Assembly: GCF_039522665.1 (NCBI RefSeq) | Contig: NZ_BAAADV010000004.1 | Location: forward strand, 1 to 64,000 | DNA: 64,000 nucleotides | Origin: Natronoarchaeum mannanilyticum | GTDB taxonomy: Archaea; Halobacteriota; Halobacteria; Halobacteriales; Natronoarchaeaceae | Direction of reading: 5' to 3' | Shown here: in pieces, positions 1-64,000 of the stretch | Position numbering within the stretch: position 1 is the first letter of the stretch | How the letters are laid out: each line of letters opens with the position of its first letter | The notes under the pieces: model-generated | Databases searched by the model: none | What the model saw: the letters and a program-made list of their open reading frames with translations, nothing else | Told to the model about the DNA's origin: nothing | Translations under genes and position numbers: made by a program

Positions 1-171
1 GCGGGCGATTTCTGGCATGGACACCTAGAAATCACACCGCCTCCTTCTTCAGAGCTTATCTGAACACCGCCTGCAGGCTCAATAAAAAGATATAAAGTTC
101 TTTCAAAGGCCTCAAACGGAGGTTTTATCCTCGTCTATCTTTACGCGACGGTAATAGCATCAGTTCTTGCA

Positions 172-846
172 GTGGTGGCATATACTGCTCTTGGGATTGA
201 ATCTAATCAATTTGGAATTACAGACCTTACACAGTTTACGATTATCGGAATATCAATAATATCTGCATTTGGAATAGTGAGAGTGTTCTCAAACAAACGG
301 AAAGAGTATGGATATTCTGAGCGGGAGGTTGCCTACCATTATCTAGAATCTGCCATATATGAATATGAGAATGGACCAAATTATGAGAAGATACTAACTT
401 ATCTAGGAGATTTTAAGGATTATTGCGGGTCCTCTAACAGGATTGTTCTTCCTCCAGAACGTCAAGAAGAGTTGATGTCATATATAAATCATCTCGAAGA
501 TAGTGGAGAAAAAGAATATAAGAATGCAATTGATTCATCATTTGAGCAAAACTTGCGTATTATAGCTGAAGATGTATTCTATATGCGTAGCAGGGCGTTG
601 ACTCTCCCCGAGCAAGAAGACGAGGAGGAAGACGTTGATGGGCCATCGGCTCCACGAATTTTAATAGAAACTTTACTCGAATCTATAACTCTCAATCGCT
701 TAATGTTTATTTCCGGTATCTCTATTGTTGCGGTTGCAATAATCGGATATCATCTTGGCGGACCTCAAGTCGCAGCTCTTATTCTAATGTCTTTCCCAAT
801 TTTGCAGGCACTCATCTCCTTTTTTGATGAGAACAAGACCGATTAG
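172..846 (+). CDS. hypothetical membrane protein in AT-rich island, N-terminus uncertain
   Basis: Unrecognised protein. Hydrophobic segments lie near residues 22-42 and as a pair near 173-215; a helical acidic domain of about 120 residues sits between them. The GTG at 172 probably is not the true start: the frame is open back to the TGA at 61, and the residues encoded from about 121 form another membrane segment that this GTG cuts in half. No ATG, GTG or TTG lies in frame there, so the 5' end may be frameshifted or damaged. A TATA-like AGATATAAAG (88-97) and a GGAGG (118-122) precede it. Base composition is far more AT-rich than the genes to its right, which suggests transferred DNA. Function unknown. 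Confidence 0.55.
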   Translation: MVAYTALGIESNQFGITDLTQFTIIGISIISAFGIVRVFSNKRKEYGYSEREVAYHYLESAIYEYENGPNYEKILTYLGDFKDYCGSSNRIVLPPERQEELMSYINHLEDSGEKEYKNAIDSSFEQNLRIIAEDVFYMRSRALTLPEQEDEEEDVDGPSAPRILIETLLESITLNRLMFISGISIVAVAIIGYHLGGPQVAALILMSFPILQALISFFDENKTD

Positions 847-942
847 CTGTTCTGTGTTTAATATCCATTTTAGGAAACAATTGTTGCCAAGAGATGTACG
901 GGTGATTTGCCGGGGATGACTAAAATAAACTATGCCTGAACC

Positions 943-1038
943 GTGTTCGGCGAAGTCATGCTTTCCGATGGCGTCGACGAGCTGATCCGCGGCGAGCGGG
1001 AGTTCGAGGCGATGTACGACAGTTCGGTCGAGAACTGA
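943..1038 (+). pseudogene. GC-rich gene stub at the island edge
   Basis: An open frame of 31 codons (GTG 943, internal ATG 958) ends at TGA 1036-1038 and encodes a strongly acidic peptide with typical haloarchaeal codon choice, including MLSDGVDELIRGE. It begins within a few bases of the point where base composition jumps from AT-rich to GC-rich, with a stop just upstream in frame. The simplest reading is the 3' end of a core gene whose 5' part was lost when the AT-rich segment arrived. It could also be a small intact ORF. I do not recognise the parent family. Confidence 0.35.
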
Positions 1039-1078
1039 TCCAACGACTCCGTCCGAAAAAGACCGCAAACAGAACGCT

Positions 1079-2092
1079 TCAGTCCGACTCGAACCCTCGC
1101 GGCTCGTTCCGAATCCCGAGCCGCTCCTCGGCATCCTCGGCCTCGACGACCTCGTCCGGCAGCCGCCCGGCCAGCCGGGCCACCTGCCCGCGAACGTTCA
1201 CGTCCTCGGTGCCGATCACCGCGAAGCCGGCGAAGATCGTCAGGAAGCCGACGATCACCAGCGCCGAGATCCGCTCGCCGAGCAGCGCCCAGCCGCCCAG
1301 CGTCGAGACGACCGGCACCGCGTAGAACACCAGGTTCGCGCGGATCGCGCCGGTGCGGTCGAGCAGGCCGAAGTAGGCGATGTAGGCGATCGCGCCGGCG
1401 AAGATGCCGACGTACGCCAGCGCCAGCACGGCCTCGGTCGTCCAGACGATCGACGCCGCGGACTCGCCGGCGCCCAGGCTGAGCGCGTGGGATAGCGCGG
1501 CGGCCAGGGGCAGCCCCCAGGCGGTGCGGACCGTGCTGGAGATCGTGCTGTCGGCCCAGCGGATCAGGACGCTCCCGAGCGCGCCGGTGACGGCGCCGGC
1601 GAACAGGATCAGCTGGCCGACGCCGCCGTCGGCCAGCATCGCGGGGTCGGGGTTGACGACCAGCCCGACGCCGAGCAGGCCCAGCACCATCCCGGCCGCG
1701 CCGCGGGCCGAGAGGCGCTCGTCGGCCAACAGCGCCGCGGCGAAGACCGGCGTCAGGATCGGGTTCAGGCTGAACACGATCGACGCGACGGCGCTGGTGG
1801 CGTACTGCTGGCCGACGAACAACAAGGAGTTCGTCAGCCCGATGGCGAGCACGCCCGTCGCGAAGATGCCGACGGCGTCGCCGCGGGTTCGCGGAACGAG
1901 GTCCTCGCGGGCGGTCGTCGCCACCGCGTAGGCCGCCAGTGCGACCGCGGCGACGTCGAACCGGAGCGCGACGAACAGCAGCGGCGGGAAGTACGCCAGC
2001 CCGGCCTTCGCGGCGACGAAGGTGCCGCCGAAGAGGACGGCCGTCGCGGCGAACGCGGCGAGGATGCGTCGGTCGGCCACGGCTACGCGCAC
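1079..2092 (-). CDS. EamA/DMT-family transporter
   Basis: Ten-helix permease of the drug/metabolite transporter superfamily, made of two EamA repeats. Residues 8-150 and 160-305 each carry about five hydrophobic helices, and the FGGTFVAAKAGL segment after helix 1 matches the usual first EamA motif. An acidic cytoplasmic tail of about 35 residues follows. The substrate cannot be told from sequence; relatives export amino acids or metabolites. The listed start is GTG 2092, but a GGAGG at about 2093-2098 is better spaced for GTG 2080 (MADRRILAAF). It is divergent from a winged-helix regulator, and a palindrome covers its TATA region, so local regulation is likely. Confidence 0.85.
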   Translation of the reverse strand: MRVAVADRRILAAFAATAVLFGGTFVAAKAGLAYFPPLLFVALRFDVAAVALAAYAVATTAREDLVPRTRGDAVGIFATGVLAIGLTNSLLFVGQQYATSAVASIVFSLNPILTPVFAAALLADERLSARGAAGMVLGLLGVGLVVNPDPAMLADGGVGQLILFAGAVTGALGSVLIRWADSTISSTVRTAWGLPLAAALSHALSLGAGESAASIVWTTEAVLALAYVGIFAGAIAYIAYFGLLDRTGAIRANLVFYAVPVVSTLGGWALLGERISALVIVGFLTIFAGFAVIGTEDVNVRGQVARLAGRLPDEVVEAEDAEERLGIRNEPRGFESD

Positions 2093-2203
2093 CTCCTCGC
2101 GAACGAGGCGCCGGACGATCGGATCGACGACGCGGGCGTCGCGCGATCGAACGTCGGCGCACTGAGCGTACGAATCATCTTACTATACCGTAGGAGTGCG
2201 GGG

Positions 2204-2212
2204 CTTATAGTT
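2204..2212 (-). promoter_or_regulatory. TATA box of the EamA gene
   Basis: On the minus strand this reads AAACTATAAG, the best TATA-like element upstream of the transporter. It would start transcription near 2180 and leave a leader of about 90 nt, consistent with the Shine-Dalgarno-like GGAGG before the gene. It lies inside the left arm of the palindrome at 2207-2227. Confidence 0.5.
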
Positions 2213-2227
2213 TCGTTCAGAAACTAT
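2207..2227. promoter_or_regulatory. palindromic operator candidate between eamA-type gene and regulator
   Basis: ATAGTTTC-GTTCA-GAAACTAT is a perfect 8+8 inverted repeat with a 5-nt spacer. It overlaps the minus-strand TATA box of the EamA gene and lies about 75 nt upstream of the regulator's own TATA. A two-fold symmetric AT-rich site in a GC-rich divergent promoter region is what a dimeric winged-helix protein would bind. Confidence 0.55.
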
Positions 2228-2297
2228 TTCACGGTAAGAAATTGCCGGTCGGCGTGTCGCCGCTGCAGGGGCTGCAAGCGTTTCAGGGTGCGAAAGC

Positions 2298-2304
2298 TGT
2301 ATAT
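2298..2304 (+). promoter_or_regulatory. TATA box of the winged-helix regulator
   Basis: TGTATAT lies about 25 nt upstream of ATG 2327. This is the spacing of haloarchaeal leaderless transcripts and is the reason for choosing ATG 2327 over the upstream GTG 2288. Confidence 0.55.
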
Positions 2305-2326
2305 CCCGACGCGCGCCAGATCCGGT

Positions 2327-3121
2327 ATGGAATCCGCGCTGGAGGAGATCGAGTTCCTCGCGCTGTCCTCGAACCGCGTCGACGTGCTCGGACTCCTCGC
2401 GGACGGCCGCAAGACGCGGACCGAGCTCGCGGAGGCCACCGGCGCCTCGCAGGCGACGCTCGGCCGGATCCTCGGCGACTTCGAGGAGCGCTCGTGGGTC
2501 CGCCGCGAGGACGGCGAGTACGTCGCGACGGCGACCGGGCGGCTCGTCGCGAAGGGCTTCACCGATCTGCTGGAGATCCTCGAAACCGAGGGCGAACTTC
2601 GCGAGATCGTCCGGTATCTCCCGACTCACGCGATGGACTTCGACCTGCGCCACCTCGCCGACGCCACCATCACGGTGCCGAGCCAGACGCGGCCGAACGC
2701 GCCGGTCCAGCGGCTGCTCGACCTCGAACGATCGGCCGAGGAGGTGCGGGCCTTCTCCCACGCGTTCAACGAGCAGAGCCTCTCGGTGATCGAGGAGCGC
2801 ACGACCGCCGGCGAGCTAACCTTCCGGGCCGTGCTCTCGGAGAGCGCCGTCGCTGCGGTCGCGGACGATCCGACGCTGCGCGACCGGCTCCGTTCGCTGC
2901 TGGACGCCGACAGCGCCGCAGTGCGGGTCCGCGAGGAGGGGATCCCGCTCGCCGCGACGATCGCCGACGACGTCGTCCACCTGCTGTTGCGCGACGAGAA
3001 CGGCGTCCTCCGGGCGTCGGTCGACACCGACGACGACGCCGTCCGTTCGTGGGCCCACGACACGATGGACCACTACTGGCGGACGGCGACGCCGCTCGAC
3101 GCCGAGGAGTTCGCGGAGTAA
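2327..3121 (+). CDS. winged-helix transcriptional regulator (FilR1/DUF1724-like middle domain)
   Basis: DNA-binding regulator of about 264 residues. An N-terminal winged helix (about residues 8-75) contains the helix-turn-helix RTELAEATGASQATLGRIL followed by a wing; the remaining residues form the sensor-type domain common in haloarchaeal regulators related to methanogen FilR1, probably for small-molecule sensing. It is divergently transcribed from the EamA transporter with a palindrome between them, so the transporter is its probable target. The ATG is chosen because a TATA box lies about 25 nt upstream. Confidence 0.75.
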   Translation: MESALEEIEFLALSSNRVDVLGLLADGRKTRTELAEATGASQATLGRILGDFEERSWVRREDGEYVATATGRLVAKGFTDLLEILETEGELREIVRYLPTHAMDFDLRHLADATITVPSQTRPNAPVQRLLDLERSAEEVRAFSHAFNEQSLSVIEERTTAGELTFRAVLSESAVAAVADDPTLRDRLRSLLDADSAAVRVREEGIPLAATIADDVVHLLLRDENGVLRASVDTDDDAVRSWAHDTMDHYWRTATPLDAEEFAE

Positions 3122-3158
3122 GCTGCCACATCGCGTCCGATCAGTGTCCTTTCGCCGC

Positions 3159-4253
3159 TCAGCCGTGGTCGCGCTCGGGGAACTTCCGCGCGCCGGCGGG
3201 CTCGGACGTGGTGTCCGAGGCCAGTGTCACTTCCTGATAGAGGTGCTCAAGCCGGTCGAGCGTGTGCGAGATGGCGTACTCCTGAACGGCCTCTCGCGTC
3301 TCGCGCTCCTCGACCAGGCAGGCCTCGACGGCCTCGGCCATGGCGTCGAGGTCGCCGTACTCGTAGCGGACGCCGTTCTCGGCCTCGATCGTCGAGCTGA
3401 ACGGTGCAACGTCGGGAGCCGCGACGGGTGTGCCGCAGGCGTTGGCCTCCAGCGTCGAGAGCCCGAGCGTGTCGGCCGTCGACGCGGTGACGAAGGCGTC
3501 GAGCGACGAGTAAAACGTCGGGAGGTCCTCCCGCGGCAGGAAGTCCCTGAACTCGACGTTGTCGGGCGCCCGGCGTTCGAGCGTCGATCGACAGGGCCCC
3601 TCGCCGACGATGACGAACGTCCGATCGGAGAGTCGCTCCGCGAGGTCGACGATTTCGTCGACGTTCTTCTCGCCGCTGAGCCGGCCGCTGTAGCCGACGA
3701 CCGTCTGGTCGGGGTACCAGTCCTCGTCGGTCGGCTCGAAGAAGTCGAGATCGATGCCGACGGGCAACTGGACGTGATCGACGTCCCGGTCGATGCGCTC
3801 GGTCGAGGCCGTCACCGCGTCGAAACTCCCCAGAAGCGAGTTCTCCCAGGGGACGTACGCCGACGCCAGCGCCGAGCCGAGCAGTTCGGACTTGACGCTC
3901 TGGGGGAAGTACTCCTCGATCGGCGTGTGGTGGGTGTACACTGAGGGGATATCGTGCTTCCAGGCGTACAGCCGGCCGAGGATGCCGACCGGCGCCGGCC
4001 CGTGGCAGTGGACGACGTCCAGGTCGGGGAGCTTCGCGGTGCGCACGAACAGGGGGATCCGGTAGCCGCTGTAGAAGGGATTCGGGATCGACGGGACCGC
4101 GATCTCTCGGTCGCCCGGGTCGTAGTCGCCGTCGGGGTAGACGACGTACACCTCGTGGCCGTCGCGCTCCAACTTCTCGCGCCAGTGCTTGATCGTGTAG
4201 GTCACCCCGTCGATCTCGGGGAAGTAGCTGTCCGTGAAGAACCCGATTTTCAT
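3159..4253 (-). CDS. GT4-family glycosyltransferase
   Basis: Retaining glycosyltransferase with a GT-B fold, predicted to transfer a sugar from a nucleotide or lipid donor to a cell-surface glycan. The N-terminal domain opens with MKIGFFTDSYFPEIDGV, typical of GT4; the C-terminal Rossmann domain carries VGYSGRLSGEKNVDE and the donor-site motif DTLGLSTLEANACGTPVAA near residues 265-285. No membrane helix is visible. It starts 1 nt after the stop of the next upstream GT4 gene, so the two are almost certainly co-transcribed. Acceptor and donor are unknown. Confidence 0.87.
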   Translation of the reverse strand: MKIGFFTDSYFPEIDGVTYTIKHWREKLERDGHEVYVVYPDGDYDPGDREIAVPSIPNPFYSGYRIPLFVRTAKLPDLDVVHCHGPAPVGILGRLYAWKHDIPSVYTHHTPIEEYFPQSVKSELLGSALASAYVPWENSLLGSFDAVTASTERIDRDVDHVQLPVGIDLDFFEPTDEDWYPDQTVVGYSGRLSGEKNVDEIVDLAERLSDRTFVIVGEGPCRSTLERRAPDNVEFRDFLPREDLPTFYSSLDAFVTASTADTLGLSTLEANACGTPVAAPDVAPFSSTIEAENGVRYEYGDLDAMAEAVEACLVEERETREAVQEYAISHTLDRLEHLYQEVTLASDTTSEPAGARKFPERDHG

Positions 4254-4254
4254 G

Positions 4255-5226
4255 TCAGATCACCTCCTCGTACAGATCCCGCAACTGCTCGGCGGTGTTC
4301 GAGAGCGCGAACCGTTCGCTCGTGGCGGCGGCGTTCTCACCGAGTTGGTGTCGTAGCTCTGGTGTTTTCAATCTATCTAACTGGGACCGAAAGTCGCCCT
4401 CGGACTTCAGGCAGTCGTGACCGTCGTCGAGCCATTCGAACGTGTCGATGTCCCGAACGACGACCGGCTTGCCGGCGCTCATCGCCTCCAGCAGCGCGAT
4501 CCCCTCGTTTTCCTCGTGGGTCGGGAAGAAGAACACGTCGCCGGCCGCGAACGCGCCCCGGATGTCGTCGATAAAGCCCGTGAAGGTGCAGTTGTCCGGC
4601 GATTCCTGGATCAGTCGCTTCGTCTCGCGGCCCTTCAACGAGAGGTCGAGCGGCCCGAACCACGCGAAGTCGAGTTCGGGCATCTCGCGGGCCGTCTCGA
4701 CGAACGTCTCCAGCCCTTTGCGCTTGATGACGTGGCCGACCTGGAACACGGTCGGCTCCGAGAGATCGTATCGCTCGCGGTACTCGTCTTCGAGCGCCTC
4801 GAACCCTTCCAGCTTCTCGCGGTCGACGCCGTTCGAGATCACGGTCGTCGGCGTGTCGGTGTACGACCGCAGCAAGTTCTGGTTGTACTCGGAGGGGCAG
4901 ATCAGCCGGTCGCCCAGCGCGTACGCCGCCCGTAGATACGGTCGGAGCGGTTTGGCCAGCGCGTTCGTAAAGCGGAAGCTATCCCCGAAGTCCTCGGCAG
5001 TGACGTGGGTGTGGATCACGACCGGCGTCCCGCGGCGCTTGGCGCGGGCGGCGTGAGCCACCGACCGCGGCCCCATCAGGTTGAGGTGGAGCACGTCGGC
5101 CGACGGCGTCGGCTCGACGGTGTACTCGATGCCCTCCCGATCGAGCATCTTCCGCTGGTGGCGGACGGACTCGGCGATCCCGCCGGTGACGGAGTCGGAG
5201 AACTCGAAGTAGTGGCTGACCTTCAT
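4255..5226 (-). CDS. GT4-family glycosyltransferase
   Basis: Second GT-B glycosyltransferase of the cluster, 323 residues. The N-terminal half includes a GGIAESVRHQ segment and VVIHTHVTAEDFGDSF; the C-terminal half has VFQVGHVIKRKGLETFVE and the donor-binding EENEGIALLEAMSAGKPVV. It lies between the AlkP-fold gene upstream and the other GT4 gene downstream, all on the minus strand with very short gaps, which indicates one operon for building a surface glycan. The sugar specificity cannot be predicted. Confidence 0.87.
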   Translation of the reverse strand: MKVSHYFEFSDSVTGGIAESVRHQRKMLDREGIEYTVEPTPSADVLHLNLMGPRSVAHAARAKRRGTPVVIHTHVTAEDFGDSFRFTNALAKPLRPYLRAAYALGDRLICPSEYNQNLLRSYTDTPTTVISNGVDREKLEGFEALEDEYRERYDLSEPTVFQVGHVIKRKGLETFVETAREMPELDFAWFGPLDLSLKGRETKRLIQESPDNCTFTGFIDDIRGAFAAGDVFFFPTHEENEGIALLEAMSAGKPVVVRDIDTFEWLDDGHDCLKSEGDFRSQLDRLKTPELRHQLGENAAATSERFALSNTAEQLRDLYEEVI

Positions 5227-5275
5227 GGCGTCTCTCCGTGGAGTTCGCGCTCGTGCCGACGCGGCGTCGACGACG

Positions 5276-6145
5276 CTACTGGTCGAGTTCCAGCCACGGG
5301 ACCTCCATCAGCGCCGGGATGTGCGTCTCGACGTGGTGTTCCCAGACGCCCTCCTCGCCGAACGCCTCGCCGTGGTCGGCGGTGACCACGACGTCGCCGT
5401 CGAGCTGCTCGACGAGCTCCTCGACTTCCTCCAGCGCGATCCGGAGGTTCTCCTCGTAGTAGCTCATCGCGGTCGCGCGGGTGCCGTCCCGGAGCAGGCT
5501 GACCGGATCGAGCTCCAGCCAGAGCCCCGCCTTCATCGCGAACTGGCTCTCCTCGAGGACGCTCTCGACTTTCGGTCTGACGGTGTTGCCGATCGACGAT
5601 AGGACGCCGCCGTCGCTGCCCGCATCCTCCTTCTCTTCCTCCTCTCCCTGCCGTTTGATCCCCTTGCGGATCTGCTTGAGTTTCTGGCCCTTGCCGCGCG
5701 TGAGATACGGCGCGTGGGGCTGCATGAAGTGGATCACCGTCCGCTCGGCGTCCTCGACGGCGTCCCGGTTCTGCTCGAACGCCTCGGTCATGCTTTCCGG
5801 GGGTACCGTGCCGAGATCGTCGTCCCAGCCGGTCTTCCAGACGTCGAACACGTTCGAGATGTGGTCCGACGCCGTCCACTCGTAGTCGCAGGAGGCGCCC
5901 CACTTGAGTTCGTTCAGCGGGATGCCGAGATCGTTGATAAAGGGGTTCGAGGAGAAATAGGCGATGTCGTGGTCGCCGTCGAGGGTGCGGTAGGCCCACT
6001 CGGGCGTCGAGGAGCCCTTGCTCCAGCGCTTCTCGAGCGAACCGTCCAGGTAGTCGTCGTAGACGTCGCTGAACACGTCGTACCGGGCGGCGTCGAGTAC
6101 AATGCAGTAGTCCCACTCTGACTCGAGGAAGCGCTGGTCCTGCAT
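5276..6145 (-). CDS. alkaline-phosphatase/sulfatase-fold protein
   Basis: 289-residue protein of the alkaline phosphatase superfamily. The metal-binding N-terminal motif CIVLDAARYD (about residues 14-23) and the C-terminal VVVTADHGEAFGE (about 252-264) are both present, as in sulfatases and phosphoglycerol transferases. There is no sulfatase C-x-P-x-R signature, so formylglycine chemistry is unlikely. No signal peptide is evident. It is first in the minus-strand run leading into the two GT4 genes; a role in modifying or transferring phospho- or sulfo-groups on glycans is inferred. A TATA-like TCTATATGC lies about 27 nt upstream (around 6170). Confidence 0.75.
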   Translation of the reverse strand: MQDQRFLESEWDYCIVLDAARYDVFSDVYDDYLDGSLEKRWSKGSSTPEWAYRTLDGDHDIAYFSSNPFINDLGIPLNELKWGASCDYEWTASDHISNVFDVWKTGWDDDLGTVPPESMTEAFEQNRDAVEDAERTVIHFMQPHAPYLTRGKGQKLKQIRKGIKRQGEEEEKEDAGSDGGVLSSIGNTVRPKVESVLEESQFAMKAGLWLELDPVSLLRDGTRATAMSYYEENLRIALEEVEELVEQLDGDVVVTADHGEAFGEEGVWEHHVETHIPALMEVPWLELDQ

Positions 6146-6343
6146 CAGTCGTCGGAAGATTCGATCGGAGGTCTATATGCTTTCCGATACGATCGGGCTC
6201 GTCACGCGTCGAGCACGGCATTCTCGGGAGCACCCGAACGCGCCGAACTCCCCCGGAAAGCACAACGCCTATTGGTCAAACATCGGAATGACTGGTATGG
6301 ACAGCCGCGTTTCGAATCGACCGACGTGGAGGCGGAGGGTACC

Positions 6344-7798
6344 GTGACGCGAGACGACGCGTCGCCCTCCGGCTCCGACGGCTCCCCGATGGACAGCGTG
6401 CAGACGGCCCTCGATCGCGGCCGGAAAGCGATCGCAAGCGGACGAGCGCACCTTTCTCGCAACCGACTTCGCGTCGCGTTCGTAGTCGTCCTTCTGCTGT
6501 GTGCCGGCGTGCTCGCCTACGGCGCCGCGAACGCGACGACGACCGCGAACGCCGAGGCCGTCCCCGAGGCGCCCGAGACGGAGAACCACACCGTCGTCAC
6601 CGAGTCGGGACGATACGGGACGATCACGGCGTTCGAACCGAACGGCAGCCTCCAGTACTACAACAACAGCCACACGAAGTACTTCGACGTCGACCCCGTC
6701 GAGGGCGAGTCGATGACCGTCGAGTACGCCGCGACGGACACGATCCACACGTCGGGGCCGAACTGCCGGTCGCCGCCCTGCGCGCGGAACATCCTCGAAC
6801 GGGCGAACCTCTCGACCGGCGAGACCGAAGTGATCTACGAGCGGATGGATCACCGGGAGACTGCGGCCGAGTGGCACGACGTCGACCGGATCAACGAGAC
6901 CCACGTCGTCGTCGCCGACATGGTCGCCGACCAGATCTTCGTCGTCAACACGGAGACTGAAATCATCACCTGGATGTGGGACGCCCAGAGCGAGTTCCCG
7001 CTCGACGAGGGCGGCGCCTACCCCGGCGACTGGGCACACCTCAACGACGTCGAGGTGCTCCCCGACGGCCGGATCATGGCGAGCCTGCGCAACCAGGATC
7101 AGGTCGTGTTCATCAACCGCTCGACCGGCCTCCAGGAGGACTGGACGCTCGGCGCCGAAGACGAGTACGACGTCCAGTACGAGCAGCACAACCCCGACTA
7201 CATTCCCGAGGAACGCGGCGGGCCCGCCGTCGTCGTCGCCGACTCCGAGAACGGCCGCGTCCAGGAGTTCCAGCGCGAGGACGGCGAGTGGGTGCGCACC
7301 TGGCAGTGGGCCGACGAGCAGATGCAGTGGCCCCGCGACGCCGATCGGCTCCCCAACGGCAACACGCTGATCGCCGACTCCAACGGCAAGCGCGTCGTCG
7401 AGGTCGCTCCCGACGGCGACATCGTCTGGGAAGTCCCGATGTCGCTGCCCTACGACGTCGAACGGCTGGAGACCGGCGACGAGAGCGCCGGCGGCCACAG
7501 CGCCCAAGAGTTGGGCCTGGAGTCCCAGACCGTCGAGGAAAGCGAGGAGAGCGGCGGCGGGACGTTCGGCTTCGATCCCTTCGATCGCGTCGAGTCGACG
7601 GTCGCGGGGCTGGTCCCCCACCGGATCCACAACGGGATCGTCTACATCTCCCCGGTGTGGATGGGCGACACCGAGTTCGGCGCAGCGTTCGTCGCGATCC
7701 TGGCGGCGTTGAGCTGGATCGGCCTCGAATCGCGGTGGAAGCTCCGGGACGCCGGCGTCGGGTTCCGATCGCCGGTCACCCGCCGCGGCGGTAGCTGA
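6344..7798 (+). CDS. arylsulfotransferase (ASST)-like membrane-anchored protein
   Basis: Beta-propeller protein resembling the arylsulfotransferase family, with one membrane anchor near the N-terminus (LRVAFVVVLLLCAGVLAYG), an extracellular propeller, and a hydrophobic segment near the C-terminus (AAFVAILAALSWIGL). Propeller blades show WAHLNDVEVLPDGRIMASL and DADRLPNGNTLIADSNG, typical of the family. The start is uncertain: the frame opens with TTG 6272, but GTG 6344 has a GGAGGG 4 nt upstream, and ATG 6389 (MDSVQTAL) is also possible. With two sulfatase-fold proteins and glycosyltransferases around it, sulfation of surface glycans is a reasonable inference. Substrate unknown. Confidence 0.72.
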   Translation: MTRDDASPSGSDGSPMDSVQTALDRGRKAIASGRAHLSRNRLRVAFVVVLLLCAGVLAYGAANATTTANAEAVPEAPETENHTVVTESGRYGTITAFEPNGSLQYYNNSHTKYFDVDPVEGESMTVEYAATDTIHTSGPNCRSPPCARNILERANLSTGETEVIYERMDHRETAAEWHDVDRINETHVVVADMVADQIFVVNTETEIITWMWDAQSEFPLDEGGAYPGDWAHLNDVEVLPDGRIMASLRNQDQVVFINRSTGLQEDWTLGAEDEYDVQYEQHNPDYIPEERGGPAVVVADSENGRVQEFQREDGEWVRTWQWADEQMQWPRDADRLPNGNTLIADSNGKRVVEVAPDGDIVWEVPMSLPYDVERLETGDESAGGHSAQELGLESQTVEESEESGGGTFGFDPFDRVESTVAGLVPHRIHNGIVYISPVWMGDTEFGAAFVAILAALSWIGLESRWKLRDAGVGFRSPVTRRGGS

Positions 7799-7806
7799 TC
7801 GGGACG

Positions 7807-7815
7807 TTTCTTTTT
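7807..7815 (+). terminator. T-rich terminator after the ASST-like gene
   Basis: TTTCTTTTT begins 8 nt after the stop codon at 7798. Archaeal terminators are T-tracts without a required hairpin, and this is the only T-run in the region. Confidence 0.45.
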
Positions 7816-7830
7816 CGCGCCTCTTGCCGC

Positions 7831-8042
7831 CTGACGCCGGCGCGCAAGCGACGACGCCGGCGTGCAAGCGACGACGCCGAGGCACAGGAGCCGACTCCGC
7901 TGGAGCAGCGTCGATGCCGACGTATCAGCGTCGACGCCGTCGCGTCAACATCGAAGCCGAGGCGTCGGCGTCGATGCCGAGAACTGATCACGGTAGCGTC
8001 GACGCCGAGTACAGGCACAGCGTCGACGTCGGGTCGCCGCGT
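7831..8042. repeat. degenerate tandem repeats rich in GTCGACGCCGA
   Basis: Two 20-bp units CGYGCAAGCGACGACGCCGR lie in tandem at 7841-7880, with a partial third before them. Further copies of a GTCGAYGCCGA core appear near 7908, 7930, 7970, 8000 and 8021. All frames that cross it are Arg-rich or show no family signature, so I read it as non-coding. It fills the convergent gap between the ASST-like gene and dedA. Confidence 0.5.
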
Positions 8043-8054
8043 CGAGGCGACGCC

Positions 8055-8579
8055 CTAGAACAGCAGCACGTGATCGAACGCGAGGAACAGTCCCGCGAGG
8101 ATCGACTGGAACGACAGCGACCCGACCGCCGAGAGCGCGACGAACGTCCGGCCGTCCATCTCCGAGAGCCCCGCCGGGATCGTCAGCAGGCCGCGGATCA
8201 TCAGCATCGAGTTGCTCACCGGCACGGCGATCGCCCCCCAGCGCTCGAACCAGCCGTCGAGCGTGTCGAGCCGGTCCTCGGAGACGCGGAACCAGCGCTT
8301 CTGGAGCAGGTACTCGCGACCGCCCCGCCGGAGCAGCCGGAAGAGCACGTACTGGCCGATCGTCGTCCCGACGACCGCGATGATCACGACGGCCACGACC
8401 GTCGTCGGATCGGCGCCCATCACCAGCAAGGCGCCGGGGACGACGAGTTCGCTCGGCATGAACCGCAGCATCATCGCGCCTTCGAGGATACAGATGCCGA
8501 AGAGGACGAGCAGCCCGAGCTCCGAGCTGAGCCAGTTCTCGACCCACCCGGGGAAGTGCTCGGTCTGTGCGAGCAGCAT
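8055..8579 (-). CDS. DedA-family membrane protein
   Basis: 174-residue polytopic protein of the DedA/SNARE-associated family. It shows the family motif FMPSELVVPGALL near residues 40-52 and the second signature SMLMIRGLLTIPAGLSEM near 123-140, which contains the Arg essential in DedA proteins. Four to five hydrophobic segments are visible. Family members are implicated in polyprenyl-phosphate and phospholipid recycling across the membrane, which would suit the glycan genes around it. Confidence 0.85.
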   Translation of the reverse strand: MLLAQTEHFPGWVENWLSSELGLLVLFGICILEGAMMLRFMPSELVVPGALLVMGADPTTVVAVVIIAVVGTTIGQYVLFRLLRRGGREYLLQKRWFRVSEDRLDTLDGWFERWGAIAVPVSNSMLMIRGLLTIPAGLSEMDGRTFVALSAVGSLSFQSILAGLFLAFDHVLLF

Positions 8580-8665
8580 TGGCGAGTCGCTAATTCGCTG
8601 TCGAAGTTAAGGGTTGCTTGTTGCGGATTCAAGCGATCGGGCGACGATCCGCGGCCGCCCCCGGT

Positions 8666-10237
8666 TCACTCCATGTAGCCCAAGTCCCGAAGCCGCTCGC
8701 GCATCTCCTCGTCGGCGTCGTCGAGCGCGTCGGCCCCCCCGGCGTCGACGCCCTCGCCGTCGGTCCAGGCGCCGCCGACCTGCTCCTCGAACCGCGAGAG
8801 GGCGCGCTCGGTCGCCGCGACGACCTCGTCGTCGTCGGGATCGATCGGCGTCAGCTCGTCGGGATCCTCGTCGAGACGGTAGGCCTCGTCGGGGATCCGG
8901 TCGGCGCGGACGTACTTGCTGTTTTCCGATCGCGCGGCGCGCAGCCGCGAGTACGCGCGGTGATCGTCGGGGAGCTCGATCCCGGCGTTCGCAGCCTTCT
9001 CTTCGAGGTGGTGGAGCTCGATGACGGGCCGGGAGTACTCGACGAACGCGTAGTCGCCGTCTCCGTCGCCGTCGACGACCGCGCGCTGGCCGGGGTCGGC
9101 GTCCGGCCCGGCCGCGAACTCGCGGTAGCTGGCCGAGAGCAGCGAGCGGGTCGCGTCCCGGGCGACGGCGTCGAACTCGTACCCGTCGCCGGCGGCCGGA
9201 TCGACGTCGACGGCGTCGAGCGTCGTGTGATAGAGGTCGACGAGTTCGACCAGATCCTCGCGCCGATCGGCTTCCAGATCGGGATGTTTCACCATCAGCG
9301 GGACGTTGATCAGCTCGTCGTACAGCGCGAACTCGTGGCCGTACAGGTCGTGTTCGCCGAGGTTCTCGCCGTGGTCCGCACAGACCACGACCGTCGTGTC
9401 GTCCCACCGGCCGGTCTCGCGGAGCCAGTCGAACAGCCGCCCGAGTTCGGCGTCGATGTGGGCGATCTCGGCGTCGTACAGCCCTCGAATGTCCTCCCAC
9501 TCGTCGTCGTCGATGTCGCGGGCGCCCGAATTGAACTCCTTGGAGTTCTGGCACACGTCCGAGGAGTCGACGCCGGGAGCGAACTCCTCGCGGTACTCCT
9601 CGGGCGGGTGGTACGGCAGGTGGGCGTCCATCAGGTTGATGAACCCGAACCAGCCCGGATCCTCGTCGCTCTGCTCGATGAACGACTTCGTCTGGTCGAT
9701 CACGGCCGGCGTCTTCGAGGCGGCGTCGTCGTCGCCCGCCAGTTTCGCGTGGGCCTTCGCTCCGAGGTGGACGATCCGGTTCGCGAGGTTCCGCAGCCGA
9801 TCGTTGTCGTTGATCGTCTGCCAGAGGTTCGCCAGCGTGCCCGACAGGAAGTTTCCGGGCATGATCTCGAAGGAGGTGTCGTGGTGCTCGAATCCCCGAG
9901 TAAGCTTGGTGTAGGGCGTGATCCAGGCGTTCGACGAGTAACACGCCGTGTCGTACCCGCGGGCGGACAGCACCGACGCGAGCGTGGCGACGTCGTCGAG
10001 GTATGGACTCTCCTGGTCGGCGCCGTGCTGGCTCGGATAGAGGCCGGTGAACATCGACGCGTGGACGGGCAGCGTCCAGGGTGCCGGCGCCACGGCTTCC
10101 TCGAACACCGTCGCCTCTTCGGCGAACGCCTCCAGGTTCGGCGTCGTCGGTCGATCGTAGCCGTACGGCGTCAGGTGGTCCTTCCGGACCGTGTCGAGCA
10201 CGACGAAGAGAACGTTGGACGGGCCCTGACCGGTCAT
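8666..10237 (-). CDS. sulfatase/phosphoglycerol-transferase-like AlkP superfamily enzyme
   Basis: 523-residue alkaline-phosphatase-fold enzyme. It opens with NVLFVVLDTVRKDHLTPYGY (metal ligands) and has CADHGENLGEHDLYGHE near residues 300-316. Where sulfatases have C/S-x-P-x-R, this protein has T-L-P-V-H inside APWTLPVHASMFTG, so a Thr nucleophile as in LtaS/OpgB-type phosphotransferases is more likely than formylglycine chemistry. The ATG at 10237 is chosen because family homology starts 5 residues later; the longer open frame adds an unrelated stretch. No signal peptide. It is divergent from the LPG-synthase-like gene. Confidence 0.82.
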   Translation of the reverse strand: MTGQGPSNVLFVVLDTVRKDHLTPYGYDRPTTPNLEAFAEEATVFEEAVAPAPWTLPVHASMFTGLYPSQHGADQESPYLDDVATLASVLSARGYDTACYSSNAWITPYTKLTRGFEHHDTSFEIMPGNFLSGTLANLWQTINDNDRLRNLANRIVHLGAKAHAKLAGDDDAASKTPAVIDQTKSFIEQSDEDPGWFGFINLMDAHLPYHPPEEYREEFAPGVDSSDVCQNSKEFNSGARDIDDDEWEDIRGLYDAEIAHIDAELGRLFDWLRETGRWDDTTVVVCADHGENLGEHDLYGHEFALYDELINVPLMVKHPDLEADRREDLVELVDLYHTTLDAVDVDPAAGDGYEFDAVARDATRSLLSASYREFAAGPDADPGQRAVVDGDGDGDYAFVEYSRPVIELHHLEEKAANAGIELPDDHRAYSRLRAARSENSKYVRADRIPDEAYRLDEDPDELTPIDPDDDEVVAATERALSRFEEQVGGAWTDGEGVDAGGADALDDADEEMRERLRDLGYME

Positions 10238-10352
10238 TATCTGGGGTTCCCAGCAGCGACGGATAAAACGCTCGAAACGCCCGTTCGGGTCGGGGCGCTC
10301 GAAGGGATAACAACGGAAACATTTTGAAGCGCCCCCACCACCTTCGACCTGA

Positions 10353-11369
10353 ATGGACGGGCGCAACTGGCGGATGCTCGCGGCCGGCGTGGCGGGCGCT
10401 CTGGCCATCTTCGCGGTGCTGTTCTACCTCATCGGCGGCGGGGAGATCCTCGAGGTGCTGACGAGCGCCCAACCGTCGCTGGTCGGGGCGACGGTCGGGG
10501 TCGGTCTCGCCTGGCTGCTGGCCTGGAGCCTGATGCTCCGCACGATCCTCGGCACGCTGGGGATCGCCGTCACGGCGTTCCGGTCGTTCGCGATCTACTC
10601 GGCGGCGGCGTTCGCCAACAACGTCACCCCCTTCGGGCAGGCGGGCGGCGAACCGGTCGCGGCGCTGCTGATTTCGCGGTCCTCGACGGCCCGCTACGAA
10701 ACCGGGCTGGTCGGGATCGCGAGTCTCGACGTTCTCAACGTCGTCTCCTCGCTCGCGCTGATCGGGTTCGGCGTCAGCTACTACGCGGTCCACTTCACGC
10801 TCGGGGAGCGACTGGGGACGGCGATCGGTCTCGTCGCCGCGCTCGCGGGCGCGATCGCGTTCGTCTTCTGGTACGTCTGGCGCCATCACGAGCGGTTCAT
10901 CGACCGGACCGCGGGCGCGGTGGCGCGGTTCACACAGCGCCTCCCGTTCGACCGGTTCGAGGGGATCGACGAGGCCGACATCGTCGATCGAATGGAGCGC
11001 TTTTTCGGCCACGTCGAGCGCGTGGCCGTGAACCGTCGCCGGCTCGCGCTCACGCTCGGCCTCTCGACGCTGGGCTGGCTACTCCAGACCGCCGCGCTGG
11101 TCGCGGCGTTCGCGGCGGTCGGCTACTCGGCGCCGGTGTACGTGGCCCTCTTCGTCATCCCGCTGGGCAACATGGCGGGCGCGGCGCCGTTGCCGGGCGG
11201 GCTCGGCGGCATCGAGGCGGCGATGGTCGGACTGCTCGTGCCCACGACGGGGATCCCCGCGGCGTCGGTTGCCGCGGCCGTCGTGATCTACCGAGCGGTG
11301 ATCTACTGGCTGCCGGTGCTGATCGGCGGCGGCTCGATGACGGCGCTGGGCGTCCGGTCGTTCGGCTGA
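10353..11369 (+). CDS. LPG synthase/AglD-type polytopic membrane protein (UPF0104)
   Basis: 338 residues with about eight membrane helices, matching the lysylphosphatidylglycerol-synthase transmembrane (YbhN/UPF0104) family. Diagnostic segments are FANNVTPFGQAGGEPVAALL near residues 88-107 and PLPGGLGGIEAAMVGLL near 279-295. In Haloferax the same domain forms the C-terminal part of AglD. The family is linked to lipid-linked sugar handling, possibly flipping of dolichol-linked glycans, which suits the glycan cluster. It is transcribed away from the AlkP-fold gene, with an A/T-rich AACGGAAACATTTTG about 30 nt before the ATG as likely promoter. Confidence 0.85.
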   Translation: MDGRNWRMLAAGVAGALAIFAVLFYLIGGGEILEVLTSAQPSLVGATVGVGLAWLLAWSLMLRTILGTLGIAVTAFRSFAIYSAAAFANNVTPFGQAGGEPVAALLISRSSTARYETGLVGIASLDVLNVVSSLALIGFGVSYYAVHFTLGERLGTAIGLVAALAGAIAFVFWYVWRHHERFIDRTAGAVARFTQRLPFDRFEGIDEADIVDRMERFFGHVERVAVNRRRLALTLGLSTLGWLLQTAALVAAFAAVGYSAPVYVALFVIPLGNMAGAAPLPGGLGGIEAAMVGLLVPTTGIPAASVAAAVVIYRAVIYWLPVLIGGGSMTALGVRSFG

Positions 11370-11414
11370 GCGACCGGCGGTGTCGGCCGACCCCGCGACG
11401 GAAACATCCGAACG

Positions 11415-11423
11415 CCTTTTTAC
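11415..11423 (+). promoter_or_regulatory. TATA box upstream of the cysE leader region
   Basis: CCTTTTTAC lies 25-30 nt upstream of ATG 11447 and is the only AT-rich element in the gap. Transcription would therefore start at or near 11447, about 190 nt before the acetyltransferase start codon. Confidence 0.45.
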
Positions 11424-11446
11424 GCGCGTCGCGTCAGTTCCACACC

Positions 11447-11644
11447 ATGGCGACGACAGCCCGCACCCCGAGAACAGGCAACGAGCAGCGACGGCGCCCC
11501 GCGGCGCCGTGTCGCTGCCAGGGTGCGGGCCGGACGCGGTCGACCGGCGCTCGGCGGCCGAGCGCGGCGTCCGGAATCCGCTTTGACGGGCTGGAAACGG
11601 GCCGGAACCGACGGGGCGGCCGACGCCGGGTGGAGCATGCTTGA
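11447..11644 (+). CDS. possible leader ORF overlapping the start of the serine acetyltransferase gene
   Basis: A 65-codon frame begins 25-30 nt after a TATA box, the normal leaderless position, and its TGA (11642-11644) overlaps the acetyltransferase ATG (11637). The product is Arg-rich and not acidic, unlike haloarchaeal proteins, so it may be translated only to control the next gene. It contains two close Cys codons (PCRCQ, residues 21-25), a suggestive feature before a cysteine-biosynthesis gene. No family is recognised, and the frame could be fortuitous. Confidence 0.3.
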
Positions 11645-12482
11645 ACGAATCCGGGAGGACGTCCGGACGGCTCTGGAGAAGGATCCCGCTGCCAAGAGCC
11701 GCCGCGAGGTGCTCACCAGCTATCCCGGGCTCCACGCGGTCTGGGTCCACCGGATCGCCCACGCGCTGTGGAACGGGGGGCTACCCTGGCTCGCCCGCCT
11801 CGTTTCGCACGTCTCGCGATTTCTCACCGGCGTCGAGATCCACCCGGCGGCGACGGTCGGGCGGCGCTGCTTCATCGACCACGGATCGGGCGTCGTGATC
11901 GGCGAGACCGCCGAGATCGGCGACGACGTCCACATGCACCACGGCTGCACGCTCGGCGGCAACTCGCCGCGTCCCGAGAAGCGCCACCCGACCCTCGAAG
12001 ACGGCGTCACGCTCGGCGCCGACGCGACGCTCGTCGGCGACATCACGATCGGCGAGGGCGCGACCGTCGGCGCCGGCGCGGTCGTCGTCGACGACGTCCC
12101 CCCTGAAACCACGGTCACGGGCGTCCCGGCCGAACCGGTCGAACCCGGGACGACGACCGCCGACTCCGTGGCCGGCGGCGATCCGGATGCCGATCCGGCG
12201 CCGACCGACGACAGCGACGACGCCCGACCCGGGCCGGACGGCGAGCGCGGCGTCGAAGCGGGTCGCGGCGGCGACGCCGAGCGAGACGCCGCGCAGCGGG
12301 CCGCGCTCGCGGGGTCCGGCGCCGTCGCGCTTCTGGACGAGTCGTGCGAGGACAGAACCGGAGCCCCCGACCCCGAGGAGTTGCTCGACGCCATCGACGC
12401 CGCGCTGGCCGACGCCGAGGATCGGGAGCGGCGGCTCCGCGAGCTGCGCGAGGACGTCGAGCGCCTGCGGCGCGACCGATAG
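11637..12482 (+). CDS. cysE: serine O-acetyltransferase
   Basis: Left-handed beta-helix acetyltransferase that makes O-acetylserine from serine and acetyl-CoA, the first step of cysteine synthesis. Residues about 1-60 match the short N-terminal helices of the compact cysE type; then [40 protein letters not shown] and the hexapeptide repeats up to about residue 165 give the catalytic domain. An unusual acidic tail of about 110 residues follows, ending in a coiled-coil-like stretch ([20 protein letters not shown]). The ATG at 11637 fits the family start. A Cys-containing leader frame overlaps this start. Confidence 0.85.
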
Positions 12483-12527
12483 CCGGCGCGGCGCTCTCGC
12501 GACGTCGACCCCGGTTTCCTCCGCGAG

Positions 12528-13700
12528 TTACTCGCCGCGCTCGCCGATCAGGTGGCGCGCGATCACGGTCTTTTGAATCTCGCTGGTCCCCTCGTAGATC
12601 GTCGTCACCTTGGCGTCCCGGTAGAGCCGCTCGACGTCGAACTCGGTGACGTAGCCGTAGCCGCCGTGGATCTGGACCGCTTCGTTCGTGACGTCGACGG
12701 CCGTCTCGCTGGCCACGTACTTCGCCATGCTCGCGAGCATCGCGGGATCGTACAGCGATTGTTCGCGTCCGCGCTCTGCGGCGCCCGCGGCATCGTAGGT
12801 CAGCGCCCGCGCGGCGTGGATCCGGGTCGCCATCTCGGCGAGCTTGTGCCGGATCGTCTGGATGTCGCCGATCGGCCGGCCGAACTGCTCGCGCTCGGTG
12901 GCGTACTCGCGGGCCCTGTCGAACGCGTCCTGAGCCAGCCCGACCGACTGGGCGGCGATGCCGATCCGCCCGCCAGTAAGGATCGACAGGGCGGCGCGCA
13001 GCCCGGCGCCCTCCTCCGTCAGGCGGTTCTCGGCGGGGATTTCGACGCCGTCGAACTGCAGGGCGGCGGTGTCGCTCGCGCGCAGGCCCATCTTGTCCTC
13101 GGTCTTCCCGACCGTGACTCCCTCCGCGTCAGCGGGGACGACGAACTGCGTGATCGAGTCGGGGTCAGATCGGTCGGTCTTGGCGAACAGGACGATCACG
13201 CCGGCGCGCTCGCCGTTGGTGATCCACTGCTTCTCGCCGTCGATTACGTACGACCCCACGTCGCCGTCCGACCCCTCGACCGGCCGCGCCTCGGTGGTCA
13301 TCTCGGCGGGGTTCGATCCGGCGCCGGGTTCGGACAGCGCGAACGCGCCGACCGGCCGGCCCTCGGCCATCTCGGGCAGCCAGCGCTCCTTCTGGGCCTC
13401 GCCGCCGAAGGAGGCGATGCAAGACGTCGCCAGGCAGTGGACCGACAGCGCCGTCGCCACCGCGAGCGAGCCGTACGCGAGCTGCTCGTTCACCACTGCG
13501 TAGGTCGTCCGGTCGGCGCCGTAGCCGCCGTACTCCGGCGGCGTCGTCAGCCCCGTCAGATCCAGCTCGGCCAGCCCGTCCCAGACGTCCTCGGGGAACT
13601 CGCCGGACTCGTCGGCTTCCCGCGCGACCGGCTGGATTTCCTCGACGGCGAACTCCCGGACGACGTCCCGGACCGCTCGCTGCTCTCCGGTGAGGTTCAT
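12528..13700 (-). CDS. acyl-CoA dehydrogenase
   Basis: FAD-dependent acyl-CoA dehydrogenase, 390 residues, oxidising acyl-CoA to trans-2-enoyl-CoA and passing electrons to ETF. FAD/substrate motifs GAFALSEPGAGSNPAEM and KQWITNGERAGVIVLFA are present, and the catalytic base is the Glu of TTIYEGTSEIQ near the C-terminus, the position used by short/medium-chain enzymes. The start is set at ATG 13700 (MNLTGEQRAV), where family homology begins; the longer frame adds 32 unrelated residues. No partner genes for beta-oxidation lie alongside, so chain length is not assigned. Confidence 0.9.
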   Translation of the reverse strand: MNLTGEQRAVRDVVREFAVEEIQPVAREADESGEFPEDVWDGLAELDLTGLTTPPEYGGYGADRTTYAVVNEQLAYGSLAVATALSVHCLATSCIASFGGEAQKERWLPEMAEGRPVGAFALSEPGAGSNPAEMTTEARPVEGSDGDVGSYVIDGEKQWITNGERAGVIVLFAKTDRSDPDSITQFVVPADAEGVTVGKTEDKMGLRASDTAALQFDGVEIPAENRLTEEGAGLRAALSILTGGRIGIAAQSVGLAQDAFDRAREYATEREQFGRPIGDIQTIRHKLAEMATRIHAARALTYDAAGAAERGREQSLYDPAMLASMAKYVASETAVDVTNEAVQIHGGYGYVTEFDVERLYRDAKVTTIYEGTSEIQKTVIARHLIGERGE

Positions 13701-13804
13701 ACTGGACCGTTCAGATTCCGAATGGAAAAACGTGAGCGTCCGGCGGGGGTTCGACCCGTCCCGCAGTCGCCCGTACTCGCCCGCAGTCGCCCGCACTCAC
13801 CCAC

Positions 13805-15037
13805 TCACTCGCCGCGCAGGAACGCGACGATGTCCTCGGGATCGGCGTCGAGCCCGCCGCCTTGGGCGACCGTGGTGTCGCCGCCGCCACCGCCGCCGAA
13901 CTCCGCCGTGACGTCGTCGACGGCCGCCGCGGCGTCGACGCCCTCGCCCGCCGCCACGACGAGGAAGGGCGGGCGTTCGGTCCCGACCACCGCGACGGCG
14001 TCAGCTGGCATAGTGCCATCACTGGCCCGGTTGCGAAGCGCCTCCGCGACGTCGTTCGGACCGACGCCGTCGACCGTGCCGACCCGCCAGCTCGCGTCGT
14101 CCCGCTCGATTTCGGCGTCCGCGAGCGCGGCCACCTCGGCGTCGATCAGTCTCCCGCGGAGGTCGGCGCACTCCGCTTCGAGTTCGTCGCGCTCCTCGCG
14201 CAACCGGTCGAGCGCTGCCGGGACCTCGTCGACGCCGACGTCGAGGCCGCGGGCCGCCGCCGTCGCCGCGGCCTTCTCGTCGCACCGGCGCTCGATTCCG
14301 GCGGGACCGACCGCGAACTCGACGCGCGTGCGGCCGGCGCCGGGGTTCGACCGGTCGAGCACCGTCACGGGCCCGATCTCGCGGGTGTTCCGGACGTGCG
14401 TGCCGCCGCAGGCCGCGACATCCCAGTCCTCGATCGTGACGAGGCGCACGCCGTCCCCGTCGCCCGCGAGGCCCTCCTCGGTCTTGGCGTTGTACGCCAC
14501 GTCGTTGCGGTCGAACGCCTCGTCGGCCGGCACCGTCTCCCAGGCGACGTCGTGGGCGTCCCAGACGACCCGGTTGACCGCGCGTTCGAGGTCGACCAGC
14601 GCCGCGTCGTCGATCTCGGCGTCGGTCCGGAAGTCGATGCGGACCGACTCGTCGCCGCCCAGGTCGCCGTCGGGGGCGCCGATGTCGAACCCGGCGTAAT
14701 CGACGTCGTCGAACAGTCGGCGCGCCGCGCCGTACAGCGCGTGGCTGGCGGTGTGGGCGCGCATGCAGTACATCCGGCGCTCCCAGTCGATCGTGCACAG
14801 GACGGACTGGCTCGGTCGGACGGCGTCGGGTTCGGCGAGTTCGTGGACGATTTCGCCGTCCTCCAGGCGGACGCCCTCGACGCGCGTGGTTCCGATCCGT
14901 CCCGCGTCGGCGGGCTGGCCGCCGCTCTCGGCGTAGAAGTACGTCGTCTCCAGGCGAACGTCTCGGCCGTCGACCGACCGAACCGTCGTGGAGAACTGCG
15001 TGGTGTAGGGCTCGGCCGCCGCGCGTTGTCCGCTCAT
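13805..15037 (-). CDS. alanyl-tRNA editing protein, AlaX-L type
   Basis: Trans-editing hydrolase that removes wrongly attached Ser or Gly from tRNA-Ala; 410 residues. Zinc-site motifs are HTASH (about residues 95-99) and CGGTH (about 206-210), as in the AlaRS editing domain. A coiled-coil region near 260-300 and a DHHA1-type C-terminus ending in a Gly-rich segment make it the long AlaX-L class. The start is ATG 15037; the preceding codon is GTG, so the longer form adds a single residue. It stands alone, head-to-tail with the MBF1-like gene. Confidence 0.87.
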   Translation of the reverse strand: MSGQRAAAEPYTTQFSTTVRSVDGRDVRLETTYFYAESGGQPADAGRIGTTRVEGVRLEDGEIVHELAEPDAVRPSQSVLCTIDWERRMYCMRAHTASHALYGAARRLFDDVDYAGFDIGAPDGDLGGDESVRIDFRTDAEIDDAALVDLERAVNRVVWDAHDVAWETVPADEAFDRNDVAYNAKTEEGLAGDGDGVRLVTIEDWDVAACGGTHVRNTREIGPVTVLDRSNPGAGRTRVEFAVGPAGIERRCDEKAAATAAARGLDVGVDEVPAALDRLREERDELEAECADLRGRLIDAEVAALADAEIERDDASWRVGTVDGVGPNDVAEALRNRASDGTMPADAVAVVGTERPPFLVVAAGEGVDAAAAVDDVTAEFGGGGGGDTTVAQGGGLDADPEDIVAFLRGE

Positions 15038-15104
15038 CACTCGCCGGTGGCGGGGAACCTACAAAAATGATCGGGCCGACGACCTGTCCGCGGCCCGGCG
15101 ATCG

Positions 15105-15605
15105 TCACTCCGCGAGTTCGACGTCGAGCCGATCCTCCAGCGCCGCGACGACCGAGCCGGAGATGCCGGCCTGGTTCGCCCGGCCCTGCTCGATCGCCAG
15201 CAGATCCGACTCGGGGATCTCCAGTTCGTCGGCGAGCTCGCCGCGCTGCAGGCCGGCATCCTGGCGGGCCTCCTCGGCGACCGACCCGTAGCCGCTCACG
15301 AGATAGGGAAGGGGGTCGTCGTCGTAGTCGGTGCCCTCCTCCTCCCAGTGTGAGGTGTCGCCGTCCCACATCGTGGTGTCGGAGTTGGCGGCCTCCACCG
15401 GGTTGCGGTCGGAGCCGCCCCCCGACTGGTCGCTCGTCTTCTCGTCCTTGTGCGCGTTGTCGTCGTGGGGCGCGCAGTCGGGACAGACGTCGAGCTCCGC
15501 GCCGGCGACGTTCGCCGGCCGCAGCGACGCGCTCTCCGTTCCGCAAAGCTCGCAGGCGTCGGCCTCGCCCGACCCCGACGAGCCGCCCGTCGAATACTTC
15601 GCCAT
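15105..15605 (-). CDS. MBF1-like transcription factor
   Basis: 166-residue homologue of archaeal multiprotein bridging factor 1. The N-terminal zinc ribbon shows CELCG (about residues 18-22) and CPDC (about 41-44); a long acidic linker follows; the C-terminal Cro-type helix-turn-helix includes RGELADELEIPESDLLAIEQ. MBF1 proteins bridge TBP and DNA-bound regulators or bind ribosomes; the exact archaeal role is unsettled. It lies between AlaX and diphthine synthase, with short gaps, all on the minus strand, consistent with a translation-associated group. Confidence 0.85.
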   Translation of the reverse strand: MAKYSTGGSSGSGEADACELCGTESASLRPANVAGAELDVCPDCAPHDDNAHKDEKTSDQSGGGSDRNPVEAANSDTTMWDGDTSHWEEEGTDYDDDPLPYLVSGYGSVAEEARQDAGLQRGELADELEIPESDLLAIEQGRANQAGISGSVVAALEDRLDVELAE

Positions 15606-15666
15606 GCTACCCCGTAGGCGGGTCGCTCATTTCAATGGCGCGGTGACCGACAGCCGTCGCCGGCTC

Positions 15667-16440
15667 TCAGACGGGATCCAGCAGCTCGGGCGGCGCGTCG
15701 CCCAGCGCCGCCAGCGCGTCGGCTTCGATGTGGTGCAGGTCGCCGGGGATCACCAGCAGGTGTAGCGGGTCGCCGAAGCTACGCTGGGCCAGTGCGTCGA
15801 TCCGATCGGCCGCCACGAGCGGGTCGGGGCTACCCGCCCGCGCGACGACGACGCCGAGATCGTCGCCGAATTCCGCGGCGAACTGCTCGGCGGCGACGTC
15901 GGCGGTCATGTACTCCTCGCGCTCGGCCTTGATGTCGAGATACACGAGCGTGTGCAGCCCGCGCTCGCGGTTCGCCCGGATCGTCTCGACGACGCTGTCG
16001 GGGACGCCCTCGGCGCCGTGGGCGTACTCGAAGGGCAGCGTCGTCGCCTTGCCGAACCGGTAGTTCTGCAGCCCGGTGAGCCCGCTGGCGGCCGACTGGG
16101 CGGTGACGCCGTGGATCACTCGCGTGTCGATATCGCGCTCGTGAGCGCGCAGGCGGAGGTCGACGTGGGTCGTCGAGACCATCGTGTCGCCCGCCGTGAG
16201 AAACACCGCGTCGCCCGCTTCGGCGGCGTCGAGGATCGGGTCCGGGTCCTGCTCGACGCCGGCCCGGTCGCGGACCTCGATGTCGACGTCGTGGTGCGAT
16301 TCGAGCTCCTCGACCGTCGCGCCGACGAGCTTGCTGGTGTAGAACTCCGCGAACGCCCGGTCGGCCGCCCGCAGCGCCTCGCGGCCCTCGACCGTGATCG
16401 AGCGCTCGTCGTAGAGTCCGAGTCCGACGAAGGTGAGCAT
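15667..16440 (-). CDS. dphB: diphthine synthase
   Basis: S-adenosylmethionine-dependent methyltransferase that completes diphthine on the conserved histidine of elongation factor aEF2. It begins MLTFVGLGLYDERSITVEG and contains GDAVFLTAGDTMVSTTHVDL and VIHGVTAQSAASGLTGLQNY, all close to the archaeal DphB consensus; 257 residues is the normal length. Neighbouring genes on the same strand (MBF1-like, AlaX) also serve translation. The upstream gap to the acidic repeat protein gene is 59 nt. Confidence 0.93.
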   Translation of the reverse strand: MLTFVGLGLYDERSITVEGREALRAADRAFAEFYTSKLVGATVEELESHHDVDIEVRDRAGVEQDPDPILDAAEAGDAVFLTAGDTMVSTTHVDLRLRAHERDIDTRVIHGVTAQSAASGLTGLQNYRFGKATTLPFEYAHGAEGVPDSVVETIRANRERGLHTLVYLDIKAEREEYMTADVAAEQFAAEFGDDLGVVVARAGSPDPLVAADRIDALAQRSFGDPLHLLVIPGDLHHIEADALAALGDAPPELLDPV

Positions 16441-16499
16441 GCTCTCACTCGGCGCGTGCGGGTGAAAAGTCGTGCGTGTTTCCGCCGACCGATCCGCGC

Positions 16500-18083
16500 T
16501 CAGGCCAGGCGGGCCAGCAGCGACCGCAGCCAGCCCGCGGTGGCGCGGGCGTACCGCAGGCCGACGAAGCTCCGTTCGTCATCCTGTCGCTCGTCGAGAT
16601 CGGCATCGTCGTCCTGTCGCTCATCGTGGCCGTCATCGTCAGCCCGCCCGTCCTCCGGCGTCGTATCGTCGTCCTTGTTCGAGGTAGCCGCGCCCGACTC
16701 GGACGTCTCCAACGGGACCCACGCCTGTTCGTCGTCCTCGCCGCCCTCGCTCCACTCGACGCCGGCGTCGTCCGACGCGTTCAGCGCGAGCCGCGGCGAG
16801 GAATCGCTCGACGGCTCCTCGTCGCTCTCGGTTTGCGCTTCGGCGTCTCGGTGAGACGATGTCGGTGCGGCGGCGGGTTCATCCCGAGTTTCGGCATCAT
16901 CGAGCGAATCGACCGTCGTCCCGCTTCCCGTTCCCGAATCTACCTCGTCCGCGGCCGACAACAGCGCGTCAACCTCGGCCGCCAGGCCGGGGTCGAGGCC
17001 GTCCTCCGTCGGCTCGGCGTCCTCGTTCGCCGCGAGCCCGTCGTCCGTCGCGAACCCGTCGTCGTCCATCTCGAACTCGTCGTCCGTCTGAGCGTCGTCC
17101 GCGATCGAATCGGGATCGGCGCCCGGCGCATCGTCATCGAAGAGGCCGTCATCGGATTCGTCCTCGAACAGCCCGTCAGTCGACTCGGTGAGGTCGACGG
17201 CCGACTCGTCCGTCACTTCCCCTGCTTCGTCCGGCGTTTCGGCGGTCGACGATCCCTCGTTCACCTCGTCGGCCACGTCGGCGAACAGGTTCAACACGGC
17301 GTCGTCGTCCGGTCGCAGGTCTTCGGCGTCCTCGTCCGGCGAGTGCTCGTCCGGTTCGGGGACGGCGTCCGCCTCCTCGTCGGCGTCGGCCGTCTCCCAG
17401 TCCCCGGGGAACACGGCGTCGGGGTCGACCTCGGTCTCGGCGGCGACGTCCGGCGCGTCGTCCCCCTCGAACGTCGCGTAGTCGAGGTCGTCGCTGACCT
17501 GCGAGACGATCTCGTCGACGCCCTCGTCGGACACCGTCGTCGCCGGGCCGCCGCCCGAGAGCGTGCCGAAGCCGTCGTCGCTCGACGACGATCCGGGCGG
17601 TGCGTCGGTCTGATCGTCGCCCGTGATCGTCTCGTCGTCCGCGCGCGCCGCGTCGCCCGCAACGTCGTCCGCGTCGTCGCCGCGATCCGGCGTCTCGGCT
17701 TCCAGCTTCTCGAACACCTCGTCGATCCCCTCCTGCGAGACGGTCGTCGTCGGACCGCCGCCGACGAGCCCACCGCTCGCCTCGCTGTCGGCGTCGTCGG
17801 ACTCGCCGTGCGATTCTCGCTCGGCGGCGTCGCGCTCGCCGCCGGCGTCGCTCTCTCTGCCGCCGTCGTCGGTCGCGCTCCCGTCGCCGTCGAGTTCCGC
17901 CAGTACGTCGTCGACGCTTTCCGCCGAGACGTGCTGGTGCGGCCCGCTCTCGCGCAACCGCTCGACGACGGCGGCGGTGTCCTCCGCTTCGGCGTCGGCC
18001 AGTAGGTCTACCGGGTCGTCGTCCGCCGGACTCCCCCCGAAGCCGTCGGCGTCGCCCTCGATCCCCCGTTCGTTGTCAACCAT
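16500..18083 (-). CDS. long acidic protein with three GPTTTVS-type repeats
   Basis: 527 residues, extremely rich in Asp, Glu, Ser and Ala, mostly predicted disordered, with no enzyme signature. Three copies of one segment stand out: SGPHQHVSAESVDDVLAEL (residues 46-64), GGGPTTTVSQEGIDEVFEKL (108-127) and GGGPATTVSDEGVDEIVSQV (177-196). Each is a short polar turn plus a helix and looks like a docking motif. The last 24 residues are basic and amphipathic (RYARATAGWLRSLLARLA), a possible membrane or DNA anchor. ATG 18083 has a TATA-like TTTTAATATGG about 30 nt upstream. Function unknown; a scaffold role is only a guess. Confidence 0.75.
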   Translation of the reverse strand: MVDNERGIEGDADGFGGSPADDDPVDLLADAEAEDTAAVVERLRESGPHQHVSAESVDDVLAELDGDGSATDDGGRESDAGGERDAAERESHGESDDADSEASGGLVGGGPTTTVSQEGIDEVFEKLEAETPDRGDDADDVAGDAARADDETITGDDQTDAPPGSSSSDDGFGTLSGGGPATTVSDEGVDEIVSQVSDDLDYATFEGDDAPDVAAETEVDPDAVFPGDWETADADEEADAVPEPDEHSPDEDAEDLRPDDDAVLNLFADVADEVNEGSSTAETPDEAGEVTDESAVDLTESTDGLFEDESDDGLFDDDAPGADPDSIADDAQTDDEFEMDDDGFATDDGLAANEDAEPTEDGLDPGLAAEVDALLSAADEVDSGTGSGTTVDSLDDAETRDEPAAAPTSSHRDAEAQTESDEEPSSDSSPRLALNASDDAGVEWSEGGEDDEQAWVPLETSESGAATSNKDDDTTPEDGRADDDGHDERQDDDADLDERQDDERSFVGLRYARATAGWLRSLLARLA

Positions 18084-18160
18084 CCTCTATCGAATGGGAC
18101 GTGAGCGACAACCATATTAAAAATATTCATCAAACGAAATAAACGTCCGACGGTCGGCCG

Positions 18161-19786
18161 TCAGCGCTCGTCGACCGGCACGGCGACCAGCGCCATGTCG
18201 TCGTCCGGAACGACCTCCGAGAGCGTTCGATCGATCGCCGACCAGGAGTCGGGGCGGTACGCGTCGACGTCGAAGCTGTCCGCGAACGTGGCGAAATCCG
18301 GGTTCGTGAACTGGGTCCCGTAGTCACCGCCGCCGTGGGCGTGTTGCTGGCGGGCGATCGAGCCGAACTCGCGGTTCTCGAACACCAGCACCGTGAAGCC
18401 GCAATCGAGCCGTCGGGCGGTCTCCAGGTCCGATGCGTTCATCATGAACCCGCCGTCGCCGGTCGCGGCGACGACGTTCGCGTCGCTGGCGAGGTCCGCC
18501 GCGATCGCGCCCGGGAGGGCGATCCCCATCGTCGCTAGGCCGTTCGAGATCACGCAGGTGTTGGGATCGTACGTCGGGAACCGGCGCGCGAGCACGCCCT
18601 TGTGGTGGCCGACGTCCGAGACGAGCACGTCCTCGTCGGCCATCGCGTCGCGGAGCAGCGGGACGAGCCGCTCGACGGTGAGCGGCGCGTCGTCGGCCGG
18701 ATGCTCGGTCGCGGCCGCGTGGACCTCCTCGCGGATCTCGGTCCACCACTCGTCGTCGAAGTCCAGATCGGCGTCGCTGGCCAGCCGGTCCAGCGCGGCG
18801 TCGATGTCGCCGACGACCTCCACGTCGGGGTTGTAGTGTCGCGAGACGTCGGCCGACGCGGTGTCGACGTGGACGATCGAGCGATCCAGATCGGGGTTCC
18901 AGTCGACCGGCTCGTGCTCGGCGACGTCGTAGCCCGCCGCGACGACGCAGTCCGCCCGCTCGACGGCGGCGTACTGCTCGTCGACGCCGGAGGCGAGCGT
19001 GTACAGCGAGCGCTCGTCGGCGTCCGACACCGCGCCCTTGCCCATGTACGTCGCGGCGACGGGGATCCCGGTGTCGTCGACGAACGACCGAAGCGCGGGC
19101 GCGGCTCGCGTCCGGAGGACGCCGTTGCCGGCCAGCACGAGCGGTCGCTCGGCGGCTTCGAGCAACTCGGCGGCGGCGTCGATCGTCTCCTCGTCGGGAG
19201 CCGGCAGCGAGACGGGTTCGCGCCGGGCGAGCGGTTCGTCGTCGACCGTCTCGCCGGCCACGTCGTAGGGAAGTTCGAGGTGGGTCGGACCCGGCTTCTC
19301 GCGCTCGGCGCACCGGAATGCCTTGCGAACCGCCTCGGCGGCGAACGCGGCGTCGTCGATCTGGGCGTTCCACTTCGTGACGCTGTCGAACAGCGACACG
19401 ACGTCTATTGCCTGGTGGCTCTCGCGCTGGATGCGCTCGCGGCGGCCCTGCCCGGTGATCGCCACGAGCGGGCTCTTGTCGAGGTAGGCGTCCGCGACGC
19501 CGGTCAGCAGGTTCGTCGCGCCGGGACCGAGCGTTCCCAGGCAGACCCCGGCGTCCCCGGTCAATCGACCGTACACGTCCGCGATGAACGCGGCCGCCTG
19601 CTCGTGGCGCACCGGGACGAACTCGATGTCTGAGTCGCCGAGCGCGAACAGCAGCTCGGTCGTCTCCTCGCCGGGAATGCCGAACACGTGCTCGACGTCC
19701 TCGGCTTCGAGGCAGTCGACGATCAGGCGGGCGGTGGTGTCCTCGCTCGCGGCGGCGTCATCCGTGGCGGTGGCGTCGTCGCTCAT
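18161..19786 (-). CDS. thiamine-pyrophosphate enzyme, acetolactate synthase-like
   Basis: 541-residue TPP-dependent enzyme of the acetolactate synthase/pyruvate oxidase family. It has the catalytic Glu in VRHEQAAAFIADVYGRLTG, the TPP-binding GDGGFMMNASDLETARR and a central FAD/nucleotide-like domain. It is distinct from the ilvB of this window: no small subunit follows, and its stop-to-start gap to the upstream aldehyde dehydrogenase is 3 nt, so the pair form one operon. A catabolic 2-oxoacid decarboxylase or ligase feeding or using an aldehyde is plausible; acetolactate synthesis is not certain. Confidence 0.82.
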   Translation of the reverse strand: MSDDATATDDAAASEDTTARLIVDCLEAEDVEHVFGIPGEETTELLFALGDSDIEFVPVRHEQAAAFIADVYGRLTGDAGVCLGTLGPGATNLLTGVADAYLDKSPLVAITGQGRRERIQRESHQAIDVVSLFDSVTKWNAQIDDAAFAAEAVRKAFRCAEREKPGPTHLELPYDVAGETVDDEPLARREPVSLPAPDEETIDAAAELLEAAERPLVLAGNGVLRTRAAPALRSFVDDTGIPVAATYMGKGAVSDADERSLYTLASGVDEQYAAVERADCVVAAGYDVAEHEPVDWNPDLDRSIVHVDTASADVSRHYNPDVEVVGDIDAALDRLASDADLDFDDEWWTEIREEVHAAATEHPADDAPLTVERLVPLLRDAMADEDVLVSDVGHHKGVLARRFPTYDPNTCVISNGLATMGIALPGAIAADLASDANVVAATGDGGFMMNASDLETARRLDCGFTVLVFENREFGSIARQQHAHGGGDYGTQFTNPDFATFADSFDVDAYRPDSWSAIDRTLSEVVPDDDMALVAVPVDER

Positions 19787-19789
19787 CGG

Positions 19790-21184
19790 TCACTCCGTGG
19801 CGACGTCGTCGGGACCGCCGGCCGGCTGGACCCAGACGGTCTTGCGGTTGACGAACTCGCGGATGCCCATGTGGGCCAGCTCCCGGCCGTAGCCCGAGTC
19901 CTTGATGCCGCCGAACGGGAGCCGGGGGTCGGACTTGACAAGTTCGTTGACGTACGTCAGCCCGGCCTCGATCTCGCGGGCGACTCGCTCGCCCCGGTCG
20001 AGATCCTCGGTCCAGATCGAGGCGCCGAGGCCGAGGTGGTGATCGTTCGCGAGTTCGATCGCCTCCTCGACGTCGTCGACCCGGAACAGCGCCGCGGCGG
20101 GACCGAACACCTCCTCGGCTGCCATCGGCGCGTCTCTCGGAACGTCGGTGACGACGGTCGGCGGGTAGAACGCGCCCTCTCGGTCGAGCGGCTCGCCGCC
20201 ACATTGGATCGTCGCGCCGGCGTCCTCGGTGTCGGTGACCTGCTGGTGGAGATCCTCCATGAGATCCTCGCGGGCCTGCGGGCCGACGTCGGTGTCCTCG
20301 TCCATCGGATCGCCGACCGTAAGGTCCTGCATCTGCTCGACGAAGCGCTCCTCGAACTCGTCGTACACGTCGTCGTGAACGATGAATCGCTTCGCGGCGA
20401 TACAGGACTGGCCGGAGTTGAGCGTCCGCGCCTGGACGCCGGTCTCGATCGCGGCGTCGAGATCGGCGTCGTCGAGTACGACGAACGGGTCGCTGCCGCC
20501 GAGTTCGAGGACGTGCTTTTTCAGATTCTTGCCGGCGGTCTGGCCGACCGATCGGCCGGCGCCCTCGCTGCCGGTGAGCGTCACCGCCCGAATCCGGTCG
20601 TCGGCGATCACGTCGTCGATCCGGTCGGAGCCGATCAGCAGCGTCGACAGCGCGCCGTCCGGCACGCCCGCCTGCGAGAAGATGTCCTCGATCGCGAGCG
20701 CGCAGCCGGGCACGTTCGAGGCGTGCTTGAGCACGCTCGTGTTGCCCGCCGCCAGCGACGGCGCGGCGAAGCGGAACACCTGCCAGAACGGGAAGTTCCA
20801 CGGCATGATCGACAGAACTGGCCCGAGCGGCTCGTAGGACACGAACGTCTTCGACTCGGGTTCGCTGCCGATCACCTCGTCCTGCAGGTGCTCGCCGGCG
20901 CGCTCGGCGTAGTAGTCGCAGGCCCACGCGCACTTCTCGACCTCCGCGCGGGCCTCCGTGACCGGCTTGCCCATCTCGCGGGTCATCAGCTCGGCGTACT
21001 CGTCGACGTTCTCCCGGAGCACGTCGGCTGCGTTCTCCAGGATCTCCTGGCGCTGCGAGACGGTGGCGTCGCCCCACGCCGGCGCCGCCTCCGCCGCGGC
21101 GTCGAGCCGCCGCTCGACGTCGTCCTCGTCGTGCGTCTCGTACTCCTCGATTACCTCGCCCGTAGCCGGGTTGGTGCTCTGCAT
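19790..21184 (-). CDS. NAD(P)-dependent aldehyde dehydrogenase, succinate-semialdehyde type
   Basis: 464-residue aldehyde dehydrogenase. Key motifs are MPWNFPFWQVFRFAAPSLAA, LTGSEGAGRSVG, the catalytic Glu in LELGGSDP and catalytic Cys in NSGQSCIAAKR; the opening QSTNPATGEVI resembles GabD-type succinate-semialdehyde dehydrogenases. The start is ATG 21184, where the family begins; the longer frame would add 14 residues. It is first in a two-gene operon with the TPP enzyme, 3 nt away. The substrate is inferred only from subfamily resemblance. Confidence 0.87.
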   Translation of the reverse strand: MQSTNPATGEVIEEYETHDEDDVERRLDAAAEAAPAWGDATVSQRQEILENAADVLRENVDEYAELMTREMGKPVTEARAEVEKCAWACDYYAERAGEHLQDEVIGSEPESKTFVSYEPLGPVLSIMPWNFPFWQVFRFAAPSLAAGNTSVLKHASNVPGCALAIEDIFSQAGVPDGALSTLLIGSDRIDDVIADDRIRAVTLTGSEGAGRSVGQTAGKNLKKHVLELGGSDPFVVLDDADLDAAIETGVQARTLNSGQSCIAAKRFIVHDDVYDEFEERFVEQMQDLTVGDPMDEDTDVGPQAREDLMEDLHQQVTDTEDAGATIQCGGEPLDREGAFYPPTVVTDVPRDAPMAAEEVFGPAAALFRVDDVEEAIELANDHHLGLGASIWTEDLDRGERVAREIEAGLTYVNELVKSDPRLPFGGIKDSGYGRELAHMGIREFVNRKTVWVQPAGGPDDVATE

Positions 21185-21277
21185 AGTGGGTTCCCCCTCT
21201 AGTTCTACTTTGACGAGGACAAACATCTGGGGGGTGAACTCGCTTGAACCGATCTAATAGCCCTGTCCACAAAAACA

Positions 21278-21287
21278 TTTATGTATA
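21278..21287 (+). promoter_or_regulatory. TATA box of the halocin-like gene
   Basis: TTTATGTATA lies 25 nt upstream of ATG 21308, with a purine-rich AAAAAC (21271-21276) at the BRE position. This spacing supports a leaderless transcript and the choice of the internal ATG. Confidence 0.6.
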
Positions 21288-21307
21288 TATGGAATACATT
21301 AACCTGT

Positions 21308-22261
21308 ATGGGAGAAAATGGTCTCGGATCTGAGATCAAAAATGTAGATGAATCCGGTGAAAACAACCGCTTGGATAGACGGAGCCTGTTAAAAGTTGCC
21401 GGGTCAACCGGTTTGGGGAGTGTAACATTGGCAAGTAATTCTTTCGCGAAAAGTGGGCAAGATAGGACTAAGATACGAAAAGAAGAAACTGATGCAAGCT
21501 TGGATACAGTGAAATCTGCATTAGACACAGAGGAAACGCAAAGAATTCTTAGATCCATAGATAAGTCAAAAATCGAAATGAGGGATAGTTCACAGATCGA
21601 TATATACATTGATGAAAAACAAGTCGGGTATTCATTGAAAATACCGACAGAAAATGGAACGCTCAGCACCACATTTGTTGATTCTGAACTAAAAAAAGCA
21701 GTTGTCGTCCTAGATAGGGATTCCTCAAATAATACCCGACAGCTATCTCGAAACCTTGGGTGGCCCGATGGGACAGATGCCCTACTCGCGTACGAAAAAT
21801 CTTTTGGAACCACCGTCTTTGCTCGGTCAGTTACGGCTGCAGAGAAACAACAGTGTCTTGATTTAATTGGTCGATCAGACGATCCGGTGGCTATTGAAGC
21901 AATTCGACCCCAAAAGGGAGGTTCAGGCGAGTACCGAGTTAGCTATCCGGACGCCACATACTACTTAGGCCATAATATAAATAAAATCAGAGAGAAAGAA
22001 GAAATCGAATCCAGCTCACCAGGTGATATTACAATTAGTGGACATGGGCCGGGATGTGTTGAAACAGGACAGCACTGTCTTGGTGATATTTTGGCATCTG
22101 CGCCTCACTTTGCTGCTATTGGAGTTGGTTGTTCGGTGACTGGGTTGTACTCCCTCGGCTGTATCGTGATAGCGGCAGATCTGCTTTTACCGAACGTCGC
22201 GTTGATTGCCGTTTCCGGTAACTGCTCGTGGGTAGTGAATAATTGCCAGCCTTATCTCTAG
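21308..22261 (+). CDS. Tat-exported precursor with Cys-rich C-terminal peptide, halocin C8-like candidate
   Basis: 317-residue predicted secreted protein. Residues 23-31 (DRRSLLKVA) and the hydrophobic stretch after them form a twin-arginine signal. The middle (about 55-235) is hydrophilic with no known domain. The last 74-78 residues form a compact hydrophobic peptide with six Cys (250, 257, 275, 285, 306, 313) and many Gly, Ala and Val. This architecture, including a DIT-I-type start to the Cys-rich part, recalls halocin C8, whose Tat-exported precursor yields a C-terminal Cys-rich antimicrobial peptide of 76 residues and an N-terminal immunity protein. HalC8 has ten Cys, so identity is not proven. 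The gene is AT-rich and flanked by core genes. ATG 21308 is chosen from its TATA spacing. Confidence 0.6.
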   Translation: MGENGLGSEIKNVDESGENNRLDRRSLLKVAGSTGLGSVTLASNSFAKSGQDRTKIRKEETDASLDTVKSALDTEETQRILRSIDKSKIEMRDSSQIDIYIDEKQVGYSLKIPTENGTLSTTFVDSELKKAVVVLDRDSSNNTRQLSRNLGWPDGTDALLAYEKSFGTTVFARSVTAAEKQQCLDLIGRSDDPVAIEAIRPQKGGSGEYRVSYPDATYYLGHNINKIREKEEIESSSPGDITISGHGPGCVETGQHCLGDILASAPHFAAIGVGCSVTGLYSLGCIVIAADLLLPNVALIAVSGNCSWVVNNCQPYL

Positions 22262-22455
22262 CTCTACACAGAATTACTACGAATGTTTTAATTGTGATAT
22301 ATTCGGCGTATGAGTAGGTGTAGTGCTTAGAGATGATCATAGGGAAAAGGGCGCAGATGGGAACTTTACACTCCAAATCATAGATTCACGAAATCCAATC
22401 GACTGATACAACTTCGGATGAGAAGACGATTTCACTATCAACTCATTAGATAGCG

Positions 22456-22665
22456 TTAATCTCCAAGACCCATCTTATTTCCAATCCAGTACCCAATACC
22501 TGCTATCAACATGGCGATTAGTACAATGAGTATATACGATAGACTAAATATGATCGAAGCTCCGGTATCACCCTCAGATAGGATTACTACCCATACAGCG
22601 CTTCCAACAAATATGAACGCGAACGCGCCGATGGCAGTGCCGATTTTATTCTTTATGCTCTCCAT
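22456..22665 (-). CDS. small two-helix membrane protein beside the halocin-like gene
   Basis: 69 residues from ATG 22665 (MESIKNKIG); two hydrophobic helices at about 10-29 and 36-59 separated by a short polar loop (LSEGDTG), ending GYWIGNKMGLGD. A TTG nine codons upstream is possible, but CTATTTT on the minus strand lies about 28 nt before ATG 22665, as for a leaderless transcript. It converges on the halocin-like gene and shares its AT-rich composition. Small membrane proteins often accompany bacteriocin genes as immunity or export helpers; that role here is a guess. Confidence 0.55.
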   Translation of the reverse strand: MESIKNKIGTAIGAFAFIFVGSAVWVVILSEGDTGASIIFSLSYILIVLIAMLIAGIGYWIGNKMGLGD

Positions 22666-22801
22666 CGGTTTGCAATCATAGTTGCACGCCAAAATAGATT
22701 GTGAACTGCCTCCGAATATAACCTCTCGGGAATATTATCTACTTTTATATGGCCTTGGACGTTCTGAATCGCGGATTTACGAAACGGGAAGTTAACCCCT
22801 C

Positions 22802-24004
22802 TCAGACGCCGTCGCCGCGGTCGGACATCACAGCCTCGCCCGGCCGCGTCATGGCGCCGACGCCGAGCTTGGTGCCGGCGTTGAGGCTCGTGTTGATGCC
22901 GGTCTTGACGCCGTCGGCGAGCACCGTGCCGAGCTTCCGGCGGCCGGTGTCGACCTGCTCGCCCTTGACGGCCATCTGTACTGACTGATCGTCGTGGCGG
23001 AGGTTCGCGACCTTGGTGCCGGCGCCGAGGTTGGCGTCGGCGCCGATGATCGAGTCGCCGACGTAGGATAGGTGCCCCGCGCTCGCGCCCGAGAGCAGGA
23101 TCGAGTTCTTCACCTCGACCGCGTTGCCGACGCGGGCGTCGGGACCGATCACGGTCGCCCCGCGGACGTAGGCGTTCGGCCCGACGTCCGCGCCGGACTG
23201 GATCAAGACGGGCCCTTCGACGTACGCGCCCGACCGGACGCGGGCGCCCTCCTCGACGACCACGTCGCCGTTGAGTGTGGCGCCGTCCTCGATTTCGCCG
23301 TCGAGTCGGCGCGAGCAGTGCTCCAGCAGGCGCTCGTTGGCGTCGAGCACCTCCCACGGACGGCCGACATCGAGCCACGCGCCGTCGTGTTCGACGGCGA
23401 CGACGCGGTCGCCGTCCTCGATCAGCATCTCGATCGAGTCGGTGATCTCGTACTCGCCGCGCTCGCTTCTACCTGTGCGCTCGATGTACTCGAAGATCGC
23501 CGGATCGAACGCGTACAGTCCGAGGTTCGCGAGGTTCGACGGCGGGTCGTCGGGCTTCTCGACGATGTCGACGACGCGGTCGCCGTCGCGTCCGACGACG
23601 CCGTAAGATCGCGGGTCGTCGACGCGCATCGTCGCGATCGCGGTGCTGTCGGCGTTCGCGAGCTTCGCGACCAGCCCGTCGTCGATGACGACGTCGCCGT
23701 TGAGCGCGAGGAACCGCTCGTCGACGTGCGGGTCGGCCTTCCCGATCGCGTGGGCGGTGCCGCGCTGTTCGTCCTGATCGACGTAGGTGATCGGCTTCCC
23801 GCGGTGGGCGTCGCCGAGATGGTCGCGGATCGCATCGGCCTTGTAGCCCACCACCAGCACGTAGCCGTCGACGTGCTCGGCGGCGGCGTCTAACACGTGC
23901 TCGACCAGCGGCTTGCCGGCGACGGGGACCATCGGCTTGGGTCGAGTCGCCGTCAGCGGGCGCATGCGGGTGCCCTCGCCCGCCGCGAGGACGACGGCTT
24001 TCAC
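22802..24004 (-). CDS. bifunctional sugar-1-phosphate nucleotidylyltransferase/acetyltransferase (GlmU-like)
   Basis: 400-residue enzyme with an N-terminal nucleotidyltransferase domain (AAGEGTRMRPLTATRPKP, FLALNGDVVIDDG, VEKPDDPPSNLANLG) and a C-terminal left-handed beta-helix from about residue 235 (RVRSGAYVEGPVLIQSGADV). This layout is that of archaeal GlmU-like proteins that make UDP-GlcNAc or related NDP-sugars and may also N-acetylate the amino sugar. It is divergent from aglJ, which uses such a nucleotide sugar, so supply of donor sugar for N-glycosylation is a natural inference. Confidence 0.83.
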   Translation of the reverse strand: MKAVVLAAGEGTRMRPLTATRPKPMVPVAGKPLVEHVLDAAAEHVDGYVLVVGYKADAIRDHLGDAHRGKPITYVDQDEQRGTAHAIGKADPHVDERFLALNGDVVIDDGLVAKLANADSTAIATMRVDDPRSYGVVGRDGDRVVDIVEKPDDPPSNLANLGLYAFDPAIFEYIERTGRSERGEYEITDSIEMLIEDGDRVVAVEHDGAWLDVGRPWEVLDANERLLEHCSRRLDGEIEDGATLNGDVVVEEGARVRSGAYVEGPVLIQSGADVGPNAYVRGATVIGPDARVGNAVEVKNSILLSGASAGHLSYVGDSIIGADANLGAGTKVANLRHDDQSVQMAVKGEQVDTGRRKLGTVLADGVKTGINTSLNAGTKLGVGAMTRPGEAVMSDRGDGV

Positions 24005-24196
24005 GCCGTCGTCACCTCCGACAGTCGGCTACGCTGCTGCGGTCCGCTTGCTCCAGGTCCGCTCCCTGCGTTCGGTCTCGGTGTCACACTCCAATCTCCG
24101 ACTGCCGGCATGAATACCTTGGCGTATAACACGTCGCTTCCAGAATCGTAAGCGACCAATAACGCTTTTGCACCCGTGGCGTCGAATCCGGGTACG

Positions 24197-25126
24197 ATGG
24201 CCGAGACGGACGTCTGTGTGCTGATCCCGACGCTGGACGAGGCCGCGACCATCGGCGACGTGATCGACGAGTTCCGCGAACTGGGGTACGACAACGTGCT
24301 CGTGGCCGACGGCGGCTCCAGCGACGGCACCCGCGAGATCGCCGAGGACCGCGGCGCGCGGGTGTTCGTCCAGTCCGGCTCGGGCAAGGGCCAGGCCGTC
24401 CGCGAGGCGCTCCGCCGGATCGACGCCGAGTACGTCCTGATGCTCGACGGCGACGGCACCTACCGGCCCGCGGACGCCGAGGCGCTGCTCGAACCGCTCC
24501 GCGAGGGCCGTGCGAGCCACGTGATCGGCGACCGCTTCGCCGAGATGCACCCCGACGCGATGTCCCGGCTCAACCGCGTCGGGAACGGGATCATCAACCG
24601 GGCGTTCTCCGTCGTCCACCACCGCGACCTGGGCGACATCCTCAGCGGCTACCGCGCCTTCACGACCGAGTCGACCGAGCACCTCGATCTCACCGCCGAC
24701 GGGTTCGGCATCGAGACCGAGTTCTCCGTCGAGTGCGTCCGCCACGGGATCGACACGGAGGTCGTCCCGATCCGCTATGATCCCCGCCCGGACGGGTCGG
24801 AGACGAATCTCCATCCGTTCAAGGACGGCGCGACGATCATGCTGACGCTGTACCGGCTCGCGAAGATGAACAACCCGCTGTTTTACTACGGCAGTGTCGG
24901 CGTCACGGCGATCCTGGCTGGCGTGCTGGTCGCGGCCTGGGTCGCGTACCGATACTTCGTCGTCGGGATCAGCCACGAGGTCATGGCGATGCTCTCGGGG
25001 TTCGGCGTGTTGCTGGGCGTGCAGCTGCTCATGTTCGGCGTCCTCTCCGATATGGTCGTCACGCTCCACCGCGAGCAGCGCCAGCGCCTCGAACGGATCG
25101 CCGCTCGGAACGACGACGAGGAGTGA
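24197..25126 (+). CDS. aglJ: AglJ-type dolichyl-phosphate glycosyltransferase
   Basis: Family-2 glycosyltransferase of 309 residues that in Haloferax adds the first hexose to dolichol phosphate for S-layer N-glycosylation. The catalytic domain shows CVLIPTLDEAATIGDVIDEF, VADGGSSDGTREIA, the metal-binding LDGDGTYRPAD and LGDILSGYRAFT. Two C-terminal helices (about 230-255 and 262-287) anchor it in the membrane. ATG 24197 starts the family homology; an AT-rich CAATAACGCTTTTG lies about 30-35 nt upstream. The same strand order near ilv/leu genes occurs in Haloferax as far as I recall. Confidence 0.88.
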   Translation: MAETDVCVLIPTLDEAATIGDVIDEFRELGYDNVLVADGGSSDGTREIAEDRGARVFVQSGSGKGQAVREALRRIDAEYVLMLDGDGTYRPADAEALLEPLREGRASHVIGDRFAEMHPDAMSRLNRVGNGIINRAFSVVHHRDLGDILSGYRAFTTESTEHLDLTADGFGIETEFSVECVRHGIDTEVVPIRYDPRPDGSETNLHPFKDGATIMLTLYRLAKMNNPLFYYGSVGVTAILAGVLVAAWVAYRYFVVGISHEVMAMLSGFGVLLGVQLLMFGVLSDMVVTLHREQRQRLERIAARNDDEE

Positions 25127-25138
25127 TCGGACGGCGGC

Positions 25139-25462
25139 TCAGAACGGAAGCATCGATCGCAGGTGTCCGAGCATTCCGCCGTCGCCCCGGCGCTCGTCGA
25201 ACACCGGGTACAGCACGTCGAGCAGTTCGTTCTTCGAGTCGTACTCCTGGCGATCGACCGCCGCGAGCGCGTCCCCGATCTCCATCGTCCGACCGCTCGC
25301 GTCGTAGGGGATTTCCTGCTCCCCCAGCGCGCGCAGGATCTCGTCGTCGGTCGCGGGGAAGGTGAGCTCGGCCTCGTCGAGGCGCGCGTCGAGCGCCGCG
25401 ATGCCGAAGGCGATGACCTCCGGCTCGTCGCCGTCGTCGCCGGTCGGTGGGCGCGCTGCCAT
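25139..25462 (-). CDS. small conserved haloarchaeal protein (DUF5789-like)
   Basis: 107 residues starting at ATG 25462 (MAARPPTGDD). The composition is acidic, with EVIAFGIAALDARLDEAELTF-type and DALAAVDRQEYDSKNELLD-type helical segments and no catalytic motif. I associate it from memory with the haloarchaeal DUF5789 family; this has not been checked. The long upstream extension of the frame is Arg/Ser-rich and not part of the protein. It converges on aglJ with a 12-nt gap and is divergent from the ribbon-helix-helix gene. Confidence 0.65.
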   Translation of the reverse strand: MAARPPTGDDGDEPEVIAFGIAALDARLDEAELTFPATDDEILRALGEQEIPYDASGRTMEIGDALAAVDRQEYDSKNELLDVLYPVFDERRGDGGMLGHLRSMLPF

Positions 25463-25580
25463 TGTGAGTACGGAGACGGCTCCCCGCCTATCAACGCTAC
25501 GCTTGCGCGTGGGGCGAGCGACTCGATATCTCTCCTGGCCCTTCGCAAGGACTTTCGGCGTCGCAGACCGACCTATCGGT

Positions 25581-25790
25581 ATGACCGAGTACACGACCGT
25601 CTCGATCCCGAAGGATCTCGCGGACCGGGTCGAAGAGACGATCGAGGGGACCAGCTTCTCGTCGACGAGCGACCTCGTCCGGTTCCTGCTCCGAAGCATC
25701 GTGATCCAGCACCAGCAGGAGGGCGAGCTGACCGAGGCCGAGTTCGAGGAGATCACCAGCCAGCTACGGGATCTCGGCTATATCGACTGA
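25581..25790 (+). CDS. ribbon-helix-helix (CopG-like) DNA-binding protein
   Basis: 69-residue protein beginning MTEYTTVSIPKDLADRVEE, a classic ribbon-helix-helix start: a beta strand with alternating polar residues followed by two helices (SSTSDLVRFLLRSIVIQH). The C-terminal helix TEAEFEEITSQLRDLGYID is specific to this haloarchaeal group. It should bind DNA as a dimer; target unknown, possibly its own divergent promoter region 25463-25580. The ATG is chosen because the RHH domain starts there; the upstream part of the open frame is antisense to the DUF5789-like gene. Confidence 0.82.
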   Translation: MTEYTTVSIPKDLADRVEETIEGTSFSSTSDLVRFLLRSIVIQHQQEGELTEAEFEEITSQLRDLGYID

Positions 25791-25801
25791 CGGGATCGCG
25801 C

Positions 25802-26308
25802 TTACATCGACTGAGCTTCGTCGAAGTCCTCGAGCTGGCCGAGCGGGGGCGCCGCATCGAGAACGATCAGCTTCCGGCGCCTGCCGCGACGGTCGAACGC
25901 GGCGACGGCGTCCCCGTCCCAGGGCGGCACCGCCACGAGGACGACTTCGTGGAGGTCGTCTTCCTTCGTCACCTCCAGCCGGCCCAGCGGGTGCGAGAGA
26001 AACCGACCCTGCGTCTGGTGGGGCGGGATCGTCATGTTCATCCCGAACACGGCGTTGACCGAGCGGCGCTCCTGAGGCAAGAACAGATCAGTGAACACGG
26101 ACGTTCCGGGATCGAGGTCGGCGGCGCCGGCGGTGTCGATCAGACTGTCGCTTTCCGTCGCTCCGTCGGAGGTGGTCGACCAGTCGAGTTCGCCCGCCGG
26201 CGTCACGGCGAGCGCGGCGCTGATCGCCTCGGGATCCTCGTCGTCGGCGAGTTCCAGCAGGACGTCCAGCAGTCCTTTCGTCACGTAGACGTCGGTATCG
26301 GGCGACAC
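25802..26308 (-). CDS. conserved hypothetical protein
   Basis: 168 residues, acidic N-terminal half (VYVTKGLLDVLLELADDEDPE), then a more ordered C-terminal half with RRSVNAVFGMNMTIPPHQTQ, RFLSHPLGRLEVTKEDDL and HEVVLVAVPPWDGDAVAAF. The general plan recalls degenerate JAB/MPN-domain proteins, but the HxH-type metal motif is missing, so no peptidase activity is claimed. It is 11 nt from the stop of the RHH gene (convergent) and 81 nt downstream of the metallo-hydrolase-like gene on the same strand. Confidence 0.6.
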   Translation of the reverse strand: MSPDTDVYVTKGLLDVLLELADDEDPEAISAALAVTPAGELDWSTTSDGATESDSLIDTAGAADLDPGTSVFTDLFLPQERRSVNAVFGMNMTIPPHQTQGRFLSHPLGRLEVTKEDDLHEVVLVAVPPWDGDAVAAFDRRGRRRKLIVLDAAPPLGQLEDFDEAQSM

Positions 26309-26389
26309 GTGCGTACCACTACCCGCGGCGGGAGGTTAACCGTACCGACTGATCGGACCCGATGAGCGACTCGTTCGGCGCTCCCGGTA

Positions 26390-27109
26390 TCAGCTCCTGA
26401 TGAAATCCGCCAGCGTGTTGACGTACAGCTGCGGCGTGCGGCGCCGGGCGCCGGCGAGCGCGTCGGCCAGCGCGTCCGGGGCGTCATCGACGACGGGCGC
26501 CCCGTGTCCGACTGCGATCCGATCGGGCGCGAGCCCGCCGAGCGATCCGCGCGGCGGGAGCAGGCGCAGCGCCGGGTGGACGCCGAGGCGCTCGTCGTTC
26601 GCCAGGAAGTAGTCGCTCGTGCCGACGGCTTCCGGAACGACGAGCGTCCCGTCGGCGGGCGTGATGAGCGCGATCTCGGTCCAGAACCCTCGGTTGAGAA
26701 CGCGAATCGTCCGGTAGCCCGTATCGGCGAGTTCGGCGTCGAACCGTTCGATATCCGCGTCCAGCGTCTCGGCGACGTCGTCCATCGTGGCGTGGACGTA
26801 CACCGGCACGTCGTGTCGCCGCGCGATCGCGGCGGCGTCGCGCTTGTGGCGATCCAACAGGATGACGACGCCCGCGACTTCGCCGAGATCGGCGACCGTC
26901 TCGTCGAGGTCGGGCGTGTCGACCGGGTCGATCAGCCAGACGCTCGGCTCGCCGGTCTCGTCGGCGTCGGTGCCGTCCGGTCCCTCGCCGGCGACGAGCG
27001 CGTGACTCGCGCGCTGCATCGCCTCGTCGGGGTGGGCGATCCACGTGAGCCCGCCCTCCCAGCGGAACGTCTCGCTGTCGGCCGCCGCGCCCGAGGCTTT
27101 CATCGGCAT
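26390..27109 (-). CDS. degenerate metallo-beta-lactamase-fold-like protein
   Basis: 239 residues from ATG 27109 (MPMKASGAAA). The order WIAHPDE, VWLIDPVDTPDLDE, GVVILLDRHKRDAAAIARRH, HDVPVYVH, TLVVPEAVGTSDYFL and IAVGHGAPVVDDA follows the strand/loop pattern of the metallo-beta-lactamase fold, but the HxHxDH site is replaced by DRHKRDA, so zinc chemistry is doubtful. A minus-strand CTTTATTCC (27134-27142) is 27 nt upstream of the ATG, supporting a leaderless start. It is divergent from the VOC gene. Confidence 0.6.
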   Translation of the reverse strand: MPMKASGAAADSETFRWEGGLTWIAHPDEAMQRASHALVAGEGPDGTDADETGEPSVWLIDPVDTPDLDETVADLGEVAGVVILLDRHKRDAAAIARRHDVPVYVHATMDDVAETLDADIERFDAELADTGYRTIRVLNRGFWTEIALITPADGTLVVPEAVGTSDYFLANDERLGVHPALRLLPPRGSLGGLAPDRIAVGHGAPVVDDAPDALADALAGARRRTPQLYVNTLADFIRS

Positions 27110-27186
27110 GTGGCGTATCTTGGATCTCGCCCGGAATAAAGCCCGACCACCGCGGCCGATTTGGCGATCGAGGCCGTAGTCCGAGT

Positions 27187-27879
27187 ATGCTCGCCGTCCT
27201 GGAGCACCTGGCGCTGGAGGCCAAGGCCCTCGATCCGATGCGCGCGTTCTACGGCGACGAACTGGACCTCGACGTCGTCGACGAGTTCGATCGGGAGCTG
27301 TCGTTCGCCGCCGGCGAGACGACGCTGGTCGTCCGCAGGCCCGACGGCGTCCCGCGGGGCGGTCTCCACACCCACTTCGCGTTCTCGATCCCCGCCGACG
27401 AGTACGGCGACTGGTGGGACCGGCTCTCCGCAGAGCGAGCGCTGGAGGAACACACGTTCGGCTCGGCGTCCTCGCTGTACTGCTACGATCCGGCGGGCAA
27501 CTGCGTCGAACTCGGTCAGTCGGACGTCGCGGGGCCGGGAATCGACGGTGTCTTCGAGGTCGTCCTGGAGGTCGAAGATCTCGACCGGGCGCTCCCCTTC
27601 TACGAAGCGCTCGGCTTCTCGGTCGTCGACCGCGGCGCACAGCGGCGTCGCGTCCGGCTCTCGGGGCCGATGGATCTGGAGCTCTGGGAACCGCATCTCG
27701 GCCTCGCGGACGCCCGGGGCGGCGTCCACGTCGATCTGGGGTTCGCGGCGCCCGACGTCGACGCCGCGGTCGAGGCGATCCGGGAGCGGGCCTGCCGGGT
27801 CGAGCGGGACGGCGAGCGCGCCGCGGTCAGAGATCCGGACGGGCACTACCTGACGATCGCGCCAGAGGAAAATGAGTGA
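27187..27879 (+). CDS. two-domain VOC/glyoxalase-superfamily protein
   Basis: 230 residues made of two vicinal-oxygen-chelate modules (about 1-115 and 120-228). The first has VLEHLALEAKALDPMRAFYG and SLYCYDPAGNCVELGQ, the second has FEVVLEVEDLDRALPFYEAL and AAVRDPDGHYLTIAPE. Candidate metal ligands are His 7, the Glu of NCVEL and the corresponding second-module positions. Ring-cleaving dioxygenase and lyase members share this layout; the reaction cannot be assigned. Start ATG 27187 follows the divergent gene by 77 nt. Confidence 0.8.
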   Translation: MLAVLEHLALEAKALDPMRAFYGDELDLDVVDEFDRELSFAAGETTLVVRRPDGVPRGGLHTHFAFSIPADEYGDWWDRLSAERALEEHTFGSASSLYCYDPAGNCVELGQSDVAGPGIDGVFEVVLEVEDLDRALPFYEALGFSVVDRGAQRRRVRLSGPMDLELWEPHLGLADARGGVHVDLGFAAPDVDAAVEAIRERACRVERDGERAAVRDPDGHYLTIAPEENE

Positions 27880-27893
27880 CGCCGAGGCGCGAA

Positions 27894-28190
27894 CTACAGC
27901 CGGTCGGTGTCGATCGAGACGCCGGGCGGCGAGACGACGAGAAAGCCCCGGAAGTGGACGAGCTCGCCGCCGCCGTCGCGGATCTCGCGGGCGAAACCGG
28001 CGGCCAGATCGTTGATCTCTCCCTCGACGGCGAGCACGAGGACGTTCCCGCCGAGAACGGTCTCGGTCCACTCGTCGGGGTCGGTGGTCCCGTCGAGCAC
28101 GCCCAGCACGACCTCGCTTTCGAGCGCCTCGTCGTCGTCCTCCTCGATCTGATCCTCGACGGCGCCGAGATCGAGGCTGAAGTCGGTCAT
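27894..28190 (-). CDS. small conserved haloarchaeal protein (DUF5779-like)
   Basis: 98 residues from ATG 28190 (MTDFSLDLGAV). A typical compact alpha/beta sequence: VVLGVLDGTTDPDEWTETV, NVLVLAVEGEINDLAAGFA and GELVHFRGFLVVSPPGVSID. I associate it from memory with DUF5779, unverified; no catalytic motif is visible. It converges on the VOC gene with 14 nt between stops and is followed upstream by the ferritin-like gene on the same strand. Confidence 0.68.
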   Translation of the reverse strand: MTDFSLDLGAVEDQIEEDDDEALESEVVLGVLDGTTDPDEWTETVLGGNVLVLAVEGEINDLAAGFAREIRDGGGELVHFRGFLVVSPPGVSIDTDRL

Positions 28191-28306
28191 ATCCCTCCCC
28201 ACGGAACCCCCTGGCAAAAATCCTTCTCAGTCGGCGCCGCCGCACGTCGCTCGGTCGACCGCCGACGAGTCGGCCGGTCTGGTGCTCTCGCGACCGTCCC
28301 GGCGCG

Positions 28307-28762
28307 TCAGTCCTGGACGTACTCCTTGCGGAACCCGCGGAACTCGGTGCGGTGGGCCTCTTCGTCGGTGAGCAGCGTCACCGCGATGTCCTCGGTCACG
28401 AGGTCGTCGTTCTCCTCGGCGGCCTTCGCGAGTTGCTTGTACGTCTCGATGGCGTCGTCCTCGGCTTCGAGCACGCCCTCGATCACCGAGGGCACGTCGG
28501 TCGTGTCCTCGGGCGGCTGGAGGGACTCCTGACGCGCCTCGAACTCCATCGACCCAGGCGGCTGTTCGTCGAGCTGTTTCAGTCGCTCGGCGAGCATCCG
28601 CGCGTGGTCCAGTTCCTCCTGGACGTCGGCCTCCAGGCTGTTCTTGATCTCTTCGGCGCGCACGCCGTCGAGCACCACCGCGTTCGACAGGTAGTTCATC
28701 ACGGTCTCGATCTCGTCGCTGTAGGCTTCCTTCAGAAGCCGCGTAACGTCTTCGTCGGACAT
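28307..28762 (-). CDS. ferritin-like/rubrerythrin-type diiron protein
   Basis: 151-residue four-helix-bundle protein. The diiron ligands appear as two ExxH motifs, EELDHARML (about residues 50-58) and DEEAHRTEF (about 133-141), with additional Glu at EIETVMNYL and AIETYKQL, one in each helix. Such proteins handle iron or reactive oxygen. GTATTTGGC on the minus strand (28787-28795) is about 27 nt upstream of ATG 28762, a likely TATA box. No rubredoxin domain is fused. Confidence 0.8.
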   Translation of the reverse strand: MSDEDVTRLLKEAYSDEIETVMNYLSNAVVLDGVRAEEIKNSLEADVQEELDHARMLAERLKQLDEQPPGSMEFEARQESLQPPEDTTDVPSVIEGVLEAEDDAIETYKQLAKAAEENDDLVTEDIAVTLLTDEEAHRTEFRGFRKEYVQD

Positions 28763-29138
28763 GGCGTCCTAGAATACGACGTGGAAGCCAAATACGTCTG
28801 GTGCCGAAAGGCAAGTCCGGCTGCTTTCGGCGTCGCCGTTCTCGGCGTGACGCCGACGCGTCGCCGCCGTCGGCGGTACTCGAATTCTCCGGTTGTCGCC
28901 GATCGCAGGGGTGCGTGCGAGCCGCGGCGTCGACCGCGCGCCGCGAAATAACCCACTCGACGCCGCGGGTTCGCCGCCCCGTGCCATCAGACCACATGGT
29001 AGATACATTGATGGATACTAGGTGATTTAGGCCGTCGATGTACCGCGATTCCGGATCGCTCGCCCGCCGAACGGGCGGCGACGAAATCTGTTCTAAAGAC
29101 AGCTTTATATATCGTGAAGCCACTGTGGGTTAGATACC
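28763..29138. other. intergenic region between ferritin-like gene and leuA
   Basis: 376 nt without a supported gene. It holds the minus-strand promoter of the ferritin-like gene, a small TGCC-GAAA-GGCA hairpin near 28800-28811, a GC-rich stretch, a hairpin CGCCCG-CCGAA-CGGGCG near 29059-29075, and the TATA box of leuA. A 9-codon ATG frame at 28996 has no supporting signal. Confidence 0.5.
29104..29111 (+). promoter_or_regulatory. TATA box of leuA
   Basis: TTTATATA stands about 30 nt upstream of ATG 29139 and is the strongest TATA box in the intergenic region. It marks ATG 29139 as the intended start and so exposes the frameshift just downstream. Confidence 0.65.
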
Positions 29139-30369
29139 ATGTCCGACGACACGTCCATGGATTCGTCCTCTGGCACCAGCCAGGGGGGTCGAGTTCTTCC
29201 AGGGCACGTTAGATTCCACTGACGAGATAAAGTCAGCACGCGTTTTCGACACGACGCTCCGCGACGGGGAGCAATCGCCACACACGTCGTTCTCCTACGA
29301 GGACAAGCGGGAGATAGCGGCTGTGCTGGACGAGATGGGCACCCACGTCATCGAGGCGGGGTTCCCGGTCAACTCCGACGCGGAGTTCGAGGCGGTGCGT
29401 GACATCGCCGAGAACACGAGCACGACCACCTGCGGGCTCGCCCGCGTGGTCGACAAGGACGTCGAGGCCGCGATCGACAGCGGCGTCGAGATGGTCCACG
29501 TGTTCTCCTCGACGAGCGACGTCCAGATCGAGGATTCGATGCACGCCACCCGCGAGGAGGTAGTAGAGCGTTCGGTCGAGGCCGTCGAGCGAGTCAAGGA
29601 GGCAGGCGTGACCTGCATGTACTCGCCGATGGACGCGACCCGCACCGACGAGGACTTCCTGATCGACGTGATCGAGGCGGTCTCCGACGCGGGGACCGAC
29701 TGGATCAACATCCCCGACACCTGCGGGGTCGCGACGCCCCGCCGGTTCTACGACCTGATCAGCACGGTCGTCGACCACACGGACGCCAACGTCGACGTCC
29801 ACACCCACGACGACTTCGGGCTGGCGACCGCCAACGCGCTGTCCGGTATCGAGGCCGGGGCCAAGCAGGCCCAGGTCTCGGTCAACTCCATCGGCGAGCG
29901 CGCGGGCAACGCCGCCTACGAGGAGTTCGTGATGGCCGTCGAGTCGGTGTACCAGGTCGACACCGGCATCGACACGACCCGCATCACCGAGCTCTCGCGG
30001 CTCGTCGAGGAGCTGAGCGGCATCGACGTGCCGGGCAACAAGCCCGTCGTCGGCGAGAACGCCTTCTCCCACGAGAGCGGCATCCACGCCGCGGGCGTGA
30101 TCGAGAACTCCGACACCTTCGAGCCGGGCGTCATGACGCCCGACATGGTCGGCGCGAACCGGAAGCTGGTGCTGGGCAAGCACACCGGCAACCACTCCGT
30201 CCGCGAGCGACTGGAGGACGCCGGCTTCGAGCCGACCGAGGAGGAGGTCCGCGCGGTCACCCGCCGCGTCAAGGACCACGGCGCCGAGAAAAAGCAGGTC
30301 ACGATGGAGACGCTGGAGCAGTTCGCCCGCGAGGAGGGCGTCACGCGCACGGAGGAGGTCACGGTCTGA
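29139..30369 (+). CDS. leuA: 2-isopropylmalate synthase, with apparent frameshift near the N-terminus
   Basis: Condenses acetyl-CoA with 2-oxoisovalerate, the committed step to leucine. The HMGL-like TIM barrel begins VFDTTLRDGEQSPHTSFSY and contains GTHVIEAGFPVNSD, DVHTHDDFGLATANAL and SVNSIGERAGNAA; HESGIHAAGV follows. Homology extends upstream to RGVEFFQGTL, but that frame has no start codon. ATG 29139, correctly placed after a TATA box, reads MSDDTSMDSSSGTSQGG and then leaves frame at a run of six G (29183-29188); one more G would join the two into an intact protein of about 410 residues. As written, either a sequencing error or a real mutation. Uninterrupted frame without start: 29134-30369. 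Confidence 0.85.
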
Positions 30370-30535
30370 TGCCCCCCGCCGGGTTCGTCGTTTCCCACTC
30401 TCGGGAGCGACAGGTAGAGCGCGACGACTCCGGACGCCGCGGCGACAGTCGCGCCGGCGCCGGACTCGCTCTCGCCGGCTGCCGCGCACGCGTAGTGGTG
30501 CGTGCGTCTCGGCGGCGCCCCCCGACGCGCAACAA

Positions 30536-30541
30536 TTATAA
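30536..30541 (+). promoter_or_regulatory. TATA box of the ilvB leader transcript
   Basis: TTATAA within CAATTATAAG is centred 26 nt before the leader ATG 30565, the leaderless distance. No comparable TATA element lies immediately before ilvB, so the ilv operon transcript probably starts here. Confidence 0.6.
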
Positions 30542-30564
30542 GCGACGAACGCATCATCACTGCA

Positions 30565-30666
30565 ATGATGAGACGGACCCCCGCCGCCGAGGTCACGAGC
30601 CCGGTCAGCGGCGGGTCCGCGGCGACCCTTCTCGCGACGCTCGGTGTGATCGTAGGGGCCCACTAG
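30565..30666 (+). CDS. candidate leader peptide of the ilv operon
   Basis: 33-residue ORF (MMRRTPAAEVTSP at its start) placed 26 nt after a TATA box and about 190 nt upstream of ilvB. Its end, ATLLATLGVIVGAH, holds three Leu, two Val and one Ile codon within 11 codons, the amino acids made by the downstream operon. The stop codon TAG (30664-30666) lies inside a short inverted repeat AGGGGC/GCCCCT (30654-30671). This is the layout of a bacterial-style attenuation leader. Translation has not been shown. Confidence 0.5.
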   Translation: MMRRTPAAEVTSPVSGGSAATLLATLGVIVGAH

Positions 30667-30671
30667 CCCCT
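30654..30671 (+). promoter_or_regulatory. hairpin at the leader peptide stop codon
   Basis: AGGGGC-CCACTA-GCCCCT forms a 6-bp stem with a 6-nt loop; the leader stop codon occupies the end of the loop and the first base of the 3' arm. A ribosome stalled on the preceding Leu/Val/Ile codons would change whether this stem forms. No alternative T-tract terminator is evident downstream. Confidence 0.4.
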
Positions 30672-30853
30672 CACACATCCACTTCTCGACCACGGATCGC
30701 ACCGTCTTCAGAACGTCCAGCACCCGCTCGACATATGTACCGACAACCACACACCCGACGACAACACCGACCCGCGACCGAACAGCCTCGACGAACACCG
30801 GCAGCTCGAACTACAGCATCCGCGGCACGGACCGAAGCGTCCGGTGAGAGCGC

Positions 30854-32671
30854 ATGAGCGAACGCGCGCCGGTCACCGAGACCGAAAAGGAGGCGACCGA
30901 CGCCGGCGACGCCGCGGACGCCGCGGCGTCCGGCGCCAACCGATCGCCCGAGGAACGGGCCGAAGGACGGCCCGTCGAGACGGGCGCCCAGTCGGTCGTC
31001 CGCGCGCTGGAGAACGCCGGCATCGAGTACCTGTTCGGCGTCCAGGGCGGGGCGATCATGCCCGTCTACGACGCGCTGTACGACTCCGACCAGCTCACCC
31101 ACTTCACGATGGCCCACGAGCAGGGGGCGTCCCACGCCGCCGACGCCTACGGCATCGTCGCGGGCGAGCCGGGCGTCTGCATGGCGACCTCCGGTCCGGG
31201 CGCGACGAACCTCGTGACCGGCATCGCAGACGCCAACATGGACTCGGACCCGATGATCGCGCTGACCGGGCAGGTCGCCCGCGACTTCGTCGGTAACGAC
31301 GCGTTCCAGGAGACCGACACCACGGGCGTCACCGACCCGATCACGAAGACGAACTTCTTCGCCGACGATCCCGACGTCGTCGGCGACGACGTCGGGCAGG
31401 CGCTGGCCCTGTCGAACACCGGCCGCCCCGGCCCGACGCTGGTCGACCTGCCCAAGGACGTCACGAAGGCCGACACCGACGTCGAGCCCGGCGAGCCCGA
31501 GACCCCGGACACGTTCCACGCGCCCGAGGAGGCCGACGACGAGGCCGTCGCCGAGGCGGTCCGGGCGATCGAGGCCTCGGAGAAGCCCGTCATCCTGGCG
31601 GGCGGCGGCATCATCAAGGGCGACGCCACTGAGGAGCTGCGGGAGTTCGCGACAACCTACGAGATCCCGGTCGTCACGACGATGCCCGGCCTGGGCTCGT
31701 TCCCCGAGGACCACGAGCTCTCGATGGAGATGGCCGGCATGCACGGCACCGGCTTCGCCAACATGGCGATCACGCACTGTGACGTGCTGATCGGCATCGG
31801 CACCCGGTTCGACGACCGGCTGACCGGCGGCATCGACACGTTCGCGCCCGACGCCGAGGTCGTCCACGTCGACATCGACCCCGCCGAGATCAGCAAGAAC
31901 ATCCACGCGGACTACCCGCTGATCGGCGACGCGGGGACGGTCATCGAGCAGCTCGACGCCGAGATGGACTTTGCGCCCGACGCCGACGAGTGGCGCGAGC
32001 AGTGCCAGACCTGGAAAGACGAGTACCCGATGGACTACTCGACGCCCGACGACGAACCCCTGAAACCGGAGTTCGTCGTCGAGGCGCTTGACGAGGCAAC
32101 CGGCGGCGACGCCATCGTCACGACCGGCGTCGGCCAGCACCAGATGTGGGCCTGCCAGTACTGGACCTACACCGAGCCCCGAACCTGGGTTTCCTCGCAC
32201 GGCCTGGGGACGATGGGCTACGGGCTGCCCGCGGCCATCGGCGCCCGCGTCGCGGCCGACGACGACCAGGAGGTCGTCTGCTTCGAGGGCGACGGCTCCT
32301 TCCTGATGACGATCCAGGAGCTGTCCGTCGCGGTCCGCGAGGACATGGACATCACCGTGGCCGTGCTCAACAACGAGTACGTCGGGATGGTCCGCCAGTG
32401 GCAGGACGCCTTCTTCGACGGCCGTCACGCCGCCTCGGAGTACTCCTGGTGTCCGGAGTTCGACAAGCTCGCGGAAGCGTTCGGCGCCCGCGGGTTCGCG
32501 GTCGACGACTACGACGAGGTCGCCGACGCCGTCGAGGCCGCCGTCGAGTACGACGGCCCCTCGGTGATCGACTTCCACATCGACCCCCGCGCCAACGTCT
32601 ACCCGATGGTCCCCAGCGGCGGGGCCAACGGCCAGTTCGCACTGAGCGAAGAACAGCTGGAGGACCTGTAA
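30854..32671 (+). CDS. ilvB: acetolactate synthase large subunit
   Basis: TPP- and FAD-dependent enzyme joining two pyruvates to acetolactate (valine, leucine) or pyruvate with 2-oxobutyrate (isoleucine); 605 residues. Catalytic Glu in MAHEQGASHAADAYG; TPP/Mg site in FEGDGSFLMTIQELSVA; FAD-region GIGTRFDDRLTG; NNEYVGMVRQWQ as in biosynthetic AHAS. An acidic, Ala-rich extension of about 40 residues precedes the conserved part. It is first in ilvB-ilvN-ilvC-orf-leuC-leuD, 2 nt before ilvN, and is preceded by the leader peptide. Confidence 0.95.
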   Translation: MSERAPVTETEKEATDAGDAADAAASGANRSPEERAEGRPVETGAQSVVRALENAGIEYLFGVQGGAIMPVYDALYDSDQLTHFTMAHEQGASHAADAYGIVAGEPGVCMATSGPGATNLVTGIADANMDSDPMIALTGQVARDFVGNDAFQETDTTGVTDPITKTNFFADDPDVVGDDVGQALALSNTGRPGPTLVDLPKDVTKADTDVEPGEPETPDTFHAPEEADDEAVAEAVRAIEASEKPVILAGGGIIKGDATEELREFATTYEIPVVTTMPGLGSFPEDHELSMEMAGMHGTGFANMAITHCDVLIGIGTRFDDRLTGGIDTFAPDAEVVHVDIDPAEISKNIHADYPLIGDAGTVIEQLDAEMDFAPDADEWREQCQTWKDEYPMDYSTPDDEPLKPEFVVEALDEATGGDAIVTTGVGQHQMWACQYWTYTEPRTWVSSHGLGTMGYGLPAAIGARVAADDDQEVVCFEGDGSFLMTIQELSVAVREDMDITVAVLNNEYVGMVRQWQDAFFDGRHAASEYSWCPEFDKLAEAFGARGFAVDDYDEVADAVEAAVEYDGPSVIDFHIDPRANVYPMVPSGGANGQFALSEEQLEDL

Positions 32672-32673
32672 TC

Positions 32674-33294
32674 ATGACCGGAGGACTGCAAGGACCCGGA
32701 CCGAAGGATCGACCCCGACCTGACGGTCGGCGCAACAGCCAGGGGATCCGCGTCGATCCCGACGCCGAAGCCGAACCCGACACCCGCCGCGCCGTGCTGT
32801 CGGCGCTGGTGAAACACGAGCCCGGCGTCCTGGCGGAGGTGTCGGGCCTCTTTAGCCGGCGCCAGTTCAACATCGAGAGCCTCACCGTCGGCCCGACCGA
32901 GGACGACGACCGCGCCCGGATCACGCTGGTGATCGAGGAGCCCGAGCCCGGCATCGAGCAGGCCAAAAAGCAGCTCCGGAAGCTGCTGCCGGTCGTCTCG
33001 GTGCGGGAACTGCCCGAGGACGCCAACCAGCGCGAGCTCGCGCTGATCAAGGTCGGCGCGACCCGACCCGACGAGGTCCACGCCATCGCCGAGATGTACG
33101 ACGCGAAGGGCGTCGACGCCGGCCGGGACACGATCACCGTCGAGATCACCGGCAGCACCCAGAAGATCGACGCCGCCGTCGAGGCGTTCGAGCAGTTCGG
33201 CATCCACGAGATCGTCCGGACCGGCACCGCGGCGCTCTCGCGGGGCGCCGAGTACACTGCGACGACCCCCGACGGCGCGCCGGCAGACGACTGA
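32674..33294 (+). CDS. ilvN: acetolactate synthase small (regulatory) subunit
   Basis: 206-residue regulatory subunit. An ACT domain at about 43-115 (LSALVKHEPGVLAEVSGLFS, RRQFNIESLTVGPTED) binds the feedback inhibitor valine; a second C-terminal domain (about 120-195) completes the subunit. A polar N-terminal extension of about 40 residues is longer than in bacterial IlvN. The ATG 2 nt after the ilvB stop sets the start and implies translational coupling. Confidence 0.93.
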   Translation: MTGGLQGPGPKDRPRPDGRRNSQGIRVDPDAEAEPDTRRAVLSALVKHEPGVLAEVSGLFSRRQFNIESLTVGPTEDDDRARITLVIEEPEPGIEQAKKQLRKLLPVVSVRELPEDANQRELALIKVGATRPDEVHAIAEMYDAKGVDAGRDTITVEITGSTQKIDAAVEAFEQFGIHEIVRTGTAALSRGAEYTATTPDGAPADD

Positions 33295-33367
33295 CGCCGA
33301 TCGAGCCGACGACTGACACGACGAGCGATTCGCAACGTATACGCGACGCGAAAAGAGATCGACACAC

Positions 33368-34414
33368 ATGGCAGACGAATTCACGACAACGGTATATCGA
33401 GACGAGGACGCGGACAGTTCGTACATCGAATCGGAGACGGTCGCGGTGCTGGGCTACGGCAGCCAGGGCCACGCGCACGCGCTCAACCTGCACGAGAGCG
33501 GCGTCGACGTGATCGTCGGCCTGCGGGAGAACTCCTCCTCGTGGGACGAGGCCGAAGACGCCGGCCTGCGCGTCGAGACGCCCGACGTCGCCGCCGCCGA
33601 GGCCGACGTGGTCAAGATGCTGGTGCCCGACACCGTCCAGCCCGCCGTCTACGAGGCCATCGAGGACGGCCTCGACGCCGGCGACACGCTGCAGTTCGCC
33701 CACGGCTTTAACATCCACTACGGGCAGATCCGGCCGCCCGAGGACGTCGACGTGACGATGGTCGCGCCCAAATCGCCGGGCCACCTCGTGCGCCGAACGT
33801 ACGAGCGCGGCGAGGGCGTCCCCGGCCTGATCGCGGTGTACCAGGACGCCACCGGCGACGCCAAGGAGCGCTCGCTGGCCTACGCGCAGGCGATCGGCTG
33901 CACCCGCGCGGGCGTCGTCGAGACGACGTTTCAGGAGGAAGTCGAGACCGACCTGTTCGGCGAGCAGGCCGTCCTCTGTGGCGGCGTCACCGAGCTGATG
34001 AAGATGGGCTACGAGACGCTCGTCGACGCGGGCTACAGCCCGGAGATGGCGTACTTCGAGTGCATGAACGAGATGAAGCTCATCGTCGACCTCATCTACG
34101 AGGGCGGGCTGATGGGCATGTGGAACTCCGTCTCCGACACCGCCGAGTACGGCGGCCTCACCCGCGGCGAGTACGTCGTCGACGAGGAGTACGCCCGCGA
34201 GGGCATGGAGCAGGTGCTCGACGAGGTCCAGGACGGCGAGTTCGCCCGCGAGTGGATCTCGGAGAACCAGACCAACCGGCCCAGCTACAAGCAGCTGCGC
34301 GCGGCCGAGGAAGACCACGAGATCGAGGACGTCGGCGGCCGCCTGCGCGACCTGTTCGCCTGGGAGGCCCAGGAGGACGCCGACGAGAAAGAGCAAGTGC
34401 AAGCAGATGACTGA
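33368..34414 (+). CDS. ilvC: ketol-acid reductoisomerase
   Basis: NADPH- and Mg-dependent isomeroreductase turning acetolactate into 2,3-dihydroxy-isovalerate; 348 residues, short class I form. The Rossmann motif [13 protein letters not shown] is at about residues 26-38, [20 protein letters not shown] follows, and the C-terminal domain has [20 protein letters not shown] with the catalytic acids. AACGTATACG about 30 nt upstream may give a secondary internal promoter in the 73-nt gap after ilvN. Its stop overlaps the next start (ATGACTGA). Confidence 0.95.
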
Positions 34415-34679
34415 CACCATGAAAGACGTCGACCACACCCATCCTCACGGCGACTCCGGCGCCGCCCGGTCGTTCCGGCGCGGCCCCGCCGTCGCCGCCG
34501 ATGGTAGCGGTCGACCCGCGGACAGAGAGAACGAACAGGCGACCGAAAGCGACGACGACTCGATGGCCGACGTGGACCACCAGCCCCCGGCGGGCGACGG
34601 TGCGAACCCCGCGTTCGAGCGCGGGAAGAAGCCGCAGGCCGAAAGAGTCGCGGACGACGTATCAGAGGACGAAGAATGA
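34407..34679 (+). CDS. small ilvC-leuC linker protein with internal duplication
   Basis: 90-residue acidic protein of unknown function translated between ilvC and leuC; both junctions overlap (8 nt with ilvC, 4 nt with leuC), so it is firmly part of the operon. It contains the same segment twice: [20 protein letters not shown] (residues 7-26) and [19 protein letters not shown] (55-73), each with conserved His, Pro and an RG end, joined by a disordered acidic linker. As I recall, Haloferax has a gene at this position too. A partner-binding role for pathway enzymes is speculation. Confidence 0.7.
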
Positions 34680-36097
34680 GTAAGGGCACGCTGTACGACA
34701 AAGTCTGGGAGAACCACAAGGTAACCGAGCTGCCGACGGGACAGGATCAGCTGTTCGTCGGCCTCCACCTCATCCACGAGGTCACCAGCCCGCAGGCGTT
34801 CGGGATGCTCGAAGAGCGCGACCTCGACGTCGCGTTCCCGGAGCTGACCCACGCGACGGTCGACCACATCGTTCCGACGGCCGACCAGTCCCGCCCCTAC
34901 AAGGAGGACGCCGCCGAGGAGATGATGGCTGAACTGGAGCAGAACGTCCGCGACGCCGGGATCGAGTTCTCCGATCCGACGACCGGCGACCAGGGCATCG
35001 TCCACGTCATCGGTCCGGAGCAGGGGATCACCCAGCCCGGCAAGACGATCGTCTGCGGCGACTCCCACACGTCGACCCACGGCGCGTTCGGCGCGCTCGC
35101 CTTCGGCATCGGGACGAGCCAGATCCGCGACGTGCTGGCGACCGGCACTGTCGCGATGGAGAAACAGAAGGTTCGCAAGATCGAGGTCACCGGCGAACTC
35201 CAGGAGGGCGTCGAAGCCAAGGACATCATCCTGGAGATCATCCGCCGGCTCGGCACCGAGGGCGGCGTCGGCTACGTCTACGAGTACGCCGGCGAGGCCA
35301 TCGAGGACCTCGACATGGAGGGCCGGATGTCGATCTGCAACATGTCGATCGAGGGCGGCGCCCGCGCGGGCTACGTCAACCCCGACGAGACCACCTACGA
35401 GTGGCTCGAGGAGACCGACTACTTCCAGGAGAACCCCGAGAAGTTCGAGGAACTCAAGCCGTACTGGGAGTCGATCCGGTCCGACGACGACGCCGAGTAC
35501 GACGACGTCGTCACGATCGACGGCTCCTCGCTCGAACCGGTCGTCACCTGGGGCACCACGCCCGGGCAGGGCATCGGCATCACGGACCCGATTCCGTCGC
35601 CCGAGGAGCTGCCCGAGGAGAAGCAGGACACCGCCCGGCGCGCCCAGGAGCATATGCGCGTCGAGCCCGGCGAGACGATGGAAGGGTACGACATCGACGT
35701 CGCCTTCCTCGGCTCGTGTACGAACGCGCGCCTCCCCGACCTGCGACGGGCCGCCCGGATCGTCAAGGGCCGGCAGGTCGACGACGACGTGCGCGCGATG
35801 GTCGTCCCCGGCAGCCAGCGCGTGCAGCGGAAGGCCAAAGAGGAGGGCCTCAAGGACATCTTCGAGGAGGCCGGCTTCGAGTGGCGCAACGCGGGCTGCT
35901 CGATGTGTCTGGGCATGAACGAGGACCAGCTGGAGGGCGACGAGGCCTGCGCCAGCTCCTCGAACCGCAACTTCATCGGCCGACAGGGCAGCAAGGACGG
36001 CCGCACCGTGCTGATGAACCCCCGGATGGTCGCCGCGGCGGCGATCACCGGCGAGGTCTCTGACGTGCGCGACCTGAAGGAGGTGAACCTCGCATGA
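34676..36097 (+). CDS. leuC: 3-isopropylmalate dehydratase large subunit
   Basis: Aconitase-family [4Fe-4S] subunit isomerising 2- to 3-isopropylmalate. It shows [20 protein letters not shown], the cluster cysteines in [13 protein letters not shown] and [13 protein letters not shown], and [19 protein letters not shown] near the C-terminus. Length 473 is usual for the long type. The start overlaps the stop of the linker ORF (ATGA), and the stop overlaps leuD in the same way, so LeuC and LeuD are made together. Confidence 0.95.
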
Positions 36098-36729
36098 GCG
36101 AGGAAGTCGAGATTCCCGAAGTCAACTACGTGTCCGGCACCGGCGTGCCGATCCGCGGCAACGACATCGACACCGACCAGATCATCCCCGCGCGGTTCAT
36201 GAAGGTCGTCACGTTCGACGGCCTCGGCGAGTTCGCGTTCTTCGACGTCCGCTTCGACGACGAGGACAACCAGAAGGACCACCCGATGAACGAGGAGCGG
36301 TTCCAGGACGCCAACGTGATGGTGGTCAACAACAACTTCGGCTGCGGCTCCTCGCGCGAGCACGCCCCGCAGGCGCTGATGCGCTGGGGCATCGACGCGC
36401 TGATCGGCGAAGGGTTCGCGGAGATCTTCGCGGGCAACTGCCTCGCGCTGGGCATCCCGACCGTGACCGCGGACTCCGAGACGATCCAGGACCTGCAGGA
36501 CTGGGTCGACGAGAACCCCGACGGCGAGATCGACATCGACGTCGAGGCCGAGACCGTCACCTACGGCGACCGGACGATCGACGTCACCGTCGACGACGCC
36601 CAGCGCAAGGCGCTCGTCGAGGGCGTCTGGGACACCACCGCGCTGATGAAGTCCAACGCGGGCGCCGTCCGCGACAAGGCCCGCGAACTGCCGTACGTCG
36701 AGGACGCGGCGATTCCGGACGCCGACTAA
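36094..36729 (+). CDS. leuD: 3-isopropylmalate dehydratase small subunit
   Basis: Swivel-domain partner of LeuC; 211 residues. Conserved opening [18 protein letters not shown]-like segment (here [18 protein letters not shown]) and the substrate-gripping [17 protein letters not shown] at about residues 79-95. Its ATG overlaps the leuC stop by 4 nt. It is the last gene of the tightly packed ilv-leu unit; the next genes (zinc-finger microprotein, leuB) have promoters of their own. Confidence 0.95.
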
Positions 36730-36859
36730 TTCGGTTCGGTCGATCGTACCGCGTAGCGGTTCTTCGTTTTCGACGCCGAGCGTCACTCCGATCCTCCCAG
36801 CGACGCGTTCGCCCGCCGGACGCCTCCGCGTATTTGGCGTCGGACGGCGTACAAACGGT

Positions 36860-37021
36860 ATGGCATCGAAGCCGCCGGTCCAGTGCCCGCTGTGTTCCGG
36901 CGAACTATCCGAGGAGAAGCGGCTCGAAGACCACCTCGTCGAGGAGCATACGAAGCGAGAGCTCGCCCGGGACGTCGTCTCCACGTACGAGCAGTTAGAG
37001 GAGAGCGAACTCTCGGGGTGA
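36860..37021 (+). CDS. C2H2-type zinc-finger microprotein
   Basis: 53 residues. VQCPLCSGELSEEKRLEDH and the following VEEH give Cys9, Cys12, His25 and His30, spacing C-x2-C-x12-H-x4-H, a classic single C2H2 finger; the rest is an acidic helix. CGTATTTGG at 36829-36837 lies about 27 nt upstream of the ATG, so the gene has its own leaderless promoter. It sits between leuD and leuB on the same strand. It may be a regulator or a protein-binding module; nothing shows which. Confidence 0.65.
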   Translation: MASKPPVQCPLCSGELSEEKRLEDHLVEEHTKRELARDVVSTYEQLEESELSG

Positions 37022-37083
37022 GACCCGTCTCGAAGCTCGCCGCCACGACGCCGAAAGCCGAGCGTCGACGCCGCCGTACTGAA

Positions 37084-37092
37084 ACACTTTTA
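37084..37092 (+). promoter_or_regulatory. TATA box upstream of leuB
   Basis: ACACTTTTA is the only TATA-like element in the gap after the zinc-finger gene. It implies a transcript start near 37114 and a leader of about 150 nt before leuB, consistent with the Shine-Dalgarno sequence there. Confidence 0.45.
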
Positions 37093-37106
37093 CCCGCACG
37101 GCGATT

Positions 37107-37192
37107 CGGTCCAGTTGGCCTTCCTAGGATCGGAAGTCCACCCCGCGTGTCACCACGCGGGTGCGTTTCAATACTCCCGAGTGGCAGGACCG
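37107..37192 (+). promoter_or_regulatory. structured leader region upstream of leuB
   Basis: Three inverted repeats are nested: CGGTCC (37107-37112) with GGACCG (37187-37192) as an outer stem; CTTCC-TAGGATC-GGAAG (37120-37136); and the perfect CCCGCGTG-TCAC-CACGCGGG (37142-37161). Together they could form a three-way junction in the leuB leader. It may be a cis-regulatory RNA, or the palindromic end of a decayed IS200/IS605-type element. Most of it would be transcribed from the TATA box at 37084-37092. Confidence 0.45.
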
Positions 37193-37254
37193 TCCGATCC
37201 GTTCTCGCGCCGGTTCCGTACACATCGACACCCTCTTTTTCGCCCCCGAGAGAG

Positions 37255-37260
37255 GGAGGA
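37255..37260 (+). promoter_or_regulatory. Shine-Dalgarno sequence of leuB
   Basis: GAGGGAGGAGC precedes ATG 37263. Most genes of this window are leaderless, so a clear ribosome site here supports translation from a long leader and fixes the start at [10 protein letters not shown] rather than the upstream in-frame GTG 37161. Confidence 0.5.
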
Positions 37261-37262
37261 GC

Positions 37263-38243
37263 ATGACCCACCAGATCGCCGTCATCCCCGGCGACGGGAT
37301 CGGCCAGGAAGTGACGCCCGCCGCGGTCGACGTCCTGAACGCTCTGGACGTCGAGTTCGAGTTCGTCGAGGGCGAGGCCGGCGACGCCGTCAAGGAGGAA
37401 ACTGGCGAGGCCCTACCGCAGGAAACGCGCGACCTCGCCGCCGAGTCGGACGCCACGCTGTTCGGCGCCGCCGGCGAGACCGCGGCCGACGTGATCCTCC
37501 CGCTGCGCGAGGTCGTCGGCTCCTTTGCCAACGTCCGCCCCGCGGTCTCGTACCCCGGGCTGGACGCCGTGCAGCCGGACACCGATCTCGTCTTCGTCCG
37601 CGAGAACACCGAGGGCGTCTACTCGGGCATCGAGTCCGAGATCGCCGACGGCGTCACGACGCTCACGAGGGTAATCACCGAGGAGGCGTCCCGCGACATC
37701 GCCGAGTTCGGCTTCGACTACGCCGAGGAGAACGGCTACGACGACGTCACGATCGCCCACAAGGCCAACGTGATGCGGACGACCGACGGCGAGTTCCTCG
37801 ACGCGGCCGAAGCCGTCGCCGAAGAGCGCGGCGCCGACTACGACACCGCGCTGATGGACGCGCTGGCGATGCACCTGATCATGCATCCCGAGGACTACGG
37901 CGTCATCATCTGCCCGAACCTGGCGGGCGACGTGCTCTCGGACCTCGCCGCGGGGCTGGTCGGCGGGCTCGGCCTCCTACCGTCCGCCAACGTCGGCCCC
38001 GACAACGCGCTGTTCGAGCCGGTCCACGGCTCGGCGCCGGACATCGCGGGCGAAGGCGTCGCCAACCCCTCGGCGATGATCCTCTCGGCGGCGATGCTGC
38101 TCGATCACCTCGGCTACGACGACGAGGGCGACCGGGTGCGCGACGCCGTCGAGGCGGTGCTCGACGAGGGGCCGCGCACGCCGGACCTCGGCGGCGACGC
38201 CTCGACCGAGGACGTCACGCAGGCCGTGCTGGATCGGCTGTAG
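37263..38243 (+). CDS. leuB: 3-isopropylmalate dehydrogenase
   Basis: NAD-dependent oxidative decarboxylase giving 2-oxoisocaproate in leucine synthesis; 326 residues. [20 protein letters not shown] at the start, [14 protein letters not shown], the catalytic Lys in [14 protein letters not shown], and the metal-site Asp in MDALAMHLI and [18 protein letters not shown] are all present. Unlike ilvB to leuD it is not in an overlapping run: a structured 5' leader and its own promoter precede it. The longer frame (from 37161) lies in that leader and is rejected. Confidence 0.94.
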
Positions 38244-38310
38244 GAGCGAGACGCCGTCGCCGTCCGTCACCCACCGAACCTTCTTGCTGTAGTGTCTCGG
38301 AGCTACGCGT

Positions 38311-38868
38311 ATGGGTACTCGAACGGATCGACGCGAGCGCAGCCTCGGCGCGACGCTCCTGGTGTGGGGCCTGGCGCTGCTGGGCGTGCTGTTCGTGCTG
38401 TCGCTCGTCGTCGCGACGGCGATCTCGATCGTCACCACGGTCGTCGCGATCGTGACGACGGTCGCGACCGCGCTCCTGCTGGCGGGCATCGCGTACCTCG
38501 CCGTTTCGTGGGCGCTCGGGAGCGGAGCGAGCGGGCGTAGCGATCGCGGACGCGAGAGGGCACGACGCCCCGGCACGGAGTACGACGTCGGCGCCGAGGC
38601 AGGGCGTCGATCCGCCGGGGAGCGCTCGGTCCGCGAGCGCGGCGACGACGGGTCGCTGCTCGGCCGGCTCCCGGGAATCGGACGCGGTAGCGACGACTCG
38701 GGCGAGGCGGCGTCGGACGATCCGCTCGACCGGCTCGCCGACCAGTACGTTCGCGGCGAGATCGGCGAGGCCGAGTACGAGCGCCGTCTCGAACGACACC
38801 TGGAGCAGTCGGACGCGGCCCGACGCCGAACCGGGGAGCGACCCCTCGACCGGGAGCACGAACGGTAA
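38311..38868 (+). CDS. SHOCT-domain membrane protein
   Basis: 185 residues with two closely spaced hydrophobic helices (about 12-38 and 40-68), an Arg/Gly-rich linker and a C-terminal SHOCT module, DPLDRLADQYVRGEIGEAEYERRLERHLE-type (about residues 136-164). SHOCT domains are short helical oligomerisation or docking units on small membrane proteins; no enzymatic function is known. A second protein of the same plan is encoded at 50894-51325. It has no close operon partner. Confidence 0.78.
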   Translation: MGTRTDRRERSLGATLLVWGLALLGVLFVLSLVVATAISIVTTVVAIVTTVATALLLAGIAYLAVSWALGSGASGRSDRGRERARRPGTEYDVGAEAGRRSAGERSVRERGDDGSLLGRLPGIGRGSDDSGEAASDDPLDRLADQYVRGEIGEAEYERRLERHLEQSDAARRRTGERPLDREHER

Positions 38869-38942
38869 GATCCGTCGACGGAATCGAGGCGGCGCCGCGG
38901 CTATGCTCATGGCTTAAGTCGCTCGATCGCAAAGAGTCGTGT

Positions 38943-39086
38943 ATGCCGAACGTCAACCTCGACGAGGAGACGATCGAACGGCTCGACGCGCTGCGAACCG
39001 AGGACGAGTCCTACGACGAGATCGTGAGCGAGCTGATCAACATCTACGAGGCCGAGGAGCTGACGCTGTTCACGACGGACGGGTAG
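38943..39086 (+). CDS. small antitoxin-like protein (DUF7557-type)
   Basis: 47 residues: MPNVNLDEETIERLDALRTE, DESYDEIVSELINIYEAEEL and a short tail. The strand-helix-helix layout resembles ribbon-helix-helix or VapB-type antitoxins common in haloarchaea. No toxin gene follows on this strand. GCTTAAGT at 38911-38918 lies about 28 nt upstream, consistent with a leaderless start. The family name is from memory. Confidence 0.65.
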   Translation: MPNVNLDEETIERLDALRTEDESYDEIVSELINIYEAEELTLFTTDG

Positions 39087-39096
39087 GCCGGTCCGC

Positions 39097-39561
39097 TCAG
39101 TCCGCGCGCTCGGCCGCCGCGTCGCAGGCTCGTTCCCACTTGCCCTGGGACTCCAAACGCTCCTGGAACTGGTCGGCGTACTCCTGGGCGAGCTCCGCCG
39201 CGGCTCGCTCGCGCTCGTCGTCGCCGCCACCGCCGCCGCCGAGCAGTCCCTTGATCGCGCCGACGATGCCGCCGCCGCTGCTCGAACTCCCCGACGACCC
39301 GCCGGAGGGCGCGCCGCCCATCCCGCCCATCTGCTCGCGGACGTCGTCGAGCGCGGGCATCACCTGCGGGAGCTTCTCGGTGTCGGCGACGAGCTCGGCG
39401 TTTTCGGGGTCGTCGGCGTTCTCGATGTCGAGCTCGACCGCCGTCATGATCATCCCCCATTCCTGGCTGGAGAAGTCGGATTGGGCGACTCGCTGGTTGA
39501 ACTCCTGATCGACGGACATCCTGTCGCCGACGAATCGGTCGGTCCAGTCTCCGTTGCTCAT
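39097..39561 (-). CDS. conserved haloarchaeal protein (DUF5799-like)
   Basis: 154 residues. The ordered N-terminal part (DWTDRFVGDRMSVDQEFNQR, SDFSSQEWGMIMTAVELDIE) is followed by a Gly/Ser-rich low-complexity stretch (about 82-112) and a charged C-terminal helix with one Cys. I link it to DUF5799 from memory only; function unknown. It converges on the antitoxin-like gene with a gap of 10 nt. Confidence 0.65.
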   Translation of the reverse strand: MSNGDWTDRFVGDRMSVDQEFNQRVAQSDFSSQEWGMIMTAVELDIENADDPENAELVADTEKLPQVMPALDDVREQMGGMGGAPSGGSSGSSSSGGGIVGAIKGLLGGGGGGDDERERAAAELAQEYADQFQERLESQGKWERACDAAAERAD

Positions 39562-39928
39562 ACCGGATAGGTACGGCGAGCCACCGTATCAGGGTTGTGC
39601 AAAGCCCTCGCACCCTTCGGTCGCTCGCCGGGAGAGCAAAGCTCTCCCGAGCCCTCCCTCGCTCACTGCGTTCGCTCGCGAGGACGCCCTTTGCATTTCC
39701 GCCGGAAGACTCGTTTCGCTCACGGCTTCGCCGTTCGCTTTCGCGGTTCTCACTTCGTTCCGAACCGCGCACCGCTCGTCTTCCGGGTTCTGCCTCGCTT
39801 CTCTCGGCAGGACGCCAGGACAGCACCGCAACCGCAGTGCGCGAGTCGCCTGACGGCGACCACGCGCGGCCCGGCCGCGCCGCTGCTCGGGTGTCGAGCG
39901 GCGCGCGAAAAACGGGGCTGCGCCGCGT
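39562..39928. repeat. non-coding region with palindromic repeat element
   Basis: 367 nt with no supported gene. A perfect hairpin GGGAGAGC-AAA-GCTCTCCC (39630-39648) begins a segment that ends in GCGAGGACGCC at 39688. The same hairpin core and the same end sequence occur in tandem inside the vapC gene (44828-44929). Further inverted repeats such as GGCTTCGCC and GCGGTTCTCACTTCGTTCCGAACCGC-type arms (39740-39770) follow. Frames crossing it have biased, non-acidic products. Confidence 0.55.
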
Positions 39929-40306
39929 CTACAGGTTCACTTCGGCGCCGAGGCTCTCCTTGAGCGCGTCGTGGACCTTGCAGAGCTCGTTGGCGCGCTC
40001 GATCACGTCGTCGGCCTTGTCGCCGACGTCGGCCTCCGTCTCGACGTCGAACGCGACCGACTCCAGCTTGTCGTCGTCGTTGAGCTCGCCCGTGACGTCG
40101 ATCGAGATCTCGCCGAGGTCGCCGACGTCGCGCTGTTCCGCGGCGACGCGCAGCGCGGGGACGTAACAGGAGCTGTAGGCCGCCAGCAGCGCCTCCAGCG
40201 TGTCCGGCGCGTCCTCGCCGGTGGCGTCGATCGTCGTCTCGAAGTCGCGGATCTGGTTCGTCGTGGAATACCCTTCGGTCGAGGTGGAGTGTACTTCCTT
40301 CGCCAT
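39929..40306 (-). CDS. OsmC-family protein
   Basis: 125-residue OsmC/Ohr-type thiol protein, likely reducing organic hydroperoxides or acting in thiol stress defence. The two family Cys positions are SSCYVPALRVAAE (about residues 46-58) and ANELCKVHDAL (about 107-117), as in the OsmC subgroup. It opens MAKEVHSTSTEGYSTTNQIR. The ATG at 40306 is fixed by the family start. A much longer open frame on this strand extends upstream through other genes and is not real. Confidence 0.85.
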   Translation of the reverse strand: MAKEVHSTSTEGYSTTNQIRDFETTIDATGEDAPDTLEALLAAYSSCYVPALRVAAEQRDVGDLGEISIDVTGELNDDDKLESVAFDVETEADVGDKADDVIERANELCKVHDALKESLGAEVNL

Positions 40307-40407
40307 AGCACCTAGAGGGTCTACCGCGACCGACGTAAGCGTTGGTCCGGCGGCAGGCGCGTCGAAAAAATGCTCGTCGCGGAGCAGGGCGCTCCCCGGG
40401 ATCGGCG

Positions 40408-41130
40408 TCAGTACCCTTCCGAGAGCTCGAACGTCTCGTCGCCGTCGAGCACGTGGACGTCGGCGTCGCTGCCGGTCCCTTTCACCTCGTCGACGAAGTC
40501 GTCGACGTCGATCTCGATCGGACCGAACGTGTCGTAGTGCATCGGGAACGCGTGGTCGACGTCGAGCCAGTCGACGGCGATCGCGGCCTGCATCGGCCCC
40601 ATCGTGAAGTGGTCGCCGGCCGGCACGGCGGCGGCGTCCGGCTCCAGGTAGGGGGCGATCACGTCGCGCATCTCGGTCATCAGCCCGGTGTCGCCGGCGT
40701 GGTAGAACGTCGTCGACTCCTCGTCGCTGACCTGGGTGGGCTTCGTATCGCTGATCACGAAGCCGGAGGGCATCCCGGCGCCGTTCCCGTAGTCGGTGTC
40801 GAACCCGTTGGTGTGGTCGGCGCGGTGCTTGGTGACGTAGGCGTCGCCGAGCTCGACCGTCCCGCCGAGGTTGAACCCGATCGTCTCCTCGACGCCGTAC
40901 TCGTCCTCGACGTAGCCCGCGAGCTCGGGCGACGCCGCCACCGGTACGTCGGCGAACTCGCCGACGCTCCCGATGTGGTCGGCGTGCCCGTGGGTCAACA
41001 GGACGTAGTCCGGATCGACGTCGGCCGGATCGGTCGACGTGAGCGGGTTGTCGAAGAACGGGTCGATCAGCAGCTCTGTGTCCTCGACCGAGACGTGCCA
41101 CGTCGAGTGGCCGTGCCAGGTGAGCTCCAT
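40408..41130 (-). CDS. UPF0173-type metal-dependent hydrolase
   Basis: 240-residue metallo-beta-lactamase-fold hydrolase. It begins [14 protein letters not shown] and has the zinc motif [17 protein letters not shown] (about residues 46-62), [11 protein letters not shown]-like ligands ([10 protein letters not shown]), [12 protein letters not shown] and [10 protein letters not shown], matching the UPF0173 group throughout. Substrate unknown. ATG 41130 gives the family start; an upstream GTG would add two residues. Confidence 0.87.
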
Positions 41131-41275
41131 AGTCACGGGGGACTACCGCCGACAGCCACTTAATGCTACTCGGACCGGAAATCCGTGGAGCGGCGGCTGT
41201 CGCGGGTGGGGAGCTCGGCCCGCCGTCAGGCCGACTTCGGGCAGCTATTTCACCGCCGCGGGCGAACCGTCGGCC

Positions 41276-41539
41276 GTGCTCACCCTGCAACTCGACGAGT
41301 TCATGCTCGAACTGAAGGAGGGATCGCTCAAGAACGTCGGTCCGACGAACAAGTCGGGTAGCGCCAAGCTGTTCGACGTCGAGTCGGCCGAGGCCCGCGA
41401 GTTCGGCGACAAGCGCGTCAAGCTCGTCTTCGAGGACGGCGAGGGCAACGAGGTGCAGGTCGCGCTGTTCCCCGAGGACGTCCGGTCGATCGCGAGCGAC
41501 ATCGAGACCCTGGAGGACGATAGCCCCGTCTTCGAGTGA
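41276..41539 (+). CDS. small conserved haloarchaeal protein
   Basis: 87 residues from GTG 41276: LTLQLDEFMLELKEGSLKNV, KLFDVESAEAREFGDKRVKL, then an acidic end. Predicted mostly beta with no known motif. GCTATTTCA (41243-41251) lies about 28 nt upstream, fitting a leaderless GTG start; no ATG is close enough. It is divergent from the UPF0173 gene. Function unknown. Confidence 0.65.
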   Translation: MLTLQLDEFMLELKEGSLKNVGPTNKSGSAKLFDVESAEAREFGDKRVKLVFEDGEGNEVQVALFPEDVRSIASDIETLEDDSPVFE

Positions 41540-41698
41540 GCCGGCACGCGGCGCCGTACCGGCCTTACGCGAGATAATCGACGACACCGCGATGTGCCGC
41601 CGCCGGACGCGACTCCGATCGAACGCCCGCCGAATCCGGGGCGCCTGGCGAGCGCGTTTCGACAACAGTTTTAGGCCGGGACCATTCAGACCGATCAA

Positions 41699-43942
41699 AT
41701 GGGTAACTGTATCATCTGTGGCGCGCCCGTCGACGGGCAAGTCTGCAGTACTCACGAAGAGGACGTAGCGTTCGAGTTCGAGGGCGACTCGCCGGACCAA
41801 CTGACCGCCAACCGCTTCTACCGCGGCTCGGTCGACGGCTTCGCCGACTTCGGCGTGTTCGTCGACATCGGCGACTCCGTGACCGGCCTGCTTCACCGCA
41901 GCGAGCTGGACCGCCGGCTCGACAGCCTGGACTGGGACTCGGGCGACGAAGTGTACGTCAAAGTCAAATCGGTCCGGGACAACGGCGACGTCGACCTCGG
42001 CTGGTCGATCCGGCAGTCCGCCGACGAGTTCCGCGGCACGCTCGTGGACACGCCGCGCGGCGACGTCCGGAAAGACGAATCGGGCGACGAGACGGAGGAG
42101 CAGGCGAGCGAGGGAAACGCGCAGTCGGCCGCGGCGACGGCGACGCCTAACGGCGGTCGCACCGCGGCGGTCGACACCGACGAGCGAGACTCGTCGAGCC
42201 CTGCTTCGCAGGCTCAGCAGGACGCAGACGAAGGGGCGAGTGAAGCGGCGGAAGACGACTCGCCCGCCGACACGTCGCAGAGCGCGAGCGACGAGACGGA
42301 CGCCGCCGAGGCGGCCGCTGACGAAGCGACCGCTGCCGACGAAGCGACCGCTGCCGACGAAGCGGACGCTCATGACGAAGCGCCTGCCGAAGAGACGGCG
42401 GACGACGCCGCGACCGACGAATCCGACGAGAGCGACGACGCCGAGGCGGCGATCGAGCGCTCGCCGGTCGAAGATCTCGACGGCCTCGTCGACGAGCGCG
42501 TCCGCATCGAGGGCGAGGTCGTCGGCGTCCGCCAGACGAGCGGTCCGACGATCTTCGAGCTGCGCGACGAGACGGGCGTCATCGAGTGCGCCGCCTTCGA
42601 GGAGGCCGGCGTCCGCGCCTACCCCGACATCGACGTCGAGGATGTCGTCCGACTGGACGGCGAAGTCGAGCTCCGCCGCGACGAGCTGCAGGTCGAGACC
42701 GAGACGCTGGTCCGCCTGGAGGGCGTCGAGGCCGACGCCGTCAAGGACCGGCTTCGATCCGCGCTCGACGACGCCGCCGAGCCCGACGAGTTCGAGCTGC
42801 TGGCGGACAACGACGACGTCGCCGCGATCGAGGACGACCTGACGGCCGCCGCGACCGCGATCCGGCGGGCGATCCTCGAAGCGCGGCCGATCGTGGTCCG
42901 CCACAGCGCGACCGCGGACGGCTACGCCGGCGGCGCCGCGATCGAGCGGGCCGCTCTGCCGCTGATCCGCGAGGAGCACTCCCGGCAGGACGCCGTCTAC
43001 AACTACTTCCAGCGCCGCCCGATCGAGGGCCACATCTACGACATGGACGCCGCGACGAGCGACGTCACGGACATGCTGGAGGACCGCGAGCGCCACGGCG
43101 ACCAGCTCCCCCTCGTGGTGCTGGTCGACGCCGGCAGCACGGTCGAGTCCGAGGACGGCTACGACCTGGTCGACGTCTACGACGTCGAGACGGTCGTCGT
43201 CGACGCGCGCGCGCCCGACGACGCGGCGGCCGACGCCGTCGACACGTTCGTCAACCCCGGCAGCGACGACGTGACGACGCCGGCGCTGGCGGCCAACGTC
43301 GCCGCGGCCGTCAACGCGGACGTGCGCGAGGAACTGCACCACGTCCCCGCGGTCGGCTACTGGGAAGACGCCCCTGCCGAGTACCTCGCGCTGGCCGCCG
43401 AAGCCGGCTACGACGCCGACGCCGTGCGCGAGATCCGCGAGGCGATCGCGCTCGAAGCCTACTACCAGACGTACAAGGACAAGCGCGAACTCATCGCCGA
43501 CCTGCTGTTCGAGAAGGCCGAGGGGCTGGCGGGCCACGTCAGCGGCCAGTTCCGCACGAAGCTCGACGCCGAGCTCGAGACCGCGGAGCGCAACCTCACG
43601 ATTCGGAACGCCAGCAACGTCACGTTCGCGGTGCTGGACACCGACGCGTACACGCACCGCTTCGACTTCCCGAACACGACGCTGCTGGTCGACGCGCTGC
43701 ACCGCCGCCAGCGCGACGAGCACGGCGCGCCGCTGGTGACGCTGGGCGTCGACGAAGACGAGATTCACGTCCGCAGCACCGAGCCGGTCGACGTCCGCGA
43801 CATCGGGCAGGCGGCCGCGGAGCGCGCCGACGAAGCGGGCGTCTCGGTCGTCGGCGGCCGCGACGGCCACGTCGAGTTCCTGGCCGGCCAGCGCGACGCC
43901 GTGCTGGAGGCCGTCGTCGCCTCGATCGCGAGCGAACTGTAA
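41699..43942 (+). CDS. RecJ-like DHH-family protein with zinc knuckle, S1 and OB domains
   Basis: 747-residue nucleic-acid protein. Order: CIICG...C..H zinc knuckle (4-19), S1 RNA-binding domain (about 34-110, FADFGVFVDIGDSVTGLLHR), acidic low-complexity linker (about 120-255) with an 18-bp tandem repeat, OB fold (about 258-345, VRIEGEVVGVRQTSGPTIFE), then a DHH-type phosphoesterase domain (SATADGYAGGAAIERAALPL, VVLVDAGSTVESEDG) and a DHHA1-like end. The canonical DHH triad is altered, so nuclease activity needs proof. CAGTTTTAGG about 28 nt upstream is a likely TATA box. It may act on RNA rather than DNA, given the S1 domain. Confidence 0.78.
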   Translation: MGNCIICGAPVDGQVCSTHEEDVAFEFEGDSPDQLTANRFYRGSVDGFADFGVFVDIGDSVTGLLHRSELDRRLDSLDWDSGDEVYVKVKSVRDNGDVDLGWSIRQSADEFRGTLVDTPRGDVRKDESGDETEEQASEGNAQSAAATATPNGGRTAAVDTDERDSSSPASQAQQDADEGASEAAEDDSPADTSQSASDETDAAEAAADEATAADEATAADEADAHDEAPAEETADDAATDESDESDDAEAAIERSPVEDLDGLVDERVRIEGEVVGVRQTSGPTIFELRDETGVIECAAFEEAGVRAYPDIDVEDVVRLDGEVELRRDELQVETETLVRLEGVEADAVKDRLRSALDDAAEPDEFELLADNDDVAAIEDDLTAAATAIRRAILEARPIVVRHSATADGYAGGAAIERAALPLIREEHSRQDAVYNYFQRRPIEGHIYDMDAATSDVTDMLEDRERHGDQLPLVVLVDAGSTVESEDGYDLVDVYDVETVVVDARAPDDAAADAVDTFVNPGSDDVTTPALAANVAAAVNADVREELHHVPAVGYWEDAPAEYLALAAEAGYDADAVREIREAIALEAYYQTYKDKRELIADLLFEKAEGLAGHVSGQFRTKLDAELETAERNLTIRNASNVTFAVLDTDAYTHRFDFPNTTLLVDALHRRQRDEHGAPLVTLGVDEDEIHVRSTEPVDVRDIGQAAAERADEAGVSVVGGRDGHVEFLAGQRDAVLEAVVASIASEL
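42317..42385 (+). repeat. 18-bp tandem repeat inside the RecJ-like gene
   Basis: The unit GACGAAGCGACCGCTGCC occurs about 3.5 times with changes, encoding repeated DEATAA hexapeptides in the acidic linker between the S1 and OB domains. Being a multiple of three, copy number can vary without breaking the frame. Confidence 0.6.
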
Positions 43943-44066
43943 GGTCCCTTCCTCTCTCGTCGCCCAGTCCCCGGTAGCCGCGGCGCTCTCCAGCGGGTTG
44001 CGCAGTCGACAATCGCCGTCGACCGGTGTCCCTAAACCTATGAGTCGCGCCGCTGAACAGTGCCGT

Positions 44067-44318
44067 ATGGACCCTGAGAACGTCACAGTCGACGTTGAGG
44101 TCGAGGTCGAGGTAGATACCGACGAGCTGGAAGTCGAGGCCGGCGACGTCAAAGAACTCGAAGCCGAACTGGAGTCCGACGGCGTCGAGATCGAAGTCGA
44201 AGCCGAGATCGAGGTCGAAGGGGGCGAGGAGGATGAGCACGAGGGCGAGGAAGCGGATGAGGACGCCGAAAGCGAGTCGGACGAGGCGTCCGAGGACGAC
44301 TCGGCGCTCGATGAGTAG
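44067..44318 (+). CDS. small highly acidic protein
   Basis: 83 residues, over half Asp and Glu, with alternating Val-Glu strands near the start (VDVEVEVEVDTDELEVEAGD) and a disordered acidic end. No family is recognised. CCTAAACCTATG at 44033-44044 lies 25-30 nt before ATG 44067, the leaderless position. The strand alternation would suit a beta-hairpin core. The gene stands alone between the RecJ-like gene and vapB. Confidence 0.5.
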   Translation: MDPENVTVDVEVEVEVDTDELEVEAGDVKELEAELESDGVEIEVEAEIEVEGGEEDEHEGEEADEDAESESDEASEDDSALDE

Positions 44319-44370
44319 CGACCTCCTGTACCCACGCCGGGTGTCGCGTTCGAATCGCTCCTGCGGTGCA

Positions 44371-44415
44371 GTAATACGGCGACAGATTTGTAATTCTCTG
44401 GCCCGTCAGTATTAC
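44371..44415. promoter_or_regulatory. inverted repeat at the vapBC promoter
   Basis: GTAATAC (44371-44377) and GTATTAC (44409-44415) are perfect inverted copies, the inner edges also partly matching (GGC/GCC). A TATA-like TTGTAATTC (44389-44397) lies between them, about 30 nt before ATG 44424. Toxin-antitoxin promoters are typically repressed by the antitoxin complex on such sites. Confidence 0.55.
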
Positions 44416-44423
44416 CTGAGAAG

Positions 44424-44720
44424 ATGAGTAGCACGACCGATCCCGAAATAATACGAGTATCCCCGAAGGGACAGGCGACGATTCCGAAATCCCTCCGCGA
44501 GAAACTCGGGATCGAGGCGCCCGGAGAGGTGTTCGTCTACGAGGAGGACGGCCGGATCGTCGTCGAACCGGTTCCGTCGGTCGAGCAACTCCACGGAATC
44601 CACGCGGACGATCGAGAGTCCGGAGAGGTCTTGGCGAAGACCCGCGAGCTACGTGAACGGGATCGTCGACGCGAGGACGAGCGCTCGGAGCGGTTGCGCC
44701 CGGACCGGGATGCGGAATGA
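44424..44720 (+). CDS. vapB: VapB-type antitoxin, AbrB/SpoVT fold
   Basis: 98-residue antitoxin. Residues 9-45 form a swapped-hairpin AbrB domain (IIRVSPKGQATIPKSLREKL), followed by a basic and acidic helical tail (ELRERDRRREDERSERLR) that would bind the toxin. It overlaps vapC by 4 nt (ATGA). An inverted repeat surrounds its TATA box, as expected for autorepression. Confidence 0.85.
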   Translation: MSSTTDPEIIRVSPKGQATIPKSLREKLGIEAPGEVFVYEEDGRIVVEPVPSVEQLHGIHADDRESGEVLAKTRELRERDRRREDERSERLRPDRDAE

Positions 44721-45256
44721 CGGCGGCCTACGTGTTCGACACCGAGGCGATCATCGCGTTTCTCTACGCCGAACCGGGCCACGAGGCGGTCGAGCGTCGC
44801 CTCGCCGAGGTCTTTCGCGAGGACGCCGCTGGACGGGAGTCCAGCGAGCCCTCGGTCGCTGGCGCCCCCGAGGACGCCGGAGAGCAAAGCTCTCCGAGTC
44901 CTCGCTCGACTTCGTCTCGCGAGGACGCCGAAGGGCTGCTGGCGGCGTCGAACGCCTCCGAGGTCTTCTATCTCGTCGCCCGATTCGAGGGCGACTCGAA
45001 CGAACCGACGACCGCGTCGCTCCGGACGGCGGACCGCGACGTTCGCGCGCTGGAACGTCGAGGGCTCTCCGTTCAGCGCGCAGACTGGCGTCTCGTCGGG
45101 GAAATAAAGGCCCACGGCGACATCTCGCTGGCCGACGCCTGTGCGGTGGCGCTCGCTCACGACCGAGATGCAACCCTGCTGGCCGGTGCAGACGACGATT
45201 TCGACGATCTGCCCGTCGACGTGTCTGTAGAGCGGTTCCGGACTGACGGCGTCTGA
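44717..45256 (+). CDS. vapC: VapC-type PIN-domain toxin with repeat insertion
   Basis: PIN-domain ribonuclease toxin, 179 residues against about 130-145 usual. Acidic residues of the active site are seen in YVFDTEAIIAFLYAEPG (Asp8), NASEVFYLVARF, SLADACAVALAHD and GADDDFDDLP. Residues 38-71 are an insertion encoded by two 51-bp tandem units, each starting with a perfect hairpin and ending GAGGACGCC; removing them joins two normal halves. The frame is kept, so the protein may still fold. It is co-translated with vapB. Confidence 0.83.
   Translation: MTAAYVFDTEAIIAFLYAEPGHEAVERRLAEVFREDAAGRESSEPSVAGAPEDAGEQSSPSPRSTSSREDAEGLLAASNASEVFYLVARFEGDSNEPTTASLRTADRDVRALERRGLSVQRADWRLVGEIKAHGDISLADACAVALAHDRDATLLAGADDDFDDLPVDVSVERFRTDGV
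44828..44929 (+). repeat. two 51-bp hairpin repeat units inserted in vapC
   Basis: Unit 1 is 44828-44878 and unit 2 is 44879-44929. Each begins with a perfect stem (GCTGGAC-GGGA-GTCCAGC; GGAGAGC-AAA-GCTCTCC), continues GAGYCCTCG and ends CGAGGACGCC. The same end sequence also stands just before unit 1 (44818-44827), so three direct repeats are spaced exactly 51 bp apart. The second unit's hairpin matches the intergenic element at 39630-39648. Confidence 0.7.
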
Positions 45257-45336
45257 AGTAGGAGGTGCCGCTCGAAGCGCGCCGACCGCCCGCCAGTCGA
45301 CATTCTTATTCGGCCGAACCCGCTTCGTACACCGTA

Positions 45337-46995
45337 ATGAGTACCGAGCAGGACGTCACCGAGACCGACGCGTTCGAGCGGGTCTGCGAGGAGCTGATCG
45401 ACCGGATCCTCGCCGGCGAGATCGAGCGCGACGACCTCGAGTCCGCGAAGCTCGACGTCTGTTCGGACTTTTCCGCGCCGAAAGTTCCGAAAAACACCGA
45501 GCTGCTGGACTACGCGCCCGACGAGCGCCGCGAGGAGTTAGAGGAGGTGCTGCAGCGAAAGCCCGTGCGGACGGCGTCGGGCGTCTCGCCGGTGGCAGTC
45601 ATGACCAGCCCCCACACCTGCCCGCACGGGAAGTGCCTCTACTGTCCGGGCGGTCCGGCTTCCGAGTTCACGAGCTCCCAGAGCTACACCGGTCACGAAC
45701 CCGCCGCGGCGCGCGGCGAGCAGAACGACTACGACCCCTACGGGCAGGTCACGCTGCGGCTTCACCAGCTCCGGGAGATCGGCCACCCCGTCGACAAGGT
45801 CGAGCTGATCATCATGGGCGGGACGATGACCGCCCGCTCTCACGACTACCAGGAGTGGTTCGTCAAGCGCGCGCTGGAGGCGATGAACGACTACGATCTC
45901 GACGCCGAGCCCGAGCCGGCCGAGGGCGAGAGCTTCGCGCAGGACCCCGACGAGTACGAGTTCAGCTACCTGGAGGACGTCATCGCCGAGAACGAGACGG
46001 GCGAGATCCGCAACATCGGGACGACCTTCGAGACCAAGCCCGACTGGTGCGACCCCGAGCAGATCGACCGGATGCTCCGGCTCGGCGGGACGAAGGTCGA
46101 GGTCGGCGTCCAGACGACCTACGAGCGGATCAACCGCGAGATGCACCGCGGCCACGGCGTCCAGGCGTCGATCGACGCCAACCGCCGGCTGCGCGACGCC
46201 GCGTTCAAGGTCGGCTTCCACATGATGCCCGGCCAGCCCGGGATGTCTCAGGAGATGTGCCTGGAGGACTTCCGCCGGATCTTCGAGGACCCGAAGTGGC
46301 GTCCGGACTACCTCAAGATCTACCCGACCCTGGTCGTCCGCGGGACGATGACCTACGACATGTGGTACAACGACGAGTACGACCCCCTCACCAACGAGGA
46401 GGCCGCCGAGCTCGTCGCCCGCATCAAAAAGGAGATCCCCCGCTACACCCGGCTCCAGCGCGTCCAGCGGGACATCCCCGCGGACTTCATCGACGCCGGC
46501 GTCTGGAAGTCGAACCTCCGCCAGCTCGCCCGGAAGAAGATGGACGAGCACGGCTGGGAGTGCGACTGCATCCGCTGTCGCGAGGCCGGGATGAACGACG
46601 AGGAGCCCGAGAACGTCGAACTCGACGTCATGACCTACGAGGCCGGCGGCGGCACGGAGCACTTCATCAGCTTCGAGGACTTCGAGAAGGACCTGCTCGT
46701 CGGCTTCTGTCGGCTCCGCTTCCCGAACGACCCCGTCCGTCGGGAGCTGGACAACGCCGCGCTGATCCGCGAGCTCCACGTCTACGGCAGCGAGGCCGGG
46801 ATCGGGCAGGACGCCGAACTCGGGCAGCACCAGCACAAGGGGTACGGTCGTCGGCTGATGGAGCGCGCCGAGGATCTGGCGGTGGACGCCGGCTTCGACA
46901 AGCTCAGCGTCATCTCGGGCATCGGCGCCCGGGAGTACTACAGGGAGAAACTGGGCTACCATCAGGACGGTCCCTACGTGAGCAAGCGGATCTGA
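45337..46995 (+). CDS. elp3: Elp3-type tRNA uridine-34 carboxymethyl-forming enzyme
   Basis: 552-residue archaeal Elp3 homologue: a radical-SAM domain with a [4Fe-4S] site in CPHGKCLYCPGG (C-x4-C-x2-C, about residues 94-105), VGVQTTYERINREMHRGHGV and HMMPGQPGMSQEM, and a C-terminal acetyl-CoA-binding GNAT domain (GQHQHKGYGRRLMERAEDLA). It modifies wobble uridines of tRNAs. ATG 45337 is set by family homology and a TATA-like ATTCTTATTC (45302-45311) about 28 nt upstream. Confidence 0.93.
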   Translation: MSTEQDVTETDAFERVCEELIDRILAGEIERDDLESAKLDVCSDFSAPKVPKNTELLDYAPDERREELEEVLQRKPVRTASGVSPVAVMTSPHTCPHGKCLYCPGGPASEFTSSQSYTGHEPAAARGEQNDYDPYGQVTLRLHQLREIGHPVDKVELIIMGGTMTARSHDYQEWFVKRALEAMNDYDLDAEPEPAEGESFAQDPDEYEFSYLEDVIAENETGEIRNIGTTFETKPDWCDPEQIDRMLRLGGTKVEVGVQTTYERINREMHRGHGVQASIDANRRLRDAAFKVGFHMMPGQPGMSQEMCLEDFRRIFEDPKWRPDYLKIYPTLVVRGTMTYDMWYNDEYDPLTNEEAAELVARIKKEIPRYTRLQRVQRDIPADFIDAGVWKSNLRQLARKKMDEHGWECDCIRCREAGMNDEEPENVELDVMTYEAGGGTEHFISFEDFEKDLLVGFCRLRFPNDPVRRELDNAALIRELHVYGSEAGIGQDAELGQHQHKGYGRRLMERAEDLAVDAGFDKLSVISGIGAREYYREKLGYHQDGPYVSKRI

Positions 46996-47047
46996 GCGTC
47001 CGCGAGCACAGCGAGCGGTTCTCGCGGCCGAGCGACGCGAGGCCGCC

Positions 47048-47066
47048 TTTTTGGTCGAGCTTTTTG
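47048..47066 (+). terminator. T-tract terminator after elp3
   Basis: Two TTTTT runs (47048-47052 and 47061-47065) lie 50-70 nt downstream of the elp3 stop, which is the form of archaeal terminators. Inverted repeats GCGGCC/GGCCGC (47024-47046) and GGTGACC/GGTCACC (47075-47099) flank them. Confidence 0.5.
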
Positions 47067-47120
47067 CCGCGAGTGGTGACCGAGCGGAGCGAGGTCACCC
47101 GATCCGGAAAAAGGTCGTCT

Positions 47121-47636
47121 TTAGTCCGTGTACGGCTTCTCGATGTCGCTCCGAACGGGAATGAGCGCGTTCATCCGGCTCGTGAGCCCGTCGAACAGCG
47201 TGATCAGCGGCGAGAGCGCGCGCTCGACGACCTGTATCGGCGAGGCGACGGTGAGCGACCACCGCTCGGCGTTTCCGAGGCCGAACGCCTTCGGGACGAT
47301 CTCGCCGAAGATCAGGATGAGCGAGCTCGTCAGCACCGTCGTGACGACCACCGCCGGCCCGGCCGGGAGGTAGCTGGCCACGAGGACGGTCGTGATGCTC
47401 GAGATCGCGATGTTGACGACGTTGTTCCCGACCAGAAGCGTCACCAGCAGCCGGTGGGAGTCGTCGTGGAGATCCTTCAGCACGTGCGCTCTCGGGTCGT
47501 CGGTCGTCGCCTGCCGGTCGATCCACTCGCGGGGCAGCGAGAAGATCGCGGTCTCGGAACTCGAGAAGAACGCGCTCAGTGTCAGGAGGAACGCGATCGC
47601 GACGCCGCCGATCACTGCGGCTACGTGACTACTCAT
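47121..47636 (-). CDS. DUF21 (CNNM-like) membrane protein without CBS domains
   Basis: 171-residue integral membrane protein of the CNNM/CorB type: LTLSAFFSSSETAIFSLPRE near residues 19-38 is the DUF21 signature, and LVGNNVVNIAISSITTVLVA and LILIFGEIVPKAFGLGNAERW follow. Three to four helices. Full-length relatives carry CBS and CorC domains after this part; here the protein ends directly after SDIEKPYTD, so it is a DUF21-only form. Magnesium or other cation transport is the family role. Start ATG 47636 (MSSHVAAVIGG). Confidence 0.8.
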   Translation of the reverse strand: MSSHVAAVIGGVAIAFLLTLSAFFSSSETAIFSLPREWIDRQATTDDPRAHVLKDLHDDSHRLLVTLLVGNNVVNIAISSITTVLVASYLPAGPAVVVTTVLTSSLILIFGEIVPKAFGLGNAERWSLTVASPIQVVERALSPLITLFDGLTSRMNALIPVRSDIEKPYTD

Positions 47637-47847
47637 GGATCTACTTTCGAGACCCGTCTCAAGAACCCGGCGATGGACGTAGTTCAGCAGTAGCTCGCAG
47701 TCGTTCAAGAGACGGAGTAGGTCGGTTGCCGAGTCCCACGTGGAAGACCACGCGAGTTGAAAGGCGGCCCCGACCGTGCCGTCTACACGATCCTCTCTTC
47801 CGTCGCTACAAAACACCTCCGGTACTCGACGCTCCGCGTTCGGGAGT

Positions 47848-48324
47848 TCACTCCGCGCCGCAGTCGGCCTCGAAGTCGTCGTACGGCCGCGTGTGCTCGC
47901 TGTGGACGAGCTCCTCCTCGGCGATCTCCAGGCCGATCCCGGAGAGCTCCCCGCTGATCCGGTTGAGGTCGTCGCTGTCCTGTCCGACGGCGACGACGTG
48001 GAGGTTCTCCTCGCCGGTCATCAGCTCGCGCACCGAGACGACGCCCGAGATCTCCAGGGCCTCCCTGGCGAGCCGTTCGCGCTCGGGGATCGGCGCCGTG
48101 CAGAAGATGAGCGTGTACAGCGGATAGCCGACGAGCTCGTAGTTGACGTCGAGGTGCGCACCCTCCACGACGCCGTCCTCGACGAGCTGGGCGATCCGGT
48201 TGCGAACGGTGCTCGGCGAGACGCCGTAGTCCTCTGCAATTTCGGCGGCCGACGTCGTCCGGGCGTCGCCCTGCAAGCGGTAGATGACGTATTTGTCGAG
48301 ATCGTCCAGATCGCGCGTCTGCAT
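47848..48324 (-). CDS. Lrp/AsnC-family transcriptional regulator
   Basis: 158 residues. N-terminal winged helix-turn-helix SAAEIAEDYGVSPSTVRNRI and C-terminal ligand-binding RAM-type domain (LYTLIFCTAPIPERERLARE, VVSVRELMTGEENLHVVAVG). These octameric or dimeric regulators sense amino acids. It lies 41 nt downstream of the amino-acid permease gene on the same strand, so it may sense the permease substrate and could control that gene or itself. The product ends in a Cys-containing tail DFEADCGAE. Confidence 0.85.
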   Translation of the reverse strand: MQTRDLDDLDKYVIYRLQGDARTTSAAEIAEDYGVSPSTVRNRIAQLVEDGVVEGAHLDVNYELVGYPLYTLIFCTAPIPERERLAREALEISGVVSVRELMTGEENLHVVAVGQDSDDLNRISGELSGIGLEIAEEELVHSEHTRPYDDFEADCGAE

Positions 48325-48365
48325 ACCAGTTCGGGCGGGAGCGGGGCCCTAAGGTGTTTTGATCC

Positions 48366-50552
48366 TCAGAACAGCCGGCGCTCGATCGCGCGGCCGAGTC
48401 GTCCGGGGACCTCCGCGCTTCTGGGCCGGACGACCAGCGCCGAGGAGTCCACGCCGTCGACCAGCGAGTCGGCGCGGCCGTCGCCGTCCGGACCGGTGCC
48501 GACGATCAGCAGGTCCGTCTCCGGGCTCTCGAACGCCGCGGTGTCGCCCGGCCGGACCACTTTCGTGGACGTCGACGCCGAGACGAGTCCGGCGACTTCG
48601 TCGTGGTAGTCCTGAATCGTCTCGTCGAGCTCGTCGGAGCCGTCGGCGTCGACCGGGAACTCCAGGGTGACGTCGGCGTCGTGGGCGGTCGCGATCGCGT
48701 CGGCGACGGCGATCTTCGAGGAGTCGTAGGGCCCCTCGTCGGTGACGACGGCGATCGAGTCGATCTCGCCGACGTCCCGGTCCTCGACCAGCACGGCGTC
48801 GCAGTCGGTGTGTTCGAGCACCCAGTCGACGTCGCTGCCGAGGATCCGGGATCGCAGCCCCCCGTGTTCTCGCTCGACGACGAGCACGTTCGGCTCGGTT
48901 TCCTCGACGTAGTTCGCGAGCGCGTGGCGGGTGTCGTGGCTCACGATCTCGCTGGCCTGCACGGGAACGTCGGCGTCGGACGCGAGTTCGTCGGTTCGGT
49001 CCTCGAACTCGAGGTCGGCCGCGGACTGCTCGGTCGCGGCTTCCAGGGGAACCTGGTCGGCGACCTCGTCGAACTGCACCACGGAGACGTGCCCGTCGTG
49101 CGGTCGCGCGAGGTCCGCGGCGACCGACAGCAGCGTCGCCTCGGTCTCGCGGGAGGCCCCCTCCGGCAGCGCGACGAGCGCCTCGTAGTCCTCGGTCGGC
49201 TCGATCGCCTCGCGCGTCCGGCCGACGGCCTTGCGGCCGACCTCCCGCCGGACGACGTCGAGCGCGGCGCCCTCGCGGTCGACGCGCGGGCGGCCGTAGT
49301 AGTAGAACCACGCGATCCCGCCGATCGTGATCACGACGGCGCCGGCGATCGCGACCAGGCCCATCTGGGTCAGCAGCGCGAGACCGGTCACGATCCCGAA
49401 CAGCTGCATCCACGGGTACAGCGGCGAGCGGAACGTCGGCTCGTACTCGACGGTGCCGCGGCGGAACGAGATGACGGCGACGTTGATCAGCACGAACACC
49501 AGGATCTGGAACGCGCTGGCCAGTTTCGCTATCTCCAGGATCGGGACGAACGCGATCAGCAGGAGTAACACCGCACCCGTCAGCAGGATCGACTGGCTCG
49601 GCGTCCCGAAGCGCTCGCTGATCTCCGCGAGCGACGGTGGCGCGAGGTCGTCGCGGCTCATCGCGAACGGATAGCGGGACGAGGAGAGCAGGCCGGCGTT
49701 GGCGGTGCTGACCAGCGCCAGGATGGCGGCGATCATGACGCCGTAGATGCCTGCGGTCCCGAGCGTCGCCTGGGCCGCGTCGATCATCGGCACCTTCGAG
49801 CCAGCGATGGCATCGAGATCGGTCGTTCCGAGCATCACGACGACGATCAGCGCGTACAGGAGCGTCGTGAACGCGAGCGAGCCCAGGATCCCCAGCGGGA
49901 TGTTCCTGCTCGGATTCTCGATCTCCTCGGCGACGCTGGTCACCTTCGTCACGCCCGCGTAGGAGACGAACACGAGTCCGGTCGCGGCGAAGATGCCGCC
50001 GGCGCCGCTGTCGAACGCCGTCGAGAACGAGCCGCCGTCGACGGCCGGGACGCCGCCCACGACGAACCACGAGAGGATCGCGAGCATGACGGCGACGATG
50101 CCGATCTGCAGCGTCCCCGTCTGCTTGGCGCCCACCAGGTTGACCAAGATGAGCACCGTCGCCAGCGCGAGGGCGATCACCGTCGTGACCAGATCGGGAA
50201 CGTCGAACAGCCACAGCAGGTAGGGGACGCCGCCGACCAGCGCCAGGCCGCCTTTAAATGACAGCGCGAACCAGGTTCCGATGCCGGCGACCGTTCCGAG
50301 GAGCGGTCCCATCCCGCGCTCGATGTAGATGTACGTTCCGCCGGCTTCCGGCATCGCGGTCGCCATCTCGGACTTCGAGAGGGCTGCCGGGACGACCAGC
50401 AGCCCGGCGAGCACGTAGGCGATCACGACGCCGGTGCCCGCGGTTTTGACCGCCAGCGCCGGCAGGATGAAGATGCCGCTGCCGATCATGGCACCGATGC
50501 TGATCGCGAGCACCGCCGGGAGGCCGAGGTCCTTTTCGAGCTTCTTGGGCAC
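48366..50552 (-). CDS. APC-family amino-acid permease fused to USP domains
   Basis: About 728 residues. The N-terminal two-thirds is a 12-helix APC transporter (GLPAVLAISIGAMIGSGIFI, MATAMPEAGGTYIYIERGMG, FVSYAGVTKVTSVAEEIENP). The cytoplasmic C-terminal part from about residue 470 has two universal-stress-protein-like modules (VALPEGASRETEATLLSVAA, DSSKIAVADAIATAHDADVT). The start is GTG 50552 (VPKKLEKDLGLP), with a GGAGG about 8 nt upstream and the usual family N-terminus; ATG 50744 in the same frame would add about 64 atypical residues. A short ORF ends 2 nt before it. The Lrp regulator gene follows. Confidence 0.85.
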   Translation of the reverse strand: MPKKLEKDLGLPAVLAISIGAMIGSGIFILPALAVKTAGTGVVIAYVLAGLLVVPAALSKSEMATAMPEAGGTYIYIERGMGPLLGTVAGIGTWFALSFKGGLALVGGVPYLLWLFDVPDLVTTVIALALATVLILVNLVGAKQTGTLQIGIVAVMLAILSWFVVGGVPAVDGGSFSTAFDSGAGGIFAATGLVFVSYAGVTKVTSVAEEIENPSRNIPLGILGSLAFTTLLYALIVVVMLGTTDLDAIAGSKVPMIDAAQATLGTAGIYGVMIAAILALVSTANAGLLSSSRYPFAMSRDDLAPPSLAEISERFGTPSQSILLTGAVLLLLIAFVPILEIAKLASAFQILVFVLINVAVISFRRGTVEYEPTFRSPLYPWMQLFGIVTGLALLTQMGLVAIAGAVVITIGGIAWFYYYGRPRVDREGAALDVVRREVGRKAVGRTREAIEPTEDYEALVALPEGASRETEATLLSVAADLARPHDGHVSVVQFDEVADQVPLEAATEQSAADLEFEDRTDELASDADVPVQASEIVSHDTRHALANYVEETEPNVLVVEREHGGLRSRILGSDVDWVLEHTDCDAVLVEDRDVGEIDSIAVVTDEGPYDSSKIAVADAIATAHDADVTLEFPVDADGSDELDETIQDYHDEVAGLVSASTSTKVVRPGDTAAFESPETDLLIVGTGPDGDGRADSLVDGVDSSALVVRPRSAEVPGRLGRAIERRLF

Positions 50553-50554
50553 GG

Positions 50555-50695
50555 TCAGGTGCCTCCCCAGTCGGGCGTTCCGGACGCGGTCGTTACGGTC
50601 GGATCCATCTGCGTGCCCGGCGACTGCGCCGACGGCGCGGCGAGGGGCGGATCGCTCCGTTCGGCGGCCGACGCGCCGCTCACGTTTCCATTCAT
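50555..50695 (-). CDS. short ORF translationally coupled to the permease gene
   Basis: 46-codon frame starting ATG 50695 (MNGNVSGASAAERSD) with its stop 2 nt before the permease GTG 50552. GCTTTTACG on the minus strand lies about 29 nt upstream of this ATG, so the transcript should begin at it, and the permease Shine-Dalgarno sequence lies inside its last codons. No family is recognised; it contains few amino acids suggestive of attenuation. Either a coupling leader or a small protein. Confidence 0.4.
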   Translation of the reverse strand: MNGNVSGASAAERSDPPLAAPSAQSPGTQMDPTVTTASGTPDWGGT

Positions 50696-50893
50696 TATCG
50701 CCACCTTCGGACCGGTATCGTAAAAGCGACTCGTTTTGATTCATGGATCGTCACCGAATAACCGTAATTTTCGTGGTTCGTTTCTCAAATGGGTGCAACG
50801 CGTCGATTCATCAACAGCCAGCCCGAATGCGCTCCCGATCTATCGAGATCGGGGACCGGCGCAAATTTACCGTATGCGCGCACAATCCTCCGT

Positions 50894-51325
50894 ATGAGCG
50901 AGACGGTGACCGATCGGCTCCGGAACAACGCCGTGGAGATCACGTCGCTCCTGATCACGGGGCTCTGGCTGGGCGGCCTGCTCCTCACCGACCAGAACTG
51001 GTGGCTGGGCGTGCTGATCGTCGGTTACGCGGCCGTGCTACCGATCGTCCAGACGCTGTTCGGCGAGGACGAGGAGGAGTACGACGACGCCGAAGACGAC
51101 GGCGAGCGGTCCCACTGGCGGGGCCGAGAGAAGAAATCCGGATCTTCGAGAGAGACGGACAGCGGCGGGGACGATCCCCTGGAGACGCTTCGCGAACGGT
51201 ACGCCCGCGGCGAACTTACGGACGAGCAGTTCGAGCGCAAGCTGGAGCGACTCCTGGAGACGGAGACGATCGAGGACGTCGAGGATCGGCGGCGCGCGGA
51301 ACGGGAACTGGAGTACGATCGCTGA
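50894..51325 (+). CDS. SHOCT-domain membrane protein
   Basis: 143 residues: two hydrophobic helices (about 15-33 and 38-55), an acidic linker with a basic WRGREKKSG patch, and a C-terminal SHOCT module containing LRERYARGELTDEQFERKLE. Same plan as the protein at 38311-38868. ATG 50894 follows CAAATTTACC by about 28 nt. Function unknown; it converges on the ZIP gene. Confidence 0.78.
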   Translation: MSETVTDRLRNNAVEITSLLITGLWLGGLLLTDQNWWLGVLIVGYAAVLPIVQTLFGEDEEEYDDAEDDGERSHWRGREKKSGSSRETDSGGDDPLETLRERYARGELTDEQFERKLERLLETETIEDVEDRRRAERELEYDR

Positions 51326-51354
51326 ACTGAGCGCGCTGGACGACGAACGCGGAC

Positions 51355-52140
51355 TCAGACCGCCAGCGCGACGTCGACGACGAGCATGACGCCGAAGCCG
51401 GAGACGAACGAGAGCGTCGCCAGGTCGGCGTAGCCGTGCCCGTGGCTGGAGGGGATCATCTCTCTGAATATCACCGCCATCATCGTGCCGGCCGCGAAGC
51501 CGGCGGCGAACGGGAACACGTCGGTGACGACGGAAACGAGCGCGAAGCCGGCGGCCGCCGCGATCGGTTCGGGAATCCCGCCCGAGATCGTCGTGTACGC
51601 CAGCGTGCGCCACCGCGAGACGCCCGCCTTCGTCGCGGGCACCGCCATCGCGAACCCGTCGGGGACGTTCTGGACGGCGATCGCCAGCGCGAGCGCGACG
51701 CCGACCTCGTCCAGCCCGCTGGCGAAGGCGATGCCGATCGCGAGCCCCTCGGGGACGTTGTGAAGCGTGATCGAGCCGCCGATCAGCACCGCCTGGCGCC
51801 AGTTGTCGGCGGCCTGCAGGATCGTCTCGTCGTCGGTCATTCCGTGGGACTCGGGGCCGCGAAAGCCGAGGTGAATGTGCGGGAGCAGCTTGTTCGCGGC
51901 CAGCAGCCCGACGCCGCCCGCGAGCAGTCCGGCGAGTACGGACCACAGCGAGCCGAGTTCCAGTCCGGGCACGATCAGCGCGAACACGGCCGCGCCGAAC
52001 ATGATGCCGGCGGCGAGCCCGAGCGCGCCGTCGTAGGTGCGGTGACTGATTCGATCAGTAAAGAGCGTCGGCACGGCGCCGAGTCCCGTCGCAGCCCCGG
52101 CGAGCAACGCGATCCCGACGACCTCCGGTAGCGACGCCAT
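51355..52140 (-). CDS. ZIP-family divalent metal transporter
   Basis: 261-residue, eight-helix transporter of Zn2+ and similar ions. The metal-binding helices show GSITLHNVPEGLAIGIAFAS (helix IV) and AVQNVPDGFAMAVPATKAGV (helix V, with Asn-Val-Pro-Asp instead of a second His), and IHLGF and SHGMT supply His in the loop. TTISGGIPEPIAAAAGFALV also matches the family. Metal choice cannot be read; no regulator lies beside it. Confidence 0.88.
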   Translation of the reverse strand: MASLPEVVGIALLAGAATGLGAVPTLFTDRISHRTYDGALGLAAGIMFGAAVFALIVPGLELGSLWSVLAGLLAGGVGLLAANKLLPHIHLGFRGPESHGMTDDETILQAADNWRQAVLIGGSITLHNVPEGLAIGIAFASGLDEVGVALALAIAVQNVPDGFAMAVPATKAGVSRWRTLAYTTISGGIPEPIAAAAGFALVSVVTDVFPFAAGFAAGTMMAVIFREMIPSSHGHGYADLATLSFVSGFGVMLVVDVALAV

Positions 52141-52240
52141 CTACCCGAAGCGCTCGCTCCAGCGTGTTAAACCCGCCGGGACCGCGAAGCGGCGTCCCGA
52201 CGACCCTGGCGACTCCGAGCGAGCGCCGCAGCGACGCCGA

Positions 52241-53158
52241 TCACCCCGCCCCGATCACGAATCGCAAAAGGACGAATATCGTGGCCAGTGAGACGACCGT
52301 CGTCGCGAACACGTCAACCGAGGCGAGTCGCTCGTCGCCGCCGTACTCGGTGGCGTAGACGTACGTCGACACCGCCGAGGGCATCGCGAGCATCACGACG
52401 CCGGCCCTGACCGTCGACGGCGAGGACGAAAGCAGCGAGAAGGCCGCCAGCGCGACCGCGGGCATCAGAAACACCTTCAGCGCGACCACCGATCCCACGG
52501 TCGGGAGGTCGACGTCCGCCGACTCCAGCGAGAGCGCGCCGCCGACGCAGATCACCGCGATCGGCAGCGCGAACTGCGAGAGGACGTCGAGGCCGGTCGT
52601 CGCGATGTCTGGAACCGGAACGCCGGTCAGGGCAACTGCGAGCCCGGCCGCCAGCGAGAGGATCACCGGATTCTTCGCGAACTGCTGTAGCTCGTCGACG
52701 AAGGAGGCCTCCCGGTCGTTCAGCACCACGAGGATCAGGATCGTCAGCGGAACCTGCGTGAGCGCGCCCATCCCCAGCAGGATACTGGCCTTGGCCGTCG
52801 TCACGTCGCCGAACGTCGCCGCCACGATCGGCAGCCCGAAGAAGCCGAGGTTGCCGTGGTACGACTGGACGATCGCGACGCTCCGCTCGCGGTTCGAGCG
52901 GGCCGACCGGTGGACGATCCAGCCGGCCGCGACCATCACCACCAGCACGCTCCACAGCCCCGCCAGCAGCGCGGGCGTGAGAACCTCGTCGAGCTGCTGT
53001 GCGTACATCGAGGAGAAGATCAGCGCCGGGAGCGCGACGTAGAACGCAAGCGCGTTCAGCAGCTCCCGGCGCGACGGCGTCAGCACGCCGAGCGAGCGTC
53101 CGGCTATGCCGACGCCCAGCAGCACCAGCATGTAGAGCAGGTTCGAGACGAGCGACAC
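52241..53158 (-). CDS. AEC (auxin efflux carrier)-family transporter
   Basis: 305-residue permease with ten predicted helices, two groups of five. Conserved segments are LNALAFYVALPALIFSSMYA, VQSYHGNLGFFGLPIVAATF and LPIAVICVGGALSLESADVD. Related carriers move organic acids or amino acids; the substrate is unknown. ATG 53158 starts directly at the first helix. The gap to the divergent DUF2178-like gene (53159-53286) holds both promoters and an inverted AAAACACGTTTTA motif near 53248-53260. Confidence 0.82.
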   Translation of the reverse strand: MSLVSNLLYMLVLLGVGIAGRSLGVLTPSRRELLNALAFYVALPALIFSSMYAQQLDEVLTPALLAGLWSVLVVMVAAGWIVHRSARSNRERSVAIVQSYHGNLGFFGLPIVAATFGDVTTAKASILLGMGALTQVPLTILILVVLNDREASFVDELQQFAKNPVILSLAAGLAVALTGVPVPDIATTGLDVLSQFALPIAVICVGGALSLESADVDLPTVGSVVALKVFLMPAVALAAFSLLSSSPSTVRAGVVMLAMPSAVSTYVYATEYGGDERLASVDVFATTVVSLATIFVLLRFVIGAG

Positions 53159-53246
53159 GGATACTGGAAGCGTGAGGCCGGTAATGGCTCTGTTGGATTC
53201 GGTCCGACCGATCGAGGCTGTCGGCCCAAGAACTAAGTCGGCGTGT

Positions 53247-53261
53247 AAAACACGTTTTACA
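53247..53261. promoter_or_regulatory. palindrome upstream of the DUF2178-like gene
   Basis: GTAAAACACGTTTTAC is a near-perfect palindrome (GTAAAA-CACG-TTTTAC) about 30 nt before ATG 53287, in the TATA position. It is a candidate binding site for the XRE regulator normally encoded next to such genes, whose copy here is decayed. Confidence 0.5.
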
Positions 53262-53286
53262 CAAGGGGTGCGTGCACCGAACTCTC

Positions 53287-53697
53287 ATGACAACCTCAAC
53301 CATCCGCCGAGGACTGCGGTACAGGCGAATCGTGAACGCGCTGTTCGCGGTCGGAATCGCCGCGCTGCTCGTCGGGATGACCATCGGGCGGGACCTGGCG
53401 GGGATCGTGGTGTACGCCCTCGCCGTGATCGGCGGGGACGGCGCCACGGTCTACCTGCAGTTCGGCAGCGCCGTGACGCTGCAGGACGAGCGCGAGGCGG
53501 AACTCGCGCGGAGCGCGAGCAACATCACGTTCCAGCTGTACGGGTTCCTGGGCCTGTTCGCGTTCGTGGGGCTGTTTCTGCTCGACGCCCTCGGCCGCCC
53601 CTCGATCGGCCCGACCGTGGAGACGCTGCTGTACGCGTACGCGGCGATCACGCTGACGTGGGGCGCGATCTGCACCGCCTTGCGATATCGAACGTGA
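53287..53697 (+). CDS. DUF2178-like membrane protein
   Basis: 136 residues with four hydrophobic helices (about 17-34, 39-58, 80-99, 110-130) and the polar joint LQDEREAELARSASNITFQL between the second and third. This matches small membrane proteins often encoded together with a Cro/C1-type regulator in archaea; the family name is from memory. The stop overlaps the first codon of the adjacent decayed regulator (GTGA). Function unknown. Confidence 0.68.
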   Translation: MTTSTIRRGLRYRRIVNALFAVGIAALLVGMTIGRDLAGIVVYALAVIGGDGATVYLQFGSAVTLQDEREAELARSASNITFQLYGFLGLFAFVGLFLLDALGRPSIGPTVETLLYAYAAITLTWGAICTALRYRT

Positions 53698-53857
53698 AAA
53701 ACTCTCCCGGGAGCGACGCGAGGTGAGTCGGGCCGACCCCGCGGCGGCCGTCGACGTGCCCCGTCGGACGATCAACGCCATCGAGCGCCACGATATCTCG
53801 TTCGATCCGGCGGAGCAGTTCCAATACCTGATCGAGGATGTTTCCGATCTCGTGTAG
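53694..53857 (+). pseudogene. decayed XRE-family (Cro/C1) regulator
   Basis: GTG 53694 opens MKNSPGSDAR and stops after ten codons. In another frame from about 53723, SRADPAAAVDVPRRTINAIE and then RHDISFDPAEQFQYLIEDVS keep the recognisable second half of a YozG-like helix-turn-helix (SQADLA..VDVSRQTINAIE in intact proteins). Codons for the first helix are missing and the frame is shifted, so no intact protein can be made. The overlap with the DUF2178-like stop shows it was once co-translated. Confidence 0.65.
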
Positions 53858-53943
53858 CGAGCCCGCGGTTCGCCGCCGATCCCCGCTGGCCGCCGCGCTC
53901 GCGGAGCGACACGCCTTTCCCCCGCGCGTCGGACCACTCACGT

Positions 53944-56100
53944 ATGGACCGCAAGCGGGAGATGACGAGCGTCGACCTGGCCGCCCTCGTCTCGGAACTC
54001 GGCAGCTACGAGGGCGCCAAGGTCGACAAAGCCTACCTCTACGGCGACGACTTTCTGCGGCTGAAGCTCCGGGACTTCGAGCGCGGCCGTGTCGAACTGC
54101 TGGTCGAGGTCGGCGACGTGAAGCGCACCCACGTCTCGGCGCCCGAGCACGTCCCCGACGCGCCGGGTCGGCCGCCGAACTTCGCGATGATGCTCAGAAA
54201 TCGCCTGTCGGGCGCGGACTTCGTCGGCGTCGAGCAGTACGAGTTCGACCGCATCCTGGAGTTCGAGTTCGAGCGCGACGACGAGAACACGACGATCGTC
54301 GCCGAGCTGTTCGGCCCGGGCAACCTCGCGGTGCTCGATCCGAACCGCGAGGTGATCGACTGCCTCGACACGGTCCGGCTCAAGTCCCGGACCGTCGCGC
54401 CGGGCGCCCAGTACGAGTTCCCCGAGTCGCAGGTCAACCCCCTGGCGATGTCCTACGAGGCGTTCGCCGCGCTGATGGACGAGTCCGACAGCGACGTCGT
54501 CCGGACGCTGGCGACCCAGCTCAACTTCGGCGGCCTGTACGCCGAGGAGCTGTGTTCCCGCGCGGGCGTCGACAAGAACCTCGACATCGCCGACGCCGAC
54601 GCCGAGCAGTACGAGCGACTCTACGAAGCGATGGAGGCGCTGGCGGTCGAGCTCCGGACCGGCGCGCTCGATCCGCGGGTGTACTACGAGCCCGAGGAGG
54701 AGGGCGGCGGGATCGAAGACGGCACTCGCGTCGACGTGACGCCGATCGCCTTAGAGGAGTACGAGCACCTCCCCGCCGAGGCGTTCGACACGTTCACCGA
54801 CGCCGTCGACGACTACTTCCACCACCTCGATCTCACCGAGGACGAGGACGCCGGGGGTAGCGGCCCCGACCGGCCGGACTTCGAGGGCGAGATCGAGAAG
54901 CAGAAACGCATCATCGAGCAGCAGGAGCAGGCGATCGAGGGGTTCGAGGAGGACGCCGAAGCCGAGCGCGAGAAGGCCGAGCTGCTGTACGCCGAGTACG
55001 GGCTGGTCGACGAGATCCTCTCGACGGTACGCGACGCCCGCGAGAACGACGTCCCCTGGACCGAGATCGAGGAGACGTTCGCGGCCGGCGCCGAGCAGGG
55101 GATCGACGCCGCCGAAGCCGTCCAGCGCATCGACGGCGAGAACGGCCGGGTGACCGTCCGGCTCGACGGCACCGACGTGACGCTCGACGCCAGCGAGGGC
55201 GTCGAGCAGAACGCCGATCGACTCTACAAGGAGGCAAAGCGCATCCAGGAGAAAAAGGAGGGCGCGAAAGCCGCCATCGAGGACACCCGCGAGGCGCTGG
55301 AGGACGTGAAGCAGCGGCGCGACGCGTGGGAAGAGCGCCAGGAGCAGTCCGACGCCGACGGCGAGGAAGGCGACGACGGCGGTGCGGACGACGAGGAGTC
55401 CGAGGACGTCGACTGGCTCGCCGAACCGTCGATCCCCGTCAGGAAGTCCGAGCAGTGGTACGAGCGGTTCCGCTGGTTCCACACCAGCGACGGCTTCCTC
55501 GTGATCGGCGGGCGCAACGCCGACCAGAACGAGGAACTGGTCAAGAAGTACCTCGACCGCGGCGACCGGTTCTTCCACGCGCAGGCCCACGGCGGTCCGG
55601 CGACGATCCTGAAGGCGACCGGGCCCAGCGAGTCCGCCCGCGACGTCGACATCCCCGAGTCCAGCGAGCGGGAAGCCGCCACCTTCGCGGTGTCGAACTC
55701 CTCGGTCTGGAAGGACGGCAAGTACAGCGGCGACGTGTACGCCGTCGACTACGATCAGGTGACCAAGACGCCCGAGAGCGGCGAGTACTTAGAGAAGGGC
55801 GGGTTCGCGATCCGGGGCGACCGGGAGTACTTCCGCGACGTCGGCGTCGGCGCAGCGGTCGGGATCACCTGCGAGCCCTCGACCCGCGTGGTCGGCGGGC
55901 CGCCCAGCGCGGTCCGCGAGCACGCCGAGACGCTGATCGAGGTCGAGCCCGGACGGTACGCCCAAGGCGACGTCGCGAAGCGGATCTACCGGGAGTTCCG
56001 CGAGCGGTTCGCGGACACCTCGTTCGTCCGGTCGGTCGCCAGCCCGGACCGGATCCAGCACTTCCTGCCGCCGGGCACTAGCAGGATCGCGGAGGAGTGA
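53944..56100 (+). CDS. rqcH: ribosome quality-control protein RqcH/NEMF family
   Basis: 718-residue NFACT protein that binds stalled 50S-peptidyl-tRNA complexes and can add C-terminal tails to the nascent chain. NFACT-N domain: [40 protein letters not shown]; central coiled coils (about 315-345 and 415-475); NFACT-R domain: [38 protein letters not shown]-terminal [20 protein letters not shown] and [19 protein letters not shown]. Followed by a DUF4013 gene and pelota. Confidence 0.92.
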
Positions 56101-56102
56101 GC

Positions 56103-56837
56103 ATGCGGATGCGCGAGGGGCTTCGGTACCCGTTCCGGGCCGAGCGGCCGACCGACCTGTTCGCCGTCGGCGTCGTCCTCGGGCTGGCGACGGCGATCCT
56201 GCTCCGGATCGCCGCGGCGTTCTACCCGACGGTGCTGTGGCTCCCCGCGGCCGCGCTGGCGATCCTGCCCGCGGTGGCCTTGCTCGGCTACCTGCTCCGG
56301 GCGTTCGCCGCGACCGTCGAGGGAAGCGAGACGCCGCCGTCGTTCGGCTCGCCGTCGGAGCTCTTTCGGGACGGTGCCCGCGCGAGCGCGGTCACGCTCG
56401 CGTACCTCCTGCTCCCGATTTTCGCGATGCTGGTGACGCTCGTCGGCGCGATCCAGTCACCGCTCTCCGGCGAGTCGATCTCCTCGGGGGCGACGATCGC
56501 GATCTACGCCGCGGGCACGATGACGCTCGTGTTCGTCGGGCTGTTCTGTTACGCGTATCTCGCGGCGTTCGGCGCGGCCGCGCGCGGCGAGTCGCTCCGG
56601 TCGGCGCTCGATCCGCGCGGCCGCCGTCGGACGCTCGCCGACGCCCGGTACTTCGTCGGCTGGGCGTTCGGCGCGGTCCTCGTGCTCACGGGCTGGTCGG
56701 CGATGCTGGCCGCGACGAACCAGAACGTGCTCGGTCTGCTCGCGGTCGTGGTCGCGTTCTACCTCCACCTCGCCGGCGCCCGCGTCGCCGCCGAGGGGTA
56801 CCGACGATCGGTCGGACTCCACCGGCGGGACGACTGA
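56103..56837 (+). CDS. DUF4013-type membrane protein
   Basis: 244 residues with about six hydrophobic helices grouped in pairs; opening [20 protein letters not shown] and [20 protein letters not shown] near the end fit the DUF4013 family of small archaeal membrane proteins. The start at ATG 56103 has GGAGGAGTGAGC directly upstream, the GGAGG at about 8 nt; it lies 2 nt after the rqcH stop. Function unknown, and its placement between rqcH and pelota may be coincidence. Confidence 0.75.
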
Positions 56838-56944
56838 TCGGCGTCCGGACGCCGTCGCCGGGCGACGAAGACGCCGCGGCGGACGCCATCGCCCTCGCCG
56901 GTCGAATAACAGCGCACTTACGCCAGGGGCTCCGAGTCTCGGCC

Positions 56945-58012
56945 ATGCGAATTCAGGACCGCCACTCCGTCGAGGGGGGCCGGGAGCGCGTCACGCTCGT
57001 CCCCGAGAGCCTCGACGACCTCTGGCACCTCCAGTACGTGCTGGAGCCGGGCGACCTCGTCTCGGGAGACACGACCCGGCGCATCCAGCGCAACGACGAC
57101 CAGATGCGCGACACCGGCGGGCAGCGCGAGCCGATGCACGTCACCATCGACGTCGAGGAGGTGGAGTTCCACAAGTTCGCCAACCGCCTGCGCGTCGGCG
57201 GCGTCATCGAGGACTGCTCCCGCGAGGACCAGCTCGGGCTCCATCACACGCTCAACGTCGAGGAGCGCGAGGAGCTCACCGTCGAGAAGGTGTTCAAGCC
57301 CGACCAGAACGAGCGCCTGCAGGAGGCCGTCGAGGCGACCGAGAACCCCGACGTCGCCGTCGCGACGGTCGAAGAGGGCCAGGCCCACATCCACACCGTC
57401 GCCCAGTACGGCACCGAGGAGCGCGCCCGGTTCACCGGGACGACCGGCAAGGGCGAGTACAGCCGCGGTCGCGACGAGCTGTTCGACGAACTCTCGACGG
57501 CGCTGGCCCGGATGGACGTCGACGCGATCATCCTGGCGGGGCCCGGCTTCACCAAGCAGGACGCGCTCGATCACATCGAGGAGGAAGCTCCGGAGGTGGC
57601 GAAGAAGATCTCGACCGTCGACACGAGCGGCGTCGGCGACCGCGGCGTCCACGAGGTGCTCAAGCGCGGCGCCATCGACGAGGTTCAGGAGGAAACGCGC
57701 ATCGCCGAGGAGGCCGAGTACATCGACGAACTGACCGCCCGGATCGCACAGGGCAACAAGGCGTCCTACGGCCCGGAGAACGTCGCCGAGGCCGCCGAGT
57801 TCGGCGCCGTCGAGACGCTGCTGATCCTCGACGAGAAGCTCCGCGAGGAACGGGGCGCGGAGGGCGAGTGGGAGATCGACGTCGACGAAGTGATCACGCA
57901 GGTCGAGCGCCAGGGCGGCGACGTCACCGTGTTTTCGAGCGACTTCGACCCCGGTCAGCAGCTCTCGAATCTGGGCGGGATCGCGGCGCTGTTGCGCTAC
58001 CGGCTGGAGTGA
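56945..58012 (+). CDS. pelA: mRNA surveillance protein pelota
   Basis: 355-residue archaeal Pelota (Dom34), an eRF1-like factor that, with aEF1A and ABCE1, splits ribosomes stalled on mRNA without a stop codon. N-terminal domain: [40 protein letters not shown]; central domain: [21 protein letters not shown]-terminal domain: [32 protein letters not shown]. It lacks the GGQ motif, as Pelota should. CACTTACG about 25 nt before ATG 56945 may be its TATA box. Confidence 0.95.
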
Positions 58013-58033
58013 GAAGAACGAACGGCGTCGCGC

Positions 58034-58792
58034 TCAGACGCCGAGGTTCGCCTCGACGATCTGGCTCAGCATCCGCGCGAAGTTCGACTCGGCGCTCCAG
58101 ATGGCGGTCTCGCGGGCGTCACCGAGCGACGTGTCGTCGCCGACGACGCTCAGCAGCACCGTGTCGCCGTCGGCGAACACGACTCGACCGGCCGGCGATT
58201 CCTGGCCGTGGCCGACCGGCGGCTCGTGGACGAAGATCCCGTCGATAGACTCGAATCGCGCCCGGACGTCGGGATTCTCGCTGAGCACGACCACGACGAG
58301 CCCCTCGGCGGCCCGCTCGCGGAGCGTCCGCTCGACCTCGTCGGTCACCAGCGACTCGCGGCCAGTGCCGAAGACGACGCGCTCGTCGGCCTCGCGGAGC
58401 AGTTCGACGGCGCGCTCCGCGACCCGATCGCCGCCGCGCAGCGTCCAGACCGCCTCCTGTTCCTCGGCGCCGTCGTCGTGCTGGTCGCGGACGTCCTCGA
58501 CGTAGTCGAACGCCCGCTCCTGCTCGCGCTCGAACCGCGAGCGCAGCGTCTCGCGGGCCTCCTCGATGTCGACGGGGCGATACTGGATCGGGTTGGACTG
58601 CTGGATCTCGACTAACCCGCGATCGGCGAGATTTTCGGCGACGCTGTACACCTGCGACCGCGGAACGTCGGTGATCCGGTGGACGTCTCTGGCGGTGCCG
58701 GCCCCCAGCTTCTGGAGCGCGATGAACACCTTGGCCTCGTAGCTGGTCAGTCCGAGGCGTTCGAGCGACTCGACCGCGTCGGATTCACTCAT
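58034..58792 (-). CDS. TrmB-family transcriptional regulator
   Basis: 252 residues. N-terminal winged helix (LGLTSYEAKVFIALQKLG, RDVHRITDVPRSQVYSVAEN) followed by a coiled coil and a C-terminal sensor domain (about 110-250, AVELLREADERVVFGTGRES), the TrmB plan. Its start lies 8 nt inside the end of the RND exporter gene, so both are co-translated and the regulator likely controls that operon. A double inverted repeat before the exporter is the probable target. Confidence 0.85.
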   Translation of the reverse strand: MSESDAVESLERLGLTSYEAKVFIALQKLGAGTARDVHRITDVPRSQVYSVAENLADRGLVEIQQSNPIQYRPVDIEEARETLRSRFEREQERAFDYVEDVRDQHDDGAEEQEAVWTLRGGDRVAERAVELLREADERVVFGTGRESLVTDEVERTLRERAAEGLVVVVLSENPDVRARFESIDGIFVHEPPVGHGQESPAGRVVFADGDTVLLSVVGDDTSLGDARETAIWSAESNFARMLSQIVEANLGV

Positions 58793-61700
58793 CCTCGGGC
58801 GCCCCCGGTGACATCGACCGAGCGTTGCCGGCGTTCGCGGCGTCGCTCCGGTCGGACGGCTGGGCCGACGTGGCGACGATCCACCCCCGGTACAGCCGTT
58901 CGAGCTCGTCCTCGGTCAGCTCGCCCTCTCGCGCAAGTTCGCCGGCCCGCTCCAGGTCGTCGATCGTCGGTTCGTCGCCGGCCCGCAGGACCGCGAGTTC
59001 GTCGCTCGTGACGTCGACCGCGTCGACCCCGTCGGTCTCGTACTCGTCGCCGCCCGCGACGACGTGCCCGTCGAACGCGAGGCGCTCGCCCGGCATCGCG
59101 TCCGAGGGCGCGTCGGCGACGTACTCCATCGTCAGGTCGATCTGCGGGACCGACTGCCACAGGATGTACAGCGTCCGGCCGACCTGGGTGTACGTCGTCG
59201 GCGACGGCGAGATGTCGGTGACGTGCCCGCCGACGCCGGCCGCATCCTCGACGAGCAGCACGCGACCGGACGCGTCCGAAACCGACAGCCCGACCGAGAA
59301 CTGTTCGCCCGGCCGGACGGCGTCGGTGCTGACGGTCCGCGTGACCCGGGGACCGTTCCCCGCCGCGCCGGACGTGCCGGCGTCAGACGCGCCGGAGTTA
59401 GCTGCGTCGGCGGCGCCGACCGTGTTCGCGCCCGCGGCGCTCGCGACCGCCGTTTCTTGCGACGATGCACCGGTCTCGGTTTCGGCGATCGGATCGCTCG
59501 CCGCGGACGCCGCCGTTTCCGACGCCGACGGATCACTCCCGTCGGATGAGGCGGCGGTCGCCCCGTCGCCGGACGGCTCAGACCCATCGTCCGCCGCGGC
59601 GGATCCGGCGTCCGCCGGCGCGGAACCGTCGTCTATCGAAGCGGCGTCGTCGCGGTCGTCAGGATCGCCGCCCGACGTCGCGAGCGCCTCGGACGGCCCG
59701 AGGTAGCGCGTCCAGACGACCAGCAGGCTCGGCAGCACGATCACGCTCGCGACGAACGCGTAGATGATCGTCATCCCGGTGATGATGCCGAACTGCTGGA
59801 GCGGCGGCATGATCGCGAACACGAGCACGCCGAACCCGCCGACGGTCGTCGCCGCGCTACCCAGCAGCGCGCCGCCGGTGCCGGTCAGGCTGACGCGCAT
59901 CGCCTCCCAGGCGTCGTCCTGCCTGTCGAGCTCGATGTTGTAGCGCTCGCTGATGTGGATGCTGTAGGCGACGCCCAGCCCGATCGTCAGGCTGGTGATC
60001 ATCCCCGTCAGCACGTTGAACGGCATCCCGAGCAGGTACATCGTGCCCAGGATCCAGCTGACCGACAGCGCGACCGGGAGCAAGGTCACGATGCCCAGCG
60101 TCGCGCTGCCGTACTGGAACCGGTAGACGACCGCCAGGAAGGCGAAGACGGTCACCAGTGTCACCAGCAGGCTCTGGAGGACGGTGTCGAGCAGCTCGTT
60201 CTGGACGACCTCGTTGACGATCGGCGTCCCGGTCGCGATCGCCGAGCGGCTCGCGCTCGCGCCCTCGTCGTCGATGCCGTCCGCGACGCCGCGGACGTCC
60301 TCGGTGACCGCGCCGGTGCTGGCGCCGCCCTTCACCGAGACGGACATCTTGAGCGCCTCGTACTCGCCGCCCTTGGTGCGATAGACGACCTGCGCGGCTT
60401 CGGCGGGCGCGGTGTCGTACAGCGCGTCGTAGACCTCCTCGACGTTCTGTTCGGGGACGCCGTCGCCGTCGGTGTCCGCTTCGTTGAACGTCGCGTTGAA
60501 CGTCTCGTTGCTCCGGGCGCTCTGCATCGCCGTGAGCGGGCTCCGGACGTCGGCCTCGCCGTTCGAGAGCACGACGGCCGTGCCCATCTCGGCGGCCTCG
60601 CCCTCGGCCTCGTCGATCCGGTGTAACGTCTCCGGATCGGTCACGCCGTCGCCCCTGACGAGGATCTGGCCCTGCGAGTTCTGGACCACGAAGTTGTCGT
60701 ACACGTAGTTCATGTGGTCCTTGGCGGTGTACTCGCCGGGTTCGAGCGGACCGGGAAGGCTGTCCATCCAGTCCGGCGGATCGTCGGCGATGAAGTCTTC
60801 CTGCTGGAAGCTGGTGTCGACCTGCGTCGCGGCGGCGCCGCCGGCGACGCTGATCACGAGCGCGATCGCGATCACCGCGAGCGGCGCCTTCCGCGCCAGC
60901 GTCTCGCCGGTCGAGAGCGCGTTCGCCAGGCGACCGCCGCCGGTGCCGAACGCGCGCTTCTTGCGGTCGAAGCCGCGGGCTTCGAGGAACTCGTCGATTT
61001 CGATCTTGACGGCCGGGACGAGGATGCCGAAGATCAGCAGCGCTGAGAAGATCCCGACCGAGCTGACGATGCCGAAGTCCCGGATCGGCCCGAGCGGGCT
61101 CACGAGGTTCGAGAGGAACCCGATCGCGGTCGTCGCGGTGACCCACACGAGCGTGACGCCGACGCCGGTCAGCGCGACCTTCATCGCCGGCCGGGCGCCC
61201 TCGCTCGCCGCTGCGCCCCGCTCCTGGCGCTGCTCGCGGTGGCGCATGAACACGTGGATCGCGTAGTCCACCGAGAGCCCGATCAGCAGGACCGGCACCG
61301 CGATGAAGATCATGTTGAACGTGATCCCGGCCCAGCCCATGAACCCGAACGTCCAGAGCAACACGGCGACGATGCCGACGAAGCCCAGCGCGATGTCCAG
61401 CAGGTCGCGGTAGGCGACGATCAGGGTCAGCAGGACGAACAGCATCGCCAGCGGCCCGACGATCGCTAAGCTGTCGCCCATCGAGCGGTTCATCTCGTCG
61501 CTGATCAGCCCGAAGCCGAACACGACGTACTCGTCGGTCGACGCCGAGTCGTCGGCGAGGTTCTGCATCGCGCTCTGGCTGTCGATGAGGACGTCGCTCG
61601 CCTCGCCGGTCTGGGCGTTACCGGCGTCGGCGACCTCCTGGCGGACCAGCATCATCCGGGCGTCGGCGGTGGTCTCGCCGGGCTCGTACGACGTCGACAT

Positions 61701-62627
61701 CAGCTGGTAGGCGATCCCCTGCCCGCTGTCGGGATCGAGCGTCGACGCCACGAGCGCCTCGACCTCCTCGTCGCTCATCGACTCCAGCTGTTCGATCTGC
61801 TCGTCGATCGAGGGTCGGTTCTCCTGGCTCCGGAGCGCGGCGAACTCCTCGGCGAAGACGCCCTGGGTGCCCTGCTGGTAGGCCTCCTGCAGTTGTTCGT
61901 CCAGCTCAGCGGAGCGCTCCTCGTAGGTCGACTGGTTGATCTCACCGCTGTCGTATCGGCCCTGCAGAAGCGCTTGCTGGTGGGTGACGTTCCTGACCGC
62001 CGCGGCCGACGCGTTGAACCGGGCCGACTTCTCGGCGCTCAGCTCGGCGGTGGCGTCGGCCCGCGTCGCGGCCATCGACCGCTCGATCTCCGCGGATTGG
62101 GCCTGGTAGGTCGACTGGTTGATCTCACCCTGCTGGTAGGATGCGTTGAGCTGATCGTACTGGCGCTGTAGTCCGACCGTCGTGTTGAGCGCGTCGCTCA
62201 GCGGTGCAGTGCGAGCTTCCAACTCCGCAGCGCGCTCCTGACTGACCGCCGTGATCGCGATCAAGTTCGACACGCCGGTCGCCGGCTGGTCCTGATCGAG
62301 CGTGGCGTTGACCGACTCGTTGTCGAGCAGCGACCGCTGGTAGCGCAAGGAGGACAGCAGCGAGTCCTTCGAGAGGACGTTGCCGCTCTCGTTCCTGACG
62401 ATCACCTGCACCTGAGTGATGTTTTCCTCCCCCGGCGGGACGAAGTTCTCGTCGATGTAGCTCTGAGCGTCGACCTCCTCGTTGTCGCTCTGGAACTGAT
62501 CGAGCGACGACGACTGTTCGACCATCCCGGCGCCGCTGCCGAGCGCGAGCGTCAACACGAGCATCGCCGCGATGGCGATCCTCGAATGGTTCGCGATCAG
62601 CGACGCGAGACGTTCCGGGAGGCTCAC
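58785..62627 (-). CDS. RND/MMPL-superfamily exporter with C-terminal extension
   Basis: 1,280 residues. Two RND modules of six helices (about 390-540 and 850-1000) show FGFLGVAVDYAIH-type transport motifs, here VPVLLIGLSVDYAIHVFMRH and LTIGLGVAYSIHISERYNIE. Large outside loops follow helices 1 and 7; the first contains the segment YQQGEINQSTYQAQSAE and a second copy YDSGEINQSTYEERSAE. After the last helix come about 100 Ser/Asp/Ala-rich residues and an extra beta-rich domain of about 130 residues. GTG 62627 has GGAGG 8 nt upstream. Lipid or drug export is the family role; the cargo is unknown. Confidence 0.88.
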   Translation of the reverse strand: MSLPERLASLIANHSRIAIAAMLVLTLALGSGAGMVEQSSSLDQFQSDNEEVDAQSYIDENFVPPGEENITQVQVIVRNESGNVLSKDSLLSSLRYQRSLLDNESVNATLDQDQPATGVSNLIAITAVSQERAAELEARTAPLSDALNTTVGLQRQYDQLNASYQQGEINQSTYQAQSAEIERSMAATRADATAELSAEKSARFNASAAAVRNVTHQQALLQGRYDSGEINQSTYEERSAELDEQLQEAYQQGTQGVFAEEFAALRSQENRPSIDEQIEQLESMSDEEVEALVASTLDPDSGQGIAYQLMSTSYEPGETTADARMMLVRQEVADAGNAQTGEASDVLIDSQSAMQNLADDSASTDEYVVFGFGLISDEMNRSMGDSLAIVGPLAMLFVLLTLIVAYRDLLDIALGFVGIVAVLLWTFGFMGWAGITFNMIFIAVPVLLIGLSVDYAIHVFMRHREQRQERGAAASEGARPAMKVALTGVGVTLVWVTATTAIGFLSNLVSPLGPIRDFGIVSSVGIFSALLIFGILVPAVKIEIDEFLEARGFDRKKRAFGTGGGRLANALSTGETLARKAPLAVIAIALVISVAGGAAATQVDTSFQQEDFIADDPPDWMDSLPGPLEPGEYTAKDHMNYVYDNFVVQNSQGQILVRGDGVTDPETLHRIDEAEGEAAEMGTAVVLSNGEADVRSPLTAMQSARSNETFNATFNEADTDGDGVPEQNVEEVYDALYDTAPAEAAQVVYRTKGGEYEALKMSVSVKGGASTGAVTEDVRGVADGIDDEGASASRSAIATGTPIVNEVVQNELLDTVLQSLLVTLVTVFAFLAVVYRFQYGSATLGIVTLLPVALSVSWILGTMYLLGMPFNVLTGMITSLTIGLGVAYSIHISERYNIELDRQDDAWEAMRVSLTGTGGALLGSAATTVGGFGVLVFAIMPPLQQFGIITGMTIIYAFVASVIVLPSLLVVWTRYLGPSEALATSGGDPDDRDDAASIDDGSAPADAGSAAADDGSEPSGDGATAASSDGSDPSASETAASAASDPIAETETGASSQETAVASAAGANTVGAADAANSGASDAGTSGAAGNGPRVTRTVSTDAVRPGEQFSVGLSVSDASGRVLLVEDAAGVGGHVTDISPSPTTYTQVGRTLYILWQSVPQIDLTMEYVADAPSDAMPGERLAFDGHVVAGGDEYETDGVDAVDVTSDELAVLRAGDEPTIDDLERAGELAREGELTEDELERLYRGWIVATSAQPSDRSDAANAGNARSMSPGAPEDE

Positions 62628-62660
62628 CGCGACCCCCTCCGGCGACCGTTCGGCGCGTTT

Positions 62661-62710
62661 CTGTTAGTATCCTGCATACAACACCACTGTTGTTATGACG
62701 CTACTAACAG
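62661..62710. promoter_or_regulatory. nested inverted repeats before the RND-trmB operon
   Basis: CTGTTAGTA (62661-62669) and TACTAACAG (62702-62710) are perfect inverted 9-mers 32 nt apart. Between them CATACAACA and TGTTGTTATG form a second, imperfect inverted pair. The block is AT-rich, lies 35-80 nt before the exporter GTG and covers any likely promoter. Symmetric sites at promoters are usual targets of TrmB proteins, and the operon encodes one. Confidence 0.6.
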
Positions 62711-62825
62711 TACGGCGGGTTTAATTGTGACGGTACGCGACCGAAGCGAAAATCGAGAGACGGCGGTCGCTTTGGCATCGCCTCGCCGTTCAGAACCAGC
62801 CGCGCGGAGACGGCGCCGCGTCCCC

Positions 62826-63560
62826 TCAGTCGATCCGGACGGTCGTCAGATCCTCGGCGAACCGGACGTCGCCGTCGTAGTGGGTGCCGACGCTCTCGAG
62901 CATCTCGTCGTGGCGCCCCTCGGTGTGCGGATAGAGGTGCGTGAGGTACACGCGCCCGATCTCGCGGCCCGAGAGCGCCCGCCCGAGCGACGACGGCGTC
63001 GGGTGGTTGTCGACCTCGACGTCGTCGGGGAACGAGCAGTCGTGGACCAGCAGCCCCGACCCCTCGGCGAACGACGCCAGTCCGGCGAACGCCTCGGTGT
63101 CGCCGCTGACCGTGAGCCGGTCGTCGAACCGGTAGGCGAGTCCGTACTTGGAGTGTCGGACCTCCCGCGCTCGCACGTCGAAGCCGGCGACCGAGAACTC
63201 GCCGGGGTGGACCTCGCGGACGCTCAGGTCGACCCGGCCGTCGAGGTAGTCGTGCACGTCCAGCAGGTCGTCGACCAGCGCCTTCGTCCCGGACGGCCCG
63301 ACGACCGTCAGCGTCTCCTCGCCGGCGAGCCAGCGTGCCTTCAGCAGGGGTAGCAGATCTGCGACATGATCGAGGTGGTGGTGGGTCAGCAGCACCGTCG
63401 ACACCGACTCGTAGCCGACGCCGCTCTGCTGGAGCCGGTGGAGGACGCCGCTGCCGCAGTCGACCAGCAGGGTTCGGCCCTCGTCCTGGACGAGCAGGCC
63501 CGACTGGAAGCGATCGCCCGTCGGCATCGCGCTGCCGGTCCCGAGAAAGGTGACGCGCAT
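62826..63560 (-). CDS. RNase Z-like metallo-beta-lactamase-fold hydrolase
   Basis: 244 residues from ATG 63560 (MRVTFLGTGSAMPTGDRFQS). It has the full zinc site: VLLTHHHLDHVADLLPLLKA (HxHxDH type, about residues 60-79), TVSGDTEAF and LTHLYPHTEG near the C-terminus. This is the RNase Z/arylsulfatase-AtsA branch; without the exosite arm it is probably not the main tRNA 3' processing enzyme. Substrate unknown. The neighbouring RND gene lies downstream on the same strand across a promoter region. Confidence 0.82.
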   Translation of the reverse strand: MRVTFLGTGSAMPTGDRFQSGLLVQDEGRTLLVDCGSGVLHRLQQSGVGYESVSTVLLTHHHLDHVADLLPLLKARWLAGEETLTVVGPSGTKALVDDLLDVHDYLDGRVDLSVREVHPGEFSVAGFDVRAREVRHSKYGLAYRFDDRLTVSGDTEAFAGLASFAEGSGLLVHDCSFPDDVEVDNHPTPSSLGRALSGREIGRVYLTHLYPHTEGRHDEMLESVGTHYDGDVRFAEDLTTVRID

Positions 63561-63754
63561 ACTCGTCTCGCCGTCCCGAACCCCCATAACCGCTTTGCAC
63601 CCGCGGAACGATGTCCGATCGAGTCGCCCGACGCGAGCGTCGACGCCGAACGACGGCCGAAACAGTCAGTTCGATATCATTGATGCGTGGCATCGTGGCA
63701 CTGTCGTCCCCCGACTGAGACGCGACGGAACGCCGAACCGCGGTCGCGGGGACA

Positions 63755-63765
63755 TGATTTATTTC
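63755..63765 (+). promoter_or_regulatory. TATA box of the pterin dehydratase gene
   Basis: GATTTATTTCG is centred about 28 nt upstream of ATG 63788, the leaderless spacing used throughout this window. Confidence 0.55.
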
Positions 63766-63787
63766 GGATGCCCCCGTTGCAGGCCGT

Positions 63788-64000
63788 ATGGCCGACCTGC
63801 TATCCGACGACGAGATCGCGGAACAGTTGCCCGATGAGTGGGAGCGCGACGGCGACGAGATCGTGCGCGTCTACGAGTTCGACGACTACCTCCGCGGGGT
63901 CACGTTCGCGCAGATGGTCGGCGAGATCGCCGAAGCCGAGTTCCACCACCCGACGATCGAGATCCGCTACGAGGAAGTCGAGGTCCGCTTCACCAGCCAC
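63788..64000 (+). CDS. pterin-4a-carbinolamine dehydratase (partial)
   Basis: First 71 residues of a PCD/DCoH-family protein, cut by the window end. LLSDDEIAEQLPDEWERDGD, YLRGVTFAQMVGEIAEAEFH and HHPTIEIRYEEVEVRFTSH match the family, including the His pair of the active site (E-A-E-F-H-H-P). It recycles 4a-hydroxytetrahydropterin in bacteria and animals. GATTTATTTCG (63755-63765) about 28 nt before the ATG is its TATA box. Confidence 0.9.
   Translation, partial: MADLLSDDEIAEQLPDEWERDGDEIVRVYEFDDYLRGVTFAQMVGEIAEAEFHHPTIEIRYEEVEVRFTSH

Follow-up and report, generated by a model that had tools for sequence, protein, structure and literature searches.

We found that a short open reading frame, ORF1, is conserved ahead of the acetolactate synthase gene ilvB nearly throughout the class Halobacteria, far beyond the DNA in which it was first noticed. 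Comparison of the sequences strongly supports the anatomy of a sensor: a leader ORF, a cluster of Leu, Ile, and Val codons, and a hairpin that bears the stop codon. On balance, the element is probably a cis-acting leader that monitors the supply of branched-chain amino acids through the ribosome and controls ilvB, ilvN, and ilvC along with leuC, leuD, and leuB.

A short ORF and a stop-bearing hairpin lie between leuA and ilvB

The window is the whole 64,000-nucleotide stretch of Natronoarchaeum mannanilyticum DNA that was analyzed. In it, a leuA-type synthase gene, ilvB, ilvN, ilvC, a 90-amino-acid ORF, leuC, leuD, and leuB all run in one direction, with gene names taken from Pfam and NCBIfam matches. 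The features in and around the leuA-ilvB gap are as follows.

29323..30369, plus strand: leuA-type 2-isopropylmalate/citramalate synthase gene (PF00682 and PF22617; the true start lies further upstream)
30369..30857, plus strand: orfX; its ATG overlaps the leuA stop codon (TGATG) and its TGA overlaps the ilvB start codon (ATGA)
30536..30541, plus strand: TATA element TTATAA of a putative internal promoter, 32 nt ahead of the ORF1 ATG at 30568
30568..30666, plus strand: ORF1, leader peptide MRRTPAAEVTSPVSGGSAATLLATLGVIVGAH, probably leaderless; another in-frame ATG at 30565
30649..30657, plus strand: ORF1 core codons Ile-Val-Gly (ATC GTA GGG), conserved in 140 loci
30654..30671, plus strand: 6-bp hairpin AGGGGC-CCACUA-GCCCCU, with the ORF1 TAG (30664-30666) between GGGG and CCCC
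30672..30687, plus strand: C/U-rich tract, nearly G-free, 3' of the hairpin (from base composition in 140 loci)
30735..30857, plus strand: ORF2, which begins at a conserved ATG within orfX, 68 nt past the ORF1 stop, and comprises the C-terminal portion of orfX
30843..30847, plus strand: SD-like GGTGA ahead of ilvB (from sequence)
30854..32671, plus strand: ilvB, acetolactate synthase large subunit (TIGR00118, 690 bits; cutoff, 538)

The initial annotation, made from the window sequence alone, had described a TATA box, a 33-codon ORF with three Leu, two Val, and one Ile codons among its last 14, a 6-bp hairpin containing its stop codon, and an ilvB start about 190 nt later. We confirmed the hairpin and found the composition to be correct. 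Read from 30565, ORF1 has 33 codons (30565-30666, MMRRTPAAEVTSPVSGGSAATLLATLGVIVGAH, stop codon TAG at 30664-30666) and ends in the 14 residues ATLLATLGVIVGAH; the ilvB ATG lies 187 nt beyond this stop codon. The second ATG, at 30568, is the likelier ORF1 start because the TATA element of relatives sits 32 nt ahead of the start. The initial annotation overlooked that the entire leuA-ilvB gap is one ORF, orfX, with an internal start at 30735. The promoter, ORF1, and the hairpin are all inside orfX, and ORF1 is read in a different frame.

Three further observations concern the window. Between 29140 and 29190, the ATG near 29140 of the leuA-type gene, which follows a TATA element, and the conserved-domain frame disagree across a six-G run near 29184-29189, and GTG 29323 is therefore where the listed ORF begins. 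The likeliest explanation is a slip of one base in sequencing or assembly. The 90-amino-acid ORF (34407-34679) overlaps both of its neighbors, ilvC and leuC, had no match in Pfam or NCBIfam, and is perhaps another bridging or small-protein ORF. On the minus strand, 18161-19744 encodes a TPP enzyme that distantly resembles IlvB (34% identity); the matched stretch contains one in-frame TGA.

ORF1 is conserved ahead of ilvB across the class

We retrieved 80 loci from named genomes by IlvB similarity alone. After L079, which came without upstream DNA, was dropped and the window was added, this unbiased set held 80 loci. ORF1 was found in all 80, ending in Ile-Val-Gly-Ala or Ile-Val-Gly-Val (in some loci with a few extra residues) shortly before ilvB, whereas its N-terminal two thirds vary freely. 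GTAGGGG followed by CCCC is likewise present in 80/80. The initial annotation had asked for such an alignment and had named a lack of conservation as grounds for giving up the idea; that objection clearly fails.

A wider set was built with the pattern ATH-GTAGGGG-N2..12-CCCC. We found this leader end in 328 of 341 sampled Halobacteria genomes and 75 of 81 genera, mostly as one copy per genome, and the reversed pattern, used as a control, was much rarer. From these we took 60 hand-picked and 10 automatic stretches (70 loci, two places of which are duplicated). An IlvB match adjoined the pattern in 64; the six loci without one are the two duplicated places (L084/L097 and L085/L099) together with L123 and L156. 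We set the ilvB starts with a script. Once four loci in which this gave no ilvB start were dropped, the combined set comprised 140 loci, the 80 unbiased ones and 60 that came from a pattern already containing the Ile-Val-Gly core. The loci share descent, so the counts given here are of nonindependent events, which a subset of 56 low-similarity representatives offsets only in part.

The sole other pattern match in the window genome lacks an in-frame stop codon inside its hairpin loop region, between GGGG and CCCC. Outside the class, matches among 148 genomes of the phylum were chance-like, and the two retrieved (L157 and L158) had no ilvB nearby. A second leader that is not before ilvB occurs near position 1500 in both L084 and L085, from two genomes of one genus: an ORF1 ending in LIVGV and a stop-bearing hairpin are followed by an ORF of about 45 to 51 amino acids. 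This ORF has relatives in 23 of 59 class genomes and, in L084, is followed by a T-rich run.

A promoter-like element marks the ORF1 start

A TATA-like element at -36 to -24 precedes 133 of the 140 ORF1 starts, a count inflated by the partial use of TATA in choosing those starts. It was found at 1 of 140 ilvB starts, 0 of 113 ORF2 starts, and 15 of 1737 other ATGs. An SD-like motif precedes 108 of 140 ilvB starts versus 7 of 113 ORF2 starts. Among relatives, the element is conserved at about -32 from the ORF1 start, and because of this spacing, the ORF1 mRNA is probably leaderless. Applied to 30 trpC loci (L163 to L192), the same rule located the gene start in 27, which served as a positive control for the fixed TATA-to-start distance of leaderless transcripts. 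The trpC mRNA is probably leaderless as well, and we found no leader ORF in these 30 loci. This rules out a leader as a general trait of amino acid operons in the class. A TATA element at ORF1 and hardly ever at ilvB or ORF2, together with a probably leaderless trpC mRNA that has no leader peptide, favors supply sensing.

Leu, Ile, and Val codons cluster at the end of ORF1

We found that Leu, Ile, and Val make up 589 of 980 residues (60%) in the seven codons ending with the core Val versus 332 of 2343 (14%) in the codons before them, across the 140 loci. The codon bias that the initial annotation had looked for in related genomes is therefore there. We also counted codons -8 to -2, with the two core codons excluded. 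Leu, Ile, and Val account for 382/980 in the ORF1 frame, 224/980 in the +1 frame, and 53/980 in the -1 frame, and Ile occurs 111 times versus 7 times in earlier codons. Both comparisons support sensing of amino acid supply by a ribosome on ORF1.

The core itself is invariant, with Ile, GTA, and GGG each in 140/140; the Ile codon is ATT in 114, ATC in 25, and ATA in 1, under a pattern requiring ATH for 60 of the loci. The stop codon (TAG, TAA, or TGA) always lies 9, 12, or 24 nt from the start of the Val codon. The RNA stem, and not Val or Gly, may be what keeps GTA and GGG constant, which counts against supply sensing. Substitutions in the ORF1 body show no codon-phase bias (0.158, 0.152, and 0.157 at the three positions; 177 nonindependent pairs), and the N-terminal part is therefore not conserved as a protein, as judged from this comparison. 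A body of this kind fits a leader yet proves no translation. A chance origin of ORF1 is ruled out by its conservation in 80/80 ilvB-anchored loci and by the TATA, frame, and stop codon controls.

The 13 genomes without the pattern all have IlvB homologs, and the ilvB 5' region is in view in 12 (in G187, only the later part of ilvB was matched). Nine of the 12 have a variant leader, and three have none. The residue ahead of the core Val is Val in L193, L194, and L201 and Leu in L200, in place of Ile; this exchange among end-product amino acids again favors supply sensing. Two loci carry the covariation for which the initial annotation had hoped: the outermost G-C pair of the GGGG/CCCC stem is C-G in L195, and the fourth is C-G in L196, each a two-sided compensatory change. 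The stem is rebuilt in L197 and L198, with Arg directly before the Val codon, and kept in a shifted register in L199. L202, L203, and L204 represent two deep-branching families; they lack this leader before ilvB, and their upstream gene closely adjoins ilvB. The promoter, leader, and bridge may therefore be later insertions into the leuA-ilvB junction.

The near-identical last residues, together with the fixed distance of 9, 12, or 24 nt from GTA to the stop, could also indicate an arrest peptide, in which the ribosome is held up at or close to the stop codon by a nascent chain ending in Ile-Val-Gly-Ala, perhaps with a small molecule as cosensor, and then remodels the RNA. We consider this unlikely. 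The GGGG stem accounts for the Gly and the Ala or Val, and where the stem is rebuilt, the peptide ends in V-R-A (L195, L197, and L198) or V-G-P-A (L196). The enrichment in Leu, Ile, and Val also extends several codons upstream.

orfX spans the gap from leuA to ilvB

Where leuA is in view (88 loci), the orfX frame has a start codon at the leuA stop in every case (ATG in 83, GTG or TTG in 5). This codon is 2 to 7 nt from the first base of that stop in 86 loci; in L052 and L088, it precedes that base by one. The frame of leuA itself varies (38, 37, and 13 loci). At the other end, the first orfX-frame stop past the hairpin is exactly the ATGA or GTGA of the ilvB start in 117 of 140 loci. The orfX frame is frame -1 of ORF1. 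It contains no stop in 2903 triplets of ORF1 bodies, 1960 triplets of the 45 nt upstream, or 2240 triplets of the 55 nt that directly follow the ORF1 stop; the other frames, the ORF1 frame itself excepted, have 21 to 102 stops over those regions.

The in-frame internal ATG of ORF2 is present in 113 of 131 loci examined (70 of 75 in the first set), and ATGs in this region number 126, 14, and 3 in the three frames. With three exceptions among the 113 loci, the ORF2 ATG lies 53 to 92 nt past the ORF1 stop. The ORF2 region of these loci (30735-30857 in the window) is very T poor, at 7.9%, and the spacer before ilvB folds less than shuffled sequence (mean z of +0.88; mononucleotide shuffles, 40 loci).

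Searches of Pfam and NCBIfam gave no family match for orfX, and its substitutions show no codon-phase bias. It is therefore likelier to be a translational bridge than a conserved protein. In overlapping gene pairs of Haloferax volcanii, TGATG and ATGA overlaps give coupled translation in the parts of the reports considered here (PMC10666635 and PMC6728339). The same two overlaps stand at the ends of orfX in the window, and a stop/start overlap or near touch was found at both ends in most loci; coupling at orfX would follow by analogy. The H. volcanii pairs described there are ordinary genes, whereas the orfX protein sequence is poorly conserved and the ORF has inside it a promoter-like element and a leader ORF read in a different frame. 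According to the portion of PMC10666635 used here, reinitiation in H. volcanii works across overlaps and is abolished at about 22 nt. This limit would fit a bridge built of overlaps. Because the gap from the ORF1 stop to ORF2 is mostly 53 to 92 nt, reinitiation at ORF2 is disfavored as the main route.

Could orfX be the functional feature, as a bridge or small protein from leuA to ilvB, and ORF1 incidental or minor? Its start at the leuA stop whatever the leuA frame, its openness until the ilvB start, and its surplus of internal ATGs all speak for it. We nevertheless find this distinctly unlikely. The core Ile codon has another third base in 26/140 loci, a change that is silent in ORF1 and alters the orfX residue, and the enrichment in Leu, Ile, and Val follows the ORF1 frame and not the orfX frame; the missing codon-phase bias and family match also count against it. 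An orfX bridge and an ORF1 leader can both be true.

The hairpin usually encloses the stop codon and is rarely followed by oligo-T

The GGGG and CCCC arms are present in 140/140 loci with 5 to 9 nt between them, and the ORF1 stop lies between the arms in 131; the other nine have the same hairpin with the stop after it. That the stop stays in place while the spacing varies favors supply sensing. The next inner pair is standard (C-G, U-G, or U-A) in 129/140 versus at most 126 in shuffles, and many loci extend the stem through GUA/UAC. In dinucleotide shuffles, the hairpin has a mean z of -3.30, with 55 of 56 divergent representatives below -1; the ORF1 body has a z of -1.74 (35/56 below -1), controls of the same length have -0.47 and -0.38, and the spacer has +0.13. 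Together with the two-sided changes in L195 and L196, this supports the hairpin as a working part of the leader.

After the hairpin, G makes up 1 to 8% at 14 of the 16 positions from +5 to +20 of the CCCC start (18% at +11 and 14% at +18; 140 loci). Runs of five or more T's at +5 to +40 occur in only 1/140 loci, and runs of four or more in 23/140 (shuffle mean, 10). No competitor of either hairpin arm did better than shuffled sequence (10 to 17 of 56 lower). The missing oligo-T and competing stem count against a terminator/antiterminator switch of the bacterial type. We also rejected base pairing between the C/U tract and the ilvB SD, which was no better than shuffled (17/40 lower).

Gapless consensus folding of equal-length ORF1 bodies yielded nothing at 72, 66, or 69 nt and weak stems at 63 and 60 nt; only the 90-nt set, with 6 sequences, fell below the column-shuffled minimum. 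In clade alignments, two-sided pair changes numbered four in Haloarculaceae, one in Halobacteriaceae, and none in three other groups, and a helix with several such changes in the ORF1 body was seen only in Haloarculaceae.

With the hairpin and TATTGTAGGGG conserved at the nucleotide level, a protein-binding hairpin or ligand-sensing RNA might control ilvB and leave ORF1 as a by-product. This seems quite improbable to us, as the TATA-to-ATG spacing, the varied in-frame stops between the arms, the enrichment in Leu, Ile, and Val, and the exchange of Ile for Val or Leu all track a reading frame; Rfam covariance models gave no match up to E = 1 in window positions 29900-31400.

It is very improbable that a ribosome starved for Ile or Val at the ORF1 end slips -1 into the orfX frame and is carried to ilvB. 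The orfX frame is open everywhere beneath the ORF1 end, and the ORF1/orfX frame relation is conserved in 104 of 113 loci, which first prompted the idea of a programmed -1 frameshift; that idea was demoted once the orfX start at the leuA stop was seen. No classical slippery heptamer was seen at the ORF1 end, and the TAG in GTAGGGG, which blocks the third frame, also explains the fixed relation. That the GGGGC-GCCCC palindrome, an inverted repeat near a promoter-like element, is a DNA operator to which a transcription factor binds 3' of the start site is barely credible, as half-sites spaced 5 to 9 nt apart would be unusual for a dimer and an in-frame stop stays between them.

A model for supply sensing by the ribosome

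The final Leu, Ile, and Val codons of ORF1 abut and enter the 5' arm of the GC hairpin that encloses its stop. As the TATA spacing suggests, an internal promoter in the leuA-ilvB gap would yield an mRNA starting at or near the ORF1 ATG, and a ribosome would load at its 5' end and translate ORF1. With ample Leu, Ile, and Val, the ribosome would finish and leave, the hairpin would form ahead of the C/U tract, and downstream expression would drop. In short supply, the ribosome would wait on the Ile and Val codons and cover the 5' arm, the hairpin would not form, and downstream expression would go up. A ribosome of general footprint size, waiting with an Ile or Val codon in the A site, would cover the GGGG arm. 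As output, transcription could end within or beyond the C/U tract, perhaps through an archaeal termination factor, or else translation could be blocked. By analogy with other H. volcanii pairs, the stop/start overlaps of orfX may let leuA read-through transcripts feed ribosomes to ilvB.

The initial annotation had suggested archaeal attenuation. A conserved leader ORF rich in Leu, Ile, and Val codons set against a conserved hairpin bears this out in part; a terminator/antiterminator switch is doubtful, since neither an oligo-T terminator nor an antiterminator was found. Supply sensing itself has to contend with these two gaps (runs of five or more T's in only 1/140 loci and no competing stem for either arm) and with the Arg just before the Val codon in L197 and L198.

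In bacteria, the control of amino acid genes by leader peptides is textbook knowledge. In Escherichia coli, the ilvBN leader (IvbL) and the ilvGMEDA leader have runs of Val/Leu or Ile/Val/Leu codons before the operon, with classical alternative pairings and a rho-independent terminator. The haloarchaeal leader shares the end-product codons in a leader peptide before an ilv operon and differs from these bacterial leaders in the pairings and terminator.

A closer likeness is to the actinobacterial ilvB leaders of Corynebacterium, Mycobacterium, and Streptomyces, a short ORF before ilvB whose Ile, Val, and Leu codons overlap a hairpin, as presented in the sections of PMC1262725 considered here. 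Those leaders continue into a poly-U candidate terminator (PMC1262725, same sections), whereas the haloarchaeal leader continues into a G-free C/U tract without T5 runs, is archaeal, lies on a probably leaderless mRNA, and is nested in a second ORF. Substitution of the candidate regulatory codons in the Streptomyces coelicolor ilvB leader had no effect according to that part of the report (PMC1262725); this speaks against supply sensing and, by analogy, is a warning for the haloarchaeal leader. The uORF of Corynebacterium ilvB-II resembles it in being present once per genome about 150 nt before ilvB, with lengths that are multiples of three and enrichment in Leu, Ile, and Val. It is bacterial, with a terminator/antiterminator model and a U-run, and no bridging ORF is described in the part of PMC10272879 considered here.

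Like bacterial ilv/leu attenuators, the haloarchaeal leader has a short upstream ORF (80/80) with end-product codons clustered near its end. A run of five or more T's follows the hairpin in only 1/140 loci and the switch itself is conjectural; for these reasons, we do not file the leader as a member of that group, although by analogy it would work like the actinobacterial and Corynebacterium ilvB leaders. No haloarchaeal leader-peptide attenuator is reported in the titles and abstracts that we found in the open-license PMC literature.

If our reading is true, archaea use ribosome progress to control genes with no terminator of the bacterial type, on an mRNA that is probably leaderless. As a bridge, orfX would also put stop/start overlaps to a new use. 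An H. volcanii ilvB1 insertion mutant is described in the portion of PMC4300041 considered here. A class-wide device with compensatory stem changes and end-product codons would be readily testable in H. volcanii.
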